Source: Brevibacterium sp. JSBI002 (lineage in GTDB: Bacteria; Actinomycetota; Actinomycetes; Actinomycetales; Brevibacteriaceae). From it: a stretch of DNA of 64,000 bases. The DNA lies in NCBI RefSeq assembly GCF_026013965.1, contig NZ_CP110341.1:2728001-2792000 (forward strand), written 5' to 3'. Positions 1 to 64,000 of the stretch are shown in pieces. The notes below the pieces were generated by a model. The model was given only the letters and a program-made list of their open reading frames with translations. It ran no database searches and was not told where the DNA came from. Both the position numbers and the translations under genes were made by a program. Within the stretch, counting starts at the first letter, position 1, and every line of letters begins with the position of its first letter.

Positions 1-785
1 GTGCCGAGTCCTCCGGAAGTCATGGTGAAGACCATGTCGAAGTTCTGGACGATGTAGATGGTGCCCAGCAGTGCGGCGAGTTCGATGTATCGGCGCAGGT
101 GGGGCAGGGTGATGAAGCGGAAGGTCTGCCAGGGTCCGGCGCCGTCGACGAGGGCCGCCTCGTAGACGTCCATGGGTCGTGACTGCAGTCCGGCGAGCAT
201 GATGAGCATCATGAACGGCGTCCACTGCCAGACGAGGACGATCCCGATGCCCAGCAGCGGGTTCGAGGTCATGAGGTCCGGCTGCGGGGCGTTCTCCCCG
301 AACACGGTGGTCAGCAGTCCGTTGATGAGGCCGTACGAGGGGTTGAAGATCGCGTGCTTGAACAGCAGCGCGGCGGCGACGGGGACGACGAGGAACGGGG
401 TGATCATCAGGGTGCGGACGAGACCGCGGCCGATGAACTTCCGATCGAGCAGCAGGGCGATGCCCAGGCCCAGCAGAGCCGAGGCCAGCACGACGCCGAC
501 CGTGAGCCCGACGGTGACGATGACGGCCTTGAGCAGGTTCGCATCGGTGAAGACGGTGACATAGTTCTGCAGCGTCCCGAAGCTGATGTCATCGGGGTAG
601 GCGGCGTTCCAGTTCATGAACGAGATGATGATCGTGATCGCGAACGGGATCTGAGTGACGAGGATGACGAAGATCAGCGCCGGCAGCATGGGCGCGCGTT
701 TGAGCCATCGGTCCTTGGCACGGGGTTTCGGCGGCGAGATCGGCTGCGATGCACGCTCGGCGGCTGGAGCTGACACTTCGAACAT
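1..785 (-). CDS. ABC sugar/polyol transporter permease (partial)
   Basis: Inner-membrane subunit of a binding-protein-dependent (carbohydrate uptake type 1) importer. The N-terminus (MFEVSAPAAERASQ) is a short cytoplasmic leader, followed by the first membrane helix (MLPALIFVILVTQIPFAI) and several further hydrophobic segments. The ATPase-docking EAA loop is visible as EAALVDGAGPWQTF, followed by RFITLPHLRRY. The gene runs off the left edge, so about the last 30-50 residues are missing. I chose the ATG at 785 because it is the first in frame and AAGG precedes it directly. It lies about 110 nt downstream of the binding-protein gene on the same strand, so the two are probably cotranscribed. The second permease expected for this family is presumably just outside the window. 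The substrate is inferred from the adjacent xylulokinase and SorC regulator. Confidence 0.88.
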   Translation of the reverse strand, partial: MFEVSAPAAERASQPISPPKPRAKDRWLKRAPMLPALIFVILVTQIPFAITIIISFMNWNAAYPDDISFGTLQNYVTVFTDANLLKAVIVTVGLTVGVVLASALLGLGIALLLDRKFIGRGLVRTLMITPFLVVPVAAALLFKHAIFNPSYGLINGLLTTVFGENAPQPDLMTSNPLLGIGIVLVWQWTPFMMLIMLAGLQSRPMDVYEAALVDGAGPWQTFRFITLPHLRRYIELAALLGTIYIVQNFDMVFTMTSGGLG

Positions 786-853
786 CCTTCGTCAGGCGGG
801 TGGTTGCGGTCAGGCGGTGGTGCGGTCAGGAGGCGGTGCGGACGGGCCGGGGC

Positions 854-890
854 CGCCTCGGGGAGGGCGATCGCCACCCGCCCCGAGGCG
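854..890 (-). terminator. Intercistronic hairpin after binding-protein gene
   Basis: CGCCTCGGGG (854-863) pairs perfectly with CCCCGAGGCG (881-890). An inner GGCGA/TCGCC stem (866-875) lies between them. It sits immediately after the binding-protein stop and before the permease. There is no U-tract. I infer a partial terminator or mRNA-stabilising hairpin that raises binding-protein output over permease. Confidence 0.55.
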
Positions 891-895
891 CTCGG

Positions 896-2254
896 TCATT
901 TCTTGTACTTGTCTCCGACCTTCTCGGCTTCCTTCTGACCTTTCTCCAGGGCCGCATCGGCCGTGGTGCGACCGGCGATAGCGGAGCTGACGTCTTCGGA
1001 GATGCCCGTGGCGAGGTCCGCGAATTCGGGGATCGTCACGAACTGGACTCCCAGCGTCGGCCGCGGCTGGACTCCGGGGCTGACCGGATCAGCCGAGTTG
1101 ATGGCGTCCTCGGTCTGCTGGTAGAAGGGCTTCGCGGCCTTCTGGTACTCGGGGTTCTCGTAGGTCGAGGTCCGCTTGCCGGCCGGCACGTGCTGCCAGC
1201 CGAGCTCCTCGGCGACGGTCTCCTCGTAGTCCTTCGACGAGGCCCAGGCGACGAACTGCTTCGCCGCGTCCTGGTTCTTGCCTGCGGCCTGGATGCCCCA
1301 TGCCCAGGTGTAGAGCCAGGAGCTCGACTCCGTCTCCTTCACCGGCGCCGCGACGTAGCCGATCTTGCCCTTGACGGGAGAGTCGTCGGCCTCGAGGGTT
1401 CCGGTGGCGGCCGTCGAGTCGTACCACATGGCGACCTTGCCCTGCTGCAGGTTGGTCAGGCACTCGGTGTAGCCGGCCTGCGGGGCACCGGATTCGCCGT
1501 GGTCCTTGATGAGGTCGACGTAGAAGTTCGTGGCTTCCTTGAATTCCTTGGAATCGACCTGTGCGTTCCAGTCTTCGTCGAACCAGGTTCCGCCGAAGGT
1601 GTTGACCACTGTCGTCAGCGGAGCGAACATCTCACCCCAACCGGGCAGTCCGCGCAGGCAGATGCCCTTCGTGCCCTTCTCGGCACCGTCGACCTTCGCC
1701 GCGAGCTTCGCGACTTCGTCCCAGGTCGGCTTCTCCGGCATCTCCACGCCTGCCTTGTCGAAGATGTCCGTGCGGTACATGAGGAACGAGCCCTCACCGT
1801 AGAACGGCTCACCATAGACCTGGTCGTCGACCGTCATCGACTCGGCCATCGGCGCGAGGATGTCGTCCTGGTCGAAGCCCTCGGCATCGACGACGCCTTC
1901 GTCCATGGGCGTCAGCCACTTGTTCTTCGCGTAGGTCGGGATCTCGTAGTTCGACATCGAGGCGACGTCGTAGTTGCCGGCCTGAGCGGCGAACTCCTGG
2001 CCGATCTTCGCCCGCACTTCGTTCTCCGGCAGCACGGTGTAGTTGACCTTGATGCCCGTTTCCTTGGTGAAGTGGTCGGCCGTGAGCTTCTGCAGGTCCT
2101 GCATCTGCGGGTTGTTGACCATGAGGACGTTGACTTCGTCGCCGCCGCCCCCGGCCGAGCTGCCGCCGGCACCACCGCAGCCGGACAATGCCAGTGCTCC
2201 CACCATGCCGATGGCCGCCCAGGTGGCTCTCCGGCCCGTGATCAGGTGTTTCAT
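896..2254 (-). CDS. Extracellular solute-binding lipoprotein (sugar/polyol ABC transporter)
   Basis: A 452-residue family-1 solute-binding protein, the periplasm-equivalent receptor of the importer whose permease lies downstream. The signal peptide MKHLITGRRATWAAIG... ends in a lipobox (LALSGC), so Cys26 would be lipidated and the protein tethered to the membrane. It is followed by a Gly/Ser linker and a two-lobed binding domain rich in Trp, typical of maltose-, sorbitol- and mannitol-type receptors. A GGAAGG Shine-Dalgarno lies 7 nt before the ATG. The gene is divergent from the SorC-type regulator across a 170-bp region containing a strong palindrome, so expression is probably inducer-controlled. 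The polyol substrate is inferred from context only. Confidence 0.92.
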   Translation of the reverse strand: MKHLITGRRATWAAIGMVGALALSGCGGAGGSSAGGGGDEVNVLMVNNPQMQDLQKLTADHFTKETGIKVNYTVLPENEVRAKIGQEFAAQAGNYDVASMSNYEIPTYAKNKWLTPMDEGVVDAEGFDQDDILAPMAESMTVDDQVYGEPFYGEGSFLMYRTDIFDKAGVEMPEKPTWDEVAKLAAKVDGAEKGTKGICLRGLPGWGEMFAPLTTVVNTFGGTWFDEDWNAQVDSKEFKEATNFYVDLIKDHGESGAPQAGYTECLTNLQQGKVAMWYDSTAATGTLEADDSPVKGKIGYVAAPVKETESSSWLYTWAWGIQAAGKNQDAAKQFVAWASSKDYEETVAEELGWQHVPAGKRTSTYENPEYQKAAKPFYQQTEDAINSADPVSPGVQPRPTLGVQFVTIPEFADLATGISEDVSSAIAGRTTADAALEKGQKEAEKVGDKYKK

Positions 2255-2315
2255 CGTTGTGCCTTCCCTCGTCCTTGCGGGATCGCAGCCCGCCGTCGGT
2301 TCGCTGCGAGAAAAT

Positions 2316-2390
2316 CATATGAGCATCTGTGCTCATATGTGCAATACTGTGTCACGAACCAATCAGATGTGCAACACTTCACATATGAGC
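2316..2390. promoter_or_regulatory. Probable SorC-family operator region
   Basis: A perfect inverted repeat, CATATGAGCA (2316-2325) / TGCTCATATG (2330-2339), is followed by a third half-site, CATATGAGC (2382-2390). TGTGCAAYACT is repeated at 2338 and 2368, exactly 30 bp apart. The cluster lies between the divergent binding-protein and regulator genes, so it probably governs both. The distal half-site overlaps the upstream candidate start of the regulator (ATG at 2385), which argues that the regulator starts at 2424. Confidence 0.7.
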
Positions 2391-2423
2391 GAACACAAAG
2401 TCGTCGACGCCGAAGGGAGGCCC

Positions 2424-3398
2424 ATGTCCACGGTGCCCACCGCCCGCCACCGCCGCTTCCTCGCACAGCTGGCCCGCGATCACTACCTCGAGGGGCGGTC
2501 CAAGGTCGAGATCGGCAAGGCGAACGGGCTCAGCCGGTTCCAGGTCGCCCGCCTCCTCCAAGAGGCCGTCGACACCGGAGTCGTGACCATCACCATCGAA
2601 GCCGATGCCGGTGAAGCCGATGGCCTGGCCGAGCAGGCTGCCGCAGCGCTCGGCCTCGACTCGGTCATCATCGTCGACATCCCCGACGAGACCCAGGCCT
2701 CCCAGCAGATGGGTCGAGCCGCGCTGTCGCTGGTCGGCCGCCACGCCCATGCGGGGATGCGCATCGGCCTGTCCTGGTCGCGCACCTTGGATTCCGCGGC
2801 CGCGTTCACCCCGGCCCTGCCCCGCTGCACGATCGTCCAGCTCGCCGGGGCGCTGCAGCTGGAATCGCACCGTCCCAGCTCGGAGATCTTCACCCGGCTG
2901 GGTCAGGATCCAGCCGTGAGCATGGTCCGCCTGCCTGCCCCGCTGCTTGTCACAGAGGCCGGAACCGCCGCTGACCTGCGGGCCCTGCCCGAGATCTCCG
3001 GGACCTTGGCCGCCGCCGATGACCTCGACCTCGCCGTGGTCTCCGTGGCCTCCTGGGCCGAAGGTCTGTCCTCGGTGTGGGAGAAGTGCTCCCCCGCCCA
3101 GCGTCAGGCCGGCATCGCCGACGGTGCCATCGCCGAGGTGTCCGGACGTCTCTTCGCCGCCGACGGAACCGATGTCACCACGATCGACGATCGCGTCATC
3201 GCCGTCACCCTCGATCAGCTCCGCCGCGCTTCGACGACCGTGGGAGTCGCCCGTGGAGCCGAGCGCGCCCGCGCGGTCCGTGCCGCCTGTGCCGCCGGGA
3301 TCCTCGATATCGCGGTCATCGACCGTGCGTTGGCCGATGAGATCCTCGCCGAGGCGGCCGACCCCGGTGCCGCGCCAGCTGAGGAGGAGTTCCGATGA
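2424..3398 (+). CDS. SorC/DeoR-type sugar-binding transcriptional regulator
   Basis: A 324-residue regulator. An N-terminal helix-turn-helix (about residues 8-50, including YLEGRSKVEIGKANGLSRFQ and VARLLQEA) precedes a SorC-type sugar-phosphate-binding effector domain (SQQMGRAALSLVG, then GLSWSRTL and later segments). Family members sense phosphorylated sugars and control uptake and catabolic operons. The start at 2424 follows GGGAGG; an in-frame ATG at 2385 would overlap the operator half-site. The stop overlaps the xylulokinase start by 4 nt (ATGA), indicating one operon: regulator, kinase, ATPase. It probably controls itself and the divergent binding protein. The inducer is not known; xylulose-5-phosphate or a related product is an inference. 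Confidence 0.9.
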   Translation: MSTVPTARHRRFLAQLARDHYLEGRSKVEIGKANGLSRFQVARLLQEAVDTGVVTITIEADAGEADGLAEQAAAALGLDSVIIVDIPDETQASQQMGRAALSLVGRHAHAGMRIGLSWSRTLDSAAAFTPALPRCTIVQLAGALQLESHRPSSEIFTRLGQDPAVSMVRLPAPLLVTEAGTAADLRALPEISGTLAAADDLDLAVVSVASWAEGLSSVWEKCSPAQRQAGIADGAIAEVSGRLFAADGTDVTTIDDRVIAVTLDQLRRASTTVGVARGAERARAVRAACAAGILDIAVIDRALADEILAEAADPGAAPAEEEFR

Positions 3399-5086
3399 GC
3401 ACGGCTCGCAGGTTCGTCGCCGGTGTCGACTCTTCGACCCAGAGCTGCAAGGTCGTCATCGCCGATCCGGACTCCGGTGACATCATCCGCACCGGTTCGG
3501 CTCCGCACCCTCCCGGCACCGAGGTCGATCCCGAAGCTTGGTGGACGGCCCTGCAGGAGGCGATCGCGGCTGCCGGCGGACTCGACGATGTCGCGGGGCT
3601 GAGCATCAGCGGTCAGCAGCATGGACTCGTCGCCCTCGACGCCGAGGGCCGCGTCATCCGCGATGCCCTGCTGTGGAACGATCTGCGCAGCAAGGTCGCT
3701 GCCAGAGACCTCATCGCCGAGGTCGGAGCCGCCGACTATGTCGCACGCACCGGGGTCCTGCCCGTCGCCTCCTTCACCGCCGCCAAACTGCGGTGGCTGC
3801 GCGATGCCGAACCGGACAATGCCGCCCGGGTCGCCGCCGTCGCCCTGCCGCATGACTGGCTGAGCTGGCGCTTTCTCGGCTACGGCCCTGCCGACGTCTC
3901 CGTCCGCGGTCCTGTGCTCGAGGCTCTGGTCACCGACGCATCCGACGCCAGCGGCACTGCCTACTTCGACCCTTCCGCTCCTGGCTACGATCTCGATCTC
4001 TTCCGCATCGCCTTCGGTGCGCCCGCCCGTGAGGCTGCGGGCCTGCCGTGCGCCGCGGATACGGACGTGGAGGCGGAATCACCGGACGTGGACGGGGACG
4101 GGGACGGGCAAGCCGCCTCGGCGATCATCCTTCCCCGCGTCCTCGCCCCCAACGAGGCGGCCGGGCACAGCCCGGACGAAATCCTCGTGGGCCCCGGGGC
4201 CGGCGACAATGCGGCCGCGGCGCTGGGACTCGGGGTCACCTCGGGGGATCTCGTCATCTCGATCGGAACGTCCGGCACGGTCTTCGGCACCACCGACCTG
4301 CCCATCGCCGATTCGTCCGGCGCGGTCGCCGGTTTCGCCTCGGCCGACGGCGGGCGCCTGCCGCTGGTCGCCACGCTCAACGCCGCCCGCGTCCTCGATT
4401 CGGCGGCGAAGCTGCTGCGGGTCAGCCACGACGAACTCGCGGCCCTCGCGCTGGCATCTCGGCCGGGAGCGGACGGGCTCACGCTCGTGCCGTACTTCGA
4501 GGGCGAGCGCACCCCGAACCTGCCCGATGCCACGGCCCGCCTCGAGGGGATGACCTTGGCGAACTCCGCGGCGGAGAACGTCGCCCGTGCCTTCGTCGAG
4601 GGAATGCTGTGCGGTCTGGCCGACGGGCTCGATGCGGTGCAGGCGCAGGGGCTGGAGGCCGGACGGCTGCTCCTCATCGGCGGGGCGGCACGCAATCCTG
4701 CCGTCCGTGAGGTCGCCCGCGATATCTTCACCGTGCCCATCGACGTTCCCGAGCAAGCCGAATACGTTGCCATCGGTGCGGCCCGGCAGGCGGCGTGGAC
4801 GCTGTCGGGGAGCCTGCCGGACTGGAGCGTCGAGCTCGTCGCCACTCTGCATCCGCGGCCATCGCGGGTGCGTCAGCAGTACCGGTTCTTTGCGGCGCAG
4901 ACGGCTGCACAGCAGACGGCAAACACCGTCTCGCCGGGCCACACGACGTCCGAAACAACTTCGTCAGAACCCTCTATGACCGAACGCTCATCGTCCGAGC
5001 TCTCTTCCTCCCAACGCTCATCGTCCGATCAATCACTGACCGATCACCGTGGATCTTCGGGTGCGCACGCATCCGTGAAAGGTTGA
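3395..5086 (+). CDS. xylB: Xylulokinase (FGGY family)
   Basis: An FGGY carbohydrate kinase that phosphorylates D-xylulose to xylulose-5-phosphate, the entry step after polyol or xylose oxidation. The N-terminal nucleotide-binding lobe is seen as VAGVDSSTQSCKVVI, with the substrate-binding SISGQQHGLVALD and LLWND segments. The C-terminal lobe has GPGAGDNAAAALG and LLLIGGAARNPAVREV. At 563 aa it is longer than usual (about 480-500). The excess includes an internal acidic insert around residues 225-240 and a roughly 60-residue Ser/Thr-rich tail from about residue 505 that looks unstructured. Its start overlaps the regulator stop by 4 nt. It sits 5 nt upstream of the ATPase gene. Confidence 0.93.
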   Translation: MSTARRFVAGVDSSTQSCKVVIADPDSGDIIRTGSAPHPPGTEVDPEAWWTALQEAIAAAGGLDDVAGLSISGQQHGLVALDAEGRVIRDALLWNDLRSKVAARDLIAEVGAADYVARTGVLPVASFTAAKLRWLRDAEPDNAARVAAVALPHDWLSWRFLGYGPADVSVRGPVLEALVTDASDASGTAYFDPSAPGYDLDLFRIAFGAPAREAAGLPCAADTDVEAESPDVDGDGDGQAASAIILPRVLAPNEAAGHSPDEILVGPGAGDNAAAALGLGVTSGDLVISIGTSGTVFGTTDLPIADSSGAVAGFASADGGRLPLVATLNAARVLDSAAKLLRVSHDELAALALASRPGADGLTLVPYFEGERTPNLPDATARLEGMTLANSAAENVARAFVEGMLCGLADGLDAVQAQGLEAGRLLLIGGAARNPAVREVARDIFTVPIDVPEQAEYVAIGAARQAAWTLSGSLPDWSVELVATLHPRPSRVRQQYRFFAAQTAAQQTANTVSPGHTTSETTSSEPSMTERSSSELSSSQRSSSDQSLTDHRGSSGAHASVKG

Positions 5087-5091
5087 GAACA

Positions 5092-6189
5092 ATGGCCACA
5101 GTCACCTTCGACAAAGCACTTCGTCAATACCCCGAGGCACTCAAGCCCTCCGTCGACGAGGTCAGCCTCGACATCGCCGACGGGGAGTTCCTCGTCCTCG
5201 TCGGCCCCTCGGGCTGCGGGAAGTCGACGACCCTGCGCATGCTCGCCGGGCTCGAACCCGTCGATTCCGGGCACATCCGCATCGGCGACCACGATGTCAC
5301 GGACCTCTCCCCCAGGGAACGCGATATTGCGATGGTGTTCCAGAACTATGCGCTCTACCCGCATATGAGCGTGCGCGAGAACATGGCCTTTGCCCTGAAG
5401 ATCGCGGGAGTCGCCAAGCAGGAACGCGATCAGCGCGTCGAGGAGGCAGCCCGCCTGCTCGACCTGGAGCCGTACCTCGACCGCAAACCGAAGGCGCTGT
5501 CCGGCGGGCAGCGACAGCGAGTGGCGATGGGGCGTGCCATCGTCCGGTCCCCGCAGGTCTTCCTCATGGACGAGCCGCTGTCGAACCTCGATGCGAAGCT
5601 GCGGGTGCAGACCCGCGCGCAGATCGCCTCCCTGACCCGCCGCCTCGGCGTCACCACCGTCTACGTCACCCACGATCAGGTCGAGGCGATGACGATGGGC
5701 GACCGGGTCGCGGTCCTCGCCGACGGCCGCCTGCAGCAGGTGGACACTCCGGCGAACCTCTACGACCGACCGGCGAACCTCTTCGTCGCGGGCTTCATGG
5801 GCTCGCCGGCGATGAACCTCGTCGACGTGCCGGTCGAGGGCACGTCGCTGCGCCTCGGCGATGTCGAGCTGTCCCTGACTGCGCAGCAGCGGGACCAGGT
5901 CACCGGTGAGACGGTCACCGTCGGCATCCGCCCGGAGGATCTGCAGGTCACCGAGACGCAAGGCCTCGAGGTCACCGTCGATCTCGTCGAGGAGCTCGGC
6001 GCCGATGCCTACGTCCACGGTCGAGCAGTCCTGGCCTCGGGCGAGAAGACGGTCGTGGCGCGTGTCGCCGGTCGGTCGACGATCCGTCGCGGGGACACCG
6101 TGCGCGTCGCTCCCGATGCGGCGCGCCTGCACCTCTTCGACACCGATTCGGGCAGCCGATTGGCCGAGGACGCACGCCGCGCCGCGTGA
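5092..6189 (+). CDS. ABC transporter ATPase, MsiK/UgpC type
   Basis: A 365-residue cytoplasmic ATPase energising CUT1 sugar importers. Walker A is GPSGCGKST (about residues 38-46), the signature is LSGGQRQRVAMGRA, and Walker B is VFLMDEPLSNLD, with the switch His in YVTHDQ. The C-terminal part is the TOBE/OB-fold regulatory domain typical of MalK, UgpC and MsiK. MsiK-type ATPases in actinobacteria may serve several importers, but here the gene follows xylB by 5 nt in the same operon as the regulator, opposite the matching binding protein and permease. AAAGG about 8 nt upstream may be the ribosome site. Confidence 0.93.
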   Translation: MATVTFDKALRQYPEALKPSVDEVSLDIADGEFLVLVGPSGCGKSTTLRMLAGLEPVDSGHIRIGDHDVTDLSPRERDIAMVFQNYALYPHMSVRENMAFALKIAGVAKQERDQRVEEAARLLDLEPYLDRKPKALSGGQRQRVAMGRAIVRSPQVFLMDEPLSNLDAKLRVQTRAQIASLTRRLGVTTVYVTHDQVEAMTMGDRVAVLADGRLQQVDTPANLYDRPANLFVAGFMGSPAMNLVDVPVEGTSLRLGDVELSLTAQQRDQVTGETVTVGIRPEDLQVTETQGLEVTVDLVEELGADAYVHGRAVLASGEKTVVARVAGRSTIRRGDTVRVAPDAARLHLFDTDSGSRLAEDARRAA

Positions 6190-6322
6190 TCGGTGCGCCG
6201 CGTGACCGGCGGGGCGACGAAGGCGAGCGCACCCCGGGAGGGTGGGGCCGCCTCGGCGGGGATGCGGGGCATCACACAGCTCGAAAGTCGCCGCTGAGTC
6301 AGGGGAATCGGGCGTGCGCGAT

Positions 6323-6328
6323 TATGAT
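6323..6328 (+). promoter_or_regulatory. -10 element, probable leaderless promoter of the YbdK-type gene
   Basis: TATGAT ends 6 nt before the ATG, so transcription would begin at or next to the start codon. No Shine-Dalgarno is present. No clear -35 is visible. Confidence 0.6.
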
Positions 6329-6334
6329 CGGATC

Positions 6335-7462
6335 ATGGTCGATTTCGCACGCTCTCCCCGCTCCACCCTCGGTGTCGAGTGGGAACTGGCTCTGCTGGAT
6401 TCTCGCAGCCTGGATCTGACCCCGGCCGCCGAGACTCTGTTGGCGGATGTGGCCGAGCATGCGCCCGAATACGAGAAGCACATCGTCGGAGAGATGCTGA
6501 CGAACACCATCGAGCTCGTCACCGGCGTGCACAGCCAGGTGTCGACCGTCGCTGAGGATCTGGCCACCTCGATCGGGGCGCTGCGGAAGCTGACCGAGGC
6601 ACGCGGTGTCGAACTCATGTCGGCGGGCACCCACCCGTTCGCGCAGTGGCAGTCGCAGGAGGTCCGGGCGAAGGACCGTTATCTCGAACTCGTCGATCGC
6701 ACCCAGTGGTGGGGCCGGAACATGCTGATCTTCGGTGTCCACGTCCACGTCGGCATCGACTCGCGCGACAAGGTGCTGCCGATCGTCAACGCACTGCTCG
6801 CCTATGTCCCGCACCTGCAGGCACTGTCCGCGTCGTCTCCGTTCTGGGGAGGCACGGACACCGGCTATGCCTCGAACCGGGCGATGATGTTCCAACAGCT
6901 GCCGACGGCCGGTCTGCCGTTCCAGTTCGATGCGTGGGCGGACTACGAGAAGTACGTCGACGATATGCTCACCACCGGCATCATCGACAACATCAACGAG
7001 ATCCGCTGGGACATCCGCCCCGCACCGCACTGGGGCACCGTCGAGGTCCGTGTCTGCGACGGACTGCCGACGCTTGAGGAGATCCTCGCGGTCACTGCGT
7101 TCATCCAGTGCCTCGTCGATGACATGTCCGAGCGCCTCGACGCCGGTGAGACCCTGCCGACGATGCCCGATTGGTTCCACAACGAGAACAAATGGCGCGC
7201 CGCCCGCTACGGCATGGACGCGATCATCATCGAGAACGCCGCGGCCGACGAGCGTCTCGTCACCGAATGCCTCGCCGATGAGATCGAGCGGCTCTCGCCC
7301 GTCGCCGAACGCCTCGGCTGTGTCGACGAGCTGCACTCGATCACCTCGATCATCGAACGCGGCGTGCCTTACCAGCGCCTGCAGAAGGTCTTCGGCACCA
7401 CGGGTTCACTCACCGAGGTGACCCGCTCGCTCATCGGCGACCTCCGCAACTCCTACAGCTGA
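6335..7462 (+). CDS. Carboxylate-amine ligase YbdK family (glutamate-cysteine ligase type 2)
   Basis: A 375-residue enzyme of the GCS2/YbdK family, whose members join glutamate to cysteine or another amine using ATP. The opening STLGVEWELALLD is the family's metal/glutamate-binding motif; FGVHVHVGI and the late HNENKWRAARYGMDA segment are also characteristic. The length matches the family (about 370). True substrates in actinobacteria are often unclear, because mycothiol rather than glutathione is the main thiol, so the product could be a precursor or a different amide. The ATG at 6335 lacks a ribosome site but has TATGAT ending 6 nt before it, so the mRNA is probably leaderless. Confidence 0.88.
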   Translation: MVDFARSPRSTLGVEWELALLDSRSLDLTPAAETLLADVAEHAPEYEKHIVGEMLTNTIELVTGVHSQVSTVAEDLATSIGALRKLTEARGVELMSAGTHPFAQWQSQEVRAKDRYLELVDRTQWWGRNMLIFGVHVHVGIDSRDKVLPIVNALLAYVPHLQALSASSPFWGGTDTGYASNRAMMFQQLPTAGLPFQFDAWADYEKYVDDMLTTGIIDNINEIRWDIRPAPHWGTVEVRVCDGLPTLEEILAVTAFIQCLVDDMSERLDAGETLPTMPDWFHNENKWRAARYGMDAIIIENAAADERLVTECLADEIERLSPVAERLGCVDELHSITSIIERGVPYQRLQKVFGTTGSLTEVTRSLIGDLRNSYS

Positions 7463-7551
7463 CACCTCTTTCCTCGATTTGTTGGGTCGATCCGCGGCGG
7501 TTCCCGCGCCGAAAGTATCTATTGCTGACCAGATTGTGAGTCCTGCTTCAT

Positions 7552-7619
7552 CGAGACACGGGTGGAGTGTCGAGAAACGCACGTGCGCACCCGTTTTTCG
7601 ACACTCCACCCGTTTCTCG
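7552..7619. terminator. Long bidirectional hairpin between convergent genes
   Basis: Two 28-nt arms (7552-7579 and 7592-7619) are complementary at 26 of 28 positions around a 12-nt loop. The arms share the core GGGTGGAGTGTCGA. It sits between the convergent YbdK-type and NUDIX genes, with no U-tract. I infer a bidirectional intrinsic terminator, but the stem is unusually long and a small repeat element (REP/MITE-like) is an alternative. Confidence 0.6.
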
Positions 7620-7642
7620 GCAGCAGGCAGGCGGGCGCCCAC

Positions 7643-8236
7643 TCACAAGTGAGGTCGGAGCAGCTCCAGCAGCGCCGGCAGCGCGGAGGCGACTCCCGGA
7701 TGCAGTTCGTAGTCGTTGAGGTCGTCCAGCGGCACCCACGCCAGCTGGATGCTCTCGGGGTCGTTGATGACCGCGTCGAAGCGGCGCAGGGTCTTCGCGA
7801 TCACCGTCGTGTACGACCAAGTGTCCAGGTCGAGGACGTGCGTCTCGAGGATCTCGATGCCCGATCCGTCCTGGTCAGGCACCCCGGCCTCTTCCCAAGA
7901 CTCACGGACAGCGGCCTCGACCGCCGACTCGCCCATATCGCGGGCGCCGCCGGGGAATCCCCAGGTCCCGCCCTCGACCGACCACAGCGCCCGGTGCTGC
8001 ATGAGCACTCCGCGCTCGGGATCGACGAGCATGAGCCCCGCTGCCCCGTTGAGGCCCCAATGCTTCTTCCCATCGGCCCCGTACGTCCACCCGTCACCTG
8101 ATCGCCGAGGCGGCCGACCGTCGGGCAGGCGCGTGGAGTTCGCCGCCTGTGCATTCTGCTCGGCGGCGCTGTCGGAAGTTGCGCTTTCGGAGGCAGCACC
8201 TGCGGCAACATTCGGATCGTTTTCAGACGAGGACAT
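7643..8236 (-). CDS. NUDIX hydrolase
   Basis: A 197-residue hydrolase of nucleoside diphosphate-linked substrates. The NUDIX box is complete: [18 protein letters not shown] followed by WEEAGV, at about residues 95-118, giving the Mg-binding REXXEE core. An Ala/Ser-rich leader of about 40 residues precedes the domain, with the motif [10 protein letters not shown] marking the first strand. The start at 8236 overlaps the tsaD stop by 14 nt, so the two are probably translationally coupled; an ATG at 8245 is possible. No clear Shine-Dalgarno is seen. The substrate cannot be told from sequence. Confidence 0.88.
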
Positions 8237-9302
8237 GATCGACATCCAAAGAGGAGACGGCGGCGAAGGACAGGTCGCTCGGTCCGATTCCGCGGGAGAC
8301 GAGCTCCGCACCGAGTGCTGCGACCATGGCTCCGTTATCCGTGCACAGTTTCAGCGGCGGCACCCGCAGCGTCACGCCCGCCTCGGCGCAGCGGTCTGCG
8401 AGCACTTCACGCAGGTGCGAGTTCGCGGCCACTCCACCGCCGAGGACGACGTGGTTGATACCTGTGTCGGCCGCAGCGAGCAGAGTCTTGGTCACGAGCA
8501 CGTCGACGACGGCGTCTTCGAACCCGGCGGCGATATCGGCCACCCGCAGGTCCGCACCGCGAGTCTCGGCTTTCGTCACCTCACGCAGGGCTGCGGTCTT
8601 CAGCCCGGAGAACGAGAAATTATACCGACGCTCGGGGTCGCGCAGGTCCTGCTTCTTCGCGAGTCCGCGCGGGAACTTCACTGCCTTCCGGTCGCCGGGG
8701 ATCCCGGTGCCGTCGAGCAGGCCGAGAGCAGCCTTCGAGATATTCGGTCCGCCGGGATAGTTGAGCCCCAGCAGGCGCGCCGTCTTGTCGAAGGCCTCAC
8801 CTGCGGCATCGTCGATGGTGGCTCCGAGGAGTTCGATGTCCTCGACGACGTCGCCGATGCGCAGAATCTCGGTGTGCCCACCGGAGACGAGCAGAGCGAT
8901 GGTCGGAGTGGTCAAACCGTCGACATCCTCGGCGACGAGGTCGACGGCCACATGCGCGGCCAGATGGTTCACCCCGTACAGCGGTTTGCCCAGCGCCGCG
9001 GCCAGCCCTTTGGCCGCGCCGACCCCGACCATGAGTGCACCGGAGAGACCAGGTCCGGCGGTCACGGCGACGGCGTCGATGTCGGACAGCTCCACCTCGG
9101 CGGTCTCACAGGCAGAGGCGATGGCCGGGCCGATGGCCTGCACATGCGCGCGGGAGGCGACTTCCGGCACGACTCCGCCGAAGCGGACGTGCTCGTCCAT
9201 CGACGAGGACACGGTGTTCGTCAGCAGTGTGCGTCCGCGGACGATGCCGACCCCGGTTTCGTCGCACGAGGATTCGATGCCCAGGACGAGCGGTTCGCTC
9301 AT
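8223..9302 (-). CDS. tsaD: tRNA N6-adenosine threonylcarbamoyltransferase TsaD
   Basis: The catalytic ASKHA-fold subunit that transfers the threonylcarbamoyl group to A37 of ANN-decoding tRNAs (t6A). It starts [16 protein letters not shown], and carries the metal-binding NHLAAHV pair of histidines near residue 115, [10 protein letters not shown], and the nucleotide-binding [13 protein letters not shown]. At 359 aa it has normal length. The start at 9302 follows GGAGGGCGAGGC and overlaps the upstream SRPBCC stop (ATGA). Its partners tsaB and tsaE lie 3-5 kb away on the same strand, separated by heme oxygenase, an aldo/keto reductase and SRPBCC genes. Confidence 0.97.
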
Positions 9303-9826
9303 GCCTCGCCCTCCGTGCCGTCCGCAGTCTCTGCGCTTTCGAGGTCGAGGTCGGAATAGGTGGCGACGAGTTCGGGTTCGGTCACCTCGGCGATGTCGAT
9401 GCCGAGGGTGCGGGCGAACAGGCGCAGATGCGTGTCCCACATCGGCCCCACCTCGGCGGCCTGACCGCGGGCGGTCTCGGCATCAGGCGCGGTATGAGTG
9501 AACACGAGCAGGGTCTCCTGACCGGTCTCCCCCTCGATCGGCAGCAGGCGGAGACCGAGCACTCCGAAGTCGTCGAGTTCGAGCAGCACGTGATCGAAGT
9601 CCTCGCAGCTGAGGACAGATCCATTCAGATCGATGTCCTCGAGCGCGAACGTGATCGTGCGCGTCTCTCCGTCCTCGCCGAGGCGGAACGGCGCGAACCA
9701 TGTCCGCACACCATCGGAATCGGTCAGTGCGTTCCACACGGTTTCGACGTCACGTTCGAGGAGCAGCTCGATGACGAGATCGGTGCCGTTCTCCCAGGTG
9801 ACCAGGCGCGGGCTGGTCCCACTCAT
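9299..9826 (-). CDS. SRPBCC / AHSA1-like domain protein
   Basis: A 175-residue single-domain protein of the START/SRPBCC superfamily. The N-terminal strand [20 protein letters not shown] and [13 protein letters not shown] match the AHSA1/CalC-type fold, which encloses a hydrophobic cavity. The C-terminal part ([17 protein letters not shown]) is the usual long helix. Members bind lipids or act as Hsp90-like co-chaperone relatives; a specific ligand cannot be assigned. It overlaps both neighbours by 4 nt (ATGA), so it is cotranscribed with the aldo/keto reductase and tsaD. Confidence 0.8.
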
Positions 9827-10770
9827 GCTTCCACCCAGGCGCCGTCGAGGGCAGCCTTCTCATCAGGACTCAGCTGCATCTCGGTTCCGGCCAGCAGCTC
9901 GGTGAGCTGTTCGGGCACGCGCGCCGAGGCGATCGTCGAGGGGATGAAATCGTGAGTGAGCTGCCAGGCGATGGCCGTGGCCGTCATCGTCGCCCCGTGA
10001 TCGGCGGCGACATCGTGGAGGACTTCGAGCGCACCGAGGGCCTTCTGGTCGTCGACGAAATCGGCCACCCGGTCACCGCGGACGCTGCCTGTGGCGTCGC
10101 CCCCGGTGTGCTTGCCGGTGAGGAACCCGGAGGCCAGTGAGTGGAAGGGCAGTTCGGCGATGCCCTCAGAGCGCAGGTACGCCTGCTTCTGCGGATCGAC
10201 CGCGGCGCGGGAAACGAGGTTGAACCGGTCTTGGACGACTCGGTAGCAGGCCAAAGAGAACTTCGTCGAGATCTTCCGGGCCTTCTGCAGTCGTTCGAGG
10301 CTGAAGTTCGATGCCCCGAGGTAGCTGACTTTGCCGGAGCGGACGAGCGCGTCGAAGGTCTCGGCGACGGCAACCTGGTCGACGTCGTCATCGTCTCTGT
10401 GGGCGTAGTAGACGTCGATGTGGTCGGTGCCGAGCCGGCGCAGGGAGTCGTCGACGGCGATGCGGATATTCGCCGGGTCAAGGCCCATGCGCTTGGGATG
10501 CATGCCGACCTTGGTGGCGATGACCATCTCGTCGCGGTTGCCGCGAGCCTTCATCCATTCCCCGATGATCGTCTCGGATTCCCCGCCCGAGTTCCCCTCG
10601 ACCCAGGCCGAGTACGCATCGGCGGTGTCGATGAAGTTTCCGCCGGCCTCGGCGTAAGCATCGAGAACAGCGAAGCTCTGATCCCGATCCGCACCCCAGC
10701 CGAAGGGATTGCCGCCCAGCTGAAGAGGGTGGACGAAGAGATCGGTATCTGCCAATTGCACACGTGTCAT
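9823..10770 (-). CDS. Aldo/keto reductase
   Basis: A 315-residue NADPH-dependent oxidoreductase of the (beta/alpha)8 AKR superfamily. FIDTADAYSAW supplies the catalytic Asp and Tyr (DxxxxY), IATKVGM the Lys, and VYYAHRDDDDV the His. YLGASNFSLERLQKA and the C-terminal SARVPEQLTELL fit the cofactor-binding end. The start at 10770 was chosen over one at 10818 because GGAGGG and a TAGTCT hexamer lie directly upstream; the latter ends 7 nt before the ATG. It heads the leftward AKR-SRPBCC-tsaD-NUDIX run, divergent from the heme oxygenase gene. The natural substrate is unknown. Confidence 0.92.
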   Translation of the reverse strand: MTRVQLADTDLFVHPLQLGGNPFGWGADRDQSFAVLDAYAEAGGNFIDTADAYSAWVEGNSGGESETIIGEWMKARGNRDEMVIATKVGMHPKRMGLDPANIRIAVDDSLRRLGTDHIDVYYAHRDDDDVDQVAVAETFDALVRSGKVSYLGASNFSLERLQKARKISTKFSLACYRVVQDRFNLVSRAAVDPQKQAYLRSEGIAELPFHSLASGFLTGKHTGGDATGSVRGDRVADFVDDQKALGALEVLHDVAADHGATMTATAIAWQLTHDFIPSTIASARVPEQLTELLAGTEMQLSPDEKAALDGAWVEA

Positions 10771-10828
10771 GCCCTCCAGACTACCCGTTTGACCTCCACG
10801 GCTTCGGGGCAGGACCACCTCTCGGAAC

Positions 10829-10847
10829 TCAGGTTAGGCTAAGCTAT
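10829..10847. promoter_or_regulatory. DtxR/IdeR iron box
   Basis: The 19-bp sequence TCAGGTTAGGCTAAGCTAT matches the established DtxR/IdeR consensus at 16 of 19 positions by eye. It lies 79 bp upstream of the heme oxygenase start. Repression under iron excess and expression under iron limitation is the expected behaviour. Confidence 0.8.
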
Positions 10848-10925
10848 AGATACGCAATGATGCCGATCACACCGCCTCGGCGGCGAACCAGCATTCGGTT
10901 GGCCGCACTCCCCCAAGGAAACATC

Positions 10926-11564
10926 ATGTATGAACAGTTCTCCGCTCGCCTCAAGGCAAGCACTGCCACCATCCACGACGAGGTCGAGCACACCACGTTC
11001 ATGGTCGACCTCATGGAAGGACGCCTCGACGCAAGGGCCTACGCTCTCCTGCTCAAGCAGTACGACGTCATCTACAGCGTGCTCGAGTCCAAGTCACGGG
11101 AGTTCGCCGATGATCCGATCTTCACGCCGTTCTTCGACGCTCATCTGTTCCGAGCCGACCGCATCGCCGCTGACCTGGCCGCGCTCGACGGCACCGGGCT
11201 GCCGGTCATGCCCAGTGCCACCGCCTATGCCGCGCACCTGGCGGGGCTCGAACGGGCAGAACAGGTCATCGCCCACCACTACACGCGCTACCTCGGCGAC
11301 CTCTCCGGCGGTCAGGCGATCGGCACCCTTATGGGCCGACACTACAGTCTGCCGGCGACCTCGCTGACGATGTGGGACTTCGCCGAGCTCGGCAAGACGA
11401 AGCCGTACAAGGACGCCTACCGCCGACTCCTCGACCAGGTTGCAGCGACCGGCGGTGACGAGCAGATCGTCGTCAACGAGACGATGGAGGCATTCCGACT
11501 CAACGGAGCGCTGCTCGTCGACCTCACCGAGGCGACCGAGAGTCGCGCGGTTCCGGTGCCCTAG
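10926..11564 (+). CDS. hmuO: Heme oxygenase (HmuO-type)
   Basis: A 212-residue cytoplasmic enzyme that opens heme to biliverdin, CO and ferrous iron, giving access to heme iron. The N-terminal helix STATIHDEVEHTTFMVDLM carries the proximal histidine region. The distal helix contains the near-invariant YLGDLSGGQAIG, with the flexible glycines over the heme. The length is normal. AAGGA lies about 6 nt before the ATG. An iron box upstream indicates DtxR-type control. No heme importer genes are adjacent, so the enzyme works with a transporter encoded elsewhere. It is placed between rimI and tsaD, which are usually neighbours. Confidence 0.95.
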   Translation: MYEQFSARLKASTATIHDEVEHTTFMVDLMEGRLDARAYALLLKQYDVIYSVLESKSREFADDPIFTPFFDAHLFRADRIAADLAALDGTGLPVMPSATAYAAHLAGLERAEQVIAHHYTRYLGDLSGGQAIGTLMGRHYSLPATSLTMWDFAELGKTKPYKDAYRRLLDQVAATGGDEQIVVNETMEAFRLNGALLVDLTEATESRAVPVP

Positions 11565-11582
11565 GGCGCGACTTGAGAAGGA

Positions 11583-12035
11583 TCAGCCGCCGATCCGCAG
11601 ACGCATGAGGATTCCCGCGGCACCTGGATAGTAGTCCGGACGCCGCCCCCATTCCTCGAACCCGAAGGATGCGTACATCGCCAGCGCCGCAGCATTGCGT
11701 TCGTCGACCTCGAGGTGGACGACCTCGGAGCCGCGTTCCCTCGCCCAATCGATTCCCGCCTGCAGCAGGGCGCGACCGATGCCTGTACCACGTGCCGCCT
11801 CGGTGGTGGCGATCGTCATCACGTCGGCTTCCGCACCGGCCCCTGACATGACGATCCACCCGGTCAGCTCCCCCGCCGACGCGGTCCTGGCGGCGAGCAT
11901 GACCGTGCCGTTCTGCGCCTTGACCGACCAGTAGTAACCGAGCGTCCAGGCTGTGGGTCCGAAGATCGCCGCATCGTGGTCGGCCACCTCGGCGAGGTCC
12001 CACCAGGGAAGCTCGGCGATGGTCAGGGAGGTCAT
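11583..12035 (-). CDS. rimI: Ribosomal protein S18 N-alpha-acetyltransferase RimI (GNAT)
   Basis: A 150-residue GNAT acetyltransferase. The acetyl-CoA pyrophosphate-binding motif is visible as ARGTGIGRALLQAGIDWA, followed by VHLEVDERNAAALAMYASFG, the classic C-terminal GNAT signature. RimI acetylates the N-terminus of S18 and related proteins. It overlaps tsaB by 4 nt, in the usual actinobacterial tsaE-tsaB-rimI order. Heme oxygenase ends 18 bp away on the opposite strand. Confidence 0.9.
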   Translation of the reverse strand: MTSLTIAELPWWDLAEVADHDAAIFGPTAWTLGYYWSVKAQNGTVMLAARTASAGELTGWIVMSGAGAEADVMTIATTEAARGTGIGRALLQAGIDWARERGSEVVHLEVDERNAAALAMYASFGFEEWGRRPDYYPGAAGILMRLRIGG

Positions 12036-12766
12036 TTCAATGAGCTCTCGCGTACCGGGGTCGCTTTCGCATCGGGTTCGCGCAGGTACTCGGGGATCGG
12101 GTCGGCAAGGTCTCGACCGGCGGCGAGTTCCCGTGCCGCCGCGAAGGCAAGATATTCGGCACGAGGATCCGTGATGGACTCGGTGCTCGAGGCTCCGAGG
12201 ACGTCCGGATAGAGGAGGAATCCGCGGCCGAGCTTCTGATCGATCGTATCGAGCCGGTAGCCGTTGTCGGCGAGAACTGAAGCAACCTCGGCCGGTTTGG
12301 CCACGAACGGTCCGGCGTTCAGCGTCGCGTCGGCGGAGTCGTAGACGCTGAAGTAGACCTCTTTGCGGCGGGCGTCCGAGGCGATGAGGACGGGGCTGCC
12401 GAATGCGTGCGCGGCGGGCGACGCGACCTCCGACGCAGGTGCTGGGGTGCCTTCGGCACTGCGGGCGAACTCTTCGGCGATCGCGGCTTGGGACAGCAGT
12501 CCCCTGACAGGAATCCCGCGGGCCTGACCGACGGCGATTCCGGCGGCGATGCCCACTCGCAATCCGGTGAAGGGTCCGGGTCCGATGCCGACGACGACGA
12601 GTTCGGGCTGGGCATCCTCGGCGAGCACGCTGGCGAGCGCAGGACCGATGAACTCAACGTGTCGACGCTGGTCATCGGCCTGTTCGGCGGCGATGACCGC
12701 ACCGGTGTCCGTATCCACGAGGGCCACGGAGGCCGACTGCGAGGTGTCGATGGCCAGAATGATCAT
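12032..12766 (-). CDS. tsaB: tRNA threonylcarbamoyladenosine biosynthesis protein TsaB
   Basis: A 244-residue ASKHA-fold partner that dimerises with TsaD and is needed for t6A synthesis. MIILAIDTSQSASVALVD is the family opening, and VGIGPGPFTGLRVGIAAG the conserved glycine-rich segment. It lacks the metal-binding histidines of TsaD, as expected. It overlaps tsaE upstream and rimI downstream by 4 nt each, so the three genes are translated as a tight unit. Confidence 0.95.
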   Translation of the reverse strand: MIILAIDTSQSASVALVDTDTGAVIAAEQADDQRRHVEFIGPALASVLAEDAQPELVVVGIGPGPFTGLRVGIAAGIAVGQARGIPVRGLLSQAAIAEEFARSAEGTPAPASEVASPAAHAFGSPVLIASDARRKEVYFSVYDSADATLNAGPFVAKPAEVASVLADNGYRLDTIDQKLGRGFLLYPDVLGASSTESITDPRAEYLAFAAARELAAGRDLADPIPEYLREPDAKATPVRESSLK

Positions 12767-13368
12767 GATTCGTCTCCCTCATTCGCCGAGTCCTCGGCAG
12801 ACAGATCCGCAGGGGCCGGGTCGTCGACTCGCACGCCTGCCAGTGCCGAGACAGCAGCCTCAACCGCCGGCATGCGTTCGATCCAGGCATCCCCGCGACC
12901 GACGAGGTCGACGGTGCGCCGTTCGTCCTCCACCTCGTCCTCGTCGTCCACACCGACCGACTCATCGTCCCCCGCGTCTTCGTCCCACACCGGGGTGATG
13001 GTGATGTCGAGGTGATCGCTGCTGAGCTGCTCGGCCAAGCCGGCTCCCCACTCGACGACCGTGATCGACTCGTCCAGTTCGGAGTCGAGGTCGAGATCTT
13101 CGAGCTCCTCCCCGTCGGCCAACCGATACGCATCCACGTGGACGAGGGCAGGCCCGCCCGAGCGCGACGGGTGTTCGCGGGCGATGACGAACGTCGGCGA
13201 CGTGATCCGCCCGGCCACGTCGAGGGCTTTGCCCAGCGACTGTGTGAACGTCGTCTTCCCCGCTCCGAGGTTGCCCGTGAGGATGAGCAGGTCACCGGCG
13301 CGCAGATGCTCGGCCAGGGCTGCAGCGAACGTGCGCATCTGTTCCAAGGATTCGAGATGGACCCTCAT
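12763..13368 (-). CDS. tsaE: tRNA threonylcarbamoyladenosine biosynthesis ATPase TsaE
   Basis: A 201-residue P-loop ATPase that drives turnover of the TsaB-TsaD complex. Walker A is GNLGAGKTTF at about residues 32-41; SPTFVIAREHP and the Walker B-like HVDAYRLAD follow, with VVEWGAGL near residue 110. The last ~60 residues are an acidic extension (DEDAGDDESVGVDDEDEVED) beyond the usual ~150-aa domain. The start at 13368 follows GGAGACGG and overlaps the alr stop by 4 nt. Longer in-frame starts exist but would lie inside alr. Confidence 0.95.
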   Translation of the reverse strand: MRVHLESLEQMRTFAAALAEHLRAGDLLILTGNLGAGKTTFTQSLGKALDVAGRITSPTFVIAREHPSRSGGPALVHVDAYRLADGEELEDLDLDSELDESITVVEWGAGLAEQLSSDHLDITITPVWDEDAGDDESVGVDDEDEVEDERRTVDLVGRGDAWIERMPAVEAAVSALAGVRVDDPAPADLSAEDSANEGDES

Positions 13369-14579
13369 CGGCCGTCTCCCTTCCGGGCGACCCGGTCGAC
13401 GCGGGCGCTGAGCTGGGTGACGATCTCGTAGTTGATCGTGTTCGCCCAGGTCCCCCACTCGGCCGCGCTCGGCCCACCTGGGCCGAAGATGACGACCTCG
13501 TCGCCGATGGCCACCTCATCGTTGCCCGCCCCGATGTCGATGATCATCTGATCCATGGCGATGCGCCCGACGACGGGGTACCGACGATCCCGGATGGCCA
13601 CCTCGGCGCGGTTCGAGGCCGCCCGCGGCAGTCCGTCCCCGTACCCACCGGGCACGAGCGCGAACCGGGTATCGGTCGCGGCGGTGAATGTCAGCCCGTA
13701 GGAAGCGCCGTGACCTGCTGGGATGTCCTTGAGATTGATGACGCTGGAGGTCAGCCGCATGACCGGCCGGAGCCCGAGGGCCGCCGGATCTCCGTCTTCC
13801 AGCGGGGACAGACCGTAGAGGGCGAGCCCCACCCTCGCCGAGGTGCCCGGGCACGGTCCCAGGGTGAGCGCTCCCGGCGAGTTCGCGATGTGCACATCCA
13901 GGTCATCCGATTCGCCGAGGCGGCCGTCCGCGGCGTCGAGCACCGCCCGAAGCTGCCCGTGGGCGGAGGAGAAGACCGCGCTCTGCGCTGCGGTCTCCGG
14001 GCGTTCGGGCTCGTCGGCAACCGCGAAGTGGCTCATGATCCCGACGATGCGGATATCGGCGCCGGCCTCGGGATTCCCGGAGTCGTCGGTGCGGCTGTCT
14101 CCGGCGTGGCGGCGCAGCCAGTCGAAGGCACGGACGAGCGCTTCCGGGGACAGACCGTTGCGGCCGAGACCGGTGTCGATCTTCAGATGGGCTCGGGCGG
14201 TGATGCCGGTGCGCCAGGCCGCCGCTGCGAGTCGGTCGAGGGCCCCGACCGTCGAAATGCCCAGTTCGATGTCGGCGCGCACCGCCTCGTCGAGGTCGGT
14301 GGTCGGTCCGTAGAGCCAGGCGAGGATCTGCGCTTCGGGGCCGAGCAGGCTGCGCAGACGAAGGGCTTCGGGGATCGTGGCCACACAGAACTCGCGCCAT
14401 CCGGCGGAGAAGAGAGCAGGTGCGACGAGGTCGATGCCGTGCCCGTAGGCGTTCGCCTTGACGACGCATTTGAGGCGGGCGGGTGAGAGGCGATCGGCAA
14501 GGACGGCGGCGTTGTCGCGCAGGGCCGCCTCGTCGATCTCGGCCCGCACGAGAGCCTCGGGGATGTCGAAAGATGTCAC
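13365..14579 (-). CDS. alr: Alanine racemase
   Basis: A 404-residue PLP enzyme converting L- to D-alanine for peptidoglycan. The PLP lysine is in VVKANAYGHG (Lys41); KIDTGLGRNGL and the catalytic tyrosine region GHGASYGLTF are present, as is VGRIAMDQMIIDIG. It starts with GTG at 14579. There is no Shine-Dalgarno, but TAGTCT ends 6 nt before the start, so transcription is probably leaderless. It is the first gene of an alr-tsaE-tsaB-rimI operon with 4-nt overlaps throughout. Confidence 0.97.
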   Translation of the reverse strand: MTSFDIPEALVRAEIDEAALRDNAAVLADRLSPARLKCVVKANAYGHGIDLVAPALFSAGWREFCVATIPEALRLRSLLGPEAQILAWLYGPTTDLDEAVRADIELGISTVGALDRLAAAAWRTGITARAHLKIDTGLGRNGLSPEALVRAFDWLRRHAGDSRTDDSGNPEAGADIRIVGIMSHFAVADEPERPETAAQSAVFSSAHGQLRAVLDAADGRLGESDDLDVHIANSPGALTLGPCPGTSARVGLALYGLSPLEDGDPAALGLRPVMRLTSSVINLKDIPAGHGASYGLTFTAATDTRFALVPGGYGDGLPRAASNRAEVAIRDRRYPVVGRIAMDQMIIDIGAGNDEVAIGDEVVIFGPGGPSAAEWGTWANTINYEIVTQLSARVDRVARKGDGR

Positions 14580-14585
14580 TGGATA

Positions 14586-14591
14586 AGACTA
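14586..14591 (-). promoter_or_regulatory. -10 element, probable leaderless alr promoter
   Basis: TAGTCT ends exactly 6 nt before the GTG start of alr, and no ribosome-binding site is present. This spacing places the transcription start at the initiation codon. Confidence 0.55.
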
Positions 14592-14731
14592 CCGCCGACC
14601 TCCGCCGACCAGCACCTTCGCTACGCTGATCCCCCGCGGCATTCGGCTCCGGTGCCGGTGTCGCAGGTGCAGCCGACGTCGTGTTCGGCGAAGACCGGCT
14701 CGACGAGCCATTCGATGAAGAAGGAGACATC

Positions 14732-15409
14732 ATGCACACCACACCAGCCCGCATCCTCGCGATGGTGGTCGCGGCCGTCCTGTTTGCGACAGGCCTCACC
14801 GTGATCGGACAGACCGGTTCCGCCGAGGCAGCCGCGAAGTACTGCACCGGCGTCGAGTCGAACAGCTCGGTGACGGCTGCGAAGGCCATCGAGGTCAAGC
14901 AGCGGTCGACGACCACCGCCGATATCTACCTGTGCAAGAAGTCCGGCGACCGGTACGTCCGCGACAGCGGCCCGTTCAAGGCCCGCCTCGGCTACAACGG
15001 CACCACGTCGAGCAAACGGGAAGGTGACGGCAAGACCCCGAAGGGTGTGTTCTGGATGCGCAATGGATTCGGCACCTCGGCGAATCCCGGGTTGGGCAAG
15101 CCGTGGACGAAGGTCACCCGCGATCATGTCTGGGTCGACGGTGACGCGACGAAGGCCGAGGGATACAACACGATGCAGCGGAAGTCCGAAGGGTACGAGG
15201 GTGAATCCCTCTACCAGCCGAAGCCGTACAAGTATGCCCAGGTCATCGGCTACAACGAGGCTCGCACACCGGGGAAGGGATCGGCGATCTTCCTGCATGC
15301 GAACACAGAGTCGATGAAGACCGCCGGCTGTGTGTCGATGTACGAGTCCAGCCTCGTCAAGGCGATGAAGTGGGAGGGCACGACGAAGACGCAGATCCTC
15401 ATCCACTGA
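14732..15409 (+). CDS. Secreted L,D-transpeptidase-like (YkuD) protein
   Basis: A 225-residue exported protein. Residues 1-35 form a signal peptide (MHTTPARILAMVVAAVLFAT... ending SAEA). The C-terminal half shows a YkuD-type active site: IFLHANTESMKTAGCVSM supplies the His and the SxGC-like cysteine (here TAGC). The upstream KTPKGVFWMRNGFG matches the family's product-side motif. Such enzymes form 3-3 peptidoglycan cross-links or anchor proteins. AAGGAG lies 7 nt before the ATG. It stands alone, divergent from alr and convergent with nnr. Confidence 0.85.
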   Translation: MHTTPARILAMVVAAVLFATGLTVIGQTGSAEAAAKYCTGVESNSSVTAAKAIEVKQRSTTTADIYLCKKSGDRYVRDSGPFKARLGYNGTTSSKREGDGKTPKGVFWMRNGFGTSANPGLGKPWTKVTRDHVWVDGDATKAEGYNTMQRKSEGYEGESLYQPKPYKYAQVIGYNEARTPGKGSAIFLHANTESMKTAGCVSMYESSLVKAMKWEGTTKTQILIH

Positions 15410-15424
15410 GGCGGGTGAGCCGAT

Positions 15425-16954
15425 TCAGTCGGTGCCGTGGATGAGTTCGCCGACCACCTCGGCGATGGCATCGGCGAACCCGGACGCGGTCACCGCGCAT
15501 CGGCCGGCCTCGTTGTGCAGCAGCACTCCGAGTCCGGCCAGGCGAGCCCACTCGCGAGGTGGACGCGTCCGGTCGTCGCTGTCGTAGCGGCCGTGGGCGG
15601 CGGTGATTGCGGCGAGCGTGCCGAGGATCCCGGCGAGCACGTCGCCGGAGCCCGCCGTGGCGAGGGTGCCTGGCCCCGGGGCAGGCAGAACGACGTGCCC
15701 GTCGGGGGCGGCGATGACCGTGTGATGGCCCTTGAGCAGGACGATCGCGCCGGTCAGCTCCGCGGCCCGCCGAGCCCACCGCATCGGGTTCGTCCCGATC
15801 CGACCGGCGGTGATGATCTCGCCGAGGAGGCGGCTGAGCAGCCGTGCCAGTTCGGCGGCGTGCGGGGTGATGATGAGCGGGCGGTCGGCCAGCCAGGTGC
15901 CTGCCATCGTTTCGGCGCGGGCGATCATGTCGAGGCCGCCTGCGTCGACGACGACCGGTGTGCGGTTGCCGGCCAGCGCCTCGGCGACGCCTTGCACGAA
16001 TTCGGATTCGGGGTCGCCCGGGCCGAGGACGACGGAGTCGATGCGGCCAGAGGCGTTGACGACCTCGGGGTGGAGACCGAGGACGTATTCGGCGACGAGC
16101 GGTGAGCCGAGGTAACGGACCATGCCCGCTCCGGTGTTCACCGCCGAGGTGGTGGTGAGCACGCCCGCGCCGGGGTAGTCCTCGGAGCCGGCGAGGACCC
16201 CGGTGACACCGCGGGAATATTTGTGCCCGGCCTCATCGGGGCGGGGGAATCCGGAGACGAGATCATCGCGATCGAGCAGCTCCGCGGCGGCCGAGCTGGG
16301 GTCGAGGCCGAGGCCGATATCGATGACGTCGATGGTTCCGGTGAACTCGTCCGCGCGCGTATCGATGAGTTCGGTCTTGAGTCCGCCGAAGGTCACAGTG
16401 CGGTCGGCGTGGAGTCGTTTCTCGGCTCCGGTGTGGTTCGGGTCGAGGTCGGAGGGGATGTCGACGGCGATGAGGCGGCCGGTGCGGTGCGGGACCCAGT
16501 CGGCGATGAGTGAGCTGATGTGGTCGGGCAGACCGCGTCGACCGCCGGTGCCGAGGATGCCGTCGAGGACGAGATGGGCGCGGGAGAGTTCCCGCAGAGC
16601 ATCGGCGCGGGCGGCGTCGGCCTCGGAGGATGTGAACGCGATGACCTGTGCCCCGGCACGGCGCGCGGCAGTGAGCCCCTCGCCGTGAGTACGGTCGAAG
16701 AGAGTGATGATGGTGACGGCGGCACCGCGCCTGCCCAGTGTCGCCGCGGCGAAGAGCGCGTCCCCGGCGTTGTTGCCCGGCCCGGCCAGCACGCAAACCC
16801 TGGCCCCGGTGACCTGTCCGTGGTCGGCGGTGAGGGTGTCGATGCTGATGTTCGCCAGCGCCCGGGCGGCTCGGGCCATCAGCGGGACACCGGCCTCGAG
16901 GAGAGGCGCCTCGGCCTCCCTGATGGTCTCGCTCGGGTAGGCGAACACACTCAT
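15425..16954 (-). CDS. nnr: Bifunctional NAD(P)H-hydrate repair enzyme (epimerase + dehydratase)
   Basis: A 509-residue fusion. The N-terminal ~215 residues are the NnrE epimerase (VCVLAGPGNNAGDALFAA, then LVLDGILGTGGRRGL). The C-terminal half is the ADP-dependent NnrD dehydratase (VLAGSEDYPGAGVLTT, VVVDAGGLDM, ITPHAAELARLL, GSGDVLAGILGTLAAI). Together they repair hydrated NAD(P)H. GAGGAG lies 7 nt before the ATG. Fused nnr beside alr and acpS is standard in actinobacteria. Confidence 0.95.
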   Translation of the reverse strand: MSVFAYPSETIREAEAPLLEAGVPLMARAARALANISIDTLTADHGQVTGARVCVLAGPGNNAGDALFAAATLGRRGAAVTIITLFDRTHGEGLTAARRAGAQVIAFTSSEADAARADALRELSRAHLVLDGILGTGGRRGLPDHISSLIADWVPHRTGRLIAVDIPSDLDPNHTGAEKRLHADRTVTFGGLKTELIDTRADEFTGTIDVIDIGLGLDPSSAAAELLDRDDLVSGFPRPDEAGHKYSRGVTGVLAGSEDYPGAGVLTTTSAVNTGAGMVRYLGSPLVAEYVLGLHPEVVNASGRIDSVVLGPGDPESEFVQGVAEALAGNRTPVVVDAGGLDMIARAETMAGTWLADRPLIITPHAAELARLLSRLLGEIITAGRIGTNPMRWARRAAELTGAIVLLKGHHTVIAAPDGHVVLPAPGPGTLATAGSGDVLAGILGTLAAITAAHGRYDSDDRTRPPREWARLAGLGVLLHNEAGRCAVTASGFADAIAEVVGELIHGTD

Positions 16955-16995
16955 CGACTGCTCCTCTTCACGACGCGGGTCCTGGTTCGTTGTCG

Positions 16996-17009
16996 CCCTG
17001 TACAGGGCT
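16996..17009. other. Short perfect palindrome upstream of nnr
   Basis: GCCCTGTACAGGGC is a perfect 14-bp palindrome in the 105-bp gap between the M20 hydrolase and nnr. It may be a dimeric regulator site or a weak hairpin. No function can be assigned. Confidence 0.3.
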
Positions 17010-17059
17010 CATCCCTGCACCGTATGCCTTCTCACGCACACGTGCCAGGGTCGGGCGGA

Positions 17060-18367
17060 TCAGCCCTCGGCCAATTGCGCCAGCCGGCGCCCGGCCAGAT
17101 GGGCGAGGAACAGAGCTTGGTCGGCGAGACCGTCGTCGCTGTGGCGGGCGCGAGGGGAATGATTGGCTTCGCGTTCTTCGACCGGCAGATTCGGCAGGGA
17201 GACCCCGAAGTGTCCATAGGCTCCGGGCACGGCGTCGAGCACCCGGGAGAAGTCCTCGGAACCGGGCAGCGGATTCGCCTTGCGCACGGTCCGCTCCTCG
17301 CCGAAGAGGTCGGTGAAGGTGGAGAGGAAGAACTCGGCTTCGGCGTCGTCGTTGATCGTCGGCGGCAGGATCTGTTCGTATTCGACCTCGGCGCTCAGAC
17401 CGTGGGCGGCTACGAGGTCACGAACGAGCTGAGGCAGCTCCGCCTCGGCGCGGGACGTCACCGCTTCAGAGAACGTGCGCACACTGACGACCAAGGTCGC
17501 GAAGTCGGGGACGACGTTGGGCGCGGTGCCGCCGTTGAACTGACCGACGGTGATCACGAGCGGGTCGAAGATGTCGAACCGGCGGGTGACGTATTCCTGC
17601 AGCTGGCCCACGAGCATCGCGCCGACCTGGATGGGGTCCTTACCGGTGGCCGGGCGGGAGGCGTGCGTGCCTTTGCCGTTCACGGTGATCGTCATCTTCG
17701 AAAACGCCGCCATGTACGACCCGGGGCGGGAGCTGGCGACGCCGAGGTCGGCGTCGGCGGAGACGTGGATGCCGAAGGCGGCCTTGACGCGGGGACCGGC
17801 GGCGTCGAGGACGCCTTCGTCGATCATCTTCCCGGCCCCGTCATAGCCTTCTTCACCGGGTTGGAACATGAACACGACGTCGCCGGGCAGGGAGTCGCGG
17901 TCGCGGTGGAGGAGTTTGAGTGCGCCGACGAGCCCGGCGGTGTGAAGGTCGTGGCCGCAGGCGTGCATCCTCCCCGAGGTGGCCGCGAAGTCGAATCCGG
18001 TCGCCTCGGTGACGGGCAGTCCGTCCATATCCCCGCGCAGGAGGACGGCAGGCACGACCCCGGTCGAGTCCTCCTTGCGGGCACCGCCGCGCAGGACGAC
18101 GACGATCGAGGACAGCCCCTCCCCTGTTGTGACTTCGACGTCGAGGCCTTCGATGGCGTCGAGGACGAGTTTCTGCGTCACCAGCAGGTCGAGTCCGACC
18201 TCGACGTTCTCGTGCAGGGCACGGCGCAGGGTGACCAGGCCGGGGGCGATGTCGTTAGCGTCATCGGCGGTGGGCAGGTGCACTGCGCGTGCTGCTGCAG
18301 CGGCTGTGGGAGTGTTGGTGTCGTTTACGGTGGGAGTGACGTCGGCATCGTTGGGAAGTGAGCTCAT
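17060..18367 (-). CDS. M20 family metal-dependent amidohydrolase
   Basis: A 435-residue peptidase/amidohydrolase of the IAA-amino-acid hydrolase-like M20D group. Metal ligands are visible in HACGHDLHTAGL, PGEEGYDGAGKMI and the late GSEDFSRVL. The lid domain lies in the middle (about residues 215-330). Members cleave N-acyl amino acids or N-acetyl-diaminopimelate-type substrates; the substrate is not determined. It has no Shine-Dalgarno, but TAGACT ends 6 nt before the ATG, suggesting a leaderless mRNA. It stands between acpS and nnr, which are often adjacent. Confidence 0.92.
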   Translation of the reverse strand: MSSLPNDADVTPTVNDTNTPTAAAAARAVHLPTADDANDIAPGLVTLRRALHENVEVGLDLLVTQKLVLDAIEGLDVEVTTGEGLSSIVVVLRGGARKEDSTGVVPAVLLRGDMDGLPVTEATGFDFAATSGRMHACGHDLHTAGLVGALKLLHRDRDSLPGDVVFMFQPGEEGYDGAGKMIDEGVLDAAGPRVKAAFGIHVSADADLGVASSRPGSYMAAFSKMTITVNGKGTHASRPATGKDPIQVGAMLVGQLQEYVTRRFDIFDPLVITVGQFNGGTAPNVVPDFATLVVSVRTFSEAVTSRAEAELPQLVRDLVAAHGLSAEVEYEQILPPTINDDAEAEFFLSTFTDLFGEERTVRKANPLPGSEDFSRVLDAVPGAYGHFGVSLPNLPVEEREANHSPRARHSDDGLADQALFLAHLAGRRLAQLAEG

Positions 18368-18373
18368 GCCCTG

Positions 18374-18379
18374 AGTCTA
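18374..18379 (-). promoter_or_regulatory. -10 element, probable leaderless promoter of the M20 hydrolase
   Basis: TAGACT ends 6 nt before the ATG at 18367, with no ribosome-binding site between. Confidence 0.5.
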
Positions 18380-18443
18380 TTACCACCGGACACCGCAGCA
18401 GGAGGGACGTCGATCCTGCTCACCGGCCTGCGCCCCGGAACAA

Positions 18444-18914
18444 CTACTGCTCCGGCATCTCGCCCAGACGCGCGCCCTTACCGTACATCGAGTGGGTGAA
18501 GTGCTCGGCGGCACCTTCGATGCCGGGGCTCAGCGACGGCCCGTCGCCCTCGGCGATGACGAAGGTCATCGTCAGGTGCGCATCATGGGTGATCGACAGG
18601 TGGATGTTCGTCCCGCCGATGGCACGGAAGTGCTCGAGCACGAGCCCGCGCAGACGGAAACTCGGCGCACCGGATAAAGCGGGGACCACCTCGGCGGACT
18701 GCCACGGCAGCCATCCGGGGAAGCCGATCGCCTTCTTCAGCGCCTCCTTCGCGGAGAATCGTGCCGCCAAGGAGGCATCCGTCCGGCGTTTGCCGTTGCG
18801 TTTGAGCTGCTCACCGGGAGTGAGCAGACGATCGAGGAGTTCGGGCACGCGTTCGATGTGCTCCGCGAAGCGCGGCACGTCGGCTATGTCGGTGCCGATT
18901 CCCAAGATCGCCAT
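18444..18914 (-). CDS. acpS: Holo-[acyl-carrier-protein] synthase
   Basis: A 156-residue phosphopantetheinyl transferase that activates acyl carrier protein. GIGTDIADVPRF supplies the Mg-binding Asp and RFSAKEALKKAIG the Glu/Lys motif; LSITHDAHLTMTFVI is the C-terminal strand. It is longer than the usual ~120-130 aa because of an insertion near residue 80 and a C-terminal tail. AAGGA precedes the ATG. It starts 10 nt after the glmS stop, so the genes form an operon. Confidence 0.93.
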   Translation of the reverse strand: MAILGIGTDIADVPRFAEHIERVPELLDRLLTPGEQLKRNGKRRTDASLAARFSAKEALKKAIGFPGWLPWQSAEVVPALSGAPSFRLRGLVLEHFRAIGGTNIHLSITHDAHLTMTFVIAEGDGPSLSPGIEGAAEHFTHSMYGKGARLGEMPEQ

Positions 18915-18924
18915 ACTCGCGTCC

Positions 18925-20799
18925 TTATTCGACCGTGACCGACTTCGCGAGGTTGCGCGGCTGGTCGACGTCGAGGCCCTTGGCCGTGGCCAGCTCCATC
19001 GCGAAGATCTGCAGCGGAACCGTCGTCAGCAGCGGCGCCATGAGCGTCGTCGTCTCGGGCACGTAGATGACCTCGGAGGCGAACTGATCGACCTCTTCGT
19101 CGCCTTCCTCGGCGATGACGACGGTGTTCGCACCGCGGGCACGGACTTCCTGGATGTTCGAGATGACCTTCGCATGCAGCGAATCCCGGCCGCGCTTGGA
19201 CGGCACGACGATGATGACGAGCTGACCGTCGTCGATGAGCGCGATCGGTCCGTGCTTGAGCTCACCGGCGGCGAAGCCCTCGGCGTGGATGTACGCGAGC
19301 TCCTTGAGCTTGAGCGCACCCTCCATCGCCACCGGGTAGCCGACGTGACGGCCGAGGAACAGCACCGAACCGACATCCTGGTTGCGGTCGGCCAGCGCAA
19401 GGACCTGCGACTTCGTCTCGTCGAGGATGTGCTGGATCTTCGCAGGGATCGACTGCAGCTCGTTAAGGATCGTGCCGATCTCGTCGCGGAACTTGTTGCC
19501 CCGCAGCTGGGCGAGGTAGAGGCCGAGCAGGTAGCAGGCGACGACCTGCGACAGGAAGGCCTTCGTCGAGGCCACGGCGATCTCCGGGCCGGCGTGGGTG
19601 TACAGCGCGGCATCGGATTCGCGTGGGATCGTCGAACCGAAGGTGTTGCAGATCGCGATGACCTTCGCACCCTGCTGACGTGCGTGGCGGACGGCCATGA
19701 TCGTGTCCATAGTCTCCCCGGACTGCGAGATCGCCACGACGAGCGTCTTCTCGGTGACCACCGGATCCCGGTAGCGGAATTCGTGGGCCAGCTCCACCTC
19801 GGTGGGGATGCGGCACCAGTGCTCGATCGCGTACTTCGCAACCTGACCGGCATACGCTGCGGTGCCGCAGGCGATGACGACGATCTTGTCCACGGACTTG
19901 AGCACGTTCTCATCGATGTGCATCTCGTCCAGCGTCAGGCGACCCTCGGTGTCGAGGCGGCCGAGCAGCGTATCCGCCACGGCCTGCGGCTGATCGTGGA
20001 TCTCCTTGTCCATGAAGGACGCGAAGCCGCCCTTCTCCGCCGAGGCGGTGTCCCAGTCGACCTCGAACTGCTCGCCCTCGACGGGGTTGCCTGCGGTGTC
20101 AGTGATCGTGACTTCGTCCGGGGTGATGGTGACGACTTCGTCCTGGCCGATCTCGACGGCCGTCCGGGTGTAGTCGATGAACGCGGCGACGTCGGAGCCG
20201 AGGAAGTTCTCGCCCTCGCCGAGGCCGATGACCAGCGGCGAGTTGCGGCGTGCGGCGACGACCTGGCCGGGAGCATCGGCATGGACGGCGAGCAGGGTGA
20301 AGGCACCTTCGAGTTCGGTGGCGGTCCTACGCATCGCGGCGGTGAGGTCACCGGTCGCCTGATAGTTCTTGGCCAGCTGGGCGGCGGCCACCTCGGTGTC
20401 GGTCTCGGAGAGGAACTCGACGCCCTCGGCGACGAGGTCCTTCTTCAGGTGGGCGAAGTTCTCGATGATCCCGTTGTGGATGAGCGCGAGCTTCCCACCG
20501 TCGGCCAGGTGCGGGTGGGCGTTGACGTCGGTGGGCCCACCGTGCGTGGCCCAACGAGTGTGGCCGATTCCGGTCTGCGCAGCGGGCAGCGGGTTGGCCT
20601 CGATCTCCTCGGTCAGGGCGGAGAACTTTCCGGCCTTCTTCGCCGAGGCGAGCTGACCGTCGGGCGTCACGAGCGCGACGCCGGCCGAGTCGTAGCCGCG
20701 GTATTCGAGCCTCTTCAGGCCGCCGAGCACGACATCGAGCGCCGAGTGGTCGGCATTGTCAACGGGGGCCTTGGATACATAGCCAACGATTCCACACAT
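18925..20799 (-). CDS. glmS: Glutamine-fructose-6-phosphate aminotransferase (isomerizing)
   Basis: A 624-residue enzyme making glucosamine-6-phosphate, the first committed step of amino-sugar and peptidoglycan synthesis. The N-terminal glutaminase has the nucleophile Cys2 (MCGIVGYVSK) and HTRWATHGGPTDVNAHPH. Two SIS domains follow (VVIACGTAAYAGQVAKY; LGRHVGYPVAMEGALKLKE), ending in the conserved AKSVTVE. The start at 20799 leaves the required MCGIVG N-terminus. TAAAAT ends 7 nt before it and there is no Shine-Dalgarno. No glmS ribozyme sequence is seen. Confidence 0.97.
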   Translation of the reverse strand: MCGIVGYVSKAPVDNADHSALDVVLGGLKRLEYRGYDSAGVALVTPDGQLASAKKAGKFSALTEEIEANPLPAAQTGIGHTRWATHGGPTDVNAHPHLADGGKLALIHNGIIENFAHLKKDLVAEGVEFLSETDTEVAAAQLAKNYQATGDLTAAMRRTATELEGAFTLLAVHADAPGQVVAARRNSPLVIGLGEGENFLGSDVAAFIDYTRTAVEIGQDEVVTITPDEVTITDTAGNPVEGEQFEVDWDTASAEKGGFASFMDKEIHDQPQAVADTLLGRLDTEGRLTLDEMHIDENVLKSVDKIVVIACGTAAYAGQVAKYAIEHWCRIPTEVELAHEFRYRDPVVTEKTLVVAISQSGETMDTIMAVRHARQQGAKVIAICNTFGSTIPRESDAALYTHAGPEIAVASTKAFLSQVVACYLLGLYLAQLRGNKFRDEIGTILNELQSIPAKIQHILDETKSQVLALADRNQDVGSVLFLGRHVGYPVAMEGALKLKELAYIHAEGFAAGELKHGPIALIDDGQLVIIVVPSKRGRDSLHAKVISNIQEVRARGANTVVIAEEGDEEVDQFASEVIYVPETTTLMAPLLTTVPLQIFAMELATAKGLDVDQPRNLAKSVTVE

Positions 20800-20806
20800 G
20801 AGGGAG

Positions 20807-20812
20807 ATTTTA
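20807..20812 (-). promoter_or_regulatory. -10 element, probable leaderless glmS promoter
   Basis: TAAAAT ends 7 nt before the glmS ATG. The intervening CTCCCTC has no ribosome-binding character. Cys2 must be the residue after fMet, so the start codon is certain, which makes this a firm leaderless candidate. Confidence 0.65.
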
Positions 20813-21053
20813 CGCACTGATAGCCGATCTCGGGTATTCCGGCGAGTCACGATCGGGTCAACGTGACGAACTGCACGCGCACGCGGGCGCGGGAGTACCC
20901 GGTTGGGGCCGGCAGACCCGACGGAGCCCGAGACGGAACGGCCTCCTCGGTGAGGGTGGGGCGCCTCGGTTGGGGTGGGGGCTTTCGCCGACCTGGGGCG
21001 GGCGGCGAAGACCTGACGCGGGCGGCGAACATGACGCATGACACAATGGGAGA

Positions 21054-22091
21054 ATGAGCCATGTCGACCCTCAATTGGACCGTGCGCGCAAGCTCGCCGG
21101 ACTCAATACCGCCCGGCGCAGCGAACCGGACACGACGTCCCCGTTCTGGGAATTCGACCGGGAGGTGTGGGGCACGCTCGCCCAGGCCACGCCGCTGCCG
21201 CTGAAGCAACGCGACATCGAACGGCTGCGCGGTCTCGGGGATCGGATCAACCTCGACGAGGTGGCCCAGGTCTATCTGCCCCTGTCACGACTGCTCAACC
21301 TCTACGTCTCCGCACGGCGGGCGAAGCACGACCTGACCAGGGAATTCTTCTCTCCGCTGCACGAACGCGGGTTGGAACCGCAGGATGCCAAGCGCACGCC
21401 CTTCGTCATCGGCGTCGCCGGATCGGTGGCCGTGGGCAAGTCGACGACGGCACGTGTGCTGCGCGAACTGCTCGCCCGCTGGCCCGACACTCCGCGCGTC
21501 GAGCTCATCACCACCGACGGATTCCTCTACCCCAATGCCGAACTCGACCGTCGCCGCCTCAACGGGCGGAAGGGATTCCCCGAATCCTACGACCGGCGCA
21601 AGCTGCTCAAGTTCATCTCCGCCGTGAAGTCCGGGGCCCCCGAGGTCCGTGCGCCTGTGTACTCGCACCACACCTATGACATCGTTCCCGGCGCCGAGGT
21701 GGTCGTGCGCTCCCCCGATGTCCTCATCGTCGAGGGCCTCAACGTCCTCCAGCCCGCCCGCCCCCGTCAGGACGGGACCGTGGGCTTGGCCATCAGCGAC
21801 TACTTCGACTTCTCCGTCTACGTCGATGCGCGCTCCCGCGATATCCGCCAGTGGTACATCTCGCGGTTCCTCAAGCTCAAGCACGGCGCGTTCCAGGACG
21901 AGGACTCCTACTTCCACCGGTACTCGCAGCTCGACGATGACGAAGCGATCACCTTGGCCACGGAGATCTGGGACTCCATCAACTTCCCGAACCTGCGCGA
22001 AAACGTCCAGCCCAGCCGCGGCCGAGCCGATCTCGTGCTCCACAAATCCTCCGACCATACGATCCGGAAGGTGCAGCTGCGGAAGCTGTGA
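21054..22091 (+). CDS. coaA: Pantothenate kinase (type I)
   Basis: A 345-residue kinase that phosphorylates pantothenate, the first step of coenzyme A synthesis. The P-loop is [16 protein letters not shown], followed by [43 protein letters not shown] and [11 protein letters not shown], all typical of the bacterial CoaA fold. The start at 21054 is preceded by GGGAGA. Substrate would come from the panB-panC genes in the same window. It is divergent from glmS, with a 254-bp gap. Confidence 0.96.
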
Positions 22092-22173
22092 CGGGGGTCG
22101 CCGGGTCGGAGCATCAGGACTTGGCGGCCGCCTCGGCGAGCTTGTAAGCGGACCTGTGACGGGAGTCGCCGGG
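22086..22173. repeat. 20-bp direct repeat at the end of coaA
   Basis: CTGTGACGGGGGTCGCCGGG (22086-22105), which includes the coaA stop, recurs at 22154-22173 with one mismatch, 68 bp downstream. It looks like a small local duplication. No function is evident. Confidence 0.6.
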
Positions 22174-22177
22174 CGGT

Positions 22178-22194
22178 GGTGAAATAGTTTCACC
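22178..22194. promoter_or_regulatory. Candidate operator upstream of ABC exporter
   Basis: GGTGAAATAGTTTCACC has perfect 7-bp arms around TAG. It lies about 150 bp before the exporter start and is followed by a TTGCAC hexamer that could be a -35. No regulator gene is adjacent. The rest of the 249-bp gap shows only the repeat described separately. Confidence 0.4.
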
Positions 22195-22340
22195 GCTCTG
22201 GCGGTTGCACAGTATGCACTGAACTACTCACCGCCGGCAGGCCACCCGCCCACGGCGGCGACCGGATGCGAGCGATCCTCGCACCGTCACGGGATCCCCC
22301 GTGCATGCTCGGTCGTTTCGGCAGCAGAAAGGGACCCAGT

Positions 22341-24203
22341 ATGAGCGTGCCATCCGCACATCACCTCATGTACTCCTCGGTCAAGAGCAAGAAGACCCCC
22401 GAGACGCGCATCCAACCGGGCATCTACAAGCGAATCGCCGGGTATGCGACCCGGCACAAGCGCAAACTCATCATCTTCCTGCTGCTGTCCGTGCTCACCG
22501 CGGGCATCGGCGTCCTCAACCCGGTGCTCGCCGGCGACGTCGTCAACGCGATCACCGGAGGCGGCCCTGTCTCCACGGTCGTGTGGCTGGCCGTGGCCAT
22601 CGGCGGGTTGGCCATCGCCGATGCGGCCATCTCGATCACGAACCGGTACCTGTCCTCACGGATCGGTGAGGGACTCATCTTCGATCTGCGCACGGCCGTC
22701 TACGATCACGTCCAGTCGATGCCGATCGCATTCTTCAGCCGCACCCGCACCGGCGCCCTGGTCTCCCGGCTGAATACGGACGTCATCGGTGCGCAGCGAG
22801 CGTTCTCGAACACCCTGTCCGGCATCGTGTCGAACTTCGTCTCCCTGGCCCTGACCGTCGGCGTCATGGTCACGATCTCCTGGCAGGTGACCGTGCTGTC
22901 GATCCTGCTGCTGCCGCTGTTCATCATCCCCACCCGAATGCTCAGCGGGAAGCTCGCATCCCTGCAGTTCGAAGCGGCCAACAACTCCGCAGACATGTCG
23001 ACCCGCATGACCGAGCGCTTCTCCGCCGCCGGTGCCACCCTGGTCAAACTCTTCGGCAATCCCCGCCAGGAGAACGAGGAGTTCGCAGACCGTGCCGGTC
23101 AGGTCCGCGATATCGGCGTCAAGGTCGCGATGCTGCAGTCGACGTTCGTGTCCTCGCTGACTCTGGTCTCCGCCCTGGCGCTGGCTCTCGTCTACGGCGT
23201 CGGCGGTGCACAGGCCGTCGTCGGCAACCTCAACGCCGGTCAGGTTGTGACCCTGGCACTGCTGCTGACCCGGCTCTACACGCCGCTGACGATGCTCGCC
23301 AACGCGCGCCTGGACATCCAGAGCGCAGTGGTGTCATTCCAGCGGGTATTCGAGATCCTCGACCTCGTGCCCTACTTCAAGGAACCGTCGCAGCCGAAGG
23401 CTCTGCCAGCCGGTGGGTTGGATGTGCAGTTCGATCACGTCGACTTCGCCTACCCCAGCGCCTCGCAGGTCAGCCTGGCCAGCCTCGAAGACGTCTCCGT
23501 GCTCGACACCCGCGGCGGCGATCAGGTTCTCCACGATCTGAGCTTCACGATCCCCGCCGGGCACACCGTTGCCCTCGTCGGATCCTCGGGTGCGGGAAAG
23601 TCGACGATCGCGTCACTGCTGCCGCGGCTCTACGACGTCACCGGCGGCACGATCACCATCGGCGGAGTCGATGTTCGCGATCTGTCGTTCGCCGATCTGC
23701 GCGAGGCCGTCGGCGTCGTCACCCAGGACGGTCATGTCTTCCACGAGTCGATCCGCGCCAACCTGGCGCTGGTCAATCCCGATGCCACCGAGGAGCAGAT
23801 GCTCGATGCCATCGAACGGGCACAGTTGAGGAGCGTCATCGATGCGCTTCCCGATGGACTGGACACCGTCGTCGGCGAACGCGGGTACCGACTCTCCGGA
23901 GGCGAACGTCAGCGCCTGACCATCGCCCGGATGCTGCTGGCGTCTCCGGAGATCGTCGTGCTCGATGAGGCCACCTCGGCGCTGGATTCGACGAATGAGG
24001 CCGCGATCCAGCGTGCCCTGGCCCAGGCGATGCACGGGCGGACGGCTATGGTCATCGCCCACCGTCTGTCGACGATCCGGCAGGCCGACACGATCCTCGT
24101 CGTCGAGGCCGGTCGCATCATCGAGAAGGGCACTCACGACGAGCTCGTCGGTCGCGGTGGCCGCTACGCCGAGCTCTACGCCACCCAGTTCGCCTCGAGC
24201 TGA
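22341..24203 (+). CDS. ABC exporter, fused membrane and ATPase domains
   Basis: A 620-residue half-transporter, active as a dimer. The membrane domain (about residues 30-330) begins with KRKLIIFLLLSVLTAGIGVL and has the usual six helices. The ATPase follows: Walker A VGSSGAGKSTIASLL, VVTQDGHVFHESIRANL (Q-loop), signature YRLSGGERQRL, Walker B IVVLDEATSALD and MVIAHRLSTI (H-loop). This is the multidrug/lipid (MsbA, LmrA-like) class; the cargo is unknown. AAAGGG lies 8 nt before the chosen ATG; a longer reading frame upstream lacks a ribosome site. It stands alone between coaA and glmM. Confidence 0.92.
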   Translation: MSVPSAHHLMYSSVKSKKTPETRIQPGIYKRIAGYATRHKRKLIIFLLLSVLTAGIGVLNPVLAGDVVNAITGGGPVSTVVWLAVAIGGLAIADAAISITNRYLSSRIGEGLIFDLRTAVYDHVQSMPIAFFSRTRTGALVSRLNTDVIGAQRAFSNTLSGIVSNFVSLALTVGVMVTISWQVTVLSILLLPLFIIPTRMLSGKLASLQFEAANNSADMSTRMTERFSAAGATLVKLFGNPRQENEEFADRAGQVRDIGVKVAMLQSTFVSSLTLVSALALALVYGVGGAQAVVGNLNAGQVVTLALLLTRLYTPLTMLANARLDIQSAVVSFQRVFEILDLVPYFKEPSQPKALPAGGLDVQFDHVDFAYPSASQVSLASLEDVSVLDTRGGDQVLHDLSFTIPAGHTVALVGSSGAGKSTIASLLPRLYDVTGGTITIGGVDVRDLSFADLREAVGVVTQDGHVFHESIRANLALVNPDATEEQMLDAIERAQLRSVIDALPDGLDTVVGERGYRLSGGERQRLTIARMLLASPEIVVLDEATSALDSTNEAAIQRALAQAMHGRTAMVIAHRLSTIRQADTILVVEAGRIIEKGTHDELVGRGGRYAELYATQFASS

Positions 24204-24268
24204 GGGTGCGGCGCTGCGCCGCTTTCGGCGCGAGCCCTGCACCGGCGCCGCATGGTCGGAGACTTCCT

Positions 24269-24334
24269 CCAGTTAAGTGTGCGCAGATTGCCGGTTTCGA
24301 GCCGAAAATGTGCAATCTGCGCACAGTTAACTGG
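24269..24334. terminator. Long hairpin downstream of ABC exporter
   Basis: Arms at 24269-24291 and 24312-24334 match at 22 of 23 positions; the shared core is GTGCGCAGATTGC. The loop can form a further TTTCG/CGAAA mini-stem. It lies 65 nt after the exporter stop in the gene-free stretch before the convergent glmM. No U-tract is present. Confidence 0.6.
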
Positions 24335-24449
24335 CCAATGCCGCGGCACGAGGCCATTCAACGCGCGGCCGCCACGGCAGGAACCCTCTCAAGTGGCGAT
24401 CTTCGCGGCGCTGCGCACTCGGCACACCTTGCGCCTCTCAACGTCGATA

Positions 24450-24503
24450 AAGGGCCCGCCCGAATATGCTGCGGAATACCGCGGCATATCTGAGCGAGCC
24501 CTT
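24450..24503 (-). terminator. glmM terminator hairpin
   Basis: An inner hairpin, ATATGCTGCGG (24464-24474) / CCGCGGCATAT (24479-24489) with loop AATA, is enclosed by AAGGGC (24450-24455) and GCCCTT (24498-24503). On the minus strand it is followed by CTTTATC, a modest U-tract. It lies 24 nt after the glmM stop. Confidence 0.65.
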
Positions 24504-24527
24504 GATCGATCAATCCGCCGGAAACCT

Positions 24528-25880
24528 CTACAGCGCGAGGTGCTCCTTGACCGACGCGGCCAGGCGCTCGGCCTGGGCGGAGGCGGCATCCTCGGTGGCG
24601 GCTTCGACCATGACGCGGATCAGCGGCTCGGTGCCCGAGGCACGCAGCAGCACGCGACCGGTGTCGGCGAGTTCGGCCTCGACTGCAGCCACCTCGGCAG
24701 CGACCTGCGGGTGATCGACGTGGTTCTTGTCCACGCCCTTGACGTTGACGAGTGCCTGCGGCAGCTGCGGGATCTCCGCGGCGAGGTCGGCCAGAGTCCG
24801 CTTGGCGTCGGCCATCCGCTTCATCAGGTGCAGGGCGGTCTGCACTCCGTCGCCGGTGGTGCCGTGATCGAGCATGAGCACGTGTCCGGACTGCTCCCCG
24901 CCGAGCGCATACCCGTCGGCGAGCATCCGCTCGAGCACATACCGGTCGCCGACAGCGGTCTGCACGGTCTCGATGCCGTATTTGTCCATCGCCTGCTTCA
25001 GACCCAGGTTCGACATGACGGTCGTGACCAGGGTGTTGCCGCGCAGTTCACCGAGCTCCTTGAGCCCGATCGCCAGTATGCCCATGACCTGGTCACCATT
25101 GACGACCCGCCCCAGCGAATCCACGGCCAGGCAGCGGTCAGCGTCACCGTCGAAGGCCACACCCAGATCGGACTGGGTCTCGACGACGAGGCGCTGCAGC
25201 GGTCCGAGGTGAGTCGAGCCCACACCGTCGTTGATGTTGAAGCCGTCGGGTTCGGCGGCGGAGACGATGACCTCGGCGCCGGCCTGACGCAGGGCGGCGG
25301 GTCCGACGATGGACGCGGCACCGTGGGCGCAGTCGACGACGACCTTGAGCCCGGACAGCGGACGAACGTTGTCGGCGTCGACACAGCGCACCAGATGCTC
25401 GGTGTACTCGTCGGCAGCGGCCGGGTAGCGCGAGATGCGGCCGACGTCCGCGCCGGTCGGACGGTCCCAGTCCTGGTCGAAGATCGCGAGGATCTCGTCT
25501 TCGACCGCGTCGTCGAGCTTCGTGCCTCCCGCTGCGAAGAACTTGATGCCGTTGTCGGGCATGGGGTTGTGGGAGGCGGAGATGACGACGCCGAAAGCGG
25601 CGCCGGTGTCCTTGACGACCTGGGCGATGCCCGGGGTCGGCAGCATTCCCGCGTCGAGGACGTCGACTCCGGTCGAGGCGATGCCTGCGCTCAGTGCGGC
25701 GGAGAGGAACTCGCCGGACACGCGCGTGTCACGTCCGACCACGGCGAATGGGCGTTTCTCACCCGTCCAGCCGCGGCTGAGCACGCGTGAACCTGCGACC
25801 GAGAGCTGGAGCGCGAGTTTGGCCGAGATATCGCGATTGGCCAGTCCGCGTACTCCGTCGGTGCCGAAGAGTCGAGACAT
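24528..25880 (-). CDS. glmM: Phosphoglucosamine mutase
   Basis: A 450-residue mutase interconverting glucosamine-6- and -1-phosphate, the step after GlmS. The opening RLFGTDGVRGLAN is diagnostic. The phosphoserine is Ser103 in ISASHNPMPDNGIKFF, the metal-binding loop is AFDGDADRC, and GGEQSGHVL and RASGTEPLIRVM bind sugar and phosphate. AAAGGA lies 8 nt before the ATG at 25880; longer in-frame starts (TTG at 26108) are not needed. It is on the same strand as rplM-rpsI but separated by 470 bp with its own promoter. Confidence 0.97.
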   Translation of the reverse strand: MSRLFGTDGVRGLANRDISAKLALQLSVAGSRVLSRGWTGEKRPFAVVGRDTRVSGEFLSAALSAGIASTGVDVLDAGMLPTPGIAQVVKDTGAAFGVVISASHNPMPDNGIKFFAAGGTKLDDAVEDEILAIFDQDWDRPTGADVGRISRYPAAADEYTEHLVRCVDADNVRPLSGLKVVVDCAHGAASIVGPAALRQAGAEVIVSAAEPDGFNINDGVGSTHLGPLQRLVVETQSDLGVAFDGDADRCLAVDSLGRVVNGDQVMGILAIGLKELGELRGNTLVTTVMSNLGLKQAMDKYGIETVQTAVGDRYVLERMLADGYALGGEQSGHVLMLDHGTTGDGVQTALHLMKRMADAKRTLADLAAEIPQLPQALVNVKGVDKNHVDHPQVAAEVAAVEAELADTGRVLLRASGTEPLIRVMVEAATEDAASAQAERLAASVKEHLAL

Positions 25881-25911
25881 AGTGGGGATCCTTTCGTCAA
25901 TGTCGGAGTCG

Positions 25912-25917
25912 ATCTTA
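25912..25917 (-). promoter_or_regulatory. glmM -10 element
   Basis: TAAGAT on the minus strand, about 31 nt upstream of the start codon, would give a short leader containing the AAAGGA ribosome site. No convincing -35 is seen. Confidence 0.45.
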
Positions 25918-26010
25918 GTCGATCCGCCGTGTGTCGCTCGTGATGTCGGCACCCTCGCCGAGGCGGCCGACCGCAGCCGTGGCTCCTGTGATCGCGGCGT
26001 CGCGAGTGTC

Positions 26011-26169
26011 CGTTCAAGGCCGAGCGCACTTATCGCGCGGTGCCCAGCTCGAAAGATGTGCGTCGCCTTGAACGACGGGAACGAGCGGAAGGTGATCAGC
26101 TCGTTCAAGGCGGAGCGCGCTTATCGTGCTGTGCACCATGCGATATTCGCGCTCAGGCTTGAACGACGG
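26011..26169. repeat. Two copies of a ~70-nt structured element
   Basis: Copy A (26011-26078) and copy B (26102-26169) align without gaps. Both begin CGTTCAAGGC, share GAGCGC and CTTATCG in the first half, and end CTTGAACGACGG. The first ~30 and last ~14 positions are nearly identical, while the middle has diverged. In each copy CGTTCAAG pairs with CTTGAACG, and an inner GC stem can form with different bases in the two copies. They lie in the 470-bp gene-free gap between glmM and rpsI; nothing else is evident there except the glmM promoter and the rpsI terminator. Confidence 0.65.
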
Positions 26170-26245
26170 ATTATGCGTCGAGGCGGCACACCCGACCGCG
26201 TGGCCACGTCAGTGACAGTGTGAGATGAGTCCGGATATGAGAAAT

Positions 26246-26272
26246 GCGGTCCCGAACCTGGTTCGGGACCGC
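26246..26272 (-). terminator. rpsI terminator
   Basis: GCGGTCCCGAAC (26246-26257) and GTTCGGGACCGC (26261-26272) form a perfect 12-bp stem with a 3-nt loop. On the minus strand it is followed by ATTTCTCAT. It ends the rplM-rpsI transcript about 79 nt after the stop. Confidence 0.8.
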
Positions 26273-26350
26273 GTTCTCATGTTCATGATGCTGAACTGTC
26301 GATGACTGCGACTCAGTGGCAGACCAGCCGCAGTCGGTTCGCCAGCGAGA

Positions 26351-26860
26351 TCAGCGCTTCGAGAACTGAGGTGCCTTGCGGGCCTTCTTGAGACCGGCCT
26401 TCTTGCGCTCAGGAACGCGAGCATCGCGGCTGAGGTAACCGGCCTTCTTCAGCTCGGCGCGGTTGGACTCCGCGTCGATCTGGTTGAGCGAACGAGCCAC
26501 GCCAAGGCGGACGGCGCCGGCCTGGCCGGAGGGTCCACCGCCGGAGATCCGGACGATGACGTCGAAACGTCCGCCCAGGTCCAGCAGGGTGAAGGGCTCG
26601 TTGACGAGCTGCTGGTGCAGCTTGTTCGGGAAGTACTCTTCGAGAGTACGCCCGTTGATGGTCCACTCACCGGTGCCGGGGACGAGGCGCACACGAGCAA
26701 TTGCCTGCTTGCGGCGGCCGACTCCGTTGCCGGGAGCGGTCAGGGACTGTCCACGTCCACCAGCGGTGCTTTCGCCCAGGCCAGCGGATGCGGGAGTCTC
26801 GGAAGTGTATTCGGTGATCTCTTCTTCGACAGTTTCTGTCGCGTTGGTGGTATCAGCCAC
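26351..26860 (-). CDS. rpsI: Small ribosomal subunit protein uS9
   Basis: A 169-residue protein of the 30S head whose C-terminal tail reaches the P site. The core begins at [17 protein letters not shown] and continues with [19 protein letters not shown]; it ends in the basic tail [12 protein letters not shown]. About 45 acidic, Thr-rich residues precede the core, as in many actinobacterial S9 proteins. It lies 32 nt downstream of rplM in the universal L13-S9 operon. Confidence 0.98.
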
Positions 26861-26892
26861 GGTTCTCCTCGGTATGTCTAGGGCTCAGGCGC

Positions 26893-27336
26893 TTACTGCG
26901 CGACCTGGCTGAGTTCGTACGGCTGCGGATTCTGAGCGGCGTGCGGGTGCTCGGCACCTGCATAGACCTTCAGCTTCTGCATCTGGGCACGTCCGAGACG
27001 AGTCTTCGGGACCATACCGGCGACAGCCTTTTCGACTGCACGCTCGGGGTGGGTGGCGAGGAGCTCGGCGTAGTTCACGCTCTTGAGGCCGCCGGGGTAT
27101 CCGGAGTGGCGGTAAGCGCGCTTCTTCTCGAGCTTCGCACCTGTCAGCGCGACCTTGTCGGCGTTGATGATGATGACGAAGTCACCGGTGTCGGTGTTCG
27201 GGGTGAACGTGGTCTTGTGCTTGCCGCGCAGGAGGCGTGCAACCTGCGAAGCAAGGCGACCGAGCACCTGGTCAGTGGCGTCGATGACGTGCCACTGGTG
27301 CTCAACGTCACCGGACTTAGCTGTATACGTACGCAA
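26893..27336 (-). CDS. rplM: Large ribosomal subunit protein uL13
   Basis: A 147-residue early-assembly 50S protein. [46 protein letters not shown] and [15 protein letters not shown] are all typical. The start codon is TTG at 27336, with AGAAGG 6 nt upstream; no ATG or GTG would give the conserved MRTYTAK N-terminus. It is first in the rplM-rpsI operon. The 269-bp region upstream is shared with the divergent membrane-protein operon. Confidence 0.98.
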
Positions 27337-27593
27337 AAGTAGCCTTCTTTTCGTATCTGTGTTCAGTGCAGCGCCGGTTCCTCATCGGGTCGTGAGTCCA
27401 ATGGGTCTCAAGCGCTGGTTGTCTTCAATCGGGTGAACCTATCGACGCATTCCCCTCACCTACGGGCCTGCAACGCATGAGGCTATGTAAGGGAGTGCGA
27501 CAAGCACACACAACGACAATCAAATATACATGCCCGCAGGCCCGGGGAGCAAACGCCCAGAGCGGTCTCAGGGCCAGCTGAAACCCGAGCCGA

Positions 27594-27599
27594 TAGTAT
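27594..27599 (+). promoter_or_regulatory. -10 element, probable leaderless promoter of the paralogous membrane-protein operon
   Basis: TAGTAT ends 6 nt before the GTG start at 27606, with no Shine-Dalgarno. The remainder of 27337-27593 holds an AT-rich patch (ATCAAATATACATG) and presumably the rplM promoter, but no clear elements. Confidence 0.5.
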
Positions 27600-27605
27600 T
27601 GATCT

Positions 27606-30074
27606 GTGCCGACTCACTCCAGCCTGCCCTTCCGACTTCCCGCATTGAGAATCCTGATGCTGGGTCTCCTGGTCGGGCTCCTGACGGCAGGCCTCGGACT
27701 CGGCCCCTCCTCCGCGTCGGCACCAACCGACGATCCGGCATCACCGGACAGTATGGCGTCGGACGACGGTTCGGCTGCGAACGCGAATGCGTCCTCCGGG
27801 CAATCCACTGACACCAGCAGGCCCCCGGCCGGGCAGACGGTCGTATTCGGCATTCCGGGTCTGACCATCGATGATATCGATCCTGAGCGCACTCCGAACC
27901 TCTTTCATCTGCTCTCCGAGGGCGCGGCCGCGAACCTCAACGTGCGCACGATCGGCTCGGCCACCTGCCCCGCTTCCGGTTGGCTGTCCTTCGGCGCGGG
28001 CGCCCGCGCACAGGCCGGACCCTCCCCCATCGCCGAGGATGCCGACCCCGATGACTCGGCCCGCTGCCCGACGATGATCGCCCCCGCCACGGACGGATCC
28101 GTGGACACCGAGGACGGGGCAGCCTCGGCGAAGGAGCCGGCGAACAGTGATGAAGCTCATGGCGGCGAATCCGCGGCCGGAACGACGACGGCTCGGATCG
28201 AGGGCTTCGATGCAGTCAAGGAGCCCAATATCGGCTCCGGCTACTCCGTCGACTACGGGATGCTCGCGCGCACTGTGACCGAAGCCGGCAAGGCGGTGCC
28301 CGCCGGCACCGACGCAACCGATGCGGACTCCCTGCTCGAACCCTGCGTCGCAGCCGAGGGGCCCGGCGCAGCTTATGCCGCCGCGGACGAAGACGGGGTG
28401 GTGACGAACTTCACGGACGATGCGACGGCCACGGACTGCCGCCTCGGCGTCGTCGATCTCGGCGCGATCGGCATCCGCTCCTGGCTGTTCGACCCGATCC
28501 CGAAGTACTCCTATACCGTTCCGCCGAACTACGACCGGGAGACCCGCGTCGCCGAAGCCGACCGCCGCCTCGGCGTGCGTCTGCAGGAAGTGCGGGAGAA
28601 CGCGAAGGACGGGGCAGCGGATCCGACGATCATCGTCGCCGGCCTCGGTGACAGTTCCGGACTGCCGCAGCTGCGCGCGTTCATCGCTTCCGGGCCCGGC
28701 TTCGAACCCGGGTCCCTGTCCTCGGCGACGACCCGCACCCCGGGGCTGCTGCAGATCACCGATCTGGCACCGGGCATCCTCGATGTCCTCGACATCGATT
28801 CCCCGCGCGCCGTCGGCCTCGACTCCGCCCCGACCGATGATGATCCGCAGCAGCGCATCGACGATCTCGTCGCCGAGGCGCAGAAATCGACGACGATCCA
28901 TCAGAATCTCTCGACGTTCTCCATCACCCTCGACGTCATCTTCTACGTCCTCTTCATCGCGTGCGCGGTCCTGCTCAACCGCTCAATCCTCGGTCGCCGA
29001 GGCGGCGCCACCCTAGCGCCCCACGTCCACCGATTCCTCGGCTGGGCGTCCTTGGGCGTCGCGGCCCTGCCGATGGGAGCGTTCCTCGCAGGGCTCTTTC
29101 CCTGGTCGAGAATGGCCGACCCCGGGCTCGGTCTGTTCCTCTCGGTCATCGGCACGGCCTCCGTTCTGTTCGCCTTCGCCCTCATCCCGCCATGGGGTCG
29201 GACCTGGCGAGGACGGGTCGGCGCCCTGACCGGGGCGAACCTGCTCATCCTCGCGATCGACCTGGCCACCGGGTCGCATCTGCAGGCGAACTCGCTGCTC
29301 GGCTACAACCCGATCGTCGGCGGTCGCTACTACGGACTCGGCAATCAGGGCGCGGCGATCTTCATCGTCAGCCTCTTCATCTTCCTTGGGCTGATGGTCT
29401 CGTGGCTGCGGGCGCGCGGGCACCGAAAGGCAGTGATCATCGTGCCGGTCGTCGTCGGACTGGCCGCCGTGTTCGTCTCCGGCAATCCCTCCTGGGGAGC
29501 GAAGTTCGGCGGTACGATCGCCATCCTCGCCGGCCTCATGGTCCTGCTGGCGCTGCTGTCGAAGATCCGACTGACTCTGGTGCGCCTCGCCCTCATCGGT
29601 CTGTCTTCGCTGGCCGTGCTCATCGGCATCGCCTTCCTCGACTGGCTGCGCCCTGCCGGAGCACGCTCTCATTTCGGCACCTTCTTCGACCAGATCGTCA
29701 CCGGTGAGGCCCTGCAGGTCGTCGGTCGCAAGCTCGGCGCGAACCTCCACATCATCCAGGTCAATCCGGCTCTGGCCATCGTCACTCCGCTTGCGGCCAT
29801 CGCGATCCTCATCTTCCTCCGCTACCTCCTCCACTTCCCCCACGTCCACGCCGGCAGCCGGACCGGACGTCTGGTCAACAGATGGCGCGGACGGCTCCCC
29901 CAGCTCTTCACCGATTCCGACCTGCACTATGGATTCCTGGCCGCTGCCACCGGGCTCGGCGTCGGGCTCGTGCTCACCGATTCCGGGGTCGCCGTGCCCT
30001 CGACCGGAGCCATGGTTCTGCTGCCCTTCCTGCTGGCGCTCAGTGCTGAACACGCCGAGGAGGCTCACCGATGA
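27606..30074 (+). CDS. Large membrane protein with phosphatase-like ectodomain, paralog 1
   Basis: Unrecognised 822-residue protein. A signal/anchor segment (residues ~14-40) precedes an acidic extracytoplasmic region of roughly 400 residues. A block of about ten membrane helices runs from near residue 440 (ITLDVIFYVLFIACAVLLN) to the end. The ectodomain has DPERTPNLFHLLSEGA, then CPASGWLSFGAGARA, and later TRTPGLLQITDLAPGI. This layout recalls alkaline-phosphatase-superfamily proteins, but the first metal-binding Asp position reads GIPG, so catalysis is doubtful. The membrane part has FLDWLRP and LTDSGVAVPSTGAM. It overlaps its paralog by 4 nt. A cell-envelope role is an inference. Confidence 0.85.
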   Translation: MPTHSSLPFRLPALRILMLGLLVGLLTAGLGLGPSSASAPTDDPASPDSMASDDGSAANANASSGQSTDTSRPPAGQTVVFGIPGLTIDDIDPERTPNLFHLLSEGAAANLNVRTIGSATCPASGWLSFGAGARAQAGPSPIAEDADPDDSARCPTMIAPATDGSVDTEDGAASAKEPANSDEAHGGESAAGTTTARIEGFDAVKEPNIGSGYSVDYGMLARTVTEAGKAVPAGTDATDADSLLEPCVAAEGPGAAYAAADEDGVVTNFTDDATATDCRLGVVDLGAIGIRSWLFDPIPKYSYTVPPNYDRETRVAEADRRLGVRLQEVRENAKDGAADPTIIVAGLGDSSGLPQLRAFIASGPGFEPGSLSSATTRTPGLLQITDLAPGILDVLDIDSPRAVGLDSAPTDDDPQQRIDDLVAEAQKSTTIHQNLSTFSITLDVIFYVLFIACAVLLNRSILGRRGGATLAPHVHRFLGWASLGVAALPMGAFLAGLFPWSRMADPGLGLFLSVIGTASVLFAFALIPPWGRTWRGRVGALTGANLLILAIDLATGSHLQANSLLGYNPIVGGRYYGLGNQGAAIFIVSLFIFLGLMVSWLRARGHRKAVIIVPVVVGLAAVFVSGNPSWGAKFGGTIAILAGLMVLLALLSKIRLTLVRLALIGLSSLAVLIGIAFLDWLRPAGARSHFGTFFDQIVTGEALQVVGRKLGANLHIIQVNPALAIVTPLAAIAILIFLRYLLHFPHVHAGSRTGRLVNRWRGRLPQLFTDSDLHYGFLAAATGLGVGLVLTDSGVAVPSTGAMVLLPFLLALSAEHAEEAHR

Positions 30075-32443
30075 GAGCCCCCGTGACCTCCTCCGCCGCC
30101 CGGGTTCTGCTCGGGATCCTGGCCATCGCCCTGTTCGTCCTCGGCCTGCCCCAAGCCGGGCAGGCGGCGCCAAGCGCGGGTCCGGGCGTGGTCCCGAGCG
30201 CAGGCCCGGCTGCGGCTGCGGGGGCGGTCACTGGCCCGGATACGAGCGCGTCGGCTCGGGCCTTCTCCCAGGCGGCAGGCGGGAACGGGGGCACGGCTCC
30301 GGCCACGGAAGACGCCGACGGTGGGGCCGCCTCGGCGAATCCTGGGGTCGTGTCGATCAACGTCTCCGGGTTCAGCTTCGAGGATCTCGATCCGCGCACC
30401 ACACCGAATCTGTGGGTGATGATGAAGGGCGGGCAGATCGGGACGATCACGCCTCGCAGCGTGCGCGCGACGAGCTGCCCGGTCGACGGCTGGTTGGGAC
30501 TCGGATCCGGGCGGCGCGCCGCCGACGAACCCCGCGATCAGTGCCGCGAACCGGCATCTCCCCTCGACGGCTGGGTCGCCGATTGGGACGTGTACGCGCA
30601 GGTGGCCCGCGGCGACAACTACGATGCCTCCCTCGGGGCGCTGGCCGAGGCAGTGCCCGATATCCGCGCCTTCGGCAACGGTGCCGCCATCGCCGCGGCC
30701 ACCCCAACCGGCCGCGTCGAGACCTGGTCGCCCGTCGGACCCGGCCTTGGAGCGGACGTCGCGAAATCGACCGCAGACGGCGAGCTTACGCTCGTCGATC
30801 TCGGCAATACCGCCGCCGACGGCTACTCGCTGAAGAATCTCGACGCTCAGGTCGGGGACATCCTCGAATCGACGGGATGGATGAGCGCGGATCAGCCGAA
30901 CCGCCTCGGCGAAGGACGCGTTCCCGTGGTGTTCTCCTCGATCGCCGACGGTACGCATGAAGGTTCGTCGATGCAGGCGACGATGATGGTCGCCCCGGGC
31001 GAGCAGGCGGGACTGCTCACCTCCTCGTCGACGCGTCAGCCGGGACTGGTGCAGGTGCCCGACCTGGCACCGACGCTCGTGGCACTGTCCGGTGCCGAGG
31101 AGATGGACAATGCGGCCGGGGCGCCGATGACCTCGGGGGCGCATGGGTCCGATTGGCATTCGCGCTATCAGGCAGTCCTCGATCGTCAGGTGGCGGTGAA
31201 GACGCAGAACGATCTGTCGACGTGGTTCTTCCCCGTGGTCGCCGTGCTCATGATCGGACTGTTGGCCTTGGCGTGGTTCATGCGGAAGAACCACCGGGAG
31301 CTCGTCCATTCCGGGGCGTACCGCCTCGGTGTCGTATTCGCGGCGATGCCGATCTCGACGTATCTGGTCAATACCGTGCCGTGGGAGCGGGGGACGAATC
31401 CGGACATCGCGATGCTCGGAGCCTTGGCCGGGTGGGCGCTGCTGCTCGGGGTGCTGGCGCTCCTCGGCCCCTGGCGGCGGCACAAGTTCGGGCCGGTGCT
31501 CTTCGTGTCCACCGTGACCGTCGCCGTGCTCGCCTACGACGTCGTCACCGGATCCCAGCTGCAGATGTCGACGCTCTTGGGTGAGCCCCTGCTCATCGCC
31601 TCCCGGTTCTACGGGATCGGGAACTCGGCACTGGCGCTGTACTGCTGTGCGCTGCTATTGGCGGTCGCAGGGTTCGCGTCTCTGGTGACCAAGCCGCTGC
31701 ATCGGGTCCTCATCGTCACCGTTCCCGTGCTCGCCTCCTGCGTCATCCTCGCAGCACCAGGTCTGGGCACGAAGTTCGGGTCCGTACCGACCCTCATCAT
31801 CGGAGTCGCCTACCTCGTTCTGTCCGCGGCGAGCATCCGGTTCTCGCTCAAACGGCTGGGGCTGACGGTGGGCATCGCCGGATTCGTCATGCTCACCGTG
31901 CTGTTCCTCGACTGGCTGCGCCCGGCCGATCAGCGCACGCACTTCGGACGGTTCTTCGACTCGATCATCAGCGGTCAGGCGCTCAGCGTTCTAGCCCGCA
32001 AGATCGGTATGAACATCGACATCCTCACCCAGTCGTGGATGACTCTGGTGCTGCCGCTGGTCATCATCGGTGTGTTCTGGATGGCCCTCGATCCAGCGCG
32101 CTTCAGACTGCACGGGCTTCAGGACACTTATCGGCGGATCCCGCTGTTGAGGGCGGCGATGATCAGCCTCGCGATCCTGCTGGGGGTCGGCACTCTCATC
32201 AACGACTCGGGCATCGTCGTGCCGGCCGTCGGCATCCTCTTCCTCGTCCCGGTGCTCACTCACCTCGAGACTTTCCGCGCCAGTCTCCCGCCGGTCCCGT
32301 CGAAGTCACCCACCTATGACGACGCCAGCGCCGATGCAGATGCGCCCCCTGCCGACTCCGATGCCGAGGCCGACGGTTCGGAGACAGTCACCGGCTCCGA
32401 CCCCGAGGCGACCGACGACTCCGGTGCATCGTCACGCCCCTGA
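30071..32443 (+). CDS. Large membrane protein with phosphatase-like ectodomain, paralog 2
   Basis: Unrecognised 790-residue protein with the same plan as its upstream neighbour. It has a signal peptide (VLLGILAIALFVLGLPQAG), an ectodomain to about residue 375, then about ten membrane helices and an acidic cytoplasmic tail of about 45 residues. Shared landmarks, with changes, are DPRTTPNLWVMM, CPVDGWLGLGSGRRA, TRQPGLVQVPDLAPTL, FLDWLRPADQRTHFG and INDSGIVVPAVG. The two must have arisen by tandem duplication and then diverged widely. The 4-nt overlap (ATGA) indicates coupled translation and probably joint function, perhaps as a heteromer. No catalytic residues can be named with confidence. Confidence 0.85.
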   Translation: MRAPVTSSAARVLLGILAIALFVLGLPQAGQAAPSAGPGVVPSAGPAAAAGAVTGPDTSASARAFSQAAGGNGGTAPATEDADGGAASANPGVVSINVSGFSFEDLDPRTTPNLWVMMKGGQIGTITPRSVRATSCPVDGWLGLGSGRRAADEPRDQCREPASPLDGWVADWDVYAQVARGDNYDASLGALAEAVPDIRAFGNGAAIAAATPTGRVETWSPVGPGLGADVAKSTADGELTLVDLGNTAADGYSLKNLDAQVGDILESTGWMSADQPNRLGEGRVPVVFSSIADGTHEGSSMQATMMVAPGEQAGLLTSSSTRQPGLVQVPDLAPTLVALSGAEEMDNAAGAPMTSGAHGSDWHSRYQAVLDRQVAVKTQNDLSTWFFPVVAVLMIGLLALAWFMRKNHRELVHSGAYRLGVVFAAMPISTYLVNTVPWERGTNPDIAMLGALAGWALLLGVLALLGPWRRHKFGPVLFVSTVTVAVLAYDVVTGSQLQMSTLLGEPLLIASRFYGIGNSALALYCCALLLAVAGFASLVTKPLHRVLIVTVPVLASCVILAAPGLGTKFGSVPTLIIGVAYLVLSAASIRFSLKRLGLTVGIAGFVMLTVLFLDWLRPADQRTHFGRFFDSIISGQALSVLARKIGMNIDILTQSWMTLVLPLVIIGVFWMALDPARFRLHGLQDTYRRIPLLRAAMISLAILLGVGTLINDSGIVVPAVGILFLVPVLTHLETFRASLPPVPSKSPTYDDASADADAPPADSDAEADGSETVTGSDPEATDDSGASSRP

Positions 32444-32473
32444 CGCTGCCGGCATCACGCACCGGTAGCGTCA
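32441..32473 (+). terminator. Terminator overlapping the stop of paralog 2
   Basis: TGACGCTGCCGG (32441-32452), which begins with the stop codon itself, pairs with CCGGTAGCGTCA (32462-32473) at 11 of 12 positions around a 9-nt loop. Confidence 0.6.
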
Positions 32474-32607
32474 GCACCCACCTTTCCTCGCAAACCGCCC
32501 CCGCAGCGACACAACGCCCCGGTACACCGGTGCGACGTGCGACTACCGGGTGGAGACGACGCTCAGGGCGCGGGATGACTCCGCGAGAGATGTGCCTGTA
32601 TACGACA

Positions 32608-32638
32608 GCGGGCCGGAGAGAAGAACTCTCCGGCCCGC
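32608..32638 (-). terminator. Terminator of the 5'-nucleotidase gene
   Basis: GCGGGCCGGAGAG (32608-32620) and CTCTCCGGCCCGC (32626-32638) form a perfect 13-bp stem with loop AAGAA. It lies 20 nt after the stop of the leftward nucleotidase gene. The U-tract is weak. Confidence 0.75.
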
Positions 32639-32658
32639 CGGTCTGACTCCAGCCTGAC

Positions 32659-35259
32659 TCAGCTCTGCAGGCTGAGCTTGCGGCGGCGGACGATCGTGAC
32701 CGCAGTGGTGCCGGCGACGATGAGCGCCAGAGCCGCGGCGACGATATTGAAGGTCTCGAAGCCGGTGCGCGGCAGGTCACCGCCGTCCTTCGAACCGTTC
32801 GCGTCACTTCCGGAGCCATCGGCCGAACCGCCGTCGGCCGATGCATCTGCACCGTCCGCATTGCCCCCGGCTGCGCTGTCGCCGCCATCGGCATTGCCAC
32901 CGGCCGCACTGTCTCCGCCGTCAGCAGCCCCGCCATCGGCATTGCCGCCGTCGGCGGAACCGTCATCGCCGGCCGAGGCGTTCGCATCGTCACCGACTGC
33001 AGCGGTGGCTTCGAACTCATGCGCCAGCGGCAGCGGGTTGTCATCCCACCATGGACCATCGACATTCGCCTGCACGTCAGCTTTGACGGTCACCTCACCG
33101 GACGCGTCCTTCGGTGCCGTCACTGTCACAGCAGTCTGGGACTCCCCCGCCGGGATCGAATCGAGGGTGATCGTCTTGGCCGCCTCGGCGCTGACCTCAG
33201 GGGCCTTGCCCTTGGTGGCGCTGCTGGAAGCAGACTGGGACTCGGACTGCGCGGCTGCCTCGGCGGTATAGCCCTCCGGCAGGTCGACGGTGACGTCGAT
33301 GGGACCCGCGACCTCGGACTTCGCGTTCGTCTTGAGCGCGAACTCAGCGCTCTCACCGGGCTTGATGGCCGTCGGCCCGGTCAGCTCGGCGCTCAGATCA
33401 CCGCTGTCGATGACGTCCTTGGCCGCGTCTGCCTGGCGTTCGTTCTGGTCCGGGGTGACTTCCTCGCCTTCGGCCTGGTGCTTGTTGAAGTAGTTCTCCC
33501 AGGTCTCGAAGTCGGTGAGTCCCGACTGCTCGAAATCGCCCTTGGCGAAGGAGGAGAAGTTGTCACCACCGGTGGCGAGGAAGCTCAGCGTCGCGACCCG
33601 GTAGTCCTGGTTCGGGTCGATGTCCTTGCCGTCGACCTTGACGGACTTCACGTGCTCGCCCTTGTCGGCATCCGTGTCGTAGACGACGTCGAGATCATCG
33701 GAGATGCCCAGGTGGAGGAACGACCGGGAGGCGCCGTCGGGCTGCCACTGCTCTTCGAAGAGGCCGATGACGTCCGACCCCTTCATCGTCACGACACCGT
33801 GGTCGTTGGCGAAGGGAAGCACGCTGTTGAGCTCGGCAACGGTGACTTCGCACTTCTCCTCGGTGTTGTAGATGTCATCACAGAGCAGGTCGGTGCGCAG
33901 TCCGCCCGGGTTCGTGATGCCGAAATCGGCTTCTTCCAGCTGGGTCTCTTCGACACCTTCCTTGAGCGCATCGGCGACGAGGTTGCCGAGCGTGGACTCG
34001 GCACCGCGGTCCTCCTCGCCGTCCTTCTTCGCTCGGGTGATGTCCTCGCTGATCGTGCCGGTGACCTCGGAGCCGAGCTCCTTGGCCTTCTCCTCTGCGT
34101 CGCTGACGATGCCGGCGACCTTGTCGACGACCTCGGAGTCATAGCTCTTGTCCTTGGTCTTGATGAGATCGATGCCGCTGGCCTGCCAGTCGCTGTTGCC
34201 GTCGACTCTCATGGTCACCTGCCCGACGTATTCGCCGTAGCTGCCGGCCTCGATGACGGGGCGGGTGCGGTCGGGCTCCCCTGGTACCGGTGCTTCGAAG
34301 GCGTACGGCATGTGGGTGTGGCCGGTGAACATGGCGTCGACCGAGGCGTCGGCCTCGGTGACGAGCTTCTTGAACTCCGCGTTCGACGCTTTCGCGTCCT
34401 CGAGGCTCTCGGTCGACGACGCGCCGAGGTGGGCCTCGACGACCGTCATATCCGGTCGTTCGTCCTCGGGCAGGTTCTCGAGATCGTCGGCGACGCGGTT
34501 GACTGCGTCCGTAGGGTCGCCGAAGTCGAGCTCGGCGATGCCGTCCGGTGAGACGAGTGAGGCGGTGTCCTTGGTGACGACGCCGATGACGGCGATCCTG
34601 ACACCCGACACGTCGACGATGGAGTACTCGTCGAGGCCGTCGACGACGTTCTGAGTTCCCTTGTCGTAGACATTGGCCGCCGAGTACGGGAAGTCGGCTT
34701 CGTCGCTCACGCGCCCGGTGAGATCATCGATGCCTTTGTCGAATTCGTGGTTGCCGACCGCAGAGGCATCGACACCCATGGCGTTCAGCACGTCAAGGGT
34801 GGGGGTGTCGTTCTGCGATGACGAGGTGTAGGTCGAAGCTCCGATGTTGTCACCGGTCGAGAGCAGGGCAGTGCCCCTGTTGTCGCCGCCGATGCCGAAC
34901 TTCGCTCGTTCCTCCTCGACGACCGAGGCGACCTGAGTGCCCGCCTCGGAGACGCGTCCGTGGAAGTCGGTGATGTTGAGCAGCTGGACCTTGGTGCCTT
35001 CGGGTGCCGACTGCGCATCGCGGCCGGAATCCTGCTCTTCACCGGCGTCGTCCGACGGCCCTGACTTGCTGTCAGCAGACGAGTCGTTCGACGACTCGTC
35101 GGGGTCCGCGGGAGCCGCTTCACTCGGCGCCGTGGCGCTGTCTTCAGCGGAGTTTCCGTTGCCCAGAGAGGGTGCCCCGATGGCAGGCGCGAGGCCGGGC
35201 AGAGTCAGCAATGACACTGCGGCGCCCGTGGCCAGCACTTTGGTCACAAGTTTCGACAT
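32659..35259 (-). CDS. Cell-wall-anchored 5'-nucleotidase / metallophosphatase (LPxTG)
   Basis: An 866-residue surface enzyme that would hydrolyse extracellular nucleotides to release phosphate and nucleosides. It has a signal peptide (residues 1-30), then a calcineurin-like domain with NITDFHGRVSE, LSTGDNIGAS, GNHEFDKGI and TGHTHMPY supplying metal ligands. The 5'-nucleotidase C-terminal domain follows (GITNPGGLRTDL, YRVATLSFLATGGDNFS). Next come an Ig-like segment, a Gly/Asp/Ala-rich linker with 11-residue repeats (GGDSAAGGNAD), and a sortase signal LPRTG with a hydrophobic helix and RRRK tail. AAGGA precedes the ATG. Direct repeats upstream suggest regulation. Confidence 0.93.
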   Translation of the reverse strand: MSKLVTKVLATGAAVSLLTLPGLAPAIGAPSLGNGNSAEDSATAPSEAAPADPDESSNDSSADSKSGPSDDAGEEQDSGRDAQSAPEGTKVQLLNITDFHGRVSEAGTQVASVVEEERAKFGIGGDNRGTALLSTGDNIGASTYTSSSQNDTPTLDVLNAMGVDASAVGNHEFDKGIDDLTGRVSDEADFPYSAANVYDKGTQNVVDGLDEYSIVDVSGVRIAVIGVVTKDTASLVSPDGIAELDFGDPTDAVNRVADDLENLPEDERPDMTVVEAHLGASSTESLEDAKASNAEFKKLVTEADASVDAMFTGHTHMPYAFEAPVPGEPDRTRPVIEAGSYGEYVGQVTMRVDGNSDWQASGIDLIKTKDKSYDSEVVDKVAGIVSDAEEKAKELGSEVTGTISEDITRAKKDGEEDRGAESTLGNLVADALKEGVEETQLEEADFGITNPGGLRTDLLCDDIYNTEEKCEVTVAELNSVLPFANDHGVVTMKGSDVIGLFEEQWQPDGASRSFLHLGISDDLDVVYDTDADKGEHVKSVKVDGKDIDPNQDYRVATLSFLATGGDNFSSFAKGDFEQSGLTDFETWENYFNKHQAEGEEVTPDQNERQADAAKDVIDSGDLSAELTGPTAIKPGESAEFALKTNAKSEVAGPIDVTVDLPEGYTAEAAAQSESQSASSSATKGKAPEVSAEAAKTITLDSIPAGESQTAVTVTAPKDASGEVTVKADVQANVDGPWWDDNPLPLAHEFEATAAVGDDANASAGDDGSADGGNADGGAADGGDSAAGGNADGGDSAAGGNADGADASADGGSADGSGSDANGSKDGGDLPRTGFETFNIVAAALALIVAGTTAVTIVRRRKLSLQS
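32840..32960. repeat. 33-nt coding repeats in wall linker
   Basis: Within the nucleotidase gene, a 33-bp unit encoding GGDSAAGGNAD is repeated nearly exactly, flanked by degenerate copies. It forms a flexible wall-spanning spacer, and copy number is likely to vary between strains. Confidence 0.6.
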
Positions 35260-35368
35260 GTATTCGGTTCCTTCGATCGTTCAGTGAGGCGCACATCAAC
35301 CGTGCCGGTGGGGATGAAGACGGATTCCATCCTGCAGTGCCAATGCGAACTGAAAGTTACTTAAGTGT

Positions 35369-35412
35369 GAATCTACACAGGATTCTCACAACTGGAAAGA
35401 GGAATTCTCACA
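35369..35412 (-). promoter_or_regulatory. 11-bp-phased direct repeats upstream of the 5'-nucleotidase
   Basis: On the minus strand, TGTGAGAATTC (35412-35402), TGTGAGAATCC (35390-35380) and TGTGTAGATTC (35379-35369) lie at 11-bp register, with one unlike unit between the first two. The phasing resembles PhoP-type PHO boxes, although the sequence is not the Streptomyces consensus. They are about 110 nt upstream of the start. The rest of the 231-bp gap to truA shows nothing clear. Confidence 0.4.
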
Positions 35413-35490
35413 TGATCGCGACTTGCGCGATAAAAGGCGACTTGAAGCTTCGGCTTGATGCTTCTGCCGGCGACCTGCCGAACCGTCGAC

Positions 35491-36345
35491 CTATTCCTGG
35501 TCGCGCCGGGCCATCGTCTGGGCGTTGCGAGCCGCGTAGTCCTCGGGTGCCGGATAGCCGACCTCGGTGAGGACGAGTCCTTCGGCAGGCGTGACGAACA
35601 TGGGCACATCCGGGGTCAGCCCGGCGTCCGCCTCGGCGATGAGTTCGGCCGGGCGGGTCACCGCCCAATTGCCGGATCCGACCTTGATCAGTCCGCCGAC
35701 GAGTGCACGGACCATGTGATGGCAGAAGGCGTCGGCGCGCAGATCGATGGTGATCACAGCATCCTGATCGCGTGAGACTCGCAGTTCATGGAGGGTGCGG
35801 ACCGTCGTCGCGCCTTCCCGGGGTTTGCAGAACGGCAGGAAGTCGTGGAGCCCTTGGACCTCGCGCGCGGCCTCGGCCATGGCTTCGGCATCGAGTTCGC
35901 CCTTGTGCCGCGGCGTCACCTGGGTCAGCAACGGGTCGATGAAGGACCGATGATCGGCCAACCTGTACTGATACGACCGCCACAGCGCGGAGAACCGAGC
36001 GTCGAAGTCCTCGGGCACCTCGACCACCGCGTGGACGACGATGTCGTGGAACTCACCGGCGATGAGGACTCCGCGCAGACGTGACAGGAGGGCCGCCTCG
36101 GCGGATCGATTCGACTGGCCGATGAGCTTGCCGATCGCCTCATCGCCGAGATCGATGTGCACGACCTGACGGCGGGCGTGGACGCCGGAGTCGGTGCGGC
36201 CGGCGACGACGGTGGCCACCTCGGTGCCGGTGATCCGTTCGAGCCCGGCTTCGACGGCGGCCTGGACCGTGCGCAGCCCCGGCTGCTTGGCCCAGCCGTG
36301 GAAATCCGTGCCGCGATAGCCCAGGTCCAGACGGAAGCGGGTCAT
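35491..36345 (-). CDS. truA: tRNA pseudouridine(38-40) synthase
   Basis: A 284-residue enzyme that isomerises uridines in the tRNA anticodon stem. The catalytic aspartate is in AGRTDSGVHARRQV (about residue 52). Also present are YRGTDFHGWAKQPG at the N-terminus and AFCHHMVRALVGGLIKVG near the C-terminus. The start overlaps the stop of the LemA-like gene by 4 nt. TruA usually lies just upstream of rplM-rpsI in actinobacteria; here about 8 kb of surface-protein genes intervene. Confidence 0.96.
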   Translation of the reverse strand: MTRFRLDLGYRGTDFHGWAKQPGLRTVQAAVEAGLERITGTEVATVVAGRTDSGVHARRQVVHIDLGDEAIGKLIGQSNRSAEAALLSRLRGVLIAGEFHDIVVHAVVEVPEDFDARFSALWRSYQYRLADHRSFIDPLLTQVTPRHKGELDAEAMAEAAREVQGLHDFLPFCKPREGATTVRTLHELRVSRDQDAVITIDLRADAFCHHMVRALVGGLIKVGSGNWAVTRPAELIAEADAGLTPDVPMFVTPAEGLVLTEVGYPAPEDYAARNAQTMARRDQE

Positions 36346-36968
36346 GGGGTCATCCTCGCCGAGGCGGGGCTCGCCGTTCCGGGACCGCCATCGTCATCGA
36401 TCGCCTCGGTGAATGGGGCGCGGGGCTTGAAGACCCCGCCGAAGAGGCGGGAGACCAGTCGCGCCCGCTGACGGTGATAGCGTTCGACGTTCGTGTTGTA
36501 GAAGCGGGCACCGGCGAGGATCCGTTCGGTGAGCACCTGCAGCTGCCCGTGCAGAAGCTGGATCGTCGTGTCGATCTCTTCGTTGACCGCAGCCCGCTGG
36601 GAACGGGCAGAGTCCGAGGTGACGGACCTCTCCGTCAGCGCCGCGGGGATGAGTGCGGCGTCATCGACGGCGTCAGTCAGGGCGTTTTCGGCTGCGGCGC
36701 CGCGGTGGTCGAAGGAGGCGCGTTCGGCAGAGGCGAGCGCGAGTTCGAGCCGGGACAGGTCCTGTCCGGCGATCTGCTGGAGGGTGCCGATATAAGCGGG
36801 CACGAGAGCGTGGCGGGCGCGGATCTCGCCGATGAGCTGGCGTTTGGCCTCGTCGCACAGCGACCGGGCCATGGACAGCTGGTTGAAGCGCAGGACGGTG
36901 AGGATGACGAAGAGGACGATGAGAGCGGCGAGCACGCAACCGCCGACGATGAACCAGACCACGGCCAT
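36342..36968 (-). CDS. LemA-like membrane protein
   Basis: A 208-residue protein with one N-terminal membrane helix (VVWFIVGGCVLAALIVLFVI) and a long alpha-helical body. RHALVPAYIGTLQQIAG and ILAGARFYNTNVERYHR, followed by SRLFGGVF, resemble the LemA fold. The match is weak enough that it may be a diverged relative. LemA proteins are of unknown function and are often linked to membrane stress systems. GAGGGGA precedes the ATG. It is cotranscribed with truA (4-nt overlap). Confidence 0.65.
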   Translation of the reverse strand: MAVVWFIVGGCVLAALIVLFVILTVLRFNQLSMARSLCDEAKRQLIGEIRARHALVPAYIGTLQQIAGQDLSRLELALASAERASFDHRGAAAENALTDAVDDAALIPAALTERSVTSDSARSQRAAVNEEIDTTIQLLHGQLQVLTERILAGARFYNTNVERYHRQRARLVSRLFGGVFKPRAPFTEAIDDDGGPGTASPASARMTP

Positions 36969-37218
36969 TCCCCTCGTTCCATGTGCTGCGCGAGCATTTC
37001 CGACACCTCAGTTTACGCGGGGTTCAGACTCGTCGCGAACAGGTCATCATCCGGACACCCAGACGACCATGCGCGGTCACGGAGACGGTCCAAGATCAGT
37101 CACCGACACCGGCATAGAGCGGTCACTGGGGCCACGATGGGCCGATTTCGGCCAGATGTCGCCGACCTGTCGCCTTCGGGTCATGCGCTCGTCACCCGGC
37201 GGGCCTTAGCTGGGGCTC

Positions 37219-38400
37219 GTGAGAGTAGCGATCATTGCAGAATCCTTCCTCCCCAATATGAATGGGGTCACCCACTCACTCCTGCGGGTCCTCGACCATC
37301 TGGCCGACCGCGGCGACGAGGTCCTCGTCATCGCTCCGGGCACGCGCAGGGACGGTCCGAAGGAGGTCGCCGGCGCCCGCATCGTCCGGGTCCCCTCGAT
37401 CGCCTTGCCGAAGTATCGGCGCATCCGAGTCGCTCCCGGCGGCGTCACCCGGATCCGCCGGCTGCTGCAGCGCTTCGCCCCGGACGTCGTCCATCTGGCC
37501 AGCCCGTTCGTCCTCGGTTGGCGCGGGGTCCTCGCCGCCCAGGCACTCAATCTGCCGACCGTGGCGATCTACCAGACCGAGGTTCCCGCTTATGCCGCCC
37601 GGTACGGAATGCACGGCATCGAGGCCATGCTGTGGAACCACGTCCGCAATATCCACCAGCATTCCTCCCTGACGCTTGCCCCATCGTCGTACACGATCGA
37701 TCAGCTGCAGGGACTCGGTGTCGCCGAGGTGGCCCTGTGGGCCCGTGGGGTCGATTCCTCCCGCTTCGACCCGGGTCACCGTTCGGAGGCCTGGCGTCGA
37801 AGCGTTGCCCCGAATGGCGAGAAGATCATCGGCTTCGTCGGCAGGTTGGCCGCGGAGAAGCAGGTCGAAGACCTGGCCGCGCTCACCGATCTGCCCGGGG
37901 CGAAGGTCGTCATCGTCGGCGACGGTCCCTGGCGGACACGTCTGCAGCGGCTGCTGCCGGAGGCTCACTTCACCGGGTTCCTCGGCGGGGATGCCCTGGC
38001 ACAGGCGGTGGCGAGCTTCGACCTCATGGTCGCCCCTGGTGAGCTCGAGACCTTCTGTCAGACGATTCAGGAGGCCATGGCCTCCGAGGTGCCGGTCATC
38101 GCTCCCGCCCGAGGCGGCCCGCTCGACCTCGTCGACTCCTCACGCACCGGGTGGCTCTACACCCCGAAGGACCTCGGTGCCATGCGAGCGCACGCGGCAG
38201 ACCTCCTCGGCGACGAGGCGAAACGGCGGGCCTTCGGAGTCGCCGGTCGTGAGCAGGTGCAGGCCAGGAGCTGGAAGAGCGTGTGCTCACAGCTCGTCGG
38301 CCACTATTCGCGGGCGATCGAGAATCCCGCCCCGCAGGTGCTCGGCCGCGGATTCAGCTCGATGGTCAGCTCCGGACTGGAGAATCCACTCCCCTACTGA
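37219..38400 (+). CDS. mgtA: GT4 glycosyltransferase, MgtA-like alpha-mannosyltransferase
   Basis: A 393-residue GT-B glycosyltransferase. The N-terminal MRVAIIAESFLPNMNGVTHS is nearly the signature of actinobacterial GDP-mannose-dependent mannosyltransferases (MgtA/PimB group), which build lipomannan and related glycolipids at the membrane. The donor-binding C-terminal lobe has GFVGRLAAEKQVEDL, VIVGDGPWRTRL, and the EX7E-type ETFCQTIQEAMASEVP. The start is GTG. There is no Shine-Dalgarno, and a weak TTAGCT lies 7 nt upstream. The gene symbol follows family resemblance and was not tested. Confidence 0.85.
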   Translation: MRVAIIAESFLPNMNGVTHSLLRVLDHLADRGDEVLVIAPGTRRDGPKEVAGARIVRVPSIALPKYRRIRVAPGGVTRIRRLLQRFAPDVVHLASPFVLGWRGVLAAQALNLPTVAIYQTEVPAYAARYGMHGIEAMLWNHVRNIHQHSSLTLAPSSYTIDQLQGLGVAEVALWARGVDSSRFDPGHRSEAWRRSVAPNGEKIIGFVGRLAAEKQVEDLAALTDLPGAKVVIVGDGPWRTRLQRLLPEAHFTGFLGGDALAQAVASFDLMVAPGELETFCQTIQEAMASEVPVIAPARGGPLDLVDSSRTGWLYTPKDLGAMRAHAADLLGDEAKRRAFGVAGREQVQARSWKSVCSQLVGHYSRAIENPAPQVLGRGFSSMVSSGLENPLPY

Positions 38401-38433
38401 GGTGACGGCACGGCCGCGACCGCGCTGCCGGAC

Positions 38434-39000
38434 TCAGGCGAGGCTTGTCGTCCAGTCGGCGACAGTGAGCACTGTCGCCTGCTTGGGGAACACTTTCTCG
38501 GTGAGCACGGTGTGCACTTCGGGGTCGCGGTCGGCGCAGGCGTCGGAGAGCACCGTGAGTTCGAAGTCGAGGTCAGCGGCCTGACGCACCGTCGAGAGCA
38601 CGACTCCGCTCGTGGCGACTCCGGCGAGCACGAGAGACGATGCCCCATAGCCGCGCAGCAGCACTTCGAGGTCGCTGCCGGTGAAGGCGCTGATGCGACG
38701 CTTGGTCACGATCGGCTCGCCCTGATGGCGGTCGAGGGTTTCATGGATGCTCGTCGAGGCGTGGGTCTCGTCGACGTCGCCATGAGCGGCGATCTGCGCG
38801 AACGATGCCGTTGCGGCCAGTTCCGGATGACCTTCGCGCAGGGCCACTCGCACCCAGACGACGGGGATGTCGTGGCTGCGGGCTGCGGCGACGGCGTCAC
38901 GCGCGCGTTCGAGCACACCGGTCGAGGCGAAGGCGTCGTCTCCGGCGATGCCGTTCTGGAAGTCCATGGCCAACAGGACTGTATTCTCGGTGCCGGTCAT
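38434..39000 (-). CDS. Isochorismatase-fold protein lacking the catalytic cysteine
   Basis: A 188-residue protein with the cysteine hydrolase fold. The catalytic Asp (LLAMDFQNGIAGD) and Lys (IVTKRRISAFTGS) are present, but the nucleophile position reads LAGVATSGVVLSTVRQA, with Val where active amidases carry Cys. The later SDACADRDPEVHTVLTEKVF is well conserved. A homogeneous Cys-less group with this motif is common in bacteria as far as I recall, so it is unlikely to be a decayed gene; an isochorismatase-like hydrolysis not needing Cys is possible. GGAG lies 5 nt before the ATG at 39000. Confidence 0.85.
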   Translation of the reverse strand: MTGTENTVLLAMDFQNGIAGDDAFASTGVLERARDAVAAARSHDIPVVWVRVALREGHPELAATASFAQIAAHGDVDETHASTSIHETLDRHQGEPIVTKRRISAFTGSDLEVLLRGYGASSLVLAGVATSGVVLSTVRQAADLDFELTVLSDACADRDPEVHTVLTEKVFPKQATVLTVADWTTSLA

Positions 39001-39160
39001 CATGTCTCCTTCGATTCGGGCAGGGTTGGTCCCCTCTGTCGCCGAGGCTACTCCTCTCACCAGTTGTTCCGCTGAGTCCCGGCTCACAACCGGCTCAGAC
39101 TCTCGGAATCGAATCGCCGACCGCTCACGTCAGCGTCGCCGCATCAAGCTATGCGATGAG

Positions 39161-39189
39161 CGATCGACGGCAACTCGAGCGGTCGATCG
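39161..39189 (-). terminator. Candidate terminator of the biotin transporter operon
   Basis: CGATCGAC (39161-39168) and GTCGATCG (39182-39189) form an 8-bp stem with a 13-nt loop, 7 nt past the ecfT stop. No U-tract. The remainder of 39001-39160 shows nothing clear. Confidence 0.4.
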
Positions 39190-39195
39190 AGACGG

Positions 39196-39846
39196 TCAGT
39201 CCACGATGCCGCGGGCGTCGAGTGCCCGGCCGGTGTCCTGTGCGTACTTGACCGACCGAAGGATCGCCGGGACGACCCGAGCCTTGATGCTCGAGTCGAG
39301 TCCCCTGGCCCGCGCGGCACGTTCAGCCTCCCCGAGCAGGCCGGAGATATGCGAGATCGCCCGGACCATGAGGCCCGCGGTCAACGCGATCGCTTCCGTA
39401 TTCACCCCGAAGAACCGCAGCGGTGAGACGATCACGGTGAACGCGTCGAGCAGCTGCCCCACCGAGGTGGTCAGAGTGAGCATCAACGCCGCCTGCACAC
39501 ACGCGAAGATGGTCCCAGCGACCGCCAGGCCCGAGCCCGTGGATCCGAAGAAGAACTGCAGCCCCATGATGAGCGCCACGAGCACCGCGACGTAGATCCA
39601 CGTGAGCAGGAAGTTTCGGAGCCGCAGCCGAGCCGTGAATCCGATGACGACGAGGACTGCGAACATCGACCAGTTGACCGTCGCGTCCCGGAATATGAGC
39701 GCCACGATGCCGATGATCCCGATCACCGACAGTTTCACCCCGGTCGGCACATCATGCAGCCATCCCCGAGGATGGGCCACCTTTCCGAAGAGCTGCGGGC
39801 GGGATTTGATGCCCGCCTTCTTCCGCCACGCCTCCTGCTGGGTCAT
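39196..39846 (-). CDS. bioN: ECF transporter transmembrane component (biotin; EcfT/BioN)
   Basis: A 216-residue membrane coupling protein of the energy-coupling factor importer. Hydrophobic helices begin near residue 38 (VKLSVIGIIGIVALIF). The two coupling-helix signatures that dock on the ATPase are AERAARARGL and the C-terminal RALDARGI. It overlaps the ATPase gene by 4 nt. The fused order BioY-ATPase-EcfT defines a dedicated biotin importer. Confidence 0.92.
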   Translation of the reverse strand: MTQQEAWRKKAGIKSRPQLFGKVAHPRGWLHDVPTGVKLSVIGIIGIVALIFRDATVNWSMFAVLVVIGFTARLRLRNFLLTWIYVAVLVALIMGLQFFFGSTGSGLAVAGTIFACVQAALMLTLTTSVGQLLDAFTVIVSPLRFFGVNTEAIALTAGLMVRAISHISGLLGEAERAARARGLDSSIKARVVPAILRSVKYAQDTGRALDARGIVD

Positions 39847-40571
39847 GGCGTATCGCTCATGATGATGTTCCGGTAGATGGCGACCGCCTCGGCGGGGGTG
39901 GAATCGGCTGCGATTCGACCGTCTTCGACGACGACGGCGCGCTGGGCGATCTGTGCGAACTCCAGATCATGGGTGGTGAGGATGATCCGCACTCCGCGCC
40001 GCGTGACGAGTTCCTGCAGATGGAGGCGCAGGCGCTCCTTGTTGCGCAGATCGAGCAGAGTCGTCGGCTCGTCGAGGACGAGGATCTGCGGGTCGACGGC
40101 GAGCACAGCGGCCAAGGCCACGAGCTGCCGCTGACCGCCGGAGAGTTCGTAGACACTGCGATCGGCGAGGTCGGCGATGCCGAGCTCATCGAGGACCGCC
40201 AGCGCCGCGGCCCGACGTTCCCTCTTGGGCACAGATTTGCGCAGGGACAGTTCGATGTCCTCGATCGCGGTCGGCATGACCAACTGCGCGGCCGGATCGG
40301 TGAAGACGAAACCGACGCGCGATCGCACCTTCGCTGCCTGGCGGCGCGGGTCGAAGCCGTCGACGAGGACTTCGCCCGCATTCGCTGTGACCAGACCGTT
40401 GAACAGCTGCAGCAGGGTCGACTTGCCCGAGCCGTTCGCGCCGATGACGGCGACGATGTCTTCGGTGAGGGTGAGGTTGACGTCTTGGAGAATCGGGCGC
40501 ACGACATCGCCGTCGGGTCCTTCGTCGAGGACTCCGACGCCGACGTCGTTCAGCCGGATCTCCCGTGTCAC
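39843..40571 (-). CDS. bioM: ECF transporter ATPase (biotin; BioM)
   Basis: A 242-residue ATPase. Walker A is IGANGSGKSTLLQL, the Q-loop region is FVFTDPAAQLVMPTAIEDI, the signature is YELSGGQRQLVAL and Walker B is ILVLDEPTTLLD; the H-loop is ILTTHDLEF. It starts with GTG overlapping the bioY stop (GTGA). Only one ATPase gene is present, as in other BioMNY systems where it forms a homodimer. Confidence 0.93.
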   Translation of the reverse strand: MTREIRLNDVGVGVLDEGPDGDVVRPILQDVNLTLTEDIVAVIGANGSGKSTLLQLFNGLVTANAGEVLVDGFDPRRQAAKVRSRVGFVFTDPAAQLVMPTAIEDIELSLRKSVPKRERRAAALAVLDELGIADLADRSVYELSGGQRQLVALAAVLAVDPQILVLDEPTTLLDLRNKERLRLHLQELVTRRGVRIILTTHDLEFAQIAQRAVVVEDGRIAADSTPAEAVAIYRNIIMSDTP

Positions 40572-41224
40572 TTGGCGTCCTGCTCCTGACGCACCGACAC
40601 CGATTCCACGCTGACGCCGCGACGACGCAGGATGTCCGGGAACGCACGGTGGATGAGCAGAGCCACCGAGGCGGCCAGGATGTTCTTCACAATGTCACCG
40701 GGCCAGTAGATGAGGTCCGCGGCCGCTGCCGCACTCAGCGGCAGGTCGCCGTTGATCGACATGCCGAGGATGCCCAGGGGGTGGTTGAGCAGGATGCTGC
40801 CGCCGAATCCGCCGACGAACAGTGCCACGCCGAGCCTCATCCCCTTGAAGCGACGCACGGCCCAGTGAGCGGCAAGTCCGGCGACGAGGGCGTAGAGGGC
40901 GAACGAGACGATGTAGCCGGCGCTCGGCCCGGCGAGGATGCCGATTCCGCCGCGCATCCCCGAGAAGATCGGCAGGCCGACGAGCCCGAGCACAACGTAG
41001 AGCAGGGTGGCCGCGAATCCGCGCCACGGCCCGAGCACCATTCCACACAGAGCGATCGAGAAGGTCTGCAGAGTGATCGGCACACCGAGGGGCCCGACCG
41101 GGACCGGGGGCATCATCGCAAAGGCCGCGATCAGCGCAGCGAAGACCGCAATGAGAGCGATATCCGTGCCGGCAGAGCGGGGGCGGGTGATTCCCGCCGA
41201 GGTTGTGCTGTGAGTCGGTGTCAT
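40568..41224 (-). CDS. bioY: Biotin transporter substrate-binding component BioY
   Basis: A 218-residue, six-helix S component that binds biotin in the membrane. VPITLQTFSIALCGMVLGPW and GGIGILAGPSAGYIVSF are the BioY signatures, and the later ADLIYWPGDIVKNILA segment lies near the biotin pocket. GGAG lies 5 nt before the ATG. It is first in the bioY-bioM-bioN operon. A palindrome upstream matches the BioQ-type repressor site, so uptake is probably repressed when biotin is plentiful. Confidence 0.95.
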   Translation of the reverse strand: MTPTHSTTSAGITRPRSAGTDIALIAVFAALIAAFAMMPPVPVGPLGVPITLQTFSIALCGMVLGPWRGFAATLLYVVLGLVGLPIFSGMRGGIGILAGPSAGYIVSFALYALVAGLAAHWAVRRFKGMRLGVALFVGGFGGSILLNHPLGILGMSINGDLPLSAAAAADLIYWPGDIVKNILAASVALLIHRAFPDILRRRGVSVESVSVRQEQDAK

Positions 41225-41268
41225 GAGTACTCCATTGTTCGTGGTTCGTCCGGCTCCGGACCGGGGAA

Positions 41269-41289
41269 CGCTCGAGGCGGCCTCGAGCG
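41269..41289. other. Palindrome in bioY leader
   Basis: CGCTCGAGGC (41269-41278) and GCCTCGAGCG (41280-41289) form perfect 10-bp arms around a single G, between the presumed bioY transcription start and its ATG. It may be a leader hairpin or a second protein-binding site. Confidence 0.45.
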
Positions 41290-41303
41290 CCCCTCAACTG
41301 TAG

Positions 41304-41318
41304 CTGAACGGTGTTCAG
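41304..41318. promoter_or_regulatory. BioQ-like operator of bioY
   Basis: CTGAACGGTGTTCAG is a perfect 6-3-6 palindrome that fits the TGAAC-N3-GTT core established for BioQ in corynebacteria and mycobacteria. On the minus strand a TACAGT -10-like hexamer follows 2 nt downstream, so a bound repressor would block RNA polymerase. Confidence 0.65.
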
Positions 41319-41407
41319 GAGCGGTATTCGGGGTCGCGGTCGAGGCCGCCTCGGTGAGGGTGTCCCCACGTTTCCGTGCGCAGGAGCCCCTCAACGGTCG
41401 CGGAGGA

Positions 41408-42991
<1,584 letters not shown>

Positions 42992-42997
42992 GCTCCA

Positions 42998-43003
42998 ATT
43001 CTA
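42998..43003 (-). promoter_or_regulatory. -10 element of guaA
   Basis: TAGAAT ends 6 nt before the guaA ATG. The intervening TGGAGC could weakly pair with 16S rRNA, so a leaderless mode is likely but not certain. Confidence 0.5.
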
Positions 43004-43099
43004 TGCGTCGGCGACGAGAGCCTCGAATCGGCCCACCCGACCGCGAGGGGACGGGTGCGCACGGACCGTGCGGCCGCCTCGGGGAGGGTGGGTTCTGTC

Positions 43100-43537
43100 T
43101 TAGGACTTGGGGGCGACGACGACGGCGGCTTCGAGCTCCGCGTCAACCTGGCGGTGGATGCGGCGCTCGAGGATGAACGACATCACGGGCACGACGCCGG
43201 CGAGCGCGAGGATGAGGTAGCGGCCGAGCGTCCAGCGCATCTGCTGGTTGAGCCAGAAGCAGCCGATGAGGTAGACGACGTAGCACCAGCCGTGGCAGAT
43301 CGCGATGGCCGCGGCGAGGTTGAAGCCGCCGAAGTTCAGGGCCGTGGACGGGTCGGCGGCGATGAGGTACTTGTAGATCATCTCGACCGTGAGGATGAGC
43401 AGCATCGTGCCGGTGATGGACGCCATCACGCGGTAGAACTTCAGCGCGTTGCGTGCGGAGGTGAAGCGTTTGACGCTCCACACGTTGTTCTCGTCGAAGT
43501 CGGGGCGGGAGTCCAAGGACTCGTGTTCTTCGCTCAC
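43100..43537 (-). CDS. DUF3817-type membrane protein
   Basis: A 145-residue integral membrane protein with three hydrophobic segments after an acidic N-terminus. KFYRVMASITGTMLLILTVE and the Asn/Gln-rich WLNQQMRWTLGRYLILALAG resemble the DUF3817 family of actinobacterial membrane proteins. The function is unknown. It starts with GTG, 2 nt after the SURF1-like stop, so it belongs to the guaB3-SURF1 unit. A GGAGG is 11 nt upstream. Confidence 0.8.
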   Translation of the reverse strand: MSEEHESLDSRPDFDENNVWSVKRFTSARNALKFYRVMASITGTMLLILTVEMIYKYLIAADPSTALNFGGFNLAAAIAICHGWCYVVYLIGCFWLNQQMRWTLGRYLILALAGVVPVMSFILERRIHRQVDAELEAAVVVAPKS

Positions 43538-43539
43538 GC

Positions 43540-44556
43540 TCAGTTTCCTCCGGTCGTGGAAGTGTCGGTCGGTTCGGATGTCTTTCCGGGCGTGTTCCCG
43601 GCCTTCTTTCCGGGTGTCTTCCCCGGCTTCTTCCCACCGTGACGATGGGCCGGCAGTCCGGTCAGTCCGGACATCACCTCGGGGTCGATGGTCGCATCAC
43701 CGGCGGGTTTGACGACAACATACTCGACGCGCTTCTCCGAATCCTGGGAGTCCTCGTCGAGGCGGCGCCGGACGAAGTCGTCACGCAGCAGCTGGAACCA
43801 CATGTAGAGGGCCATGGCTGCGAAGATGATCCATTCGAGGGCGTAGACCGCCGATTGCAGATCGAATCCGCCCTCATCGCGCGTGGTCGTCGTCGGTACC
43901 TGTTCGAGGCCGTCGGTGCCCACCGAGGCGGCCGCGCCGTCGGCGGTTTCGGGGATGAGGAATCCGGAGTAGGTGAGCAGGTCGGGGAACAGGTTGATGA
44001 TCTGCGAGGTCGAGACCGTGTGCACCTGCCCCTCGGGCAGGTCATTGCCCTCGACGGGGCCTTCGATGGGTCCGATCCGCGCGGTCAGTTCGACCTGACC
44101 GTCCCGGGCCTCGGAGGTCATCGCCGTATCCTCGTCGGTGGTGAAACCGCGGACGACGGGGATCGCGATCGTCTTCTCATCGGCGTTCGCGACCTTGACA
44201 CCCTCACCGAGGTGGCCCCCGTCCGGGGCGAACATCGTCACGACCCAATATCCGGAGTCCCCGTCCTGGACGCGTCCGGGGATGACCACCTGAGCGTCGG
44301 GGATCCAGTGTCCTGACAGGCTGACCCGCTGGTCGGCGAGGATGCCGGGCATCGGGGCCTGGGCGTCCATGACGTCGTTGAAGTCCTTGAACTCATCGAC
44401 TTCAGCGGATTCCGTGACGTCGTTCTTGTGCTGGGCTCGGTCGACCTGCCACGCGGAGAGTCCGACGAAGCAGGTGACGAGCACCAGGACGAGGAGCAGG
44501 GACCCCAGCCATTTGGGGGTCAGTGCCAGGCGGAACAGATCAGACCACCGAACCAG
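43540..44556 (-). CDS. SURF1-family membrane protein
   Basis: A cytochrome c oxidase assembly factor relative of about 338 residues. A first membrane helix (GSLLLVLVLVTCFVGLSAW) is followed by an extracytoplasmic domain with LSGHWIPDAQVVIPGR and VVRGFTTDED, a second helix (ALEWIIFAAMALYMWFQLL), and a Lys/Gly/Pro-rich tail. No ATG, GTG or TTG is available near the N-terminus; CTG at 44556 is the best candidate and lies inside the guaB3 3' end. The next standard start (GTG at 44484) would cut the first helix. I therefore give the start as uncertain; coupled translation with guaB3 is likely. Confidence 0.75.
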   Translation of the reverse strand: MVRWSDLFRLALTPKWLGSLLLVLVLVTCFVGLSAWQVDRAQHKNDVTESAEVDEFKDFNDVMDAQAPMPGILADQRVSLSGHWIPDAQVVIPGRVQDGDSGYWVVTMFAPDGGHLGEGVKVANADEKTIAIPVVRGFTTDEDTAMTSEARDGQVELTARIGPIEGPVEGNDLPEGQVHTVSTSQIINLFPDLLTYSGFLIPETADGAAASVGTDGLEQVPTTTTRDEGGFDLQSAVYALEWIIFAAMALYMWFQLLRDDFVRRRLDEDSQDSEKRVEYVVVKPAGDATIDPEVMSGLTGLPAHRHGGKKPGKTPGKKAGNTPGKTSEPTDTSTTGGN

Positions 44557-45673
44557 TCTGGTAGGGCGAGACGGTGACGTCGACGCGTTGGAATTCCTTG
44601 AGGTCGAGATAGCCGGTGGTGGCCAGCGCCCGACGCAGTGCGCCAGCGAGGTTGAGTTCGCCGATCGCGGTGCGGCCGGGGCCGAAGAGCACCTGCTCGA
44701 GGCTGCCGACGGTGCCCAGTTCCACGCGGTGGCCGCGCGGCAGATCCGGGTGATGAGCTTCGGCGCCCCAGTGCATTCCGCGACCGGGAGCTTCGGTCGA
44801 CCGGGCCAGGGCGGTGCCGAGCATGACGGCGTCGGCGCCGACGCCGAAGGCCTTGACGATGTCGCCGCTGGTGCCGAGTCCGCCATCGGCGATGACATGG
44901 ACGTAGCGGCCGCCGGATTCGTCCATGTAATCCCGCCGGGCGGCGTGGACGTCGGCGACGGCGGTGGCCATCGGGGCGTGGATGCCCAGGGTCTTCCGCG
45001 TCGTGGCCGCCGCTCCCCCGCCGAAGCCGACGAGGACGCCGGCGGCACCGGTGCGCATGAGATGCAGGGCCGCGGTGTAGGTGGCGGCTCCGCCGACGAT
45101 GACGGGCACATCGAGTTCGTAGATGAACTGCTTGAGGTTGAGCGGTTCGGTGTGGGTCGAGACGTGCTCGGCCGAGACCGTGGTGCCGCGGATGACGAAG
45201 ATGTCGACTCCGGCGTCGATGACGGTCTTGTAGAACTCCTGAGTCCGCTGCGGAGTCAGGGCACCTGCCACGGTGACTCCGGCTTCACGGATCTGCTCGA
45301 GGCGAGCGGTGATGAGTTCGGCTTGGATGGGTGCGGAGTAGAGCTCCTGCATCCGGGAGGTCGCCATCTCGGCCGGCAGCTGGGCGATTTCGGCCAGCTG
45401 CGGGGTGGGGTCCTCGTACCGGGTCCACAGTCCTTCGAGGTCGAGGACGCCTAGGCCGCCGAACTTGCCGAGCGAAATGACGGTCTCCGGCGACATGGCC
45501 GAGTCCATGGGGGCGCCGATGAACGGCAGCTCGAACTGGTAGGCGTCGATCTGCCAGGTCAGGGACACGTCTTCGGGGTCGCGGGTGCGCCGAGCGGGGA
45601 CGATGGCGATGTCGTCGAGCGAATAGGCGCGACGGCCGCGCTTGCCTCTGCCGATTTCGATTTCAGAACTCAC
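44540..45673 (-). CDS. guaB3: GuaB3-type IMP dehydrogenase-related protein
   Basis: A 377-residue (beta/alpha)8 protein of the IMPDH/GMP reductase superfamily. RRAYSLDDIAIVPARRTRDP, FIGAPMDSAMSPET, VIADGGLGTSGDIVKA and the C-terminal block are well conserved. It lacks CBS domains, and the loop that carries the catalytic Cys in true IMPDH reads VGFGGGAAATTRKTLGI, with no Cys, so it is probably not an ordinary IMP dehydrogenase. The family is found throughout actinobacteria. It starts with GTG, with TAGGCT ending 6 nt before it and no strong Shine-Dalgarno, suggesting leaderless transcription. Confidence 0.95.
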   Translation of the reverse strand: MSSEIEIGRGKRGRRAYSLDDIAIVPARRTRDPEDVSLTWQIDAYQFELPFIGAPMDSAMSPETVISLGKFGGLGVLDLEGLWTRYEDPTPQLAEIAQLPAEMATSRMQELYSAPIQAELITARLEQIREAGVTVAGALTPQRTQEFYKTVIDAGVDIFVIRGTTVSAEHVSTHTEPLNLKQFIYELDVPVIVGGAATYTAALHLMRTGAAGVLVGFGGGAAATTRKTLGIHAPMATAVADVHAARRDYMDESGGRYVHVIADGGLGTSGDIVKAFGVGADAVMLGTALARSTEAPGRGMHWGAEAHHPDLPRGHRVELGTVGSLEQVLFGPGRTAIGELNLAGALRRALATTGYLDLKEFQRVDVTVSPYQTGSVV

Positions 45674-45679
45674 CCCAAC

Positions 45680-45685
45680 AGCCTA
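45680..45685 (-). promoter_or_regulatory. -10 element, probable leaderless guaB3 promoter
   Basis: TAGGCT ends 6 nt before the GTG start of guaB3 at 45673, with only GTTGGG in between. Confidence 0.5.
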
Positions 45686-45749
45686 TCCCACCACCGTTCT
45701 CCACTGGTCTCAGCCCACTATGAGGAACGGCGCATCTCCCCTCCCAGGA

Positions 45750-45805
45750 CTACCCGACGGCGGCCCAGCAACCTGGCGCCAGGTTGCTGGGCCGCCGTCG
45801 GGTAG
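45750..45805. terminator. Perfect 56-bp palindrome after the LysR gene
   Basis: Positions 45750-45777 and 45778-45805 are exact reverse complements with no spacer; the centre is ACCTGGCGCCAGGT. It begins 3 nt beyond the LysR stop. As RNA it would fold into a roughly 26-bp stem with a 4-nt loop. There is no U-tract. It is most likely an intrinsic terminator of the U-tract-less type, also shielding guaB3. Confidence 0.7.
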
Positions 45806-45808
45806 CAA

Positions 45809-46714
45809 TTAGGGGTGGGTGAGGTGGGTTGCTACTGCCTCCTCCGCTGCGGTGGCGAAGGCGCGGACGTGCGGGAGGTGGGCGTCCTTCTCCCGGACGT
45901 GCATGACGACTCGGCGCTGGGGGACGGGGTCGGTGAGGTCGACAGCGACGAGGCCGGGCGGCAGCTGCAGAGTCGAGAGCCGCGGGAGGACCGTGATGCC
46001 CATACCCGAGGCGACGAGAGCCAGTGCCGCGAAGTCGTCCTCACAGGCGGCGAAGCTCCTGCGTTCGAATCCGGCCGCGGCACACGCATGGTCGACGACC
46101 TTGCTCGAGGGTCCGGCCCACATGTCGTAGTCGACCCAGTGCTCGTCCTCGAGGTCGATGAATGGCACGGACTCACGGTCTGCGAACCGGTGCCCCTCGG
46201 GGACCACGACCCGATAGTCATCATCGAAGAGCGGGATGCGCGTCATCTCCGGCAGATGGTTCTCCCCGTCCTGCGGAGCCTCGGCGCGGATCTCGATGAG
46301 GCAGTGCCCGCGGCGGTTCTTCGCCGGTTCGTTGAGCTGGATGTCGAAACGCAGATCCGGGTGATCCAGGGCCACAGCATCGATGATGCCCGGCAGCAGA
46401 CGGGCATTGAACGAAGTGAACGCCGCGATCCGCAGCCGGGGTCTGCTGACATTGCGGAAGCCCTCGACCAGATCGTCGAGGCGGCCGACCGCGGTGAATA
46501 CCTCCGCCGAATCCTCGGCCAGACGCCGGCCGAGCTCGGTGATCTCAATGCCGCGCCCCGACCGCCGGTAGAGCGGCGCCCCGACGGCCTTCTGCAGGGT
46601 GGTGATGTGCTGACTGACGGTCGCCGGAGTGTAGTTGAGGTTCTTCGCCGCGGCGACCACGGAACCGGTGGCCGCGACGGCCCGCCAGACCCGCAGACGA
46701 TTGAGATCCCACAT
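45809..46714 (-). CDS. LysR-family transcriptional regulator
   Basis: A 301-residue regulator. The winged helix-turn-helix covers residues ~1-65 (RLRVWRAVAATGSVVAAAKN, then TPATVSQHITTLQKAVGAPL), followed by a type 2 periplasmic-binding-protein effector domain (RLRIAAFTSFNARLLPGII onward). It is divergent from a LysE-type exporter gene, the usual arrangement for an amino-acid efflux switch. The HTH does not match LysG closely, so the inducer is not named. TATTCT ends 7 nt before the ATG and no strong ribosome site exists. Confidence 0.92.
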   Translation of the reverse strand: MWDLNRLRVWRAVAATGSVVAAAKNLNYTPATVSQHITTLQKAVGAPLYRRSGRGIEITELGRRLAEDSAEVFTAVGRLDDLVEGFRNVSRPRLRIAAFTSFNARLLPGIIDAVALDHPDLRFDIQLNEPAKNRRGHCLIEIRAEAPQDGENHLPEMTRIPLFDDDYRVVVPEGHRFADRESVPFIDLEDEHWVDYDMWAGPSSKVVDHACAAAGFERRSFAACEDDFAALALVASGMGITVLPRLSTLQLPPGLVAVDLTDPVPQRRVVMHVREKDAHLPHVRAFATAAEEAVATHLTHP

Positions 46715-46721
46715 ACCCTCA

Positions 46722-46727
46722 AGAATA
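46722..46727 (-). promoter_or_regulatory. -10 element, probable leaderless promoter of the LysR gene
   Basis: TATTCT ends 7 nt before the ATG at 46714. TGAGGGT in between could act as a weak ribosome site. Confidence 0.45.
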
Positions 46728-46746
46728 GCCCCCGGCCACCCGACAA

Positions 46747-46800
46747 ATCATCAGGCACTGCCTGATGATCATTCGTGATCAATTGCTTTTCACGATTGAT
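46747..46800. promoter_or_regulatory. LysR operator candidates between divergent genes
   Basis: ATCATCAGGCA (46747-46757) and TGCCTGATGAT (46759-46769) form perfect 11-bp arms around one C. A second pair, GATCAAT and ATTGATC, lies about 25 bp to the right. Both are between the LysR gene and the exporter. The first is just upstream of the LysR -10, suggesting autorepression plus activation of the exporter. Confidence 0.6.
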
Positions 46801-46904
46801 CTGTTCCGGCAGAATGGTGTTCGTTCCCGATGCCATCGAACGATGCCCCGACTTCCCTGTGCACCATCCCCGCTGACCGTTCCCATCACCCCCGAAGGAG
46901 TGCC

Positions 46905-47630
46905 GTGACCGGACCCGAGATCCTCACCATCACCGGAGCTGCGGCCGCGCTTGCCGTCACCCCCGGACCCGAGACGATCCTGACGATCCGCCTGTCCTCG
47001 CTGCGCCGCAAAGCCGGACTCGTCTATGCACTCGGCACAGCCACGGGCACCGTGATCTGGATGGTCCTCGCGCTCACCGGCGTCTCCGCACTGCTGACCG
47101 TCTATCCGGCTGCCGTGCAGGTGCTCAAGATCGGCGGGGGCCTCTATCTGTGCCTCCTCGGCGTCCTCGCCGGTCGGCAGGCGCTTCGCCTGCGCCGGGA
47201 GCTGAAGGCCGCCGAGGCGACCGACGGCCCCACCGCGAACGCCACCCCCACCCCATCGACCGCCCCCGATTTCCCAGACGGGCCCGTGACCGAGATCGCC
47301 CACGTCATGGAGTCGACCTCGTGGGGCCACTTGCGCTCGTTCGTTTCCTATCGCCGCGGCATCATCTCTTCGCTGTCCAACCCGAAGGTCGGCCTGTTCT
47401 TCCTCGCGATCCTGCCGACCCTCGTCCCCGCATCCCCGACCGGCACCGACTACACTTTGCTCGTCGCGCTGATCCTCGGCGTGCTCCTGTCGTACCAGCT
47501 TGTCCTCGCATGCCTGGCCAGCCTCGCAGCGTCGGCGATGGCCCACCGCAGCGCTGATTTCTTCATCGAGGCCGCCTCCACGCTCATCCTGCTCATCATC
47601 GGCATCGCCGTCATCGCGATCCCCATCTGA
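46905..47630 (+). CDS. LysE/RhtB-family amino-acid exporter
   Basis: A 241-residue integral membrane exporter with about six helices. TPGPETILTIRLSSLRRKAG is the conserved N-terminal motif of the LysE/RhtB superfamily, followed by ALGTATGTVIWMVLALTGVS. A loop of about 60 residues containing an Ala/Thr/Pro-rich stretch separates the helix triplets; SYRRGIISSLSNPKVGLFFL is the second family motif. It starts with GTG 4 nt after GAAGGAG; an ATG at 46830 lies in frame but has no ribosome site. It is regulated by the divergent LysR. Cargo, an amino acid, is inferred. Confidence 0.9.
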   Translation: MTGPEILTITGAAAALAVTPGPETILTIRLSSLRRKAGLVYALGTATGTVIWMVLALTGVSALLTVYPAAVQVLKIGGGLYLCLLGVLAGRQALRLRRELKAAEATDGPTANATPTPSTAPDFPDGPVTEIAHVMESTSWGHLRSFVSYRRGIISSLSNPKVGLFFLAILPTLVPASPTGTDYTLLVALILGVLLSYQLVLACLASLAASAMAHRSADFFIEAASTLILLIIGIAVIAIPI

Positions 47631-47704
47631 GCCACTCCGAACAACGAAAGGCCGGATGCCGAGGCTGATCGTCGCCCGGTGCGTTCAGAGGCGCACCTGC
47701 GTGA

Positions 47705-48616
47705 TCAGAATTCCAGCGGCAGATTGTCGATGAGATGAGTCCCACCGACCGTCGCGGAGACGAGCAGCAGAGCCGGTCCCGTGAAGTCCGGTGGGCACGG
47801 CCGAAGGGTCGCGGCCTCGACGAGGCTGCAGTAGACGATCTCGAGATCCCCACGTTCAGCGGCCGGCTCCAACTCGGCGAGCGCGGCCGCCTCGACGGCA
47901 GCGGGCAAGCCAGCAGAAACATCACTGGTGCCGGCCCCAGAGTCAGAACTGCCACCGATGCCGGACTCCGCCGTCTCACGGCCTCGCTCGGCCACCTCGG
48001 AGGCGGCCGTGAGAGCCCGCGGAATCGCCAGAGCACGGGCACGGTCGTCCGGCGCCAGGTAGGAGTTGCGGCTCGACATGGCCAAACCGTCGGCATCCCG
48101 GACGACGGGCAGGCCGATGAGTTCGATATCGAAGTTGAGGTCGGCGATCATGCGTTTGACCAGGACGAACTGCTGAATGTCCTTGAGCCCGAATACCGTG
48201 ACGTCGGGGGCGATGAGGGTGAAGAGCTTCGCCACGACGGTGAGCACGCCGTCGAAGTGCCCGGGCCTGGCCGCGCCTTCGAACACGGCCCCCATGCGCC
48301 CGGCGACGACCCGCACTTCGGGTGCGGACGGGTACATCTCGGCCAGCGCCGGGGCGAAGACGAAGTCGACGCCGGCCTCTTCGCACTTCCTCAGATCCTC
48401 TTCGATAGGCCGCGGGTACTGGACGAAGTCCTCGTCGGCACCGAACTGGAGAGGATTGACGAAGATCGAGGCCACGACGAGATCGGACTCTGCGCGGACA
48501 CGCGTCATCAGCGCCTGATGCCCGGAGTGCAGGGCGCCCATCGTCGGGACGAGACCGACACGGCCCGACTGCTCGGCCCGCCACCGGCGCAGTGCCTGGA
48601 TGCCTCCGACCTCCAT
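47705..48616 (-). CDS. panC: Pantothenate synthetase
   Basis: A 303-residue ligase joining pantoate and beta-alanine. VGLVPTMGALHSGHQALM has the HxGH nucleotidyl motif, IFVNPLQFGADEDFVQYPR the pantoate site, and VFGLKDIQQ, then SSRNSYL, the ATP site. A Ser/Gly-rich insertion of about 30 residues around 210-235 is unusual. The ATG overlaps the panB stop by one base (TGATG), with AGAGGAG upstream. The product feeds CoaA in the same window. Confidence 0.96.
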   Translation of the reverse strand: MEVGGIQALRRWRAEQSGRVGLVPTMGALHSGHQALMTRVRAESDLVVASIFVNPLQFGADEDFVQYPRPIEEDLRKCEEAGVDFVFAPALAEMYPSAPEVRVVAGRMGAVFEGAARPGHFDGVLTVVAKLFTLIAPDVTVFGLKDIQQFVLVKRMIADLNFDIELIGLPVVRDADGLAMSSRNSYLAPDDRARALAIPRALTAASEVAERGRETAESGIGGSSDSGAGTSDVSAGLPAAVEAAALAELEPAAERGDLEIVYCSLVEAATLRPCPPDFTGPALLLVSATVGGTHLIDNLPLEF

Positions 48617-49566
48617 CAGTCGAAGCTCCTCTCAGGTTCGGGGAAGACCCCGGACTTCACTTCGTCGACATAGGTGCCGACCGCCTCGGTGAGCACGGAA
48701 TGCAGGTCGGCGTAGCGCTTGACGAAGCGCGGGGCCCTCCCGGTGCGCAGGCCGGCCATGTCCTGCCATACGAGGACCTGGGCGTCGCAGTCCGCACCGG
48801 CGCCGATTCCGACGGTGGGGATCGTCAGTTCGGATGTGACCTGGCCGGCCAGCCCGGAGGGCACCATCTCCATGACCACGGAGAAGGCCCCGGCTTCGGC
48901 CACGGCGCGGGCATCGTCGAGCAGGGCGCTGCCTGCGTCGCCGCGGCCCTGGACCTTGTAACCGCCGAGGTTGTGCTCGGCCTGCGGGGTGAAGCCGATG
49001 TGCGCCATGACCGGGATCCCCGCCGTCGTGATCGCCTTGATCCGCGAGGCCATCCGCGCCCCGCCTTCGAGTTTGACCGCGTGGACTCCGGCTTCCTTCA
49101 TGAACCGCACGGCCGTGGCCACGGCCTGTTCATCGGAGATCTCGTAGCTGCCGAATGGAAGGTCTGCGACGATGAGTGCCCGGCTCGTCGCCGAGGCGAC
49201 GGCCCGGGCCAGCGGGATGAGTTCGTCGACGGTGACCGGCAGGGTGGTCGCGTGGCCATAGACATTGTTCGCCGCCGAATCGCCGACGAGCAGGGCCTCG
49301 ACACCGGCCTGTTCGAACAGGGCCGACGTGTACTGGTCGTAGCTGGTCAGCATCGCCCACCGCCGGCCTTCGGCCTTGGCCTTGATGAGGTCGAGGGTCC
49401 GGATTCGCCGAGGCGGCGCTGCCGGTTCGGACACCGGACCGCCGTACGGGGCCGGTTGTTCCGCCGAGGCGGCCCCCGCCGTGGCGTTGCCACCGCCAGT
49501 GCCGTTGTCGGGTGCGTTGGTGCTGGAAGTAGACGTGAACTGGTTCGAGTGTGCCGCTTCGGGCAT
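48616..49566 (-). CDS. panB: 3-methyl-2-oxobutanoate hydroxymethyltransferase
   Basis: A 316-residue enzyme making ketopantoate from ketoisovalerate with methylene-tetrahydrofolate. [39 protein letters not shown] (metal Asp), [32 protein letters not shown] and the C-terminal [20 protein letters not shown] are typical. About 45 low-complexity residues precede the core. The start at 49566 follows AAGGA 5 nt upstream; longer starts lack one. It is in an operon with panC and divergent from nadA. Confidence 0.96.
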
Positions 49567-49773
49567 GAGAATCCTTCGGATTTGCGATGTCGTCGGTGCC
49601 GGCGCGGGCGGGGCGAGACCGACGCTCCGGTCTGAAGCCTCGGCGTCTCTCACGGGGCGCCCACCGCAGTGCGCATCGACTCGGATTGCGAGCCAGACCA
49701 CAGCCTATTGCATCTCGTGGGCGCAGAGCCATCGCCGGCGAGTTGTACATTGCCCACCCTCGGGATTAAGCTC

Positions 49774-49816
49774 AAATCTGCGCAAAGAAATAAACGCACA
49801 ACTGCGTAAAAGATTT
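49774..49816. promoter_or_regulatory. AT-rich nadA upstream region with repeated TGCG sites
   Basis: AAATCT (49774-49779) and AGATTT (49811-49816) enclose CTGCGCAAAGA and CTGCGTAAAAGA, direct repeats 24 bp apart, plus a complementary CGCA. It is the lowest-GC part of the 316-bp gap between panB and nadA and lies about 70 bp before nadA. It is a plausible NAD-repressor site. The rest of the gap has no recognisable gene or element. Confidence 0.4.
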
Positions 49817-49882
49817 CGGGCGGCTCTCACCACATGCGAGGCACTTCAGGCACGGGTCCCGCCCACCGAGCGAAGGACGACG

Positions 49883-51166
49883 ATGACCACAACAGCTTCG
49901 ATCGAACTCACCCTCAAGGACATCTCTGCCTCGGGAGCGAACGACGATATGTGCTCGACGGACCTCCTCGATGCCCCGTGGGACGTCGACGAACGCCCCG
50001 GCTACGGTCCCGGTTCCTCGATGGCCGACCCGATTCCGGTCGCTGCCCCGCGTCAGGGCGATATCCCCGAGGAGTACAAGCAGGCCGCCCCTGAAGAGCT
50101 CGATGCCCGCATCCGGGCTGCCAAGGCCACCCTCGGCAATCGTGTCGTCATGCTCGGCCACCACTACCAGCGAGTCGAGGTCGTCGAACACGCCGACTAC
50201 ATCGGCGACTCGTTCATGCTCGCCCAGGCCGCCCAGAAGCATCCGGAGGCCGAGGCCATCGTCTTCTGCGGCGTTCACTTCATGGCCGAGACCGCCGACC
50301 TGCTGTCGAAGCCGGAGCAGTCGGTCATCCTCCCCAACCTCGCCGCTGGCTGTTCGATGGCCGATATGGCCAGCATCGATCAGGTCGAGGACTGCTGGGA
50401 GCAGCTCGCCGAGGTCTTCGGCACCGAAGCCGACGCCGACGGTCGCGTCCCGGTCATCCCCGTCACCTACATGAACTCCTCGGCCGCGATCAAGGGCTTC
50501 TGCGGTCGCAACGGCGGAATCGTGTGCACCTCGTCGAACGCCGAGGTGGTTCTGGAATGGGCGTTCGAACGCGGGCAGCGGGTCCTCTTCTTCCCCGACC
50601 AGCACCTGGGCCGCAACACCGCGGTGAACATGGGCATCGGTCTGGACGAGATGCCGCTGTGGAACCCCGCCAGGCCGCTGGGCAACAACGACGAGCAGAC
50701 TCTGCGTGATGCTCGGGTCATCCTGTGGCAGGGATTCTGCTCCGTGCACAAGCGCTTCACCCCCGCCCAGATCGACAAGGCCCGAGCTGAACACTCCGAC
50801 GTGCGCGTGATCGTTCACCCCGAATGCCCGCGTGAGACCGTCGAGACCGCCGATGAGGCTGGGTCGACCGCCTACATCACGAAGGCCATCGCCGAGGCGA
50901 CCGAGCCGACAACGTTCGCCATTGGCACCGAGATCAACCTCGTCCAGCGGCTGGCCGCCGAGCATCCGCAGCACGAGATCTTCTGCCTCGACCCCGTCAT
51001 CTGCCCGTGCTCGACGATGTACCGCATCCACCCCGGCTACATCGCATGGGTTCTCGAATCGCTCATAGACGGTCAGGTCGTCAATCAGATCTCCGTCGAC
51101 GCCGAGGTGGCCGAACCTGCCCGCGTGTCCCTGGAGCGGATGCTCGCCGCGAAGCCGCGGATCTGA
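49883..51166 (+). CDS. nadA: Quinolinate synthase
   Basis: A 427-residue [4Fe-4S] enzyme condensing iminoaspartate with dihydroxyacetone phosphate. VVMLGHHYQRVEVVEHADYI opens the catalytic core; cluster cysteines are expected in IVFCGVHFMAETADL, GFCGRNGGIVCTSSNA and DPVICPCSTMYRIHPG. About 70 residues precede the core, as in the long actinobacterial type. AAGGA lies 6 nt before the ATG. The nadB start overlaps its stop by one base. Confidence 0.96.
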   Translation: MTTTASIELTLKDISASGANDDMCSTDLLDAPWDVDERPGYGPGSSMADPIPVAAPRQGDIPEEYKQAAPEELDARIRAAKATLGNRVVMLGHHYQRVEVVEHADYIGDSFMLAQAAQKHPEAEAIVFCGVHFMAETADLLSKPEQSVILPNLAAGCSMADMASIDQVEDCWEQLAEVFGTEADADGRVPVIPVTYMNSSAAIKGFCGRNGGIVCTSSNAEVVLEWAFERGQRVLFFPDQHLGRNTAVNMGIGLDEMPLWNPARPLGNNDEQTLRDARVILWQGFCSVHKRFTPAQIDKARAEHSDVRVIVHPECPRETVETADEAGSTAYITKAIAEATEPTTFAIGTEINLVQRLAAEHPQHEIFCLDPVICPCSTMYRIHPGYIAWVLESLIDGQVVNQISVDAEVAEPARVSLERMLAAKPRI

Positions 51167-52857
51167 TGAGCCGCGTCATCGTCGCAGGCTCCGGGATCGC
51201 GGGGCTGACTGCGGCACTGCGCCTGTCCGGCCGTCACTCGGTGACCCTCGTGACGAAGGGCCGCCTCGGCGAGTCGAACACCGAGTGGGCGCAGGGCGGC
51301 ATCGCCGGTGTCATCGGCCCCGACGACACGGTCGATTCCCATATCGCCGATACGCTCACCGCTGGCGCCGGGCACTGTGATCAGGAGGCCGTGCGCACCC
51401 TGTGCGAAGCCGGTGAGGACGCGATCGTCTCCCTCACCGAGGCGGGGGTGGACTTCGACACAGATCCGACCGGAACCTGGGTCAGGGGTATGGAAGGGGC
51501 ACATTCCTATCCGCGCATCTTCCATTCCGGAGGGGATGCGACCGGCCGGGCGATCAGCACCTCCCTGGCGCAGAAGCTGCGCACCGAGGTCGCCGCAGGA
51601 CGAGTCACCCTGATCGAGGACACGATGCTCGTCGACATCCTCACCGACACCCGCGATCGTCGACCGGCTCGAGCCACCGCCCTCGCCGAAGCCACCGGAG
51701 TCACCGTGCTCCGCGACGGCCGCGTCGAGGCTCTGCCTGCCGATGCGATCGTGTTGGCCACCGGCGGAGCTGGCCAGCTCTTCGCGCACACGACGAACCC
51801 GCAGGCTGCCACCGGTGACGGACTGGCCGCTTCCATCCGCGCTGGCGCCGAAGTCTCCGACCTCGAGTTCTTCCAGTTCCATCCCACGGCCCTGGTGGGG
51901 CCCGGCTTCCTCATCTCCGAGGCCGTCCGCGGGGCCGGTGCCCTCCTCCTCGACGAGTCGGGCCACCGGTTCATGACTGACATCGACGATCGCGCCGAGC
52001 TCGCCTCCCGTGACGTCGTCGCCCTCGCGCTGCACCGCCGCCAAGCGGCTCAGGACGGACGTCCCTGCTTCCTCGATGCACGGGCCGTGCCGGATGCGGC
52101 GGCGAAGTTCCCGAGCATCACCGCGGGGCTTGCTGCTCGCGGCCTCGATCTGTCCCGAGACCTCATTCCCGTCACCCCAGCCGCCCACTACTTCATGGGC
52201 GGGGTGGCCACGGATCGCGATGGTCGCACGAGCATCGCGGGGCTCTTCGCCGTCGGCGAAGTCGCGTGCACCGGAGTGCATGGAGCCAATCGGCTGGCCT
52301 CGAATTCGCTGCTCGAGGGCGCGGTCTTCGCCGCCCGCGCCGCGGCAGCGATCGACGCACTGCCGGCCGACGCATCCGCAGCCGGCCTCTCCGCACACCG
52401 TGCAGACCTCGCCGTCGAGGATTCGAATCCAGTGAGTCATGACCTCCCACTCCCCCAGTTCGGTTCATTCCACCAGACGGCACTGACACGAACCGAGCTG
52501 CAGGCTCTGACCTGGGCTCATCTGGGTGTGGAGCGCACGGCCGAGGGCCTGCGGACTCTGCTCGACCGCCTCGACGACGGTGCCCACACACACGCCGCCC
52601 ACGACGACGGCTCCACCGGCGACCTCACCAATGACGAGGAATTCAACGCCGACCATTCCGTACCCGGCATCAAGCCACTCGAGACCGCGAATCTCGCTCT
52701 CATCGCCGAACACATGGCTCGGCATGCGTTGGCCCGGGAGCACAGCCTCGGCGCGCATACCCGCACCGACACCGCCGCCGACGACCGCACCGACGTTCGC
52801 ACCGCCACCGCGCTCACTTCGCCCACCGCTCTGCTTCAGGAGGCCACCGCATGCTGA
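51166..52857 (+). CDS. nadB: L-aspartate oxidase
   Basis: A 563-residue FAD enzyme oxidising aspartate to iminoaspartate for NadA. The dinucleotide motif VAGSGIAGLTAALRL is at the N-terminus, with NTEWAQGGIAGVIGPDD, FHSGGDATGRAIS, FHPTAL and HGANRLASNSLLEGAVF typical of the fumarate reductase/aspartate oxidase family. The start shares one base with the nadA stop. The C-terminal ~50 residues are Thr/Ala/Asp-rich and poorly ordered. Confidence 0.96.
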   Translation: MSRVIVAGSGIAGLTAALRLSGRHSVTLVTKGRLGESNTEWAQGGIAGVIGPDDTVDSHIADTLTAGAGHCDQEAVRTLCEAGEDAIVSLTEAGVDFDTDPTGTWVRGMEGAHSYPRIFHSGGDATGRAISTSLAQKLRTEVAAGRVTLIEDTMLVDILTDTRDRRPARATALAEATGVTVLRDGRVEALPADAIVLATGGAGQLFAHTTNPQAATGDGLAASIRAGAEVSDLEFFQFHPTALVGPGFLISEAVRGAGALLLDESGHRFMTDIDDRAELASRDVVALALHRRQAAQDGRPCFLDARAVPDAAAKFPSITAGLAARGLDLSRDLIPVTPAAHYFMGGVATDRDGRTSIAGLFAVGEVACTGVHGANRLASNSLLEGAVFAARAAAAIDALPADASAAGLSAHRADLAVEDSNPVSHDLPLPQFGSFHQTALTRTELQALTWAHLGVERTAEGLRTLLDRLDDGAHTHAAHDDGSTGDLTNDEEFNADHSVPGIKPLETANLALIAEHMARHALAREHSLGAHTRTDTAADDRTDVRTATALTSPTALLQEATAC

Positions 52858-53702
52858 CCGCTTCAACCATCGATTCCGCACTGCGCACAGCCCTCGACGA
52901 AGACGCTCCCTGGGGCGATCTCACCGGCGAAGTCTTCATCCCCGCCGCAGCCTCGGCGACGGCCGATCTGCGTGCCCGCGAAGACGGGGTGCTCGCCGGG
53001 ATCGAGGTCTTCGCCCGTGCCTTCACACTCGTCGACCAGAGCGTCACGGTCGACCTCGCCGCCGCCGACGGAGACGCTTTCACTGCAGGTCAGGTGCTTG
53101 CCACGGTCGCCGGCCCCGCTCGGGCGGTGCTGCAGGCCGAACGGATCGCGTTGAACTTCTGCCAGCGCATGAGCGGAATCGCCACTCAGACTCACGCCTT
53201 TGTCGAGGCCGCCGCCGGGCGGGCACGCATCGTCGACACCCGCAAGACGACTCCAGGGCTGCGCGCGTTCGAGAAGCATGCCGTGGTCTGCGGCGGCGGA
53301 CACAACCACCGCCTGGGCCTCTCCGACGCGGTCATGGCCAAGGACAATCACCTCGCCGTGCTCACCGCTGCCGGATTCAGCGTCGCCGAGGCAATCCGCA
53401 CCGCCCGTGCCCGTCTGCCGCATACGACGACGATCGAGGTCGAAGTCGACCGTCTCGACCAGGTGCCCGCGGTGCTCGACGGCGGCGCCGATATCATCAT
53501 GCTCGACAACTTCACCCCGGCTCAACTGCGCGAAGGCGTCGAACTCGTGGGCGGCCGCGCCGTCGTCGAAGCCAGCGGCAACGTCACCCTGGAGACGATT
53601 CCGGAGATCGCCGCCACCGGCGTCGACGTCATCTCCTCGGGCGCGCTGACCCACAGTGTCCGTGCTATCGACCTCGGTCTCGACCTCTCCCTCGAGGCCT
53701 GA
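52851..53702 (+). CDS. nadC: Nicotinate-nucleotide pyrophosphorylase (carboxylating)
   Basis: A 283-residue quinolinate phosphoribosyltransferase forming nicotinate mononucleotide. ERIALNFCQRMSGIATQTHA, VDTRKTTPGLRAFEKHAV, GGGHNHRLGLSDAVMAKDNH and IMLDNFTP are diagnostic, and ASGNVTLETIPEIAATGVD binds the PRPP phosphate. AGGAGG lies 7 nt before the ATG, inside nadB, which it overlaps by 7 nt. It completes the de novo NAD pathway here. Confidence 0.97.
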   Translation: MLTASTIDSALRTALDEDAPWGDLTGEVFIPAAASATADLRAREDGVLAGIEVFARAFTLVDQSVTVDLAAADGDAFTAGQVLATVAGPARAVLQAERIALNFCQRMSGIATQTHAFVEAAAGRARIVDTRKTTPGLRAFEKHAVVCGGGHNHRLGLSDAVMAKDNHLAVLTAAGFSVAEAIRTARARLPHTTTIEVEVDRLDQVPAVLDGGADIIMLDNFTPAQLREGVELVGGRAVVEASGNVTLETIPEIAATGVDVISSGALTHSVRAIDLGLDLSLEA

Positions 53703-53703
53703 G

Positions 53704-54921
53704 ATGACCGGGCGCCTCTACTTCGACACCGCGGCCGCGGCCCCCGTGCGCAGGGAAGCCCTCGAGGCCGCTTGGCCGTATCTGGCAGGGGCGTTCGGCA
53801 ACCCGTCGAGCCACCACGAATTCGGGCGCGGACCCGCCGAAGCCCTCGCCGATGCCCGTGCTCGCGTGGCGAAGGTGCTCGGCATGCGCGCCACGGACAT
53901 CACGTTCACCAGCGGAGGCACCGAGGCGGACAACCTCGCAATCATCGGCATGGCCCTCGGCGCTCGGACTCAGAGTCGAGCTCAGGCCCAGGGCCGGGCT
54001 GGGACCGTGGCGCCGCCTCGGCGACATATCGTCACTTCCCCCATCGAACACGAAGCCGTACTCGCCTCGGTGGAGTTCCTGACCCGCGTCCACGGTTTCA
54101 CCGTCACCGAGGTGGCCCCGGCCTCCGATGGGACAGTGACCCCCGAAGCCCTCACAGCGGCAATCCGGGCCGACACCGTGCTCGTGAGCTTGGGATATGC
54201 GAACAATGAGATCGGCACCGTTGCGGACATTCCGACCCTGGCCGGACTCGCCCATGAGGACGGTGTCCTCTTCCATACAGACGCCGTGCAGGCGGCCGGG
54301 TGGCTGCCGCTGAGCGGGTTGGGCGTCGATGCGCTCAGCCTGGCCGGGCACAAGGTCGGAGCGCCGAAAGGCATCGGTGTGGCCGCGATCCGCGCCCGCG
54401 TCCCCGTCGAACCGCTCATCCACGGTGGCGGTCAGGAGTCGGGCCGACGCTCGGGCACGGAGAACGTGGCGTTGGCCGTCGCATTCGCCACGGCCCTCGA
54501 ACTCGTCGAGGCGGAGCGGCATGAGGCCGCCGATCGTGTCCGGGCCATCCGTGATGAGTTCATCGCCACGGTGCTCAGCCACGTCCCCGGGGCGTTTCTG
54601 ACCGGCGCGGCGGGCACGGCCGGCCCGGATGGCCGGACGACGCGGACTCCGAATCACGCGTCGTTCTGCTTCTCGAACGCCTCCGGCGAGGCAGTTCTGC
54701 TCGAGCTCGAACGACTCGGGGTGACGGCCTCGAGCGGTTCGGCCTGCGCGGTCGGCTCCGATGAGCCCTCCCATGTGCTCACAGCCTTAGGAGTCGCGGC
54801 CGAGGTCGCCCAGACGAGTGTGCGCTTCACCTTCCCGTCCTCGATCAGCTACGACCAGGGACGCGCGGCCGCCCGGGCCGTCATCAGCGCTGCCGAGAGC
54901 CTCGCTTCGTCCTTTGCGTGA
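53704..54921 (+). CDS. Cysteine desulfurase (NifS/IscS-like)
   Basis: A 405-residue PLP enzyme releasing sulfur from cysteine for Fe-S clusters. The PLP lysine is in SLAGHKVGAPKGIGVAA; the sulfur-carrying cysteine is in TASSGSACAVGSDEPSHVL. RRSGTENVALAVAF is also conserved. It begins one base after nadC and is the last gene of nadABC. The placement suggests it matures the NadA cluster, as NadS does in other bacteria; this is inference. A dozen residues (TQSRAQAQGRAG) form a small insertion at about residue 90. Confidence 0.94.
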   Translation: MTGRLYFDTAAAAPVRREALEAAWPYLAGAFGNPSSHHEFGRGPAEALADARARVAKVLGMRATDITFTSGGTEADNLAIIGMALGARTQSRAQAQGRAGTVAPPRRHIVTSPIEHEAVLASVEFLTRVHGFTVTEVAPASDGTVTPEALTAAIRADTVLVSLGYANNEIGTVADIPTLAGLAHEDGVLFHTDAVQAAGWLPLSGLGVDALSLAGHKVGAPKGIGVAAIRARVPVEPLIHGGGQESGRRSGTENVALAVAFATALELVEAERHEAADRVRAIRDEFIATVLSHVPGAFLTGAAGTAGPDGRTTRTPNHASFCFSNASGEAVLLELERLGVTASSGSACAVGSDEPSHVLTALGVAAEVAQTSVRFTFPSSISYDQGRAAARAVISAAESLASSFA

Positions 54922-55049
54922 ACGGCGTCTCACGCCCGAGTTGATTTTGATCACCTTCACGCTCGCCAGGTGGGATAGCCCTATCTTTCTCTGTATTTTG
55001 GGGCGAGACTGAAAGAGAGGCATTCGTATCAGGGTGTGAGGGGGCCGCC

Positions 55050-55265
55050 ATGGATCTGCTGATTCTGTTCATGATCGCAGTGATGTTCGCAACGATCGTC
55101 TTCTTCGTGGGACGATTCGCCTGCCCGAAGCATGACCGGGTGCCCCTCATCGAGGTCGATCACGTCCTCCTGTGGACCACCCTGCGCCGTGGCTGGCATG
55201 CGCTCGGATCGTTCGGTCCGCTCACTCATTACCCGGATGGTCCATCCGGAGCGTCTCGCGCCTGA
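55050..55265 (+). CDS. Small membrane protein, hypothetical
   Basis: A 71-residue predicted single-pass protein: MDLLILFMIAVMFATIVFFV is a strong membrane helix, followed by a basic soluble part (CPKHDRVPLIEVDHVLLWTT). GAGGGGG lies 6 nt before the ATG. It lies between the desulfurase gene and the thi operon; the 128 bp before it are less GC-rich and may hold its promoter. No family is recognised. It is short, so it could be a chance reading frame. Confidence 0.4.
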   Translation: MDLLILFMIAVMFATIVFFVGRFACPKHDRVPLIEVDHVLLWTTLRRGWHALGSFGPLTHYPDGPSGASRA

Positions 55266-55350
55266 GGCGGGAACGCTTCCGCCCGCCGACCGAGGTGACC
55301 GACTCAAGGTCAGGGCCACCTCGGCGAGGGGGATCCGATGCTCCCTGGAA

Positions 55351-56091
55351 TCAGACGGTGACTACCTGGGGCAGGAACACGGAGACGTCCCAGTTCTGCA
55401 TGGCGTGGGCAGAGGCCCAGAAGTGGAGTTCGAAGACGCAGGCCTGTTCGAAGGCCGCGCGCATGCGGGCGGCTTCCTCGCTCGGGGCCTTCGCGAGTTC
55501 CTGTTCGAGGATCTGCACGGCCTGGCGGGTCGATTCGTCGAAGTCGGGAGAGTCGTAGGTCTGCACCCAGGTGCGGTAGGGGTGGTCGTCGGCCATCTGC
55601 CCGGCCCGGTCGACAAGCACCTTGCCCATATGGGCGTACACCCAGAAGCACGGCAGCACTGAGGCCACGCCTTCGCCGTAGGATCGGCTGGCGGCGTTGG
55701 CGACGAGGAAGGACACGTATCCCAGCGTCGTCGGGGAGGCCTCGAAACGGGAGCCTTCCGCGGTGAGTTCTTCCAGCGCCGAGGCGAGTCGGGCGTCGGC
55801 GAGCAGCTCTGCGTGCATCTCCTCTTCGACGGTGATCGCCTCGGCGGCAGATCCGGCCCAGAATCGGGATTCGTCACGGTCGACGGTCTTCGCGGCCAGG
55901 AACGACATGGCTTTGGCATATCCGTTCAGGTAGAGGCTGTCCTGCGAGATGTAATTGACGAAGGCCTTCGGATCGAGGCTGCCGTCGGCGAGCTGGGCGA
56001 GGAACGGCAGCTCTTCTATCTGCTTGACGATGGGACCGACGCGGTCCCACAGCTGGGTGGTCAGTGGGCCGGCGGTAAAGGTGACGGTCAT
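55351..56091 (-). CDS. tenA: Thiaminase II / TenA family
   Basis: A 246-residue salvage enzyme hydrolysing degraded thiamine pyrimidines. LPFLAQLADGSLDPKAFVNY and YLNGYAKAMSFLAAK open the helical core; the conserved glutamates appear in AITVEEEMHAELLAD, and the catalytic Cys region is VLPCFWVYAHMGKVL. GGAG lies 5 nt before the ATG at 56091. It follows thiD by 101 bp on the same strand and is probably part of the TPP-regulated operon. Longer upstream reading frames lack support. Confidence 0.93.
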   Translation of the reverse strand: MTVTFTAGPLTTQLWDRVGPIVKQIEELPFLAQLADGSLDPKAFVNYISQDSLYLNGYAKAMSFLAAKTVDRDESRFWAGSAAEAITVEEEMHAELLADARLASALEELTAEGSRFEASPTTLGYVSFLVANAASRSYGEGVASVLPCFWVYAHMGKVLVDRAGQMADDHPYRTWVQTYDSPDFDESTRQAVQILEQELAKAPSEEAARMRAAFEQACVFELHFWASAHAMQNWDVSVFLPQVVTV

Positions 56092-56192
56092 GGGAACTCC
56101 TTTGTGCTGGTGTGACGTGGTGATTCGTATGATGTGGTGGTTCGAGTGAGTTGGCGGTTGCGGTGAGGTGGTGGTCAGACGGGCTGGATACC

Positions 56193-57062
56193 TCAGGAGT
56201 GTCGACCGCGGACGATGTCGACCTGGTGGTCGACCGGTCCGTGGGCGCCCTCCGGATCTAGGCTCAGCTGCCAGTCCGCAGCCGAGGTGAGAGCGCGAGC
56301 AAGATAGTCGAGGGCATTGCCGACGGCCTCGCCGAGGATGTCCGATCCGATCTCTGTGTGTTCGCGGCCGAGGACGGCCACCTCGGCGGTGATCGCGGCT
56401 GACAGGGTGCACCCAGTTCCGTGCGTGTTCATCGTCGCCACGCGGGGGTGGGTGAACTCGCGAACCTGGCCGTCGGCGGTGGCGAGGATATCGATGACTT
56501 CGTCATCGCTGCCGTGTCCGCCCTTGAGCAGGACCGCTCCGGGCCCGCGTTCGAGCAGGCGCCGGGCCTGGTCACGCATGGCTTCAGTCGTCTGCGCTTC
56601 AGGTTCGTCGTCGGAGATCAGCAGGGCCGCCTCGGGGAGGTTGGGGGTGATGAGGTCGGCGACGGGCAGCAGGTGGGTGCGCACGGCGTCGACGGCATCG
56701 GTCTCGAGGAGGCGGTGGCCGGAGGTCGCGATCATCACAGGGTCGACGGTATAGAAGCCGAGCCGACCTTCGGCGGCGCGATCGACGACGAGTTCGACGA
56801 GGTCACGGCTGCCGAGCATTCCCGATTTCGTCGCATCGACGGGCAGGTCGCCGAGCACGGACTCGAACTGATCGGCGACGAAATCGACGTCGATCGGATA
56901 GACCCGGGACACACCGTGCGTGTTCTGCGCGACGAGAGCAGTGATGACGGTCGTGCCCATGGTCTTCCGCGCGGTGAAGGTCTTGAGGTCGGCATGGATT
57001 CCGGCGCCGCCCGAGGGATCGGTGCCGGCGATGGACAGGGTGATCGGCGGGCGGGTCGTCAC
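56193..57062 (-). CDS. thiD: Hydroxymethylpyrimidine/phosphomethylpyrimidine kinase
   Basis: A 289-residue kinase adding two phosphates to [23 protein letters not shown] is the substrate-binding start; [17 protein letters not shown] and the anion-hole [16 protein letters not shown] near the C-terminus are characteristic of the ribokinase-like ThiD fold. It overlaps thiE by 4 nt. Confidence 0.96.
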
Positions 57063-57817
57063 TGTGCACTCCCGGTGAAAGCGGCGAGCAGCTCCTCGGC
57101 CGCAGTCTTCGGATCGTCAGCCATGCAGATCGCCGAGACCACGCAGATCCCGATCAGCCCACGTCCCTTCAGGTCAGGGGCACGATCGGCGTTGATGCCG
57201 CCGATCGCGACCGCGGGGATGCCCGCTTCTGCCACCAGTTCGCGGAGATGGTCCGGTCCGATTCCGTCGGGGGCGTCTGCTTTCGTGGAAGTGTCAAAGA
57301 CCGGCCCGATGCCGACGAGGTCGACGACTCCGGAGTCGCGGGCGGCGGCGAATTCGTCGCTGTTCGCGGCCGAGAGACCGATGAGCGGTTCCGCACCCAG
57401 GGCGGCGCGCACCTCGGCGACGGTGGTGTCAGTTTGGCCGACGTGGATGTGCACGTTCTCGCCTTCGTCGATGAGGCGGCGGGCCACCTCGACGCGGTCG
57501 TTGAGGACGACGGGAACCGTGCGGTCGGTGTCGCGGGCGGCGGCTTCGACGGCGGCGATGACTTGGCGGGTGAGCGAGTAGAAGTCACCGTCGTCGATGT
57601 CTTTGTCGCGGACCTGGACGATGCCCACTCCCCCGGCGACGGCGGCCTGCACGGTCTCGGCGACGCTGCGACCGGCGGCCTCGCATTGCGCCGAGTCGGT
57701 GACTAGGTAGAGGCGCGTGTCGATTCCGGCGAAGCGGTCGGTCGAGCCGTCTCGGTCGTTCACGGTCGCGCCGTCGTCGGCCGAGTTGTCAGCGATGTGG
57801 GCGGATCCGGCGGTCAT
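57059..57817 (-). CDS. thiE: Thiamine-phosphate synthase
   Basis: A 252-residue TIM-barrel enzyme that couples HMP-pyrophosphate with the thiazole phosphate. [72 protein letters not shown] and [11 protein letters not shown] match the ThiE active site. About 30 residues precede the barrel. It overlaps thiM and thiD by 4 nt on each side. Confidence 0.96.
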
Positions 57818-58728
57818 GCCTGGACGCCTTCGCCGGCGGTGAGCGTGTCGAGGCCGATTCTCGCCTGCGCGAGTCGGTCACCGTCGACGGTGTGGAGCGC
57901 GTCGAGGAAGTTCACCGAGTAGCTGCCCGGACCCTTCGCACCATCGGCGGCGAGTTCCCCGGCGACCGCGAAGTGGGCGTGGGCGGCGACGACGGCTTCG
58001 AACTTCGCCGAGGCGGCCCCTCCGTTCGCGGACTGCTCGGGGGCGCTGATTGCTGAGACGTCGGCGTCGGGGTCGGCCAGTCCGGCACGGGCGGCGGCCA
58101 GGTATGCGACGGTGACGGCGCCGAGTGAGCAGCCGGTGCCGATGACCAGCGGCATGAATTCGTGTCCGCCGGAGATCCGGGCGACGTGATCGGTGCCGTC
58201 GATGTGGGCGACGACGGCGTCGGTGGGTCCGGAGACCGCGACGATTGCGCCGGTCTTTCGCGACAGTTGAGCCGCGGCGGGAAGGACGGCATCGACTTCA
58301 TCGGTGGATTCGACTCCACGACCACCGAGTCCGACTCCGGCGAGTGCTGCGATCTCGGAGGCGTTGCCGCGGATGGCAGTCGGTTGATCGGCGGCGGCAC
58401 GGCGGATGCGGGCGGTGCGGAAGTCGACGGCGCCGACGCTCACGGGGTCGAGGACCCAGGGCTTGCTGGCGGCGTTCGCGACGTCGATGGCTGCGTCGGC
58501 GGCGAGCAGCTGATGGTTCGAGGCGGTTCCGAAGTTGACGAGGATTCCGCTGGCGATTCCGGCGAACTGTCCGGCGTCGGCTTCGTGGTCGAGCATCGCC
58601 GGGGAGGCGCCGATGGCCAGGAGCACGTTCGCGCTGAACTGCTGCACCACGGTGTTCGTGATGCACTGGATGAGTGGATTGCTTGCGCGCAGTCGCGCAT
58701 TGGCAGAACGCAGGTCGAAGTCAACCAT
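57814..58728 (-). CDS. thiM: Hydroxyethylthiazole kinase
   Basis: A 304-residue kinase phosphorylating the thiazole moiety for salvage. PLIQCITNTVVQQFSANVLL is the N-terminal signature, followed by GASPAMLDHEADAGQFA, KPWVLDPVSVGAVDFRT and the catalytic VIGTGCSLGAVTVAYLA. It is first in a salvage operon (thiM-thiE-thiD-tenA) and is directly downstream of a TPP riboswitch whose last bases form its ribosome site. Confidence 0.96.
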   Translation of the reverse strand: MVDFDLRSANARLRASNPLIQCITNTVVQQFSANVLLAIGASPAMLDHEADAGQFAGIASGILVNFGTASNHQLLAADAAIDVANAASKPWVLDPVSVGAVDFRTARIRRAAADQPTAIRGNASEIAALAGVGLGGRGVESTDEVDAVLPAAAQLSRKTGAIVAVSGPTDAVVAHIDGTDHVARISGGHEFMPLVIGTGCSLGAVTVAYLAAARAGLADPDADVSAISAPEQSANGGAASAKFEAVVAAHAHFAVAGELAADGAKGPGSYSVNFLDALHTVDGDRLAQARIGLDTLTAGEGVQA

Positions 58729-58733
58729 GACGA

Positions 58734-58823
58734 TCCCTTCGCTAGTATGGCCCAGATCAGGTTCGATGGGTGTCCTCTCAGCCTCGCCGATCTCCGCCTG
58801 AGCGGATCGTCATGAGGCACCCC
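58734..58823 (-). promoter_or_regulatory. TPP riboswitch (THI element)
   Basis: On the minus strand the segment runs from GGGGTGCC (58823-58816) through GGCTGAGAGGACACCC and GAACCTGATCTGG to ACTAGCGAAGGGA (ending 58734). These are the conserved THI-box cores. GAAGGGA doubles as the thiM Shine-Dalgarno, 5 nt before its ATG. TPP binding should therefore hide the ribosome site directly, a translational off-switch. Confidence 0.95.
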
Positions 58824-58891
58824 ATGTCATTGGCTCCGACTGTATCAGCCCGGTCGGACACGGGCGACTCCTCCATCCAGCAGAACCGCCG

Positions 58892-58955
58892 AGCGGACCC
58901 CGTCGCGGCGAAACCACCTCCGGTTCAGGGTGGTTTCGCCGCAACGGGGTCCGCT
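58892..58955 (-). terminator. Long hairpin after the sugar ABC operon
   Basis: Arms at 58892-58918 and 58929-58955 match at 26 of 27 positions around a 10-nt loop; the shared core is GGCGAAACCACC. It begins 17 nt past the permease stop. There is no U-tract. It separates the leftward sugar operon from the thiM riboswitch downstream. Confidence 0.7.
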
Positions 58956-58971
58956 GAGGGAAGAGCAGCCG

Positions 58972-60183
58972 CTACCCCCGCCCGACGTACCTCTGGCCGC
59001 GGCGGCTCAGCGCATCGATGACGACGGCGGTGAGCAAGACGAGTGCGGTGATGATCTGCTGTGCATCGGAGTTGAAGCCGATGAGGTAGAGACCGTTGTT
59101 GATCGCACCGACGACCAGGGCACCGAGCACGGCTGCCCAAGCAGTACCGCGACCGCCGAACAACGAGGTGCCGCCGATGACCGCCGCGGCGATCGCATTG
59201 AGCAGATCCTGCGTGCTCACCAGCGTCGATCCCGCGTTCGTCGTCACACCGGTCTTGATGAAACCGAACAGCGCGGCCAACACACCTGCGGCCATGAACA
59301 CGCTGATGCGCACCCAGGTCACGCGGATACCGGCTCGCCGGGCGGCCTCGACCTTGCCGCCGACGGCGTAGATCGAACGACCGTAGCGGGTCTTGCGCAA
59401 CACGAGGTCGATGACGATCGCGATGACGATCATGAGGAAGAACGGCATCGCCAGACCGAAGTCCTGGTTGACGAGGATGAGGAAGCCGAACACGATCGCG
59501 GCCAGCAGCACGATGCGCACGATCACCGACGCCCAGCTCGGGGCGCTGAGGCCTTCGCGGTGGCGACGCATCTTCGAATAGATGATGCCGCCGCCGAAGC
59601 CGATGATCGCGACGGCACCGAAGATGTAGGCCCAGATCGCCGGGAAGTAGAAGCTCGCGAAGTCGAAGGCGAAGGTGTCCGACATCGACAGGTTCTTCTG
59701 CGTGCCGAGAGTCGTCAGGGTCAGACCGGTGAACGCGAGCAGACCGGCCAAGGTGACGACGAACGCCGGGATGCCGACGACGGCGAAGAACCAACCTTGG
59801 ATCGCGCCGACGACCAGGCCGAGCAGCAGCATGATGATCAGCGCCAGGGCCGGCGGCACACCTTGTCTCACCACCAGAACTCCGAGCAGCGAGGCAGCCA
59901 GACCTCCCAACTGCGCCAGAGACAGATCGATCTCGCCGAGGAGCAGGATGAGGTTGATGCCGAGAGCCAGGATCGCGAGGAACGCGACCTGAGTGGAGAG
60001 ATTGACGAGGTTGGCCGGAGAGATGAAGTTCGAGTCGGCCGACTGGAACACGATGACGATGACGATGAGGGCGAGGATGACCGGGAACGACCCCAACTGC
60101 CCCTCTTTGACCCGGCGGACGAAGGTGCCGATGACGCCTTCGGACGAGATCCGCTCATCGGTGATGAAGGAATTGCGGGTCAT
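58972..60183 (-). CDS. Sugar ABC transporter permease (XylH/RbsC type)
   Basis: A 403-residue permease of the CUT2 family with about ten helices. NLSTQVAFLAILALGINLIL and GEIDLSLAQLGGLAASLLGV are the conserved second- and third-helix motifs. The cytoplasmic EAARRAGIRVTWVR matches the ATPase-docking loop (EAxRxxGI), followed by TQDLLNAIAAAVIGGTSLFG. It overlaps the ATPase gene by 4 nt. The length fits XylH. Confidence 0.93.
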   Translation of the reverse strand: MTRNSFITDERISSEGVIGTFVRRVKEGQLGSFPVILALIVIVIVFQSADSNFISPANLVNLSTQVAFLAILALGINLILLLGEIDLSLAQLGGLAASLLGVLVVRQGVPPALALIIMLLLGLVVGAIQGWFFAVVGIPAFVVTLAGLLAFTGLTLTTLGTQKNLSMSDTFAFDFASFYFPAIWAYIFGAVAIIGFGGGIIYSKMRRHREGLSAPSWASVIVRIVLLAAIVFGFLILVNQDFGLAMPFFLMIVIAIVIDLVLRKTRYGRSIYAVGGKVEAARRAGIRVTWVRISVFMAAGVLAALFGFIKTGVTTNAGSTLVSTQDLLNAIAAAVIGGTSLFGGRGTAWAAVLGALVVGAINNGLYLIGFNSDAQQIITALVLLTAVVIDALSRRGQRYVGRG

Positions 60184-61004
60184 CGGCGCTCACCCCTCCG
60201 TGCGGCGCGTTTGGTCACGACGTTGTCGCTGGCTCCGGTGATCGCGGCGACCAGCACGTCGGTGCGCTCGTCACCAGGGAAGTCACCGGCATCCTTGCCC
60301 AGTCGCAGCACGTGCACGCGGTCGCACACCGCCTGCACATCGGCCATATTGTGGCTGACGAGCAGCACCCCGAGGTCGCGCTCCTTGAGCCGTTCGATGA
60401 GGTTGAGCACCTCGGCCGTCTGGGCGACGCCGAGCGCCGCCGTCGGTTCGTCGAGCATGACCAGTGATGGTTCGCCGAGGAGGGACCGGGCGATCGCGAC
60501 CGTCTGACGCTGACCGCCGGACAGGGCCGCGATCGGTACGCGCACGCTCGGGATCTTTGCCGAGAGGCTGCGCAGCAGCTCCCAGGATTTGGCTTCCATC
60601 GTCACTTCGTCGAGGACGCCGCCGCGGGTCTTCTCGTGTCCGAGGAACAGGTTGGCCACCACGTCGAGGTTCTCGCACAGGGACAGATCCTGGAACACTG
60701 TGGCCACTCCGGCTTTCTGGGCATCCTTCGGGGAGGAGAATCTCTGCGCCGTGCCGTTCATGATGAGTTCGCCGTCATCGGCGGCGTGGACTCCGGCGAT
60801 GACCTTGATCAGGGTCGATTTGCCGGCGCCGTTGTCGCCGACGAGGCCGACGACTTCGCCGCGGCCGACGCTGAGATGGATGTCGGTCAGGGCTTGGACT
60901 GCACCGAACCGTTTGTTGATTCCGCGCAGTTCGAGCACCGGCTCGCTGTCGCTGCCCGGCGTCCACGTCGTTGCGGGTGCCGGGTCGGGTGTCTCTGGTG
61001 TCAT
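60180..61004 (-). CDS. Sugar ABC transporter ATPase (XylG-like, single domain)
   Basis: A 274-residue ATPase. Walker A is VGDNGAGKSTLIKV, the signature AALSGGQRQTVAIA and Walker B LVMLDEPTAALG, with VLLVSHNM as the H-loop. Unlike E. coli XylG or RbsA (about 500 aa, two fused domains), it has only one ATPase domain, so it would function as a homodimer. It begins 98 bp after the binding-protein gene, past an intercistronic hairpin, and overlaps the permease by 4 nt. Confidence 0.93.
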   Translation of the reverse strand: MTPETPDPAPATTWTPGSDSEPVLELRGINKRFGAVQALTDIHLSVGRGEVVGLVGDNGAGKSTLIKVIAGVHAADDGELIMNGTAQRFSSPKDAQKAGVATVFQDLSLCENLDVVANLFLGHEKTRGGVLDEVTMEAKSWELLRSLSAKIPSVRVPIAALSGGQRQTVAIARSLLGEPSLVMLDEPTAALGVAQTAEVLNLIERLKERDLGVLLVSHNMADVQAVCDRVHVLRLGKDAGDFPGDERTDVLVAAITGASDNVVTKRAARRGERR

Positions 61005-61037
61005 CTGTTCCTACTTGTCACAGTCGTTGACCCCGGC

Positions 61038-61065
61038 AGCCGGCGACCGGTGGTGGTCGCCGGCT
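61038..61065 (-). terminator. Intercistronic hairpin after the binding-protein gene
   Basis: AGCCGGCGACC (61038-61048) and GGTCGCCGGCT (61055-61065) form a perfect 11-bp stem with a 6-nt loop between the binding-protein and ATPase genes. It probably acts as a partial terminator or mRNA-end stabiliser. Confidence 0.6.
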
Positions 61066-61102
61066 AGAGGTCGGTCACGTCAGATTGTGAACGCCCACGC
61101 GC

Positions 61103-62196
61103 TCACTTCACGCCGGCATCGGCACAGAGCTTCTCCACCTTGCCGGTGCAGATGTCCTCGGCCTTGATCTGGTCACCGACGATGTCTTTGATGGTGTCGG
61201 TGGTGACGACCTTGGCTTCGACGAAGTCCGTGGGGGTGTCCTTGTAGGTCGTCCCTGCATCGACGTCCTCGCCTGCGGCCAGAGCCACGGCGGCCTTGGC
61301 GGCGAACTCGGCCTGCGGCGGGATCGACTTGTAGATAGTGGCGTACTGGTCACCCTTGAGGATGTTCTGCAGTCCGTCGACCTCGGCGTCCTGACCGGTG
61401 ACGACGGGTTCGACCTTGGCTTTCTTCGTCGCAGCGATGACACCGCCGGCGTGCCGTCGTTGGCCGAGTAGATCGCGATCGGCTTCTCGCCCTTGCCCTG
61501 CAGCTGACCTTCGACCCACTGGCGGGCGTCGTCGGGGTTCCAGTCCAGGGTGTCGTGGCTGGCGGCGATGTCGACGCCTGCGCCCTTGAGGGTCTCTTCC
61601 GCGCCGGCCTTGAAGTCCGCGGCGTTCGGGTCCTTCGGGTCGCCGTTGACCATCCAGACAGGTCCCGACTTCGGGTCGACTCCGGCGTCCTTGAGTCCGT
61701 CGAGGACGGCCTGGCCCTGCAGGTTGCCGATCTTCTTGTTGTCGAACGAAGTGTAGTAGTCGGCACCTTCGAAGAAGCGGTCGTAGGAGATGACCGGGAT
61801 CTTCTTCGACTCGGCCTTCGACAGCGCGGAGGAGACTGCGGAAGCGTCGACGGGGTCGAGGACGATGGCGTCGACGCCTTCGGTCACGGCCGCCTCGACC
61901 TGTTGCTGCTGCTGAGTCGCGTCCTGATTGGCGTTGCGGTATTCGACCTTCGCGTCTGGGTTGGCCTCTTTGACGTACTTCTCGAAGTTCGGCTTGTCGA
62001 GCGACTCGTACCGGGTGGTCTTCGACTCGGGCAGCAGCAGTGCGATCGTGACATCTCCGTCACCGCCGGATCCGCTGTCGGCCTCGTCGTTTCCCTGGCC
62101 TTTCTGGTTGCCGCAGCCGCTGAGTGCAAGAGCACCGATCGCGACCGAGGCACCGAGGAGCGCCAGCTTCTTGTGGGACTTAAGGTTGTGCCTCAT
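61103..62196 (-). pseudogene. Sugar-binding lipoprotein of the XylFGH-type importer, frameshifted
   Basis: A family-4-like periplasmic-binding protein with a lipobox (ALSGC). The N-terminal frame encodes VDAIVLDPVDASAVSSAL and PVISYDRFFEGADYYTSF, as in XylF. The reading frame is broken near 61450. Up to GGCACGCCGGC the frame gives YSANDGTP, where the family has SANDGTAGG. The correct sequence GGVIAATKKAKVEPVVTGQD continues in the next frame to a stop at 61103. One missing base explains this. Either the strain cannot make the receptor or the base call is wrong. AAAGG lies 6 nt before the ATG. It is controlled by the LacI operator 20 nt upstream. Confidence 0.85.
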
Positions 62197-62215
62197 TGTG
62201 AACCTTTCAATCTTT

Positions 62216-62231
62216 CTGACAACGTTGTCAG
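62216..62231. promoter_or_regulatory. LacI-type operator
   Basis: CTGACAACGTTGTCAG is a perfect 16-bp palindrome with a central CG, the form expected for LacI/PurR-family sites. It is 20 nt upstream of the binding-protein start and just after the lacI gene. A TTGACA hexamer (62270-62265, minus strand) could be the -35; no good -10 is seen. Confidence 0.8.
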
Positions 62232-62288
62232 GCTGTTGAATATGATTCGCCGAACGTCGCCTGCTGTCAACTGTTTCGTCAAAAGTTT

Positions 62289-63407
62289 TCAGTGGGTGTC
62301 GGGAGGCTCTTCGCCGCTGCCCCGAGCGATGACGCACACTGCATTGTCGAAATCCGGCCCCTTGCCACCGTTATTGCCGTCCCTTGCAGTCACGTTCTCA
62401 CCAGGATGTGTCCCCTCGCCGAGGCGGCCCCCACCGTCCCCGGAAATGCTGGGTCGGCCCCCGGAGACGCTGGAATCCGCGCTGGCACGGAGTCGTCGGA
62501 CCGCCTCGGCGGCGAGGGATTCGACGTTGCGATCGACGACGGTGACATCGAGGAGTTCGGCCGTGGGGAAATCGTCGATGCCGACCAGTGCCGGCCATTC
62601 GCCGAGGCGGCGGCAGGCGTCGATGGCACCTTGGGTCACTGTGGCGGACAGGGTGATGAGGGCTCCGGGTGCGCTGCGGGAACCGAGCCAGGCGGCGACG
62701 ACGTTCTTCGCGCTGGCTTCGTCGTGGGCGTCTTCGCGCATATAGGCGCGCCAGCCGACGCCGCGGCGGCCGGCGATGGCGTCCTGGATTCCCTGCAGTC
62801 GGCGGGTGGTGATGAGGCTGGGCGAATGGTCGCCGATGACGCCGAGTGCCATGTGCCCGTGAGCGAGCAGCTGTTCGGCCGCGAGGCGTCCCGCCTCACG
62901 ATCGTCGCCTGCGACGATGCTGATTCCAGGGCCTTCGACCGCTGGGTCGAGGGAGACGATTCGAGTGCCCGGCGCCGAGGCGGCTCGTGCGTAGGTCTCG
63001 GCCGCCTCGGGGTGGGCGCGGATGACGATGAGCCCGGTCAGGTCGTTGGCGAGGCATTCGTCGAGGAAGGCTTCCTCCCGGTCGGGGTCGTCTCCGACCA
63101 CGGTCACCACCGGGCGCAGGTCGAGGGTTGCGAGCTCGGCTTCCACTGCTGCGAACGCACGGGCTTGGAAGGCATCACCGGCGTCGGAGAGGACGACGCC
63201 GATATAGGGTGAACGGCCTCCGGCACGCAAGCGCCTGGCCGTGGGGTTGAGGCGGAATCCGAGCTCTTCGGCGGCAGCTTCGACCTTCTCCGCCGTCGAG
63301 GCGGCAACGTGCTTTTCGCCGTTGAGGACGCGGGAGGCGGTTTTGATGCTCACGCCGGCACGCGCAGCGACCGTGGCCAGGGTCGGCCGATCGTTCTGCT
63401 TCGCCAT
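62289..63407 (-). CDS. LacI-family transcriptional regulator
   Basis: A 372-residue regulator of the adjacent sugar importer. The helix-turn-helix and hinge are TLATVAARAGVSIKTASRVL and NPTARRLRAG (residues ~10-65), followed by a periplasmic-binding-protein-like effector domain. The final ~60 residues are Gly/Asp/Ser-rich and unlike the usual end. AAAGG lies 7 nt before the ATG at 63407; a GTG two codons earlier is possible. It is 93 bp upstream of the binding-protein gene on the same strand, with the operator between. Xylose or a related sugar is inferred as inducer. Confidence 0.93.
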   Translation of the reverse strand: MAKQNDRPTLATVAARAGVSIKTASRVLNGEKHVAASTAEKVEAAAEELGFRLNPTARRLRAGGRSPYIGVVLSDAGDAFQARAFAAVEAELATLDLRPVVTVVGDDPDREEAFLDECLANDLTGLIVIRAHPEAAETYARAASAPGTRIVSLDPAVEGPGISIVAGDDREAGRLAAEQLLAHGHMALGVIGDHSPSLITTRRLQGIQDAIAGRRGVGWRAYMREDAHDEASAKNVVAAWLGSRSAPGALITLSATVTQGAIDACRRLGEWPALVGIDDFPTAELLDVTVVDRNVESLAAEAVRRLRASADSSVSGGRPSISGDGGGRLGEGTHPGENVTARDGNNGGKGPDFDNAVCVIARGSGEEPPDTH

Positions 63408-63517
63408 GCGCACACCTTTGAGTCTGAGAACCGGTTCGTGAATCTGCGCATCGGCGCACAGGCAACCGTTGGAATGATACTAACCGCTCGCGCGGCGGAC
63501 TCAGTTGTGCTGGCCTG

Positions 63518-63919
63518 TCACCGCCCGGTCGCCTTGGATGTGACAAGTTCAGCGACCAGTGTGCCCAATGCCACCAGAACGGCGGCCACCGACAAGAGGC
63601 CGAGCATGGGCAACCCGAACATGACGGTGATGATTCCGAGATAGCCCGAGTCATCGGAATACGGAATCGACCAGGCGGCCACGGCTATCGACAGACCGAC
63701 GACAAGGGCAAGGCCCCCTGTTGACTTTACAGCAACGCTCGCCGCTGATATCTGAGGCAGTGCCGCAATGATGAGCGTGCTGGCGATCAATGCGAAAGCC
63801 GCGCACATCGAATGGTAGGAGTTGACGGTTCCGGCCTCGAAATCGGAGCTGTCGAACAGAACATAGGCAGCATAGACGGCACCGCCCGAGGCGAGGGCCG
63901 CACTCAGTCTGAGCATCAT
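63518..63919 (-). CDS. Small integral membrane protein, hypothetical
   Basis: A 133-residue protein with four hydrophobic stretches (LSAALASGGAVYAAYVLF, AFALIASTLIIAALP, LALVVGLSIAVAAWSIP, LLSVAAVLVALGTLVAEL) and short polar loops. No family is recognised. GAAGG lies 5 nt before the ATG at 63919; a GTG two codons upstream is less likely. It is on the same strand as lacI, 110 nt upstream, and may be separate. Its promoter region reaches the right edge and shows a short AGTACCGTACT palindrome. Confidence 0.7.
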   Translation of the reverse strand: MMLRLSAALASGGAVYAAYVLFDSSDFEAGTVNSYHSMCAAFALIASTLIIAALPQISAASVAVKSTGGLALVVGLSIAVAAWSIPYSDDSGYLGIITVMFGLPMLGLLSVAAVLVALGTLVAELVTSKATGR

Positions 63920-64000
63920 CGTCACCTTCTTGCATGCGCACGAAGTACCGTACTAAAGGACTGTCTGAATGGACTGACCGACGCCGCAGTTGACCGACAG

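Follow-up and report, generated by a model that had tools for sequence, protein, structure and literature searches.

What do two large, overlapping membrane-protein genes of Brevibacterium sp. JSBI002 do, and why do they come as a pair? Both lie on the + strand of the window, the 64,000-nucleotide stretch of DNA that we analyzed. Neither product received an assignment over cut-off from Pfam or NCBIfam, and PDB sequence searches with the single A and B sequences retrieved no relative.

Genes A and B are diverged paralogs with a common plan

Gene A (27606-30074, + strand; 822 amino acids) starts with GTG and gene B (30071-32443, + strand; 790 amino acids) with ATG. The stop of A and the start of B overlap by four bases, ATGA (30071-30074, +), and third-position GC is high in both genes (0.83 in A, 0.84 in B), indicating coding composition. 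Searching with gene B retrieved the membrane half of gene A from the same genome with an E value of 6e-54. These results bear out the first-pass annotation of the window, which had proposed two overlapping genes encoding paralogs; the motifs it had named (its ectodomain landmarks, FLDWLRPA and DSGxxVP) are all present in the translations. Six bases upstream of the GTG of gene A lies the sequence TAGTAT (27594-27599). No ribosome-binding site is evident there by eye, and the gene A transcript is possibly leaderless.

AlphaFold2 models of both proteins show a signal helix, an alpha/beta ectodomain and a helical membrane half. In gene A, the signal/anchor helix comprises residues 12-29 (27639-27692, +), the ectodomain about residues 74-409 (27825-28832, +) and the polytopic membrane half residues 414-821 (28845-30068, +). 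Gene B follows the same plan, with a signal/anchor helix at residues 8-25 (30092-30145, +), an ectodomain at 89-361 (30335-31153, +), a membrane half at 362-734 (31154-32272, +) and a cytoplasmic tail at 735-790 (32273-32440, +), which is mostly of low confidence (pLDDT <50 at 751-777 and 779-786). The shared plan had been anticipated from the sequence; in place of the figure of about ten membrane helices proposed at the time, we assigned 11 in B. Likewise, the proposed ectodomain length of 350-400 residues is too high for B, whose folded part spans ~270 residues, with ~335 in A.

No support for an explanation of A and B by their immediate neighbors

A and B belong to a widespread family of membrane proteins, for which we use the working name F0. 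In samples that overlap in part, F0 was detected in 32 of the 39 relatives, and the order contributed 152 positive genomes out of 248, the class 61 out of 148 and the phylum 61 out of 198. The family is thus not peculiar to the A/B system.

The first reading of the locus had sought its function in the window neighborhood, which includes an MgtA-like GT4 gene (37219-38400). Five Brevibacterium genomes lack A and B (G004, G009, G014, G287 and G356), and rplM, the nucleotidase gene and truA are kept in all five and the mgtA-like gene in four, so this explanation is not supported. The same observation weighs against the idea that A and B are lipomannan enzymes partnering the MgtA-like GT4. That idea draws on the window neighborhood and on a GT87 gene that adjoins F0 at three (L071, L078 and L108) of the 12 order-level loci, and we regard it as most improbable.

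Four of the five genomes are small (G004, G009, G287 and G356; in G014, F0 is absent and the mgtA-like gene is missing at that locus). These four, which retain rplM, the nucleotidase gene, truA and the mgtA-like gene, lack not only F0 but also two further genes, encoding a divergent MraY/WecA-like PGT and a second MurJ-type flippase (MurJ2); when compared with MurJ2, their top-scoring MurJ reaches an E value of 5e-20 at best. The four absences may represent one single loss.

F0 accompanies a PGT-MurJ2 gene set

We compared 24 F0 loci from outside the order-level set (L110-L127 and L210-L215). Six of them (L210-L215) had been chosen because they carry the PGT and F0 on one contig, and the other 18 were among 20 regions taken from F0-positive genomes. 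With this selection, the PGT is found in 19 of 24 loci, MurJ2 in 17, steA in 17 and pyrG in 18, while the cassette is absent from four (L121, L125, L126 and L127). A representative order is recN, steA, steB, PGT, MurJ2, GT4, F0, pyrG, nudix, xerD (L211), with variants elsewhere. Pfam assigns RecN, SteA, MctB/SteB, MurJ and GT4 in the cassette loci. Of 12 genomes outside the order, ten combine a MurJ at the F0 locus with another full-length MurJ elsewhere; in the other two (G130 and G057), the F0 locus is without MurJ. No MurJ, SteA or PyrG neighbor was found in the 12 clustered order-level F0 loci (L069-L078, L108 and L109).

In the window genome, F0 and the cassette are unlinked. A cassette locus without F0, containing the PGT, MurJ2 and two GT4 genes, is located at 2.24 Mb, ~0.5 Mb from A and B at 2.76 Mb. 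Its PGT gene fills the gap between steB and MurJ2 (L202:9202-10065, corresponding to 2243201-2244064 of contig C1). The protein falls below the cut-off of PF00953 (E 0.0011) and has an NLLDLRPGR-like stretch; an Asp pair, among other residues, shows no variation across the 20 sequences aligned. Relatives of this PGT accompany F0 in many Actinomycetota.

The association is also seen at the level of gene content. In the 248 genomes of the order, 142 have both F0 and the PGT, 10 only F0, 3 only the PGT and 93 neither; for F0 and MurJ2 (threshold E at most 1e-40), the counts are 139, 13, 3 and 93. Two weak PGT matches (G290 and G441) were dropped, and the Fisher statistics on the co-occurrence counts are uncorrected for shared ancestry. 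Eight of the ten genomes with F0 but no PGT consist of 320 or more contigs. Two near-complete genomes (G266 and G413) are real exceptions, with F0 present and both PGT and MurJ2 absent, and two others (G268 and G379) show the reverse, PGT and MurJ2 without detected F0. In the class sample, which comprises 138 genomes after removal of ten from the same order, 53 have both F0 and the PGT, 3 only F0, 6 only the PGT and 76 neither. Among the six genomes with the PGT alone, four (G143, G164, G559 and G568) come from a single family, f17, with short or partial matches.

The frequent presence of steA or steB near F0 outside the order could also suggest that F0 acts with SteA and SteB in cell separation and that the glycan genes are incidental neighbors. 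A function of SteA/SteB in cell separation of C. glutamicum is described in a preprint (PMC12338722). Presence and absence of F0 track the PGT and MurJ2, which weakens this explanation indirectly, and we consider it improbable. Taken together, the co-occurrence and the gene content of F0 loci support the link to a lipid-linked envelope polymer that had been suspected from the window, and F0 is very probably a member of a PGT-GT4-MurJ2 glycan pathway.

The ectodomain is a putative pseudo-phosphatase

The ectodomains of A and B adopt the ALP alpha/beta fold, and the best Foldseek match of the gene B model is the periplasmic domain of YejM. The ALP-superfamily resemblance claimed from sequence motifs is therefore confirmed by the models, and no unrelated fold emerged.

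NPP-type active sites use His ligands, and an active ALP enzyme is expected to conserve a two-metal site with Asp and His ligands. We examined this site in 89 F0 units, a set without incomplete units, duplicate loci (L180, L182 and L185) and the Brevibacterium loci L128-L134; Brevibacterium is represented by A and B of ten genomes, the window and nine loci. With the ligands mapped by sequence alignment and NPP chemistry rather than by superposed coordinates, 75 of 89 units carry P, S, G or A where the first metal Asp would be expected and only 5 carry D, in agreement with its replacement in A and B as originally annotated. The His ligands are not conserved either, the top His frequency of any ectodomain column being 0.20. 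An acid is retained at position 243 (73 D, 12 E), position 293 is D in 59 of 89 units, and Ser or Thr is often present near 134-135 around the nucleophile region, where the exact position of the nucleophile is uncertain. The degenerate site is a trait of the family and not only of the A/B pair, and by this alignment the ectodomain is a putative pseudo-enzyme without conserved metal ligands. We also aligned ectodomain profiles to profiles of PF01663 proteins from relatives; at probabilities of 0.5% and 0.3%, these comparisons were uninformative.

These data bear on whether F0 proteins could be active ALP-superfamily phosphotransferases of the LtaS, EptA or GPI-ethanolamine-phosphate type, decorating a wall polymer via the ectodomain. 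The fold, the acid at 243 and the Ser/Thr residues would be in line with such an activity, as would the order of ectodomain first and many C-terminal helices, which is also found in PIG-N and PIG-O. YejM itself is called a metalloenzyme in the title of one paper (PMC7576196). Given the rarity of both the first metal Asp and ectodomain His, however, an active phosphotransferase is very improbable.

The membrane half carries an invariant core in its outer loops

In contrast to the ectodomain metal site, the membrane half contains invariant residues. Numbering follows gene B, and the topology is our own assignment (N-terminal helix in, ectodomain out, 11 helices). When conservation was scored on 74 of the 89 units, outer loops reached 2.35 bits, compared with 1.41 in inner loops and 1.19 in helices (outer vs. 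inner loops, p 3e-7). R512, D614, H624 and D712 are invariant (89/89 units), and K644 is present in 85 of 89. Three of these residues, together with R643, lie in the conserved outer loop 614-656 (31910-32038, +); R512 lies in a region of low model confidence (pLDDT <50 at residues 500-515). The equivalents in gene A are R574, D679, H689 and D792, so both copies retain the invariant core. At other positions the membrane halves vary: Asn711 is replaced by Thr in A, and position 568 is Lys in all 20 Brevibacterium A and B rows and Asp in 62 of 89 units.

Whole-model searches, whose match lists were filled by the ectodomain, gave no confident PDB fold match for the membrane half. A Pfam scan of 30 F0 members at E 0.1 returned no DUF3413, PigN-type or Wzy_C (PF04932) match.

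The Asp and His residues form a D-x9-H motif in both proteins (D614-x9-H624 in B, D679-x9-H689 in A). A conserved D-X9-H at the membrane interface is also described for PbgA, whose ALP-superfamily domain is without the usual catalytic residues (PMC7018646); mutation of the pair had only a small effect there, which means that catalysis does not follow from the presence of such a pair. Together with the Foldseek match to YejM, this parallel raises the alternative that F0 proteins are PbgA/YejM-like sensors or lipid carriers, in which the pseudo-ALP domain and the D/H pair of the membrane half would hold a lipid or a lipid-linked glycan for its regulation or transport, without transfer chemistry. 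F0 could be a regulator or transporter of this kind. Nevertheless, the membrane domain of PbgA is DUF3413 and is arranged in another order, some distant F0 members and a Clostridioides protein (see below) have fewer residues between D and H, and F0 tracks a cassette for synthesis and flipping. On balance, we find a sensor or carrier function unlikely.

F0 pairs arose repeatedly

In all 38 Brevibacterium loci, A and B are adjacent and in constant order; all were fetched with gene B as query, so that a locus with only A would have escaped this search. No locus with just one of the two genes was seen among those examined. A further Brevibacterium genome, G342, has its match to gene B divided between two open frames (G342:C1:1593526-1595591).

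Outside Brevibacterium, single F0 copies are common. Tandem pairs are also present in loci of families f11, f16 and f55, and in family f8 four of seven loci (L072, L166, L167 and L168) contain two complete units within one open frame of 1453-1514 codons; of the remaining three, L179 carries a second unit that is incomplete, and L173 and L174 contain a single unit each. In a careful tree of 71 of the 89 units, from which four long rows and 14 near-duplicates were omitted, Brevibacterium A and B cluster together (bootstrap 81, SH-aLRT 94). AU tests rejected one clade of Brevibacterium A with the first f8 unit (p 0.0048) or with the second (p 0.0021). A clade of A with the first f16 copy was not rejected (p 0.256), and we therefore claim just two secure independent pairings. 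Judged from this phylogeny, pairing or fusion of F0 evolved at least twice.

We read this pattern as a putative ancestral homodimer that would have become either a heterodimer or a fused pseudo-dimer, and in Brevibacterium A and B probably form a heterodimer. The obligate heteromer postulated for the two genes agrees with their joint retention in Brevibacterium loci and needs to be qualified by the common single copies elsewhere, which the first-pass annotation had listed as evidence against it.

A homolog from Clostridioides difficile (L216:8092-10269), annotated as "hypothetical" or "membrane protein", matches the family profile with an E value of 9e-90 and retains R, D, H and D. It adjoins disA, downstream of radA-disA-PIN/TRAM. 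F0 is thus not confined to Actinomycetota; a distant F0 query also matches one Acetoanaerobium record.

A candidate outer-face step in a lipid-linked glycan pathway

We propose the following model. The MraY/WecA-like PGT would start a glycan on a lipid carrier, one or two GT4 enzymes would lengthen it, and MurJ2 would turn it outward. F0 would receive the flipped glycan on the outside of the cytoplasmic membrane and most likely transfer or join it, the outer step being transfer, polymerization or attachment. The working site would lie in the membrane half and consist of the invariant R, D, H and D of its outer loops together with the nearly invariant K, perhaps with a catalytic role, and the phosphatase-fold ectodomain may serve as a non-catalytic docking or lid domain that docks or shields the substrate. 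A and B would then be two diverged halves of one dimer.

The gene set provides enzymes for start and extension and a flippase. A Wzy_C match was found in 4 of 19 relatives and none in the window genome. With its conserved outer-face residues, F0 is a natural candidate for the outer step. Context, co-occurrence and conservation make F0 a candidate for consuming the flipped lipid-linked glycan; whether it does so as an enzyme we consider evenly balanced. The complete model, with A and B as diverged dimer halves and F0 acting in a dedicated lipid-linked glycan pathway, has in our view about an even chance of being correct. Somewhat more tentatively, F0 may constitute a new, dimeric class of outer-face glycan transferases or ligases, topped by an inactive phosphatase-like domain, that performs the final step of a PGT-GT4-MurJ2 envelope glycan pathway widespread in Actinomycetota, with a clostridial relative and an A:B form in Brevibacterium.

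Should these genes form a second lipid-linked glycan pathway that has a MurJ of its own, this would account for the two full-length MurJ proteins in many of these genomes and bring to light an additional envelope polymer and, possibly, a drug target. After PbgA, the ectodomain would provide the second example of a phosphatase fold put to use as an outer domain with no enzymatic activity, and the A/B pair would offer a clean system for studying the repeated evolution of heterodimers from homodimers. For a family this common in the order and accompanied by the PGT-MurJ2 set, we found neither a family model over cut-off nor a described function. The literature searched, mostly without subscription papers, contained no account of F0 or the cassette. 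MglA, a MurG substitute (PMC8092295), is a different gene.

Comparison with known systems

Like F0, PbgA/YejM combines a catalytically depleted ALP-fold periplasmic domain with a membrane domain bearing a conserved Asp-His pair at the outer interface (PMC7018646). The domain order is different, since the membrane half of F0 is C-terminal, and the shared D-X9-H is best regarded as a resemblance.

The GPI ethanolamine-phosphate transferases PIG-N/O/G share with F0 the order of an ALP-fold ectodomain followed by many C-terminal membrane helices but differ from it in that F0 has no PigN-type match and an unconserved metal site. LtaS/EptA phosphotransferases have an N-terminal membrane domain and an intact metal site, and F0 has neither. 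From the nucleotide pyrophosphatase/phosphodiesterase and iPGM fold, F0 is set apart by metal ligands that are not conserved.

Wzx/Wzy-type pathways and WaaL ligases follow the same logic as the F0 set: a PGT, glycosyltransferases and a flippase, followed by a membrane enzyme at the outer face. The F0 set differs in using a MurJ-type flippase and in F0 itself, which is without a Wzy_C match and carries a pseudo-ALP domain. The logic of the pathway is therefore of a known kind, whereas its outer component F0 and the pairing of this component seem new relative to the literature searched.
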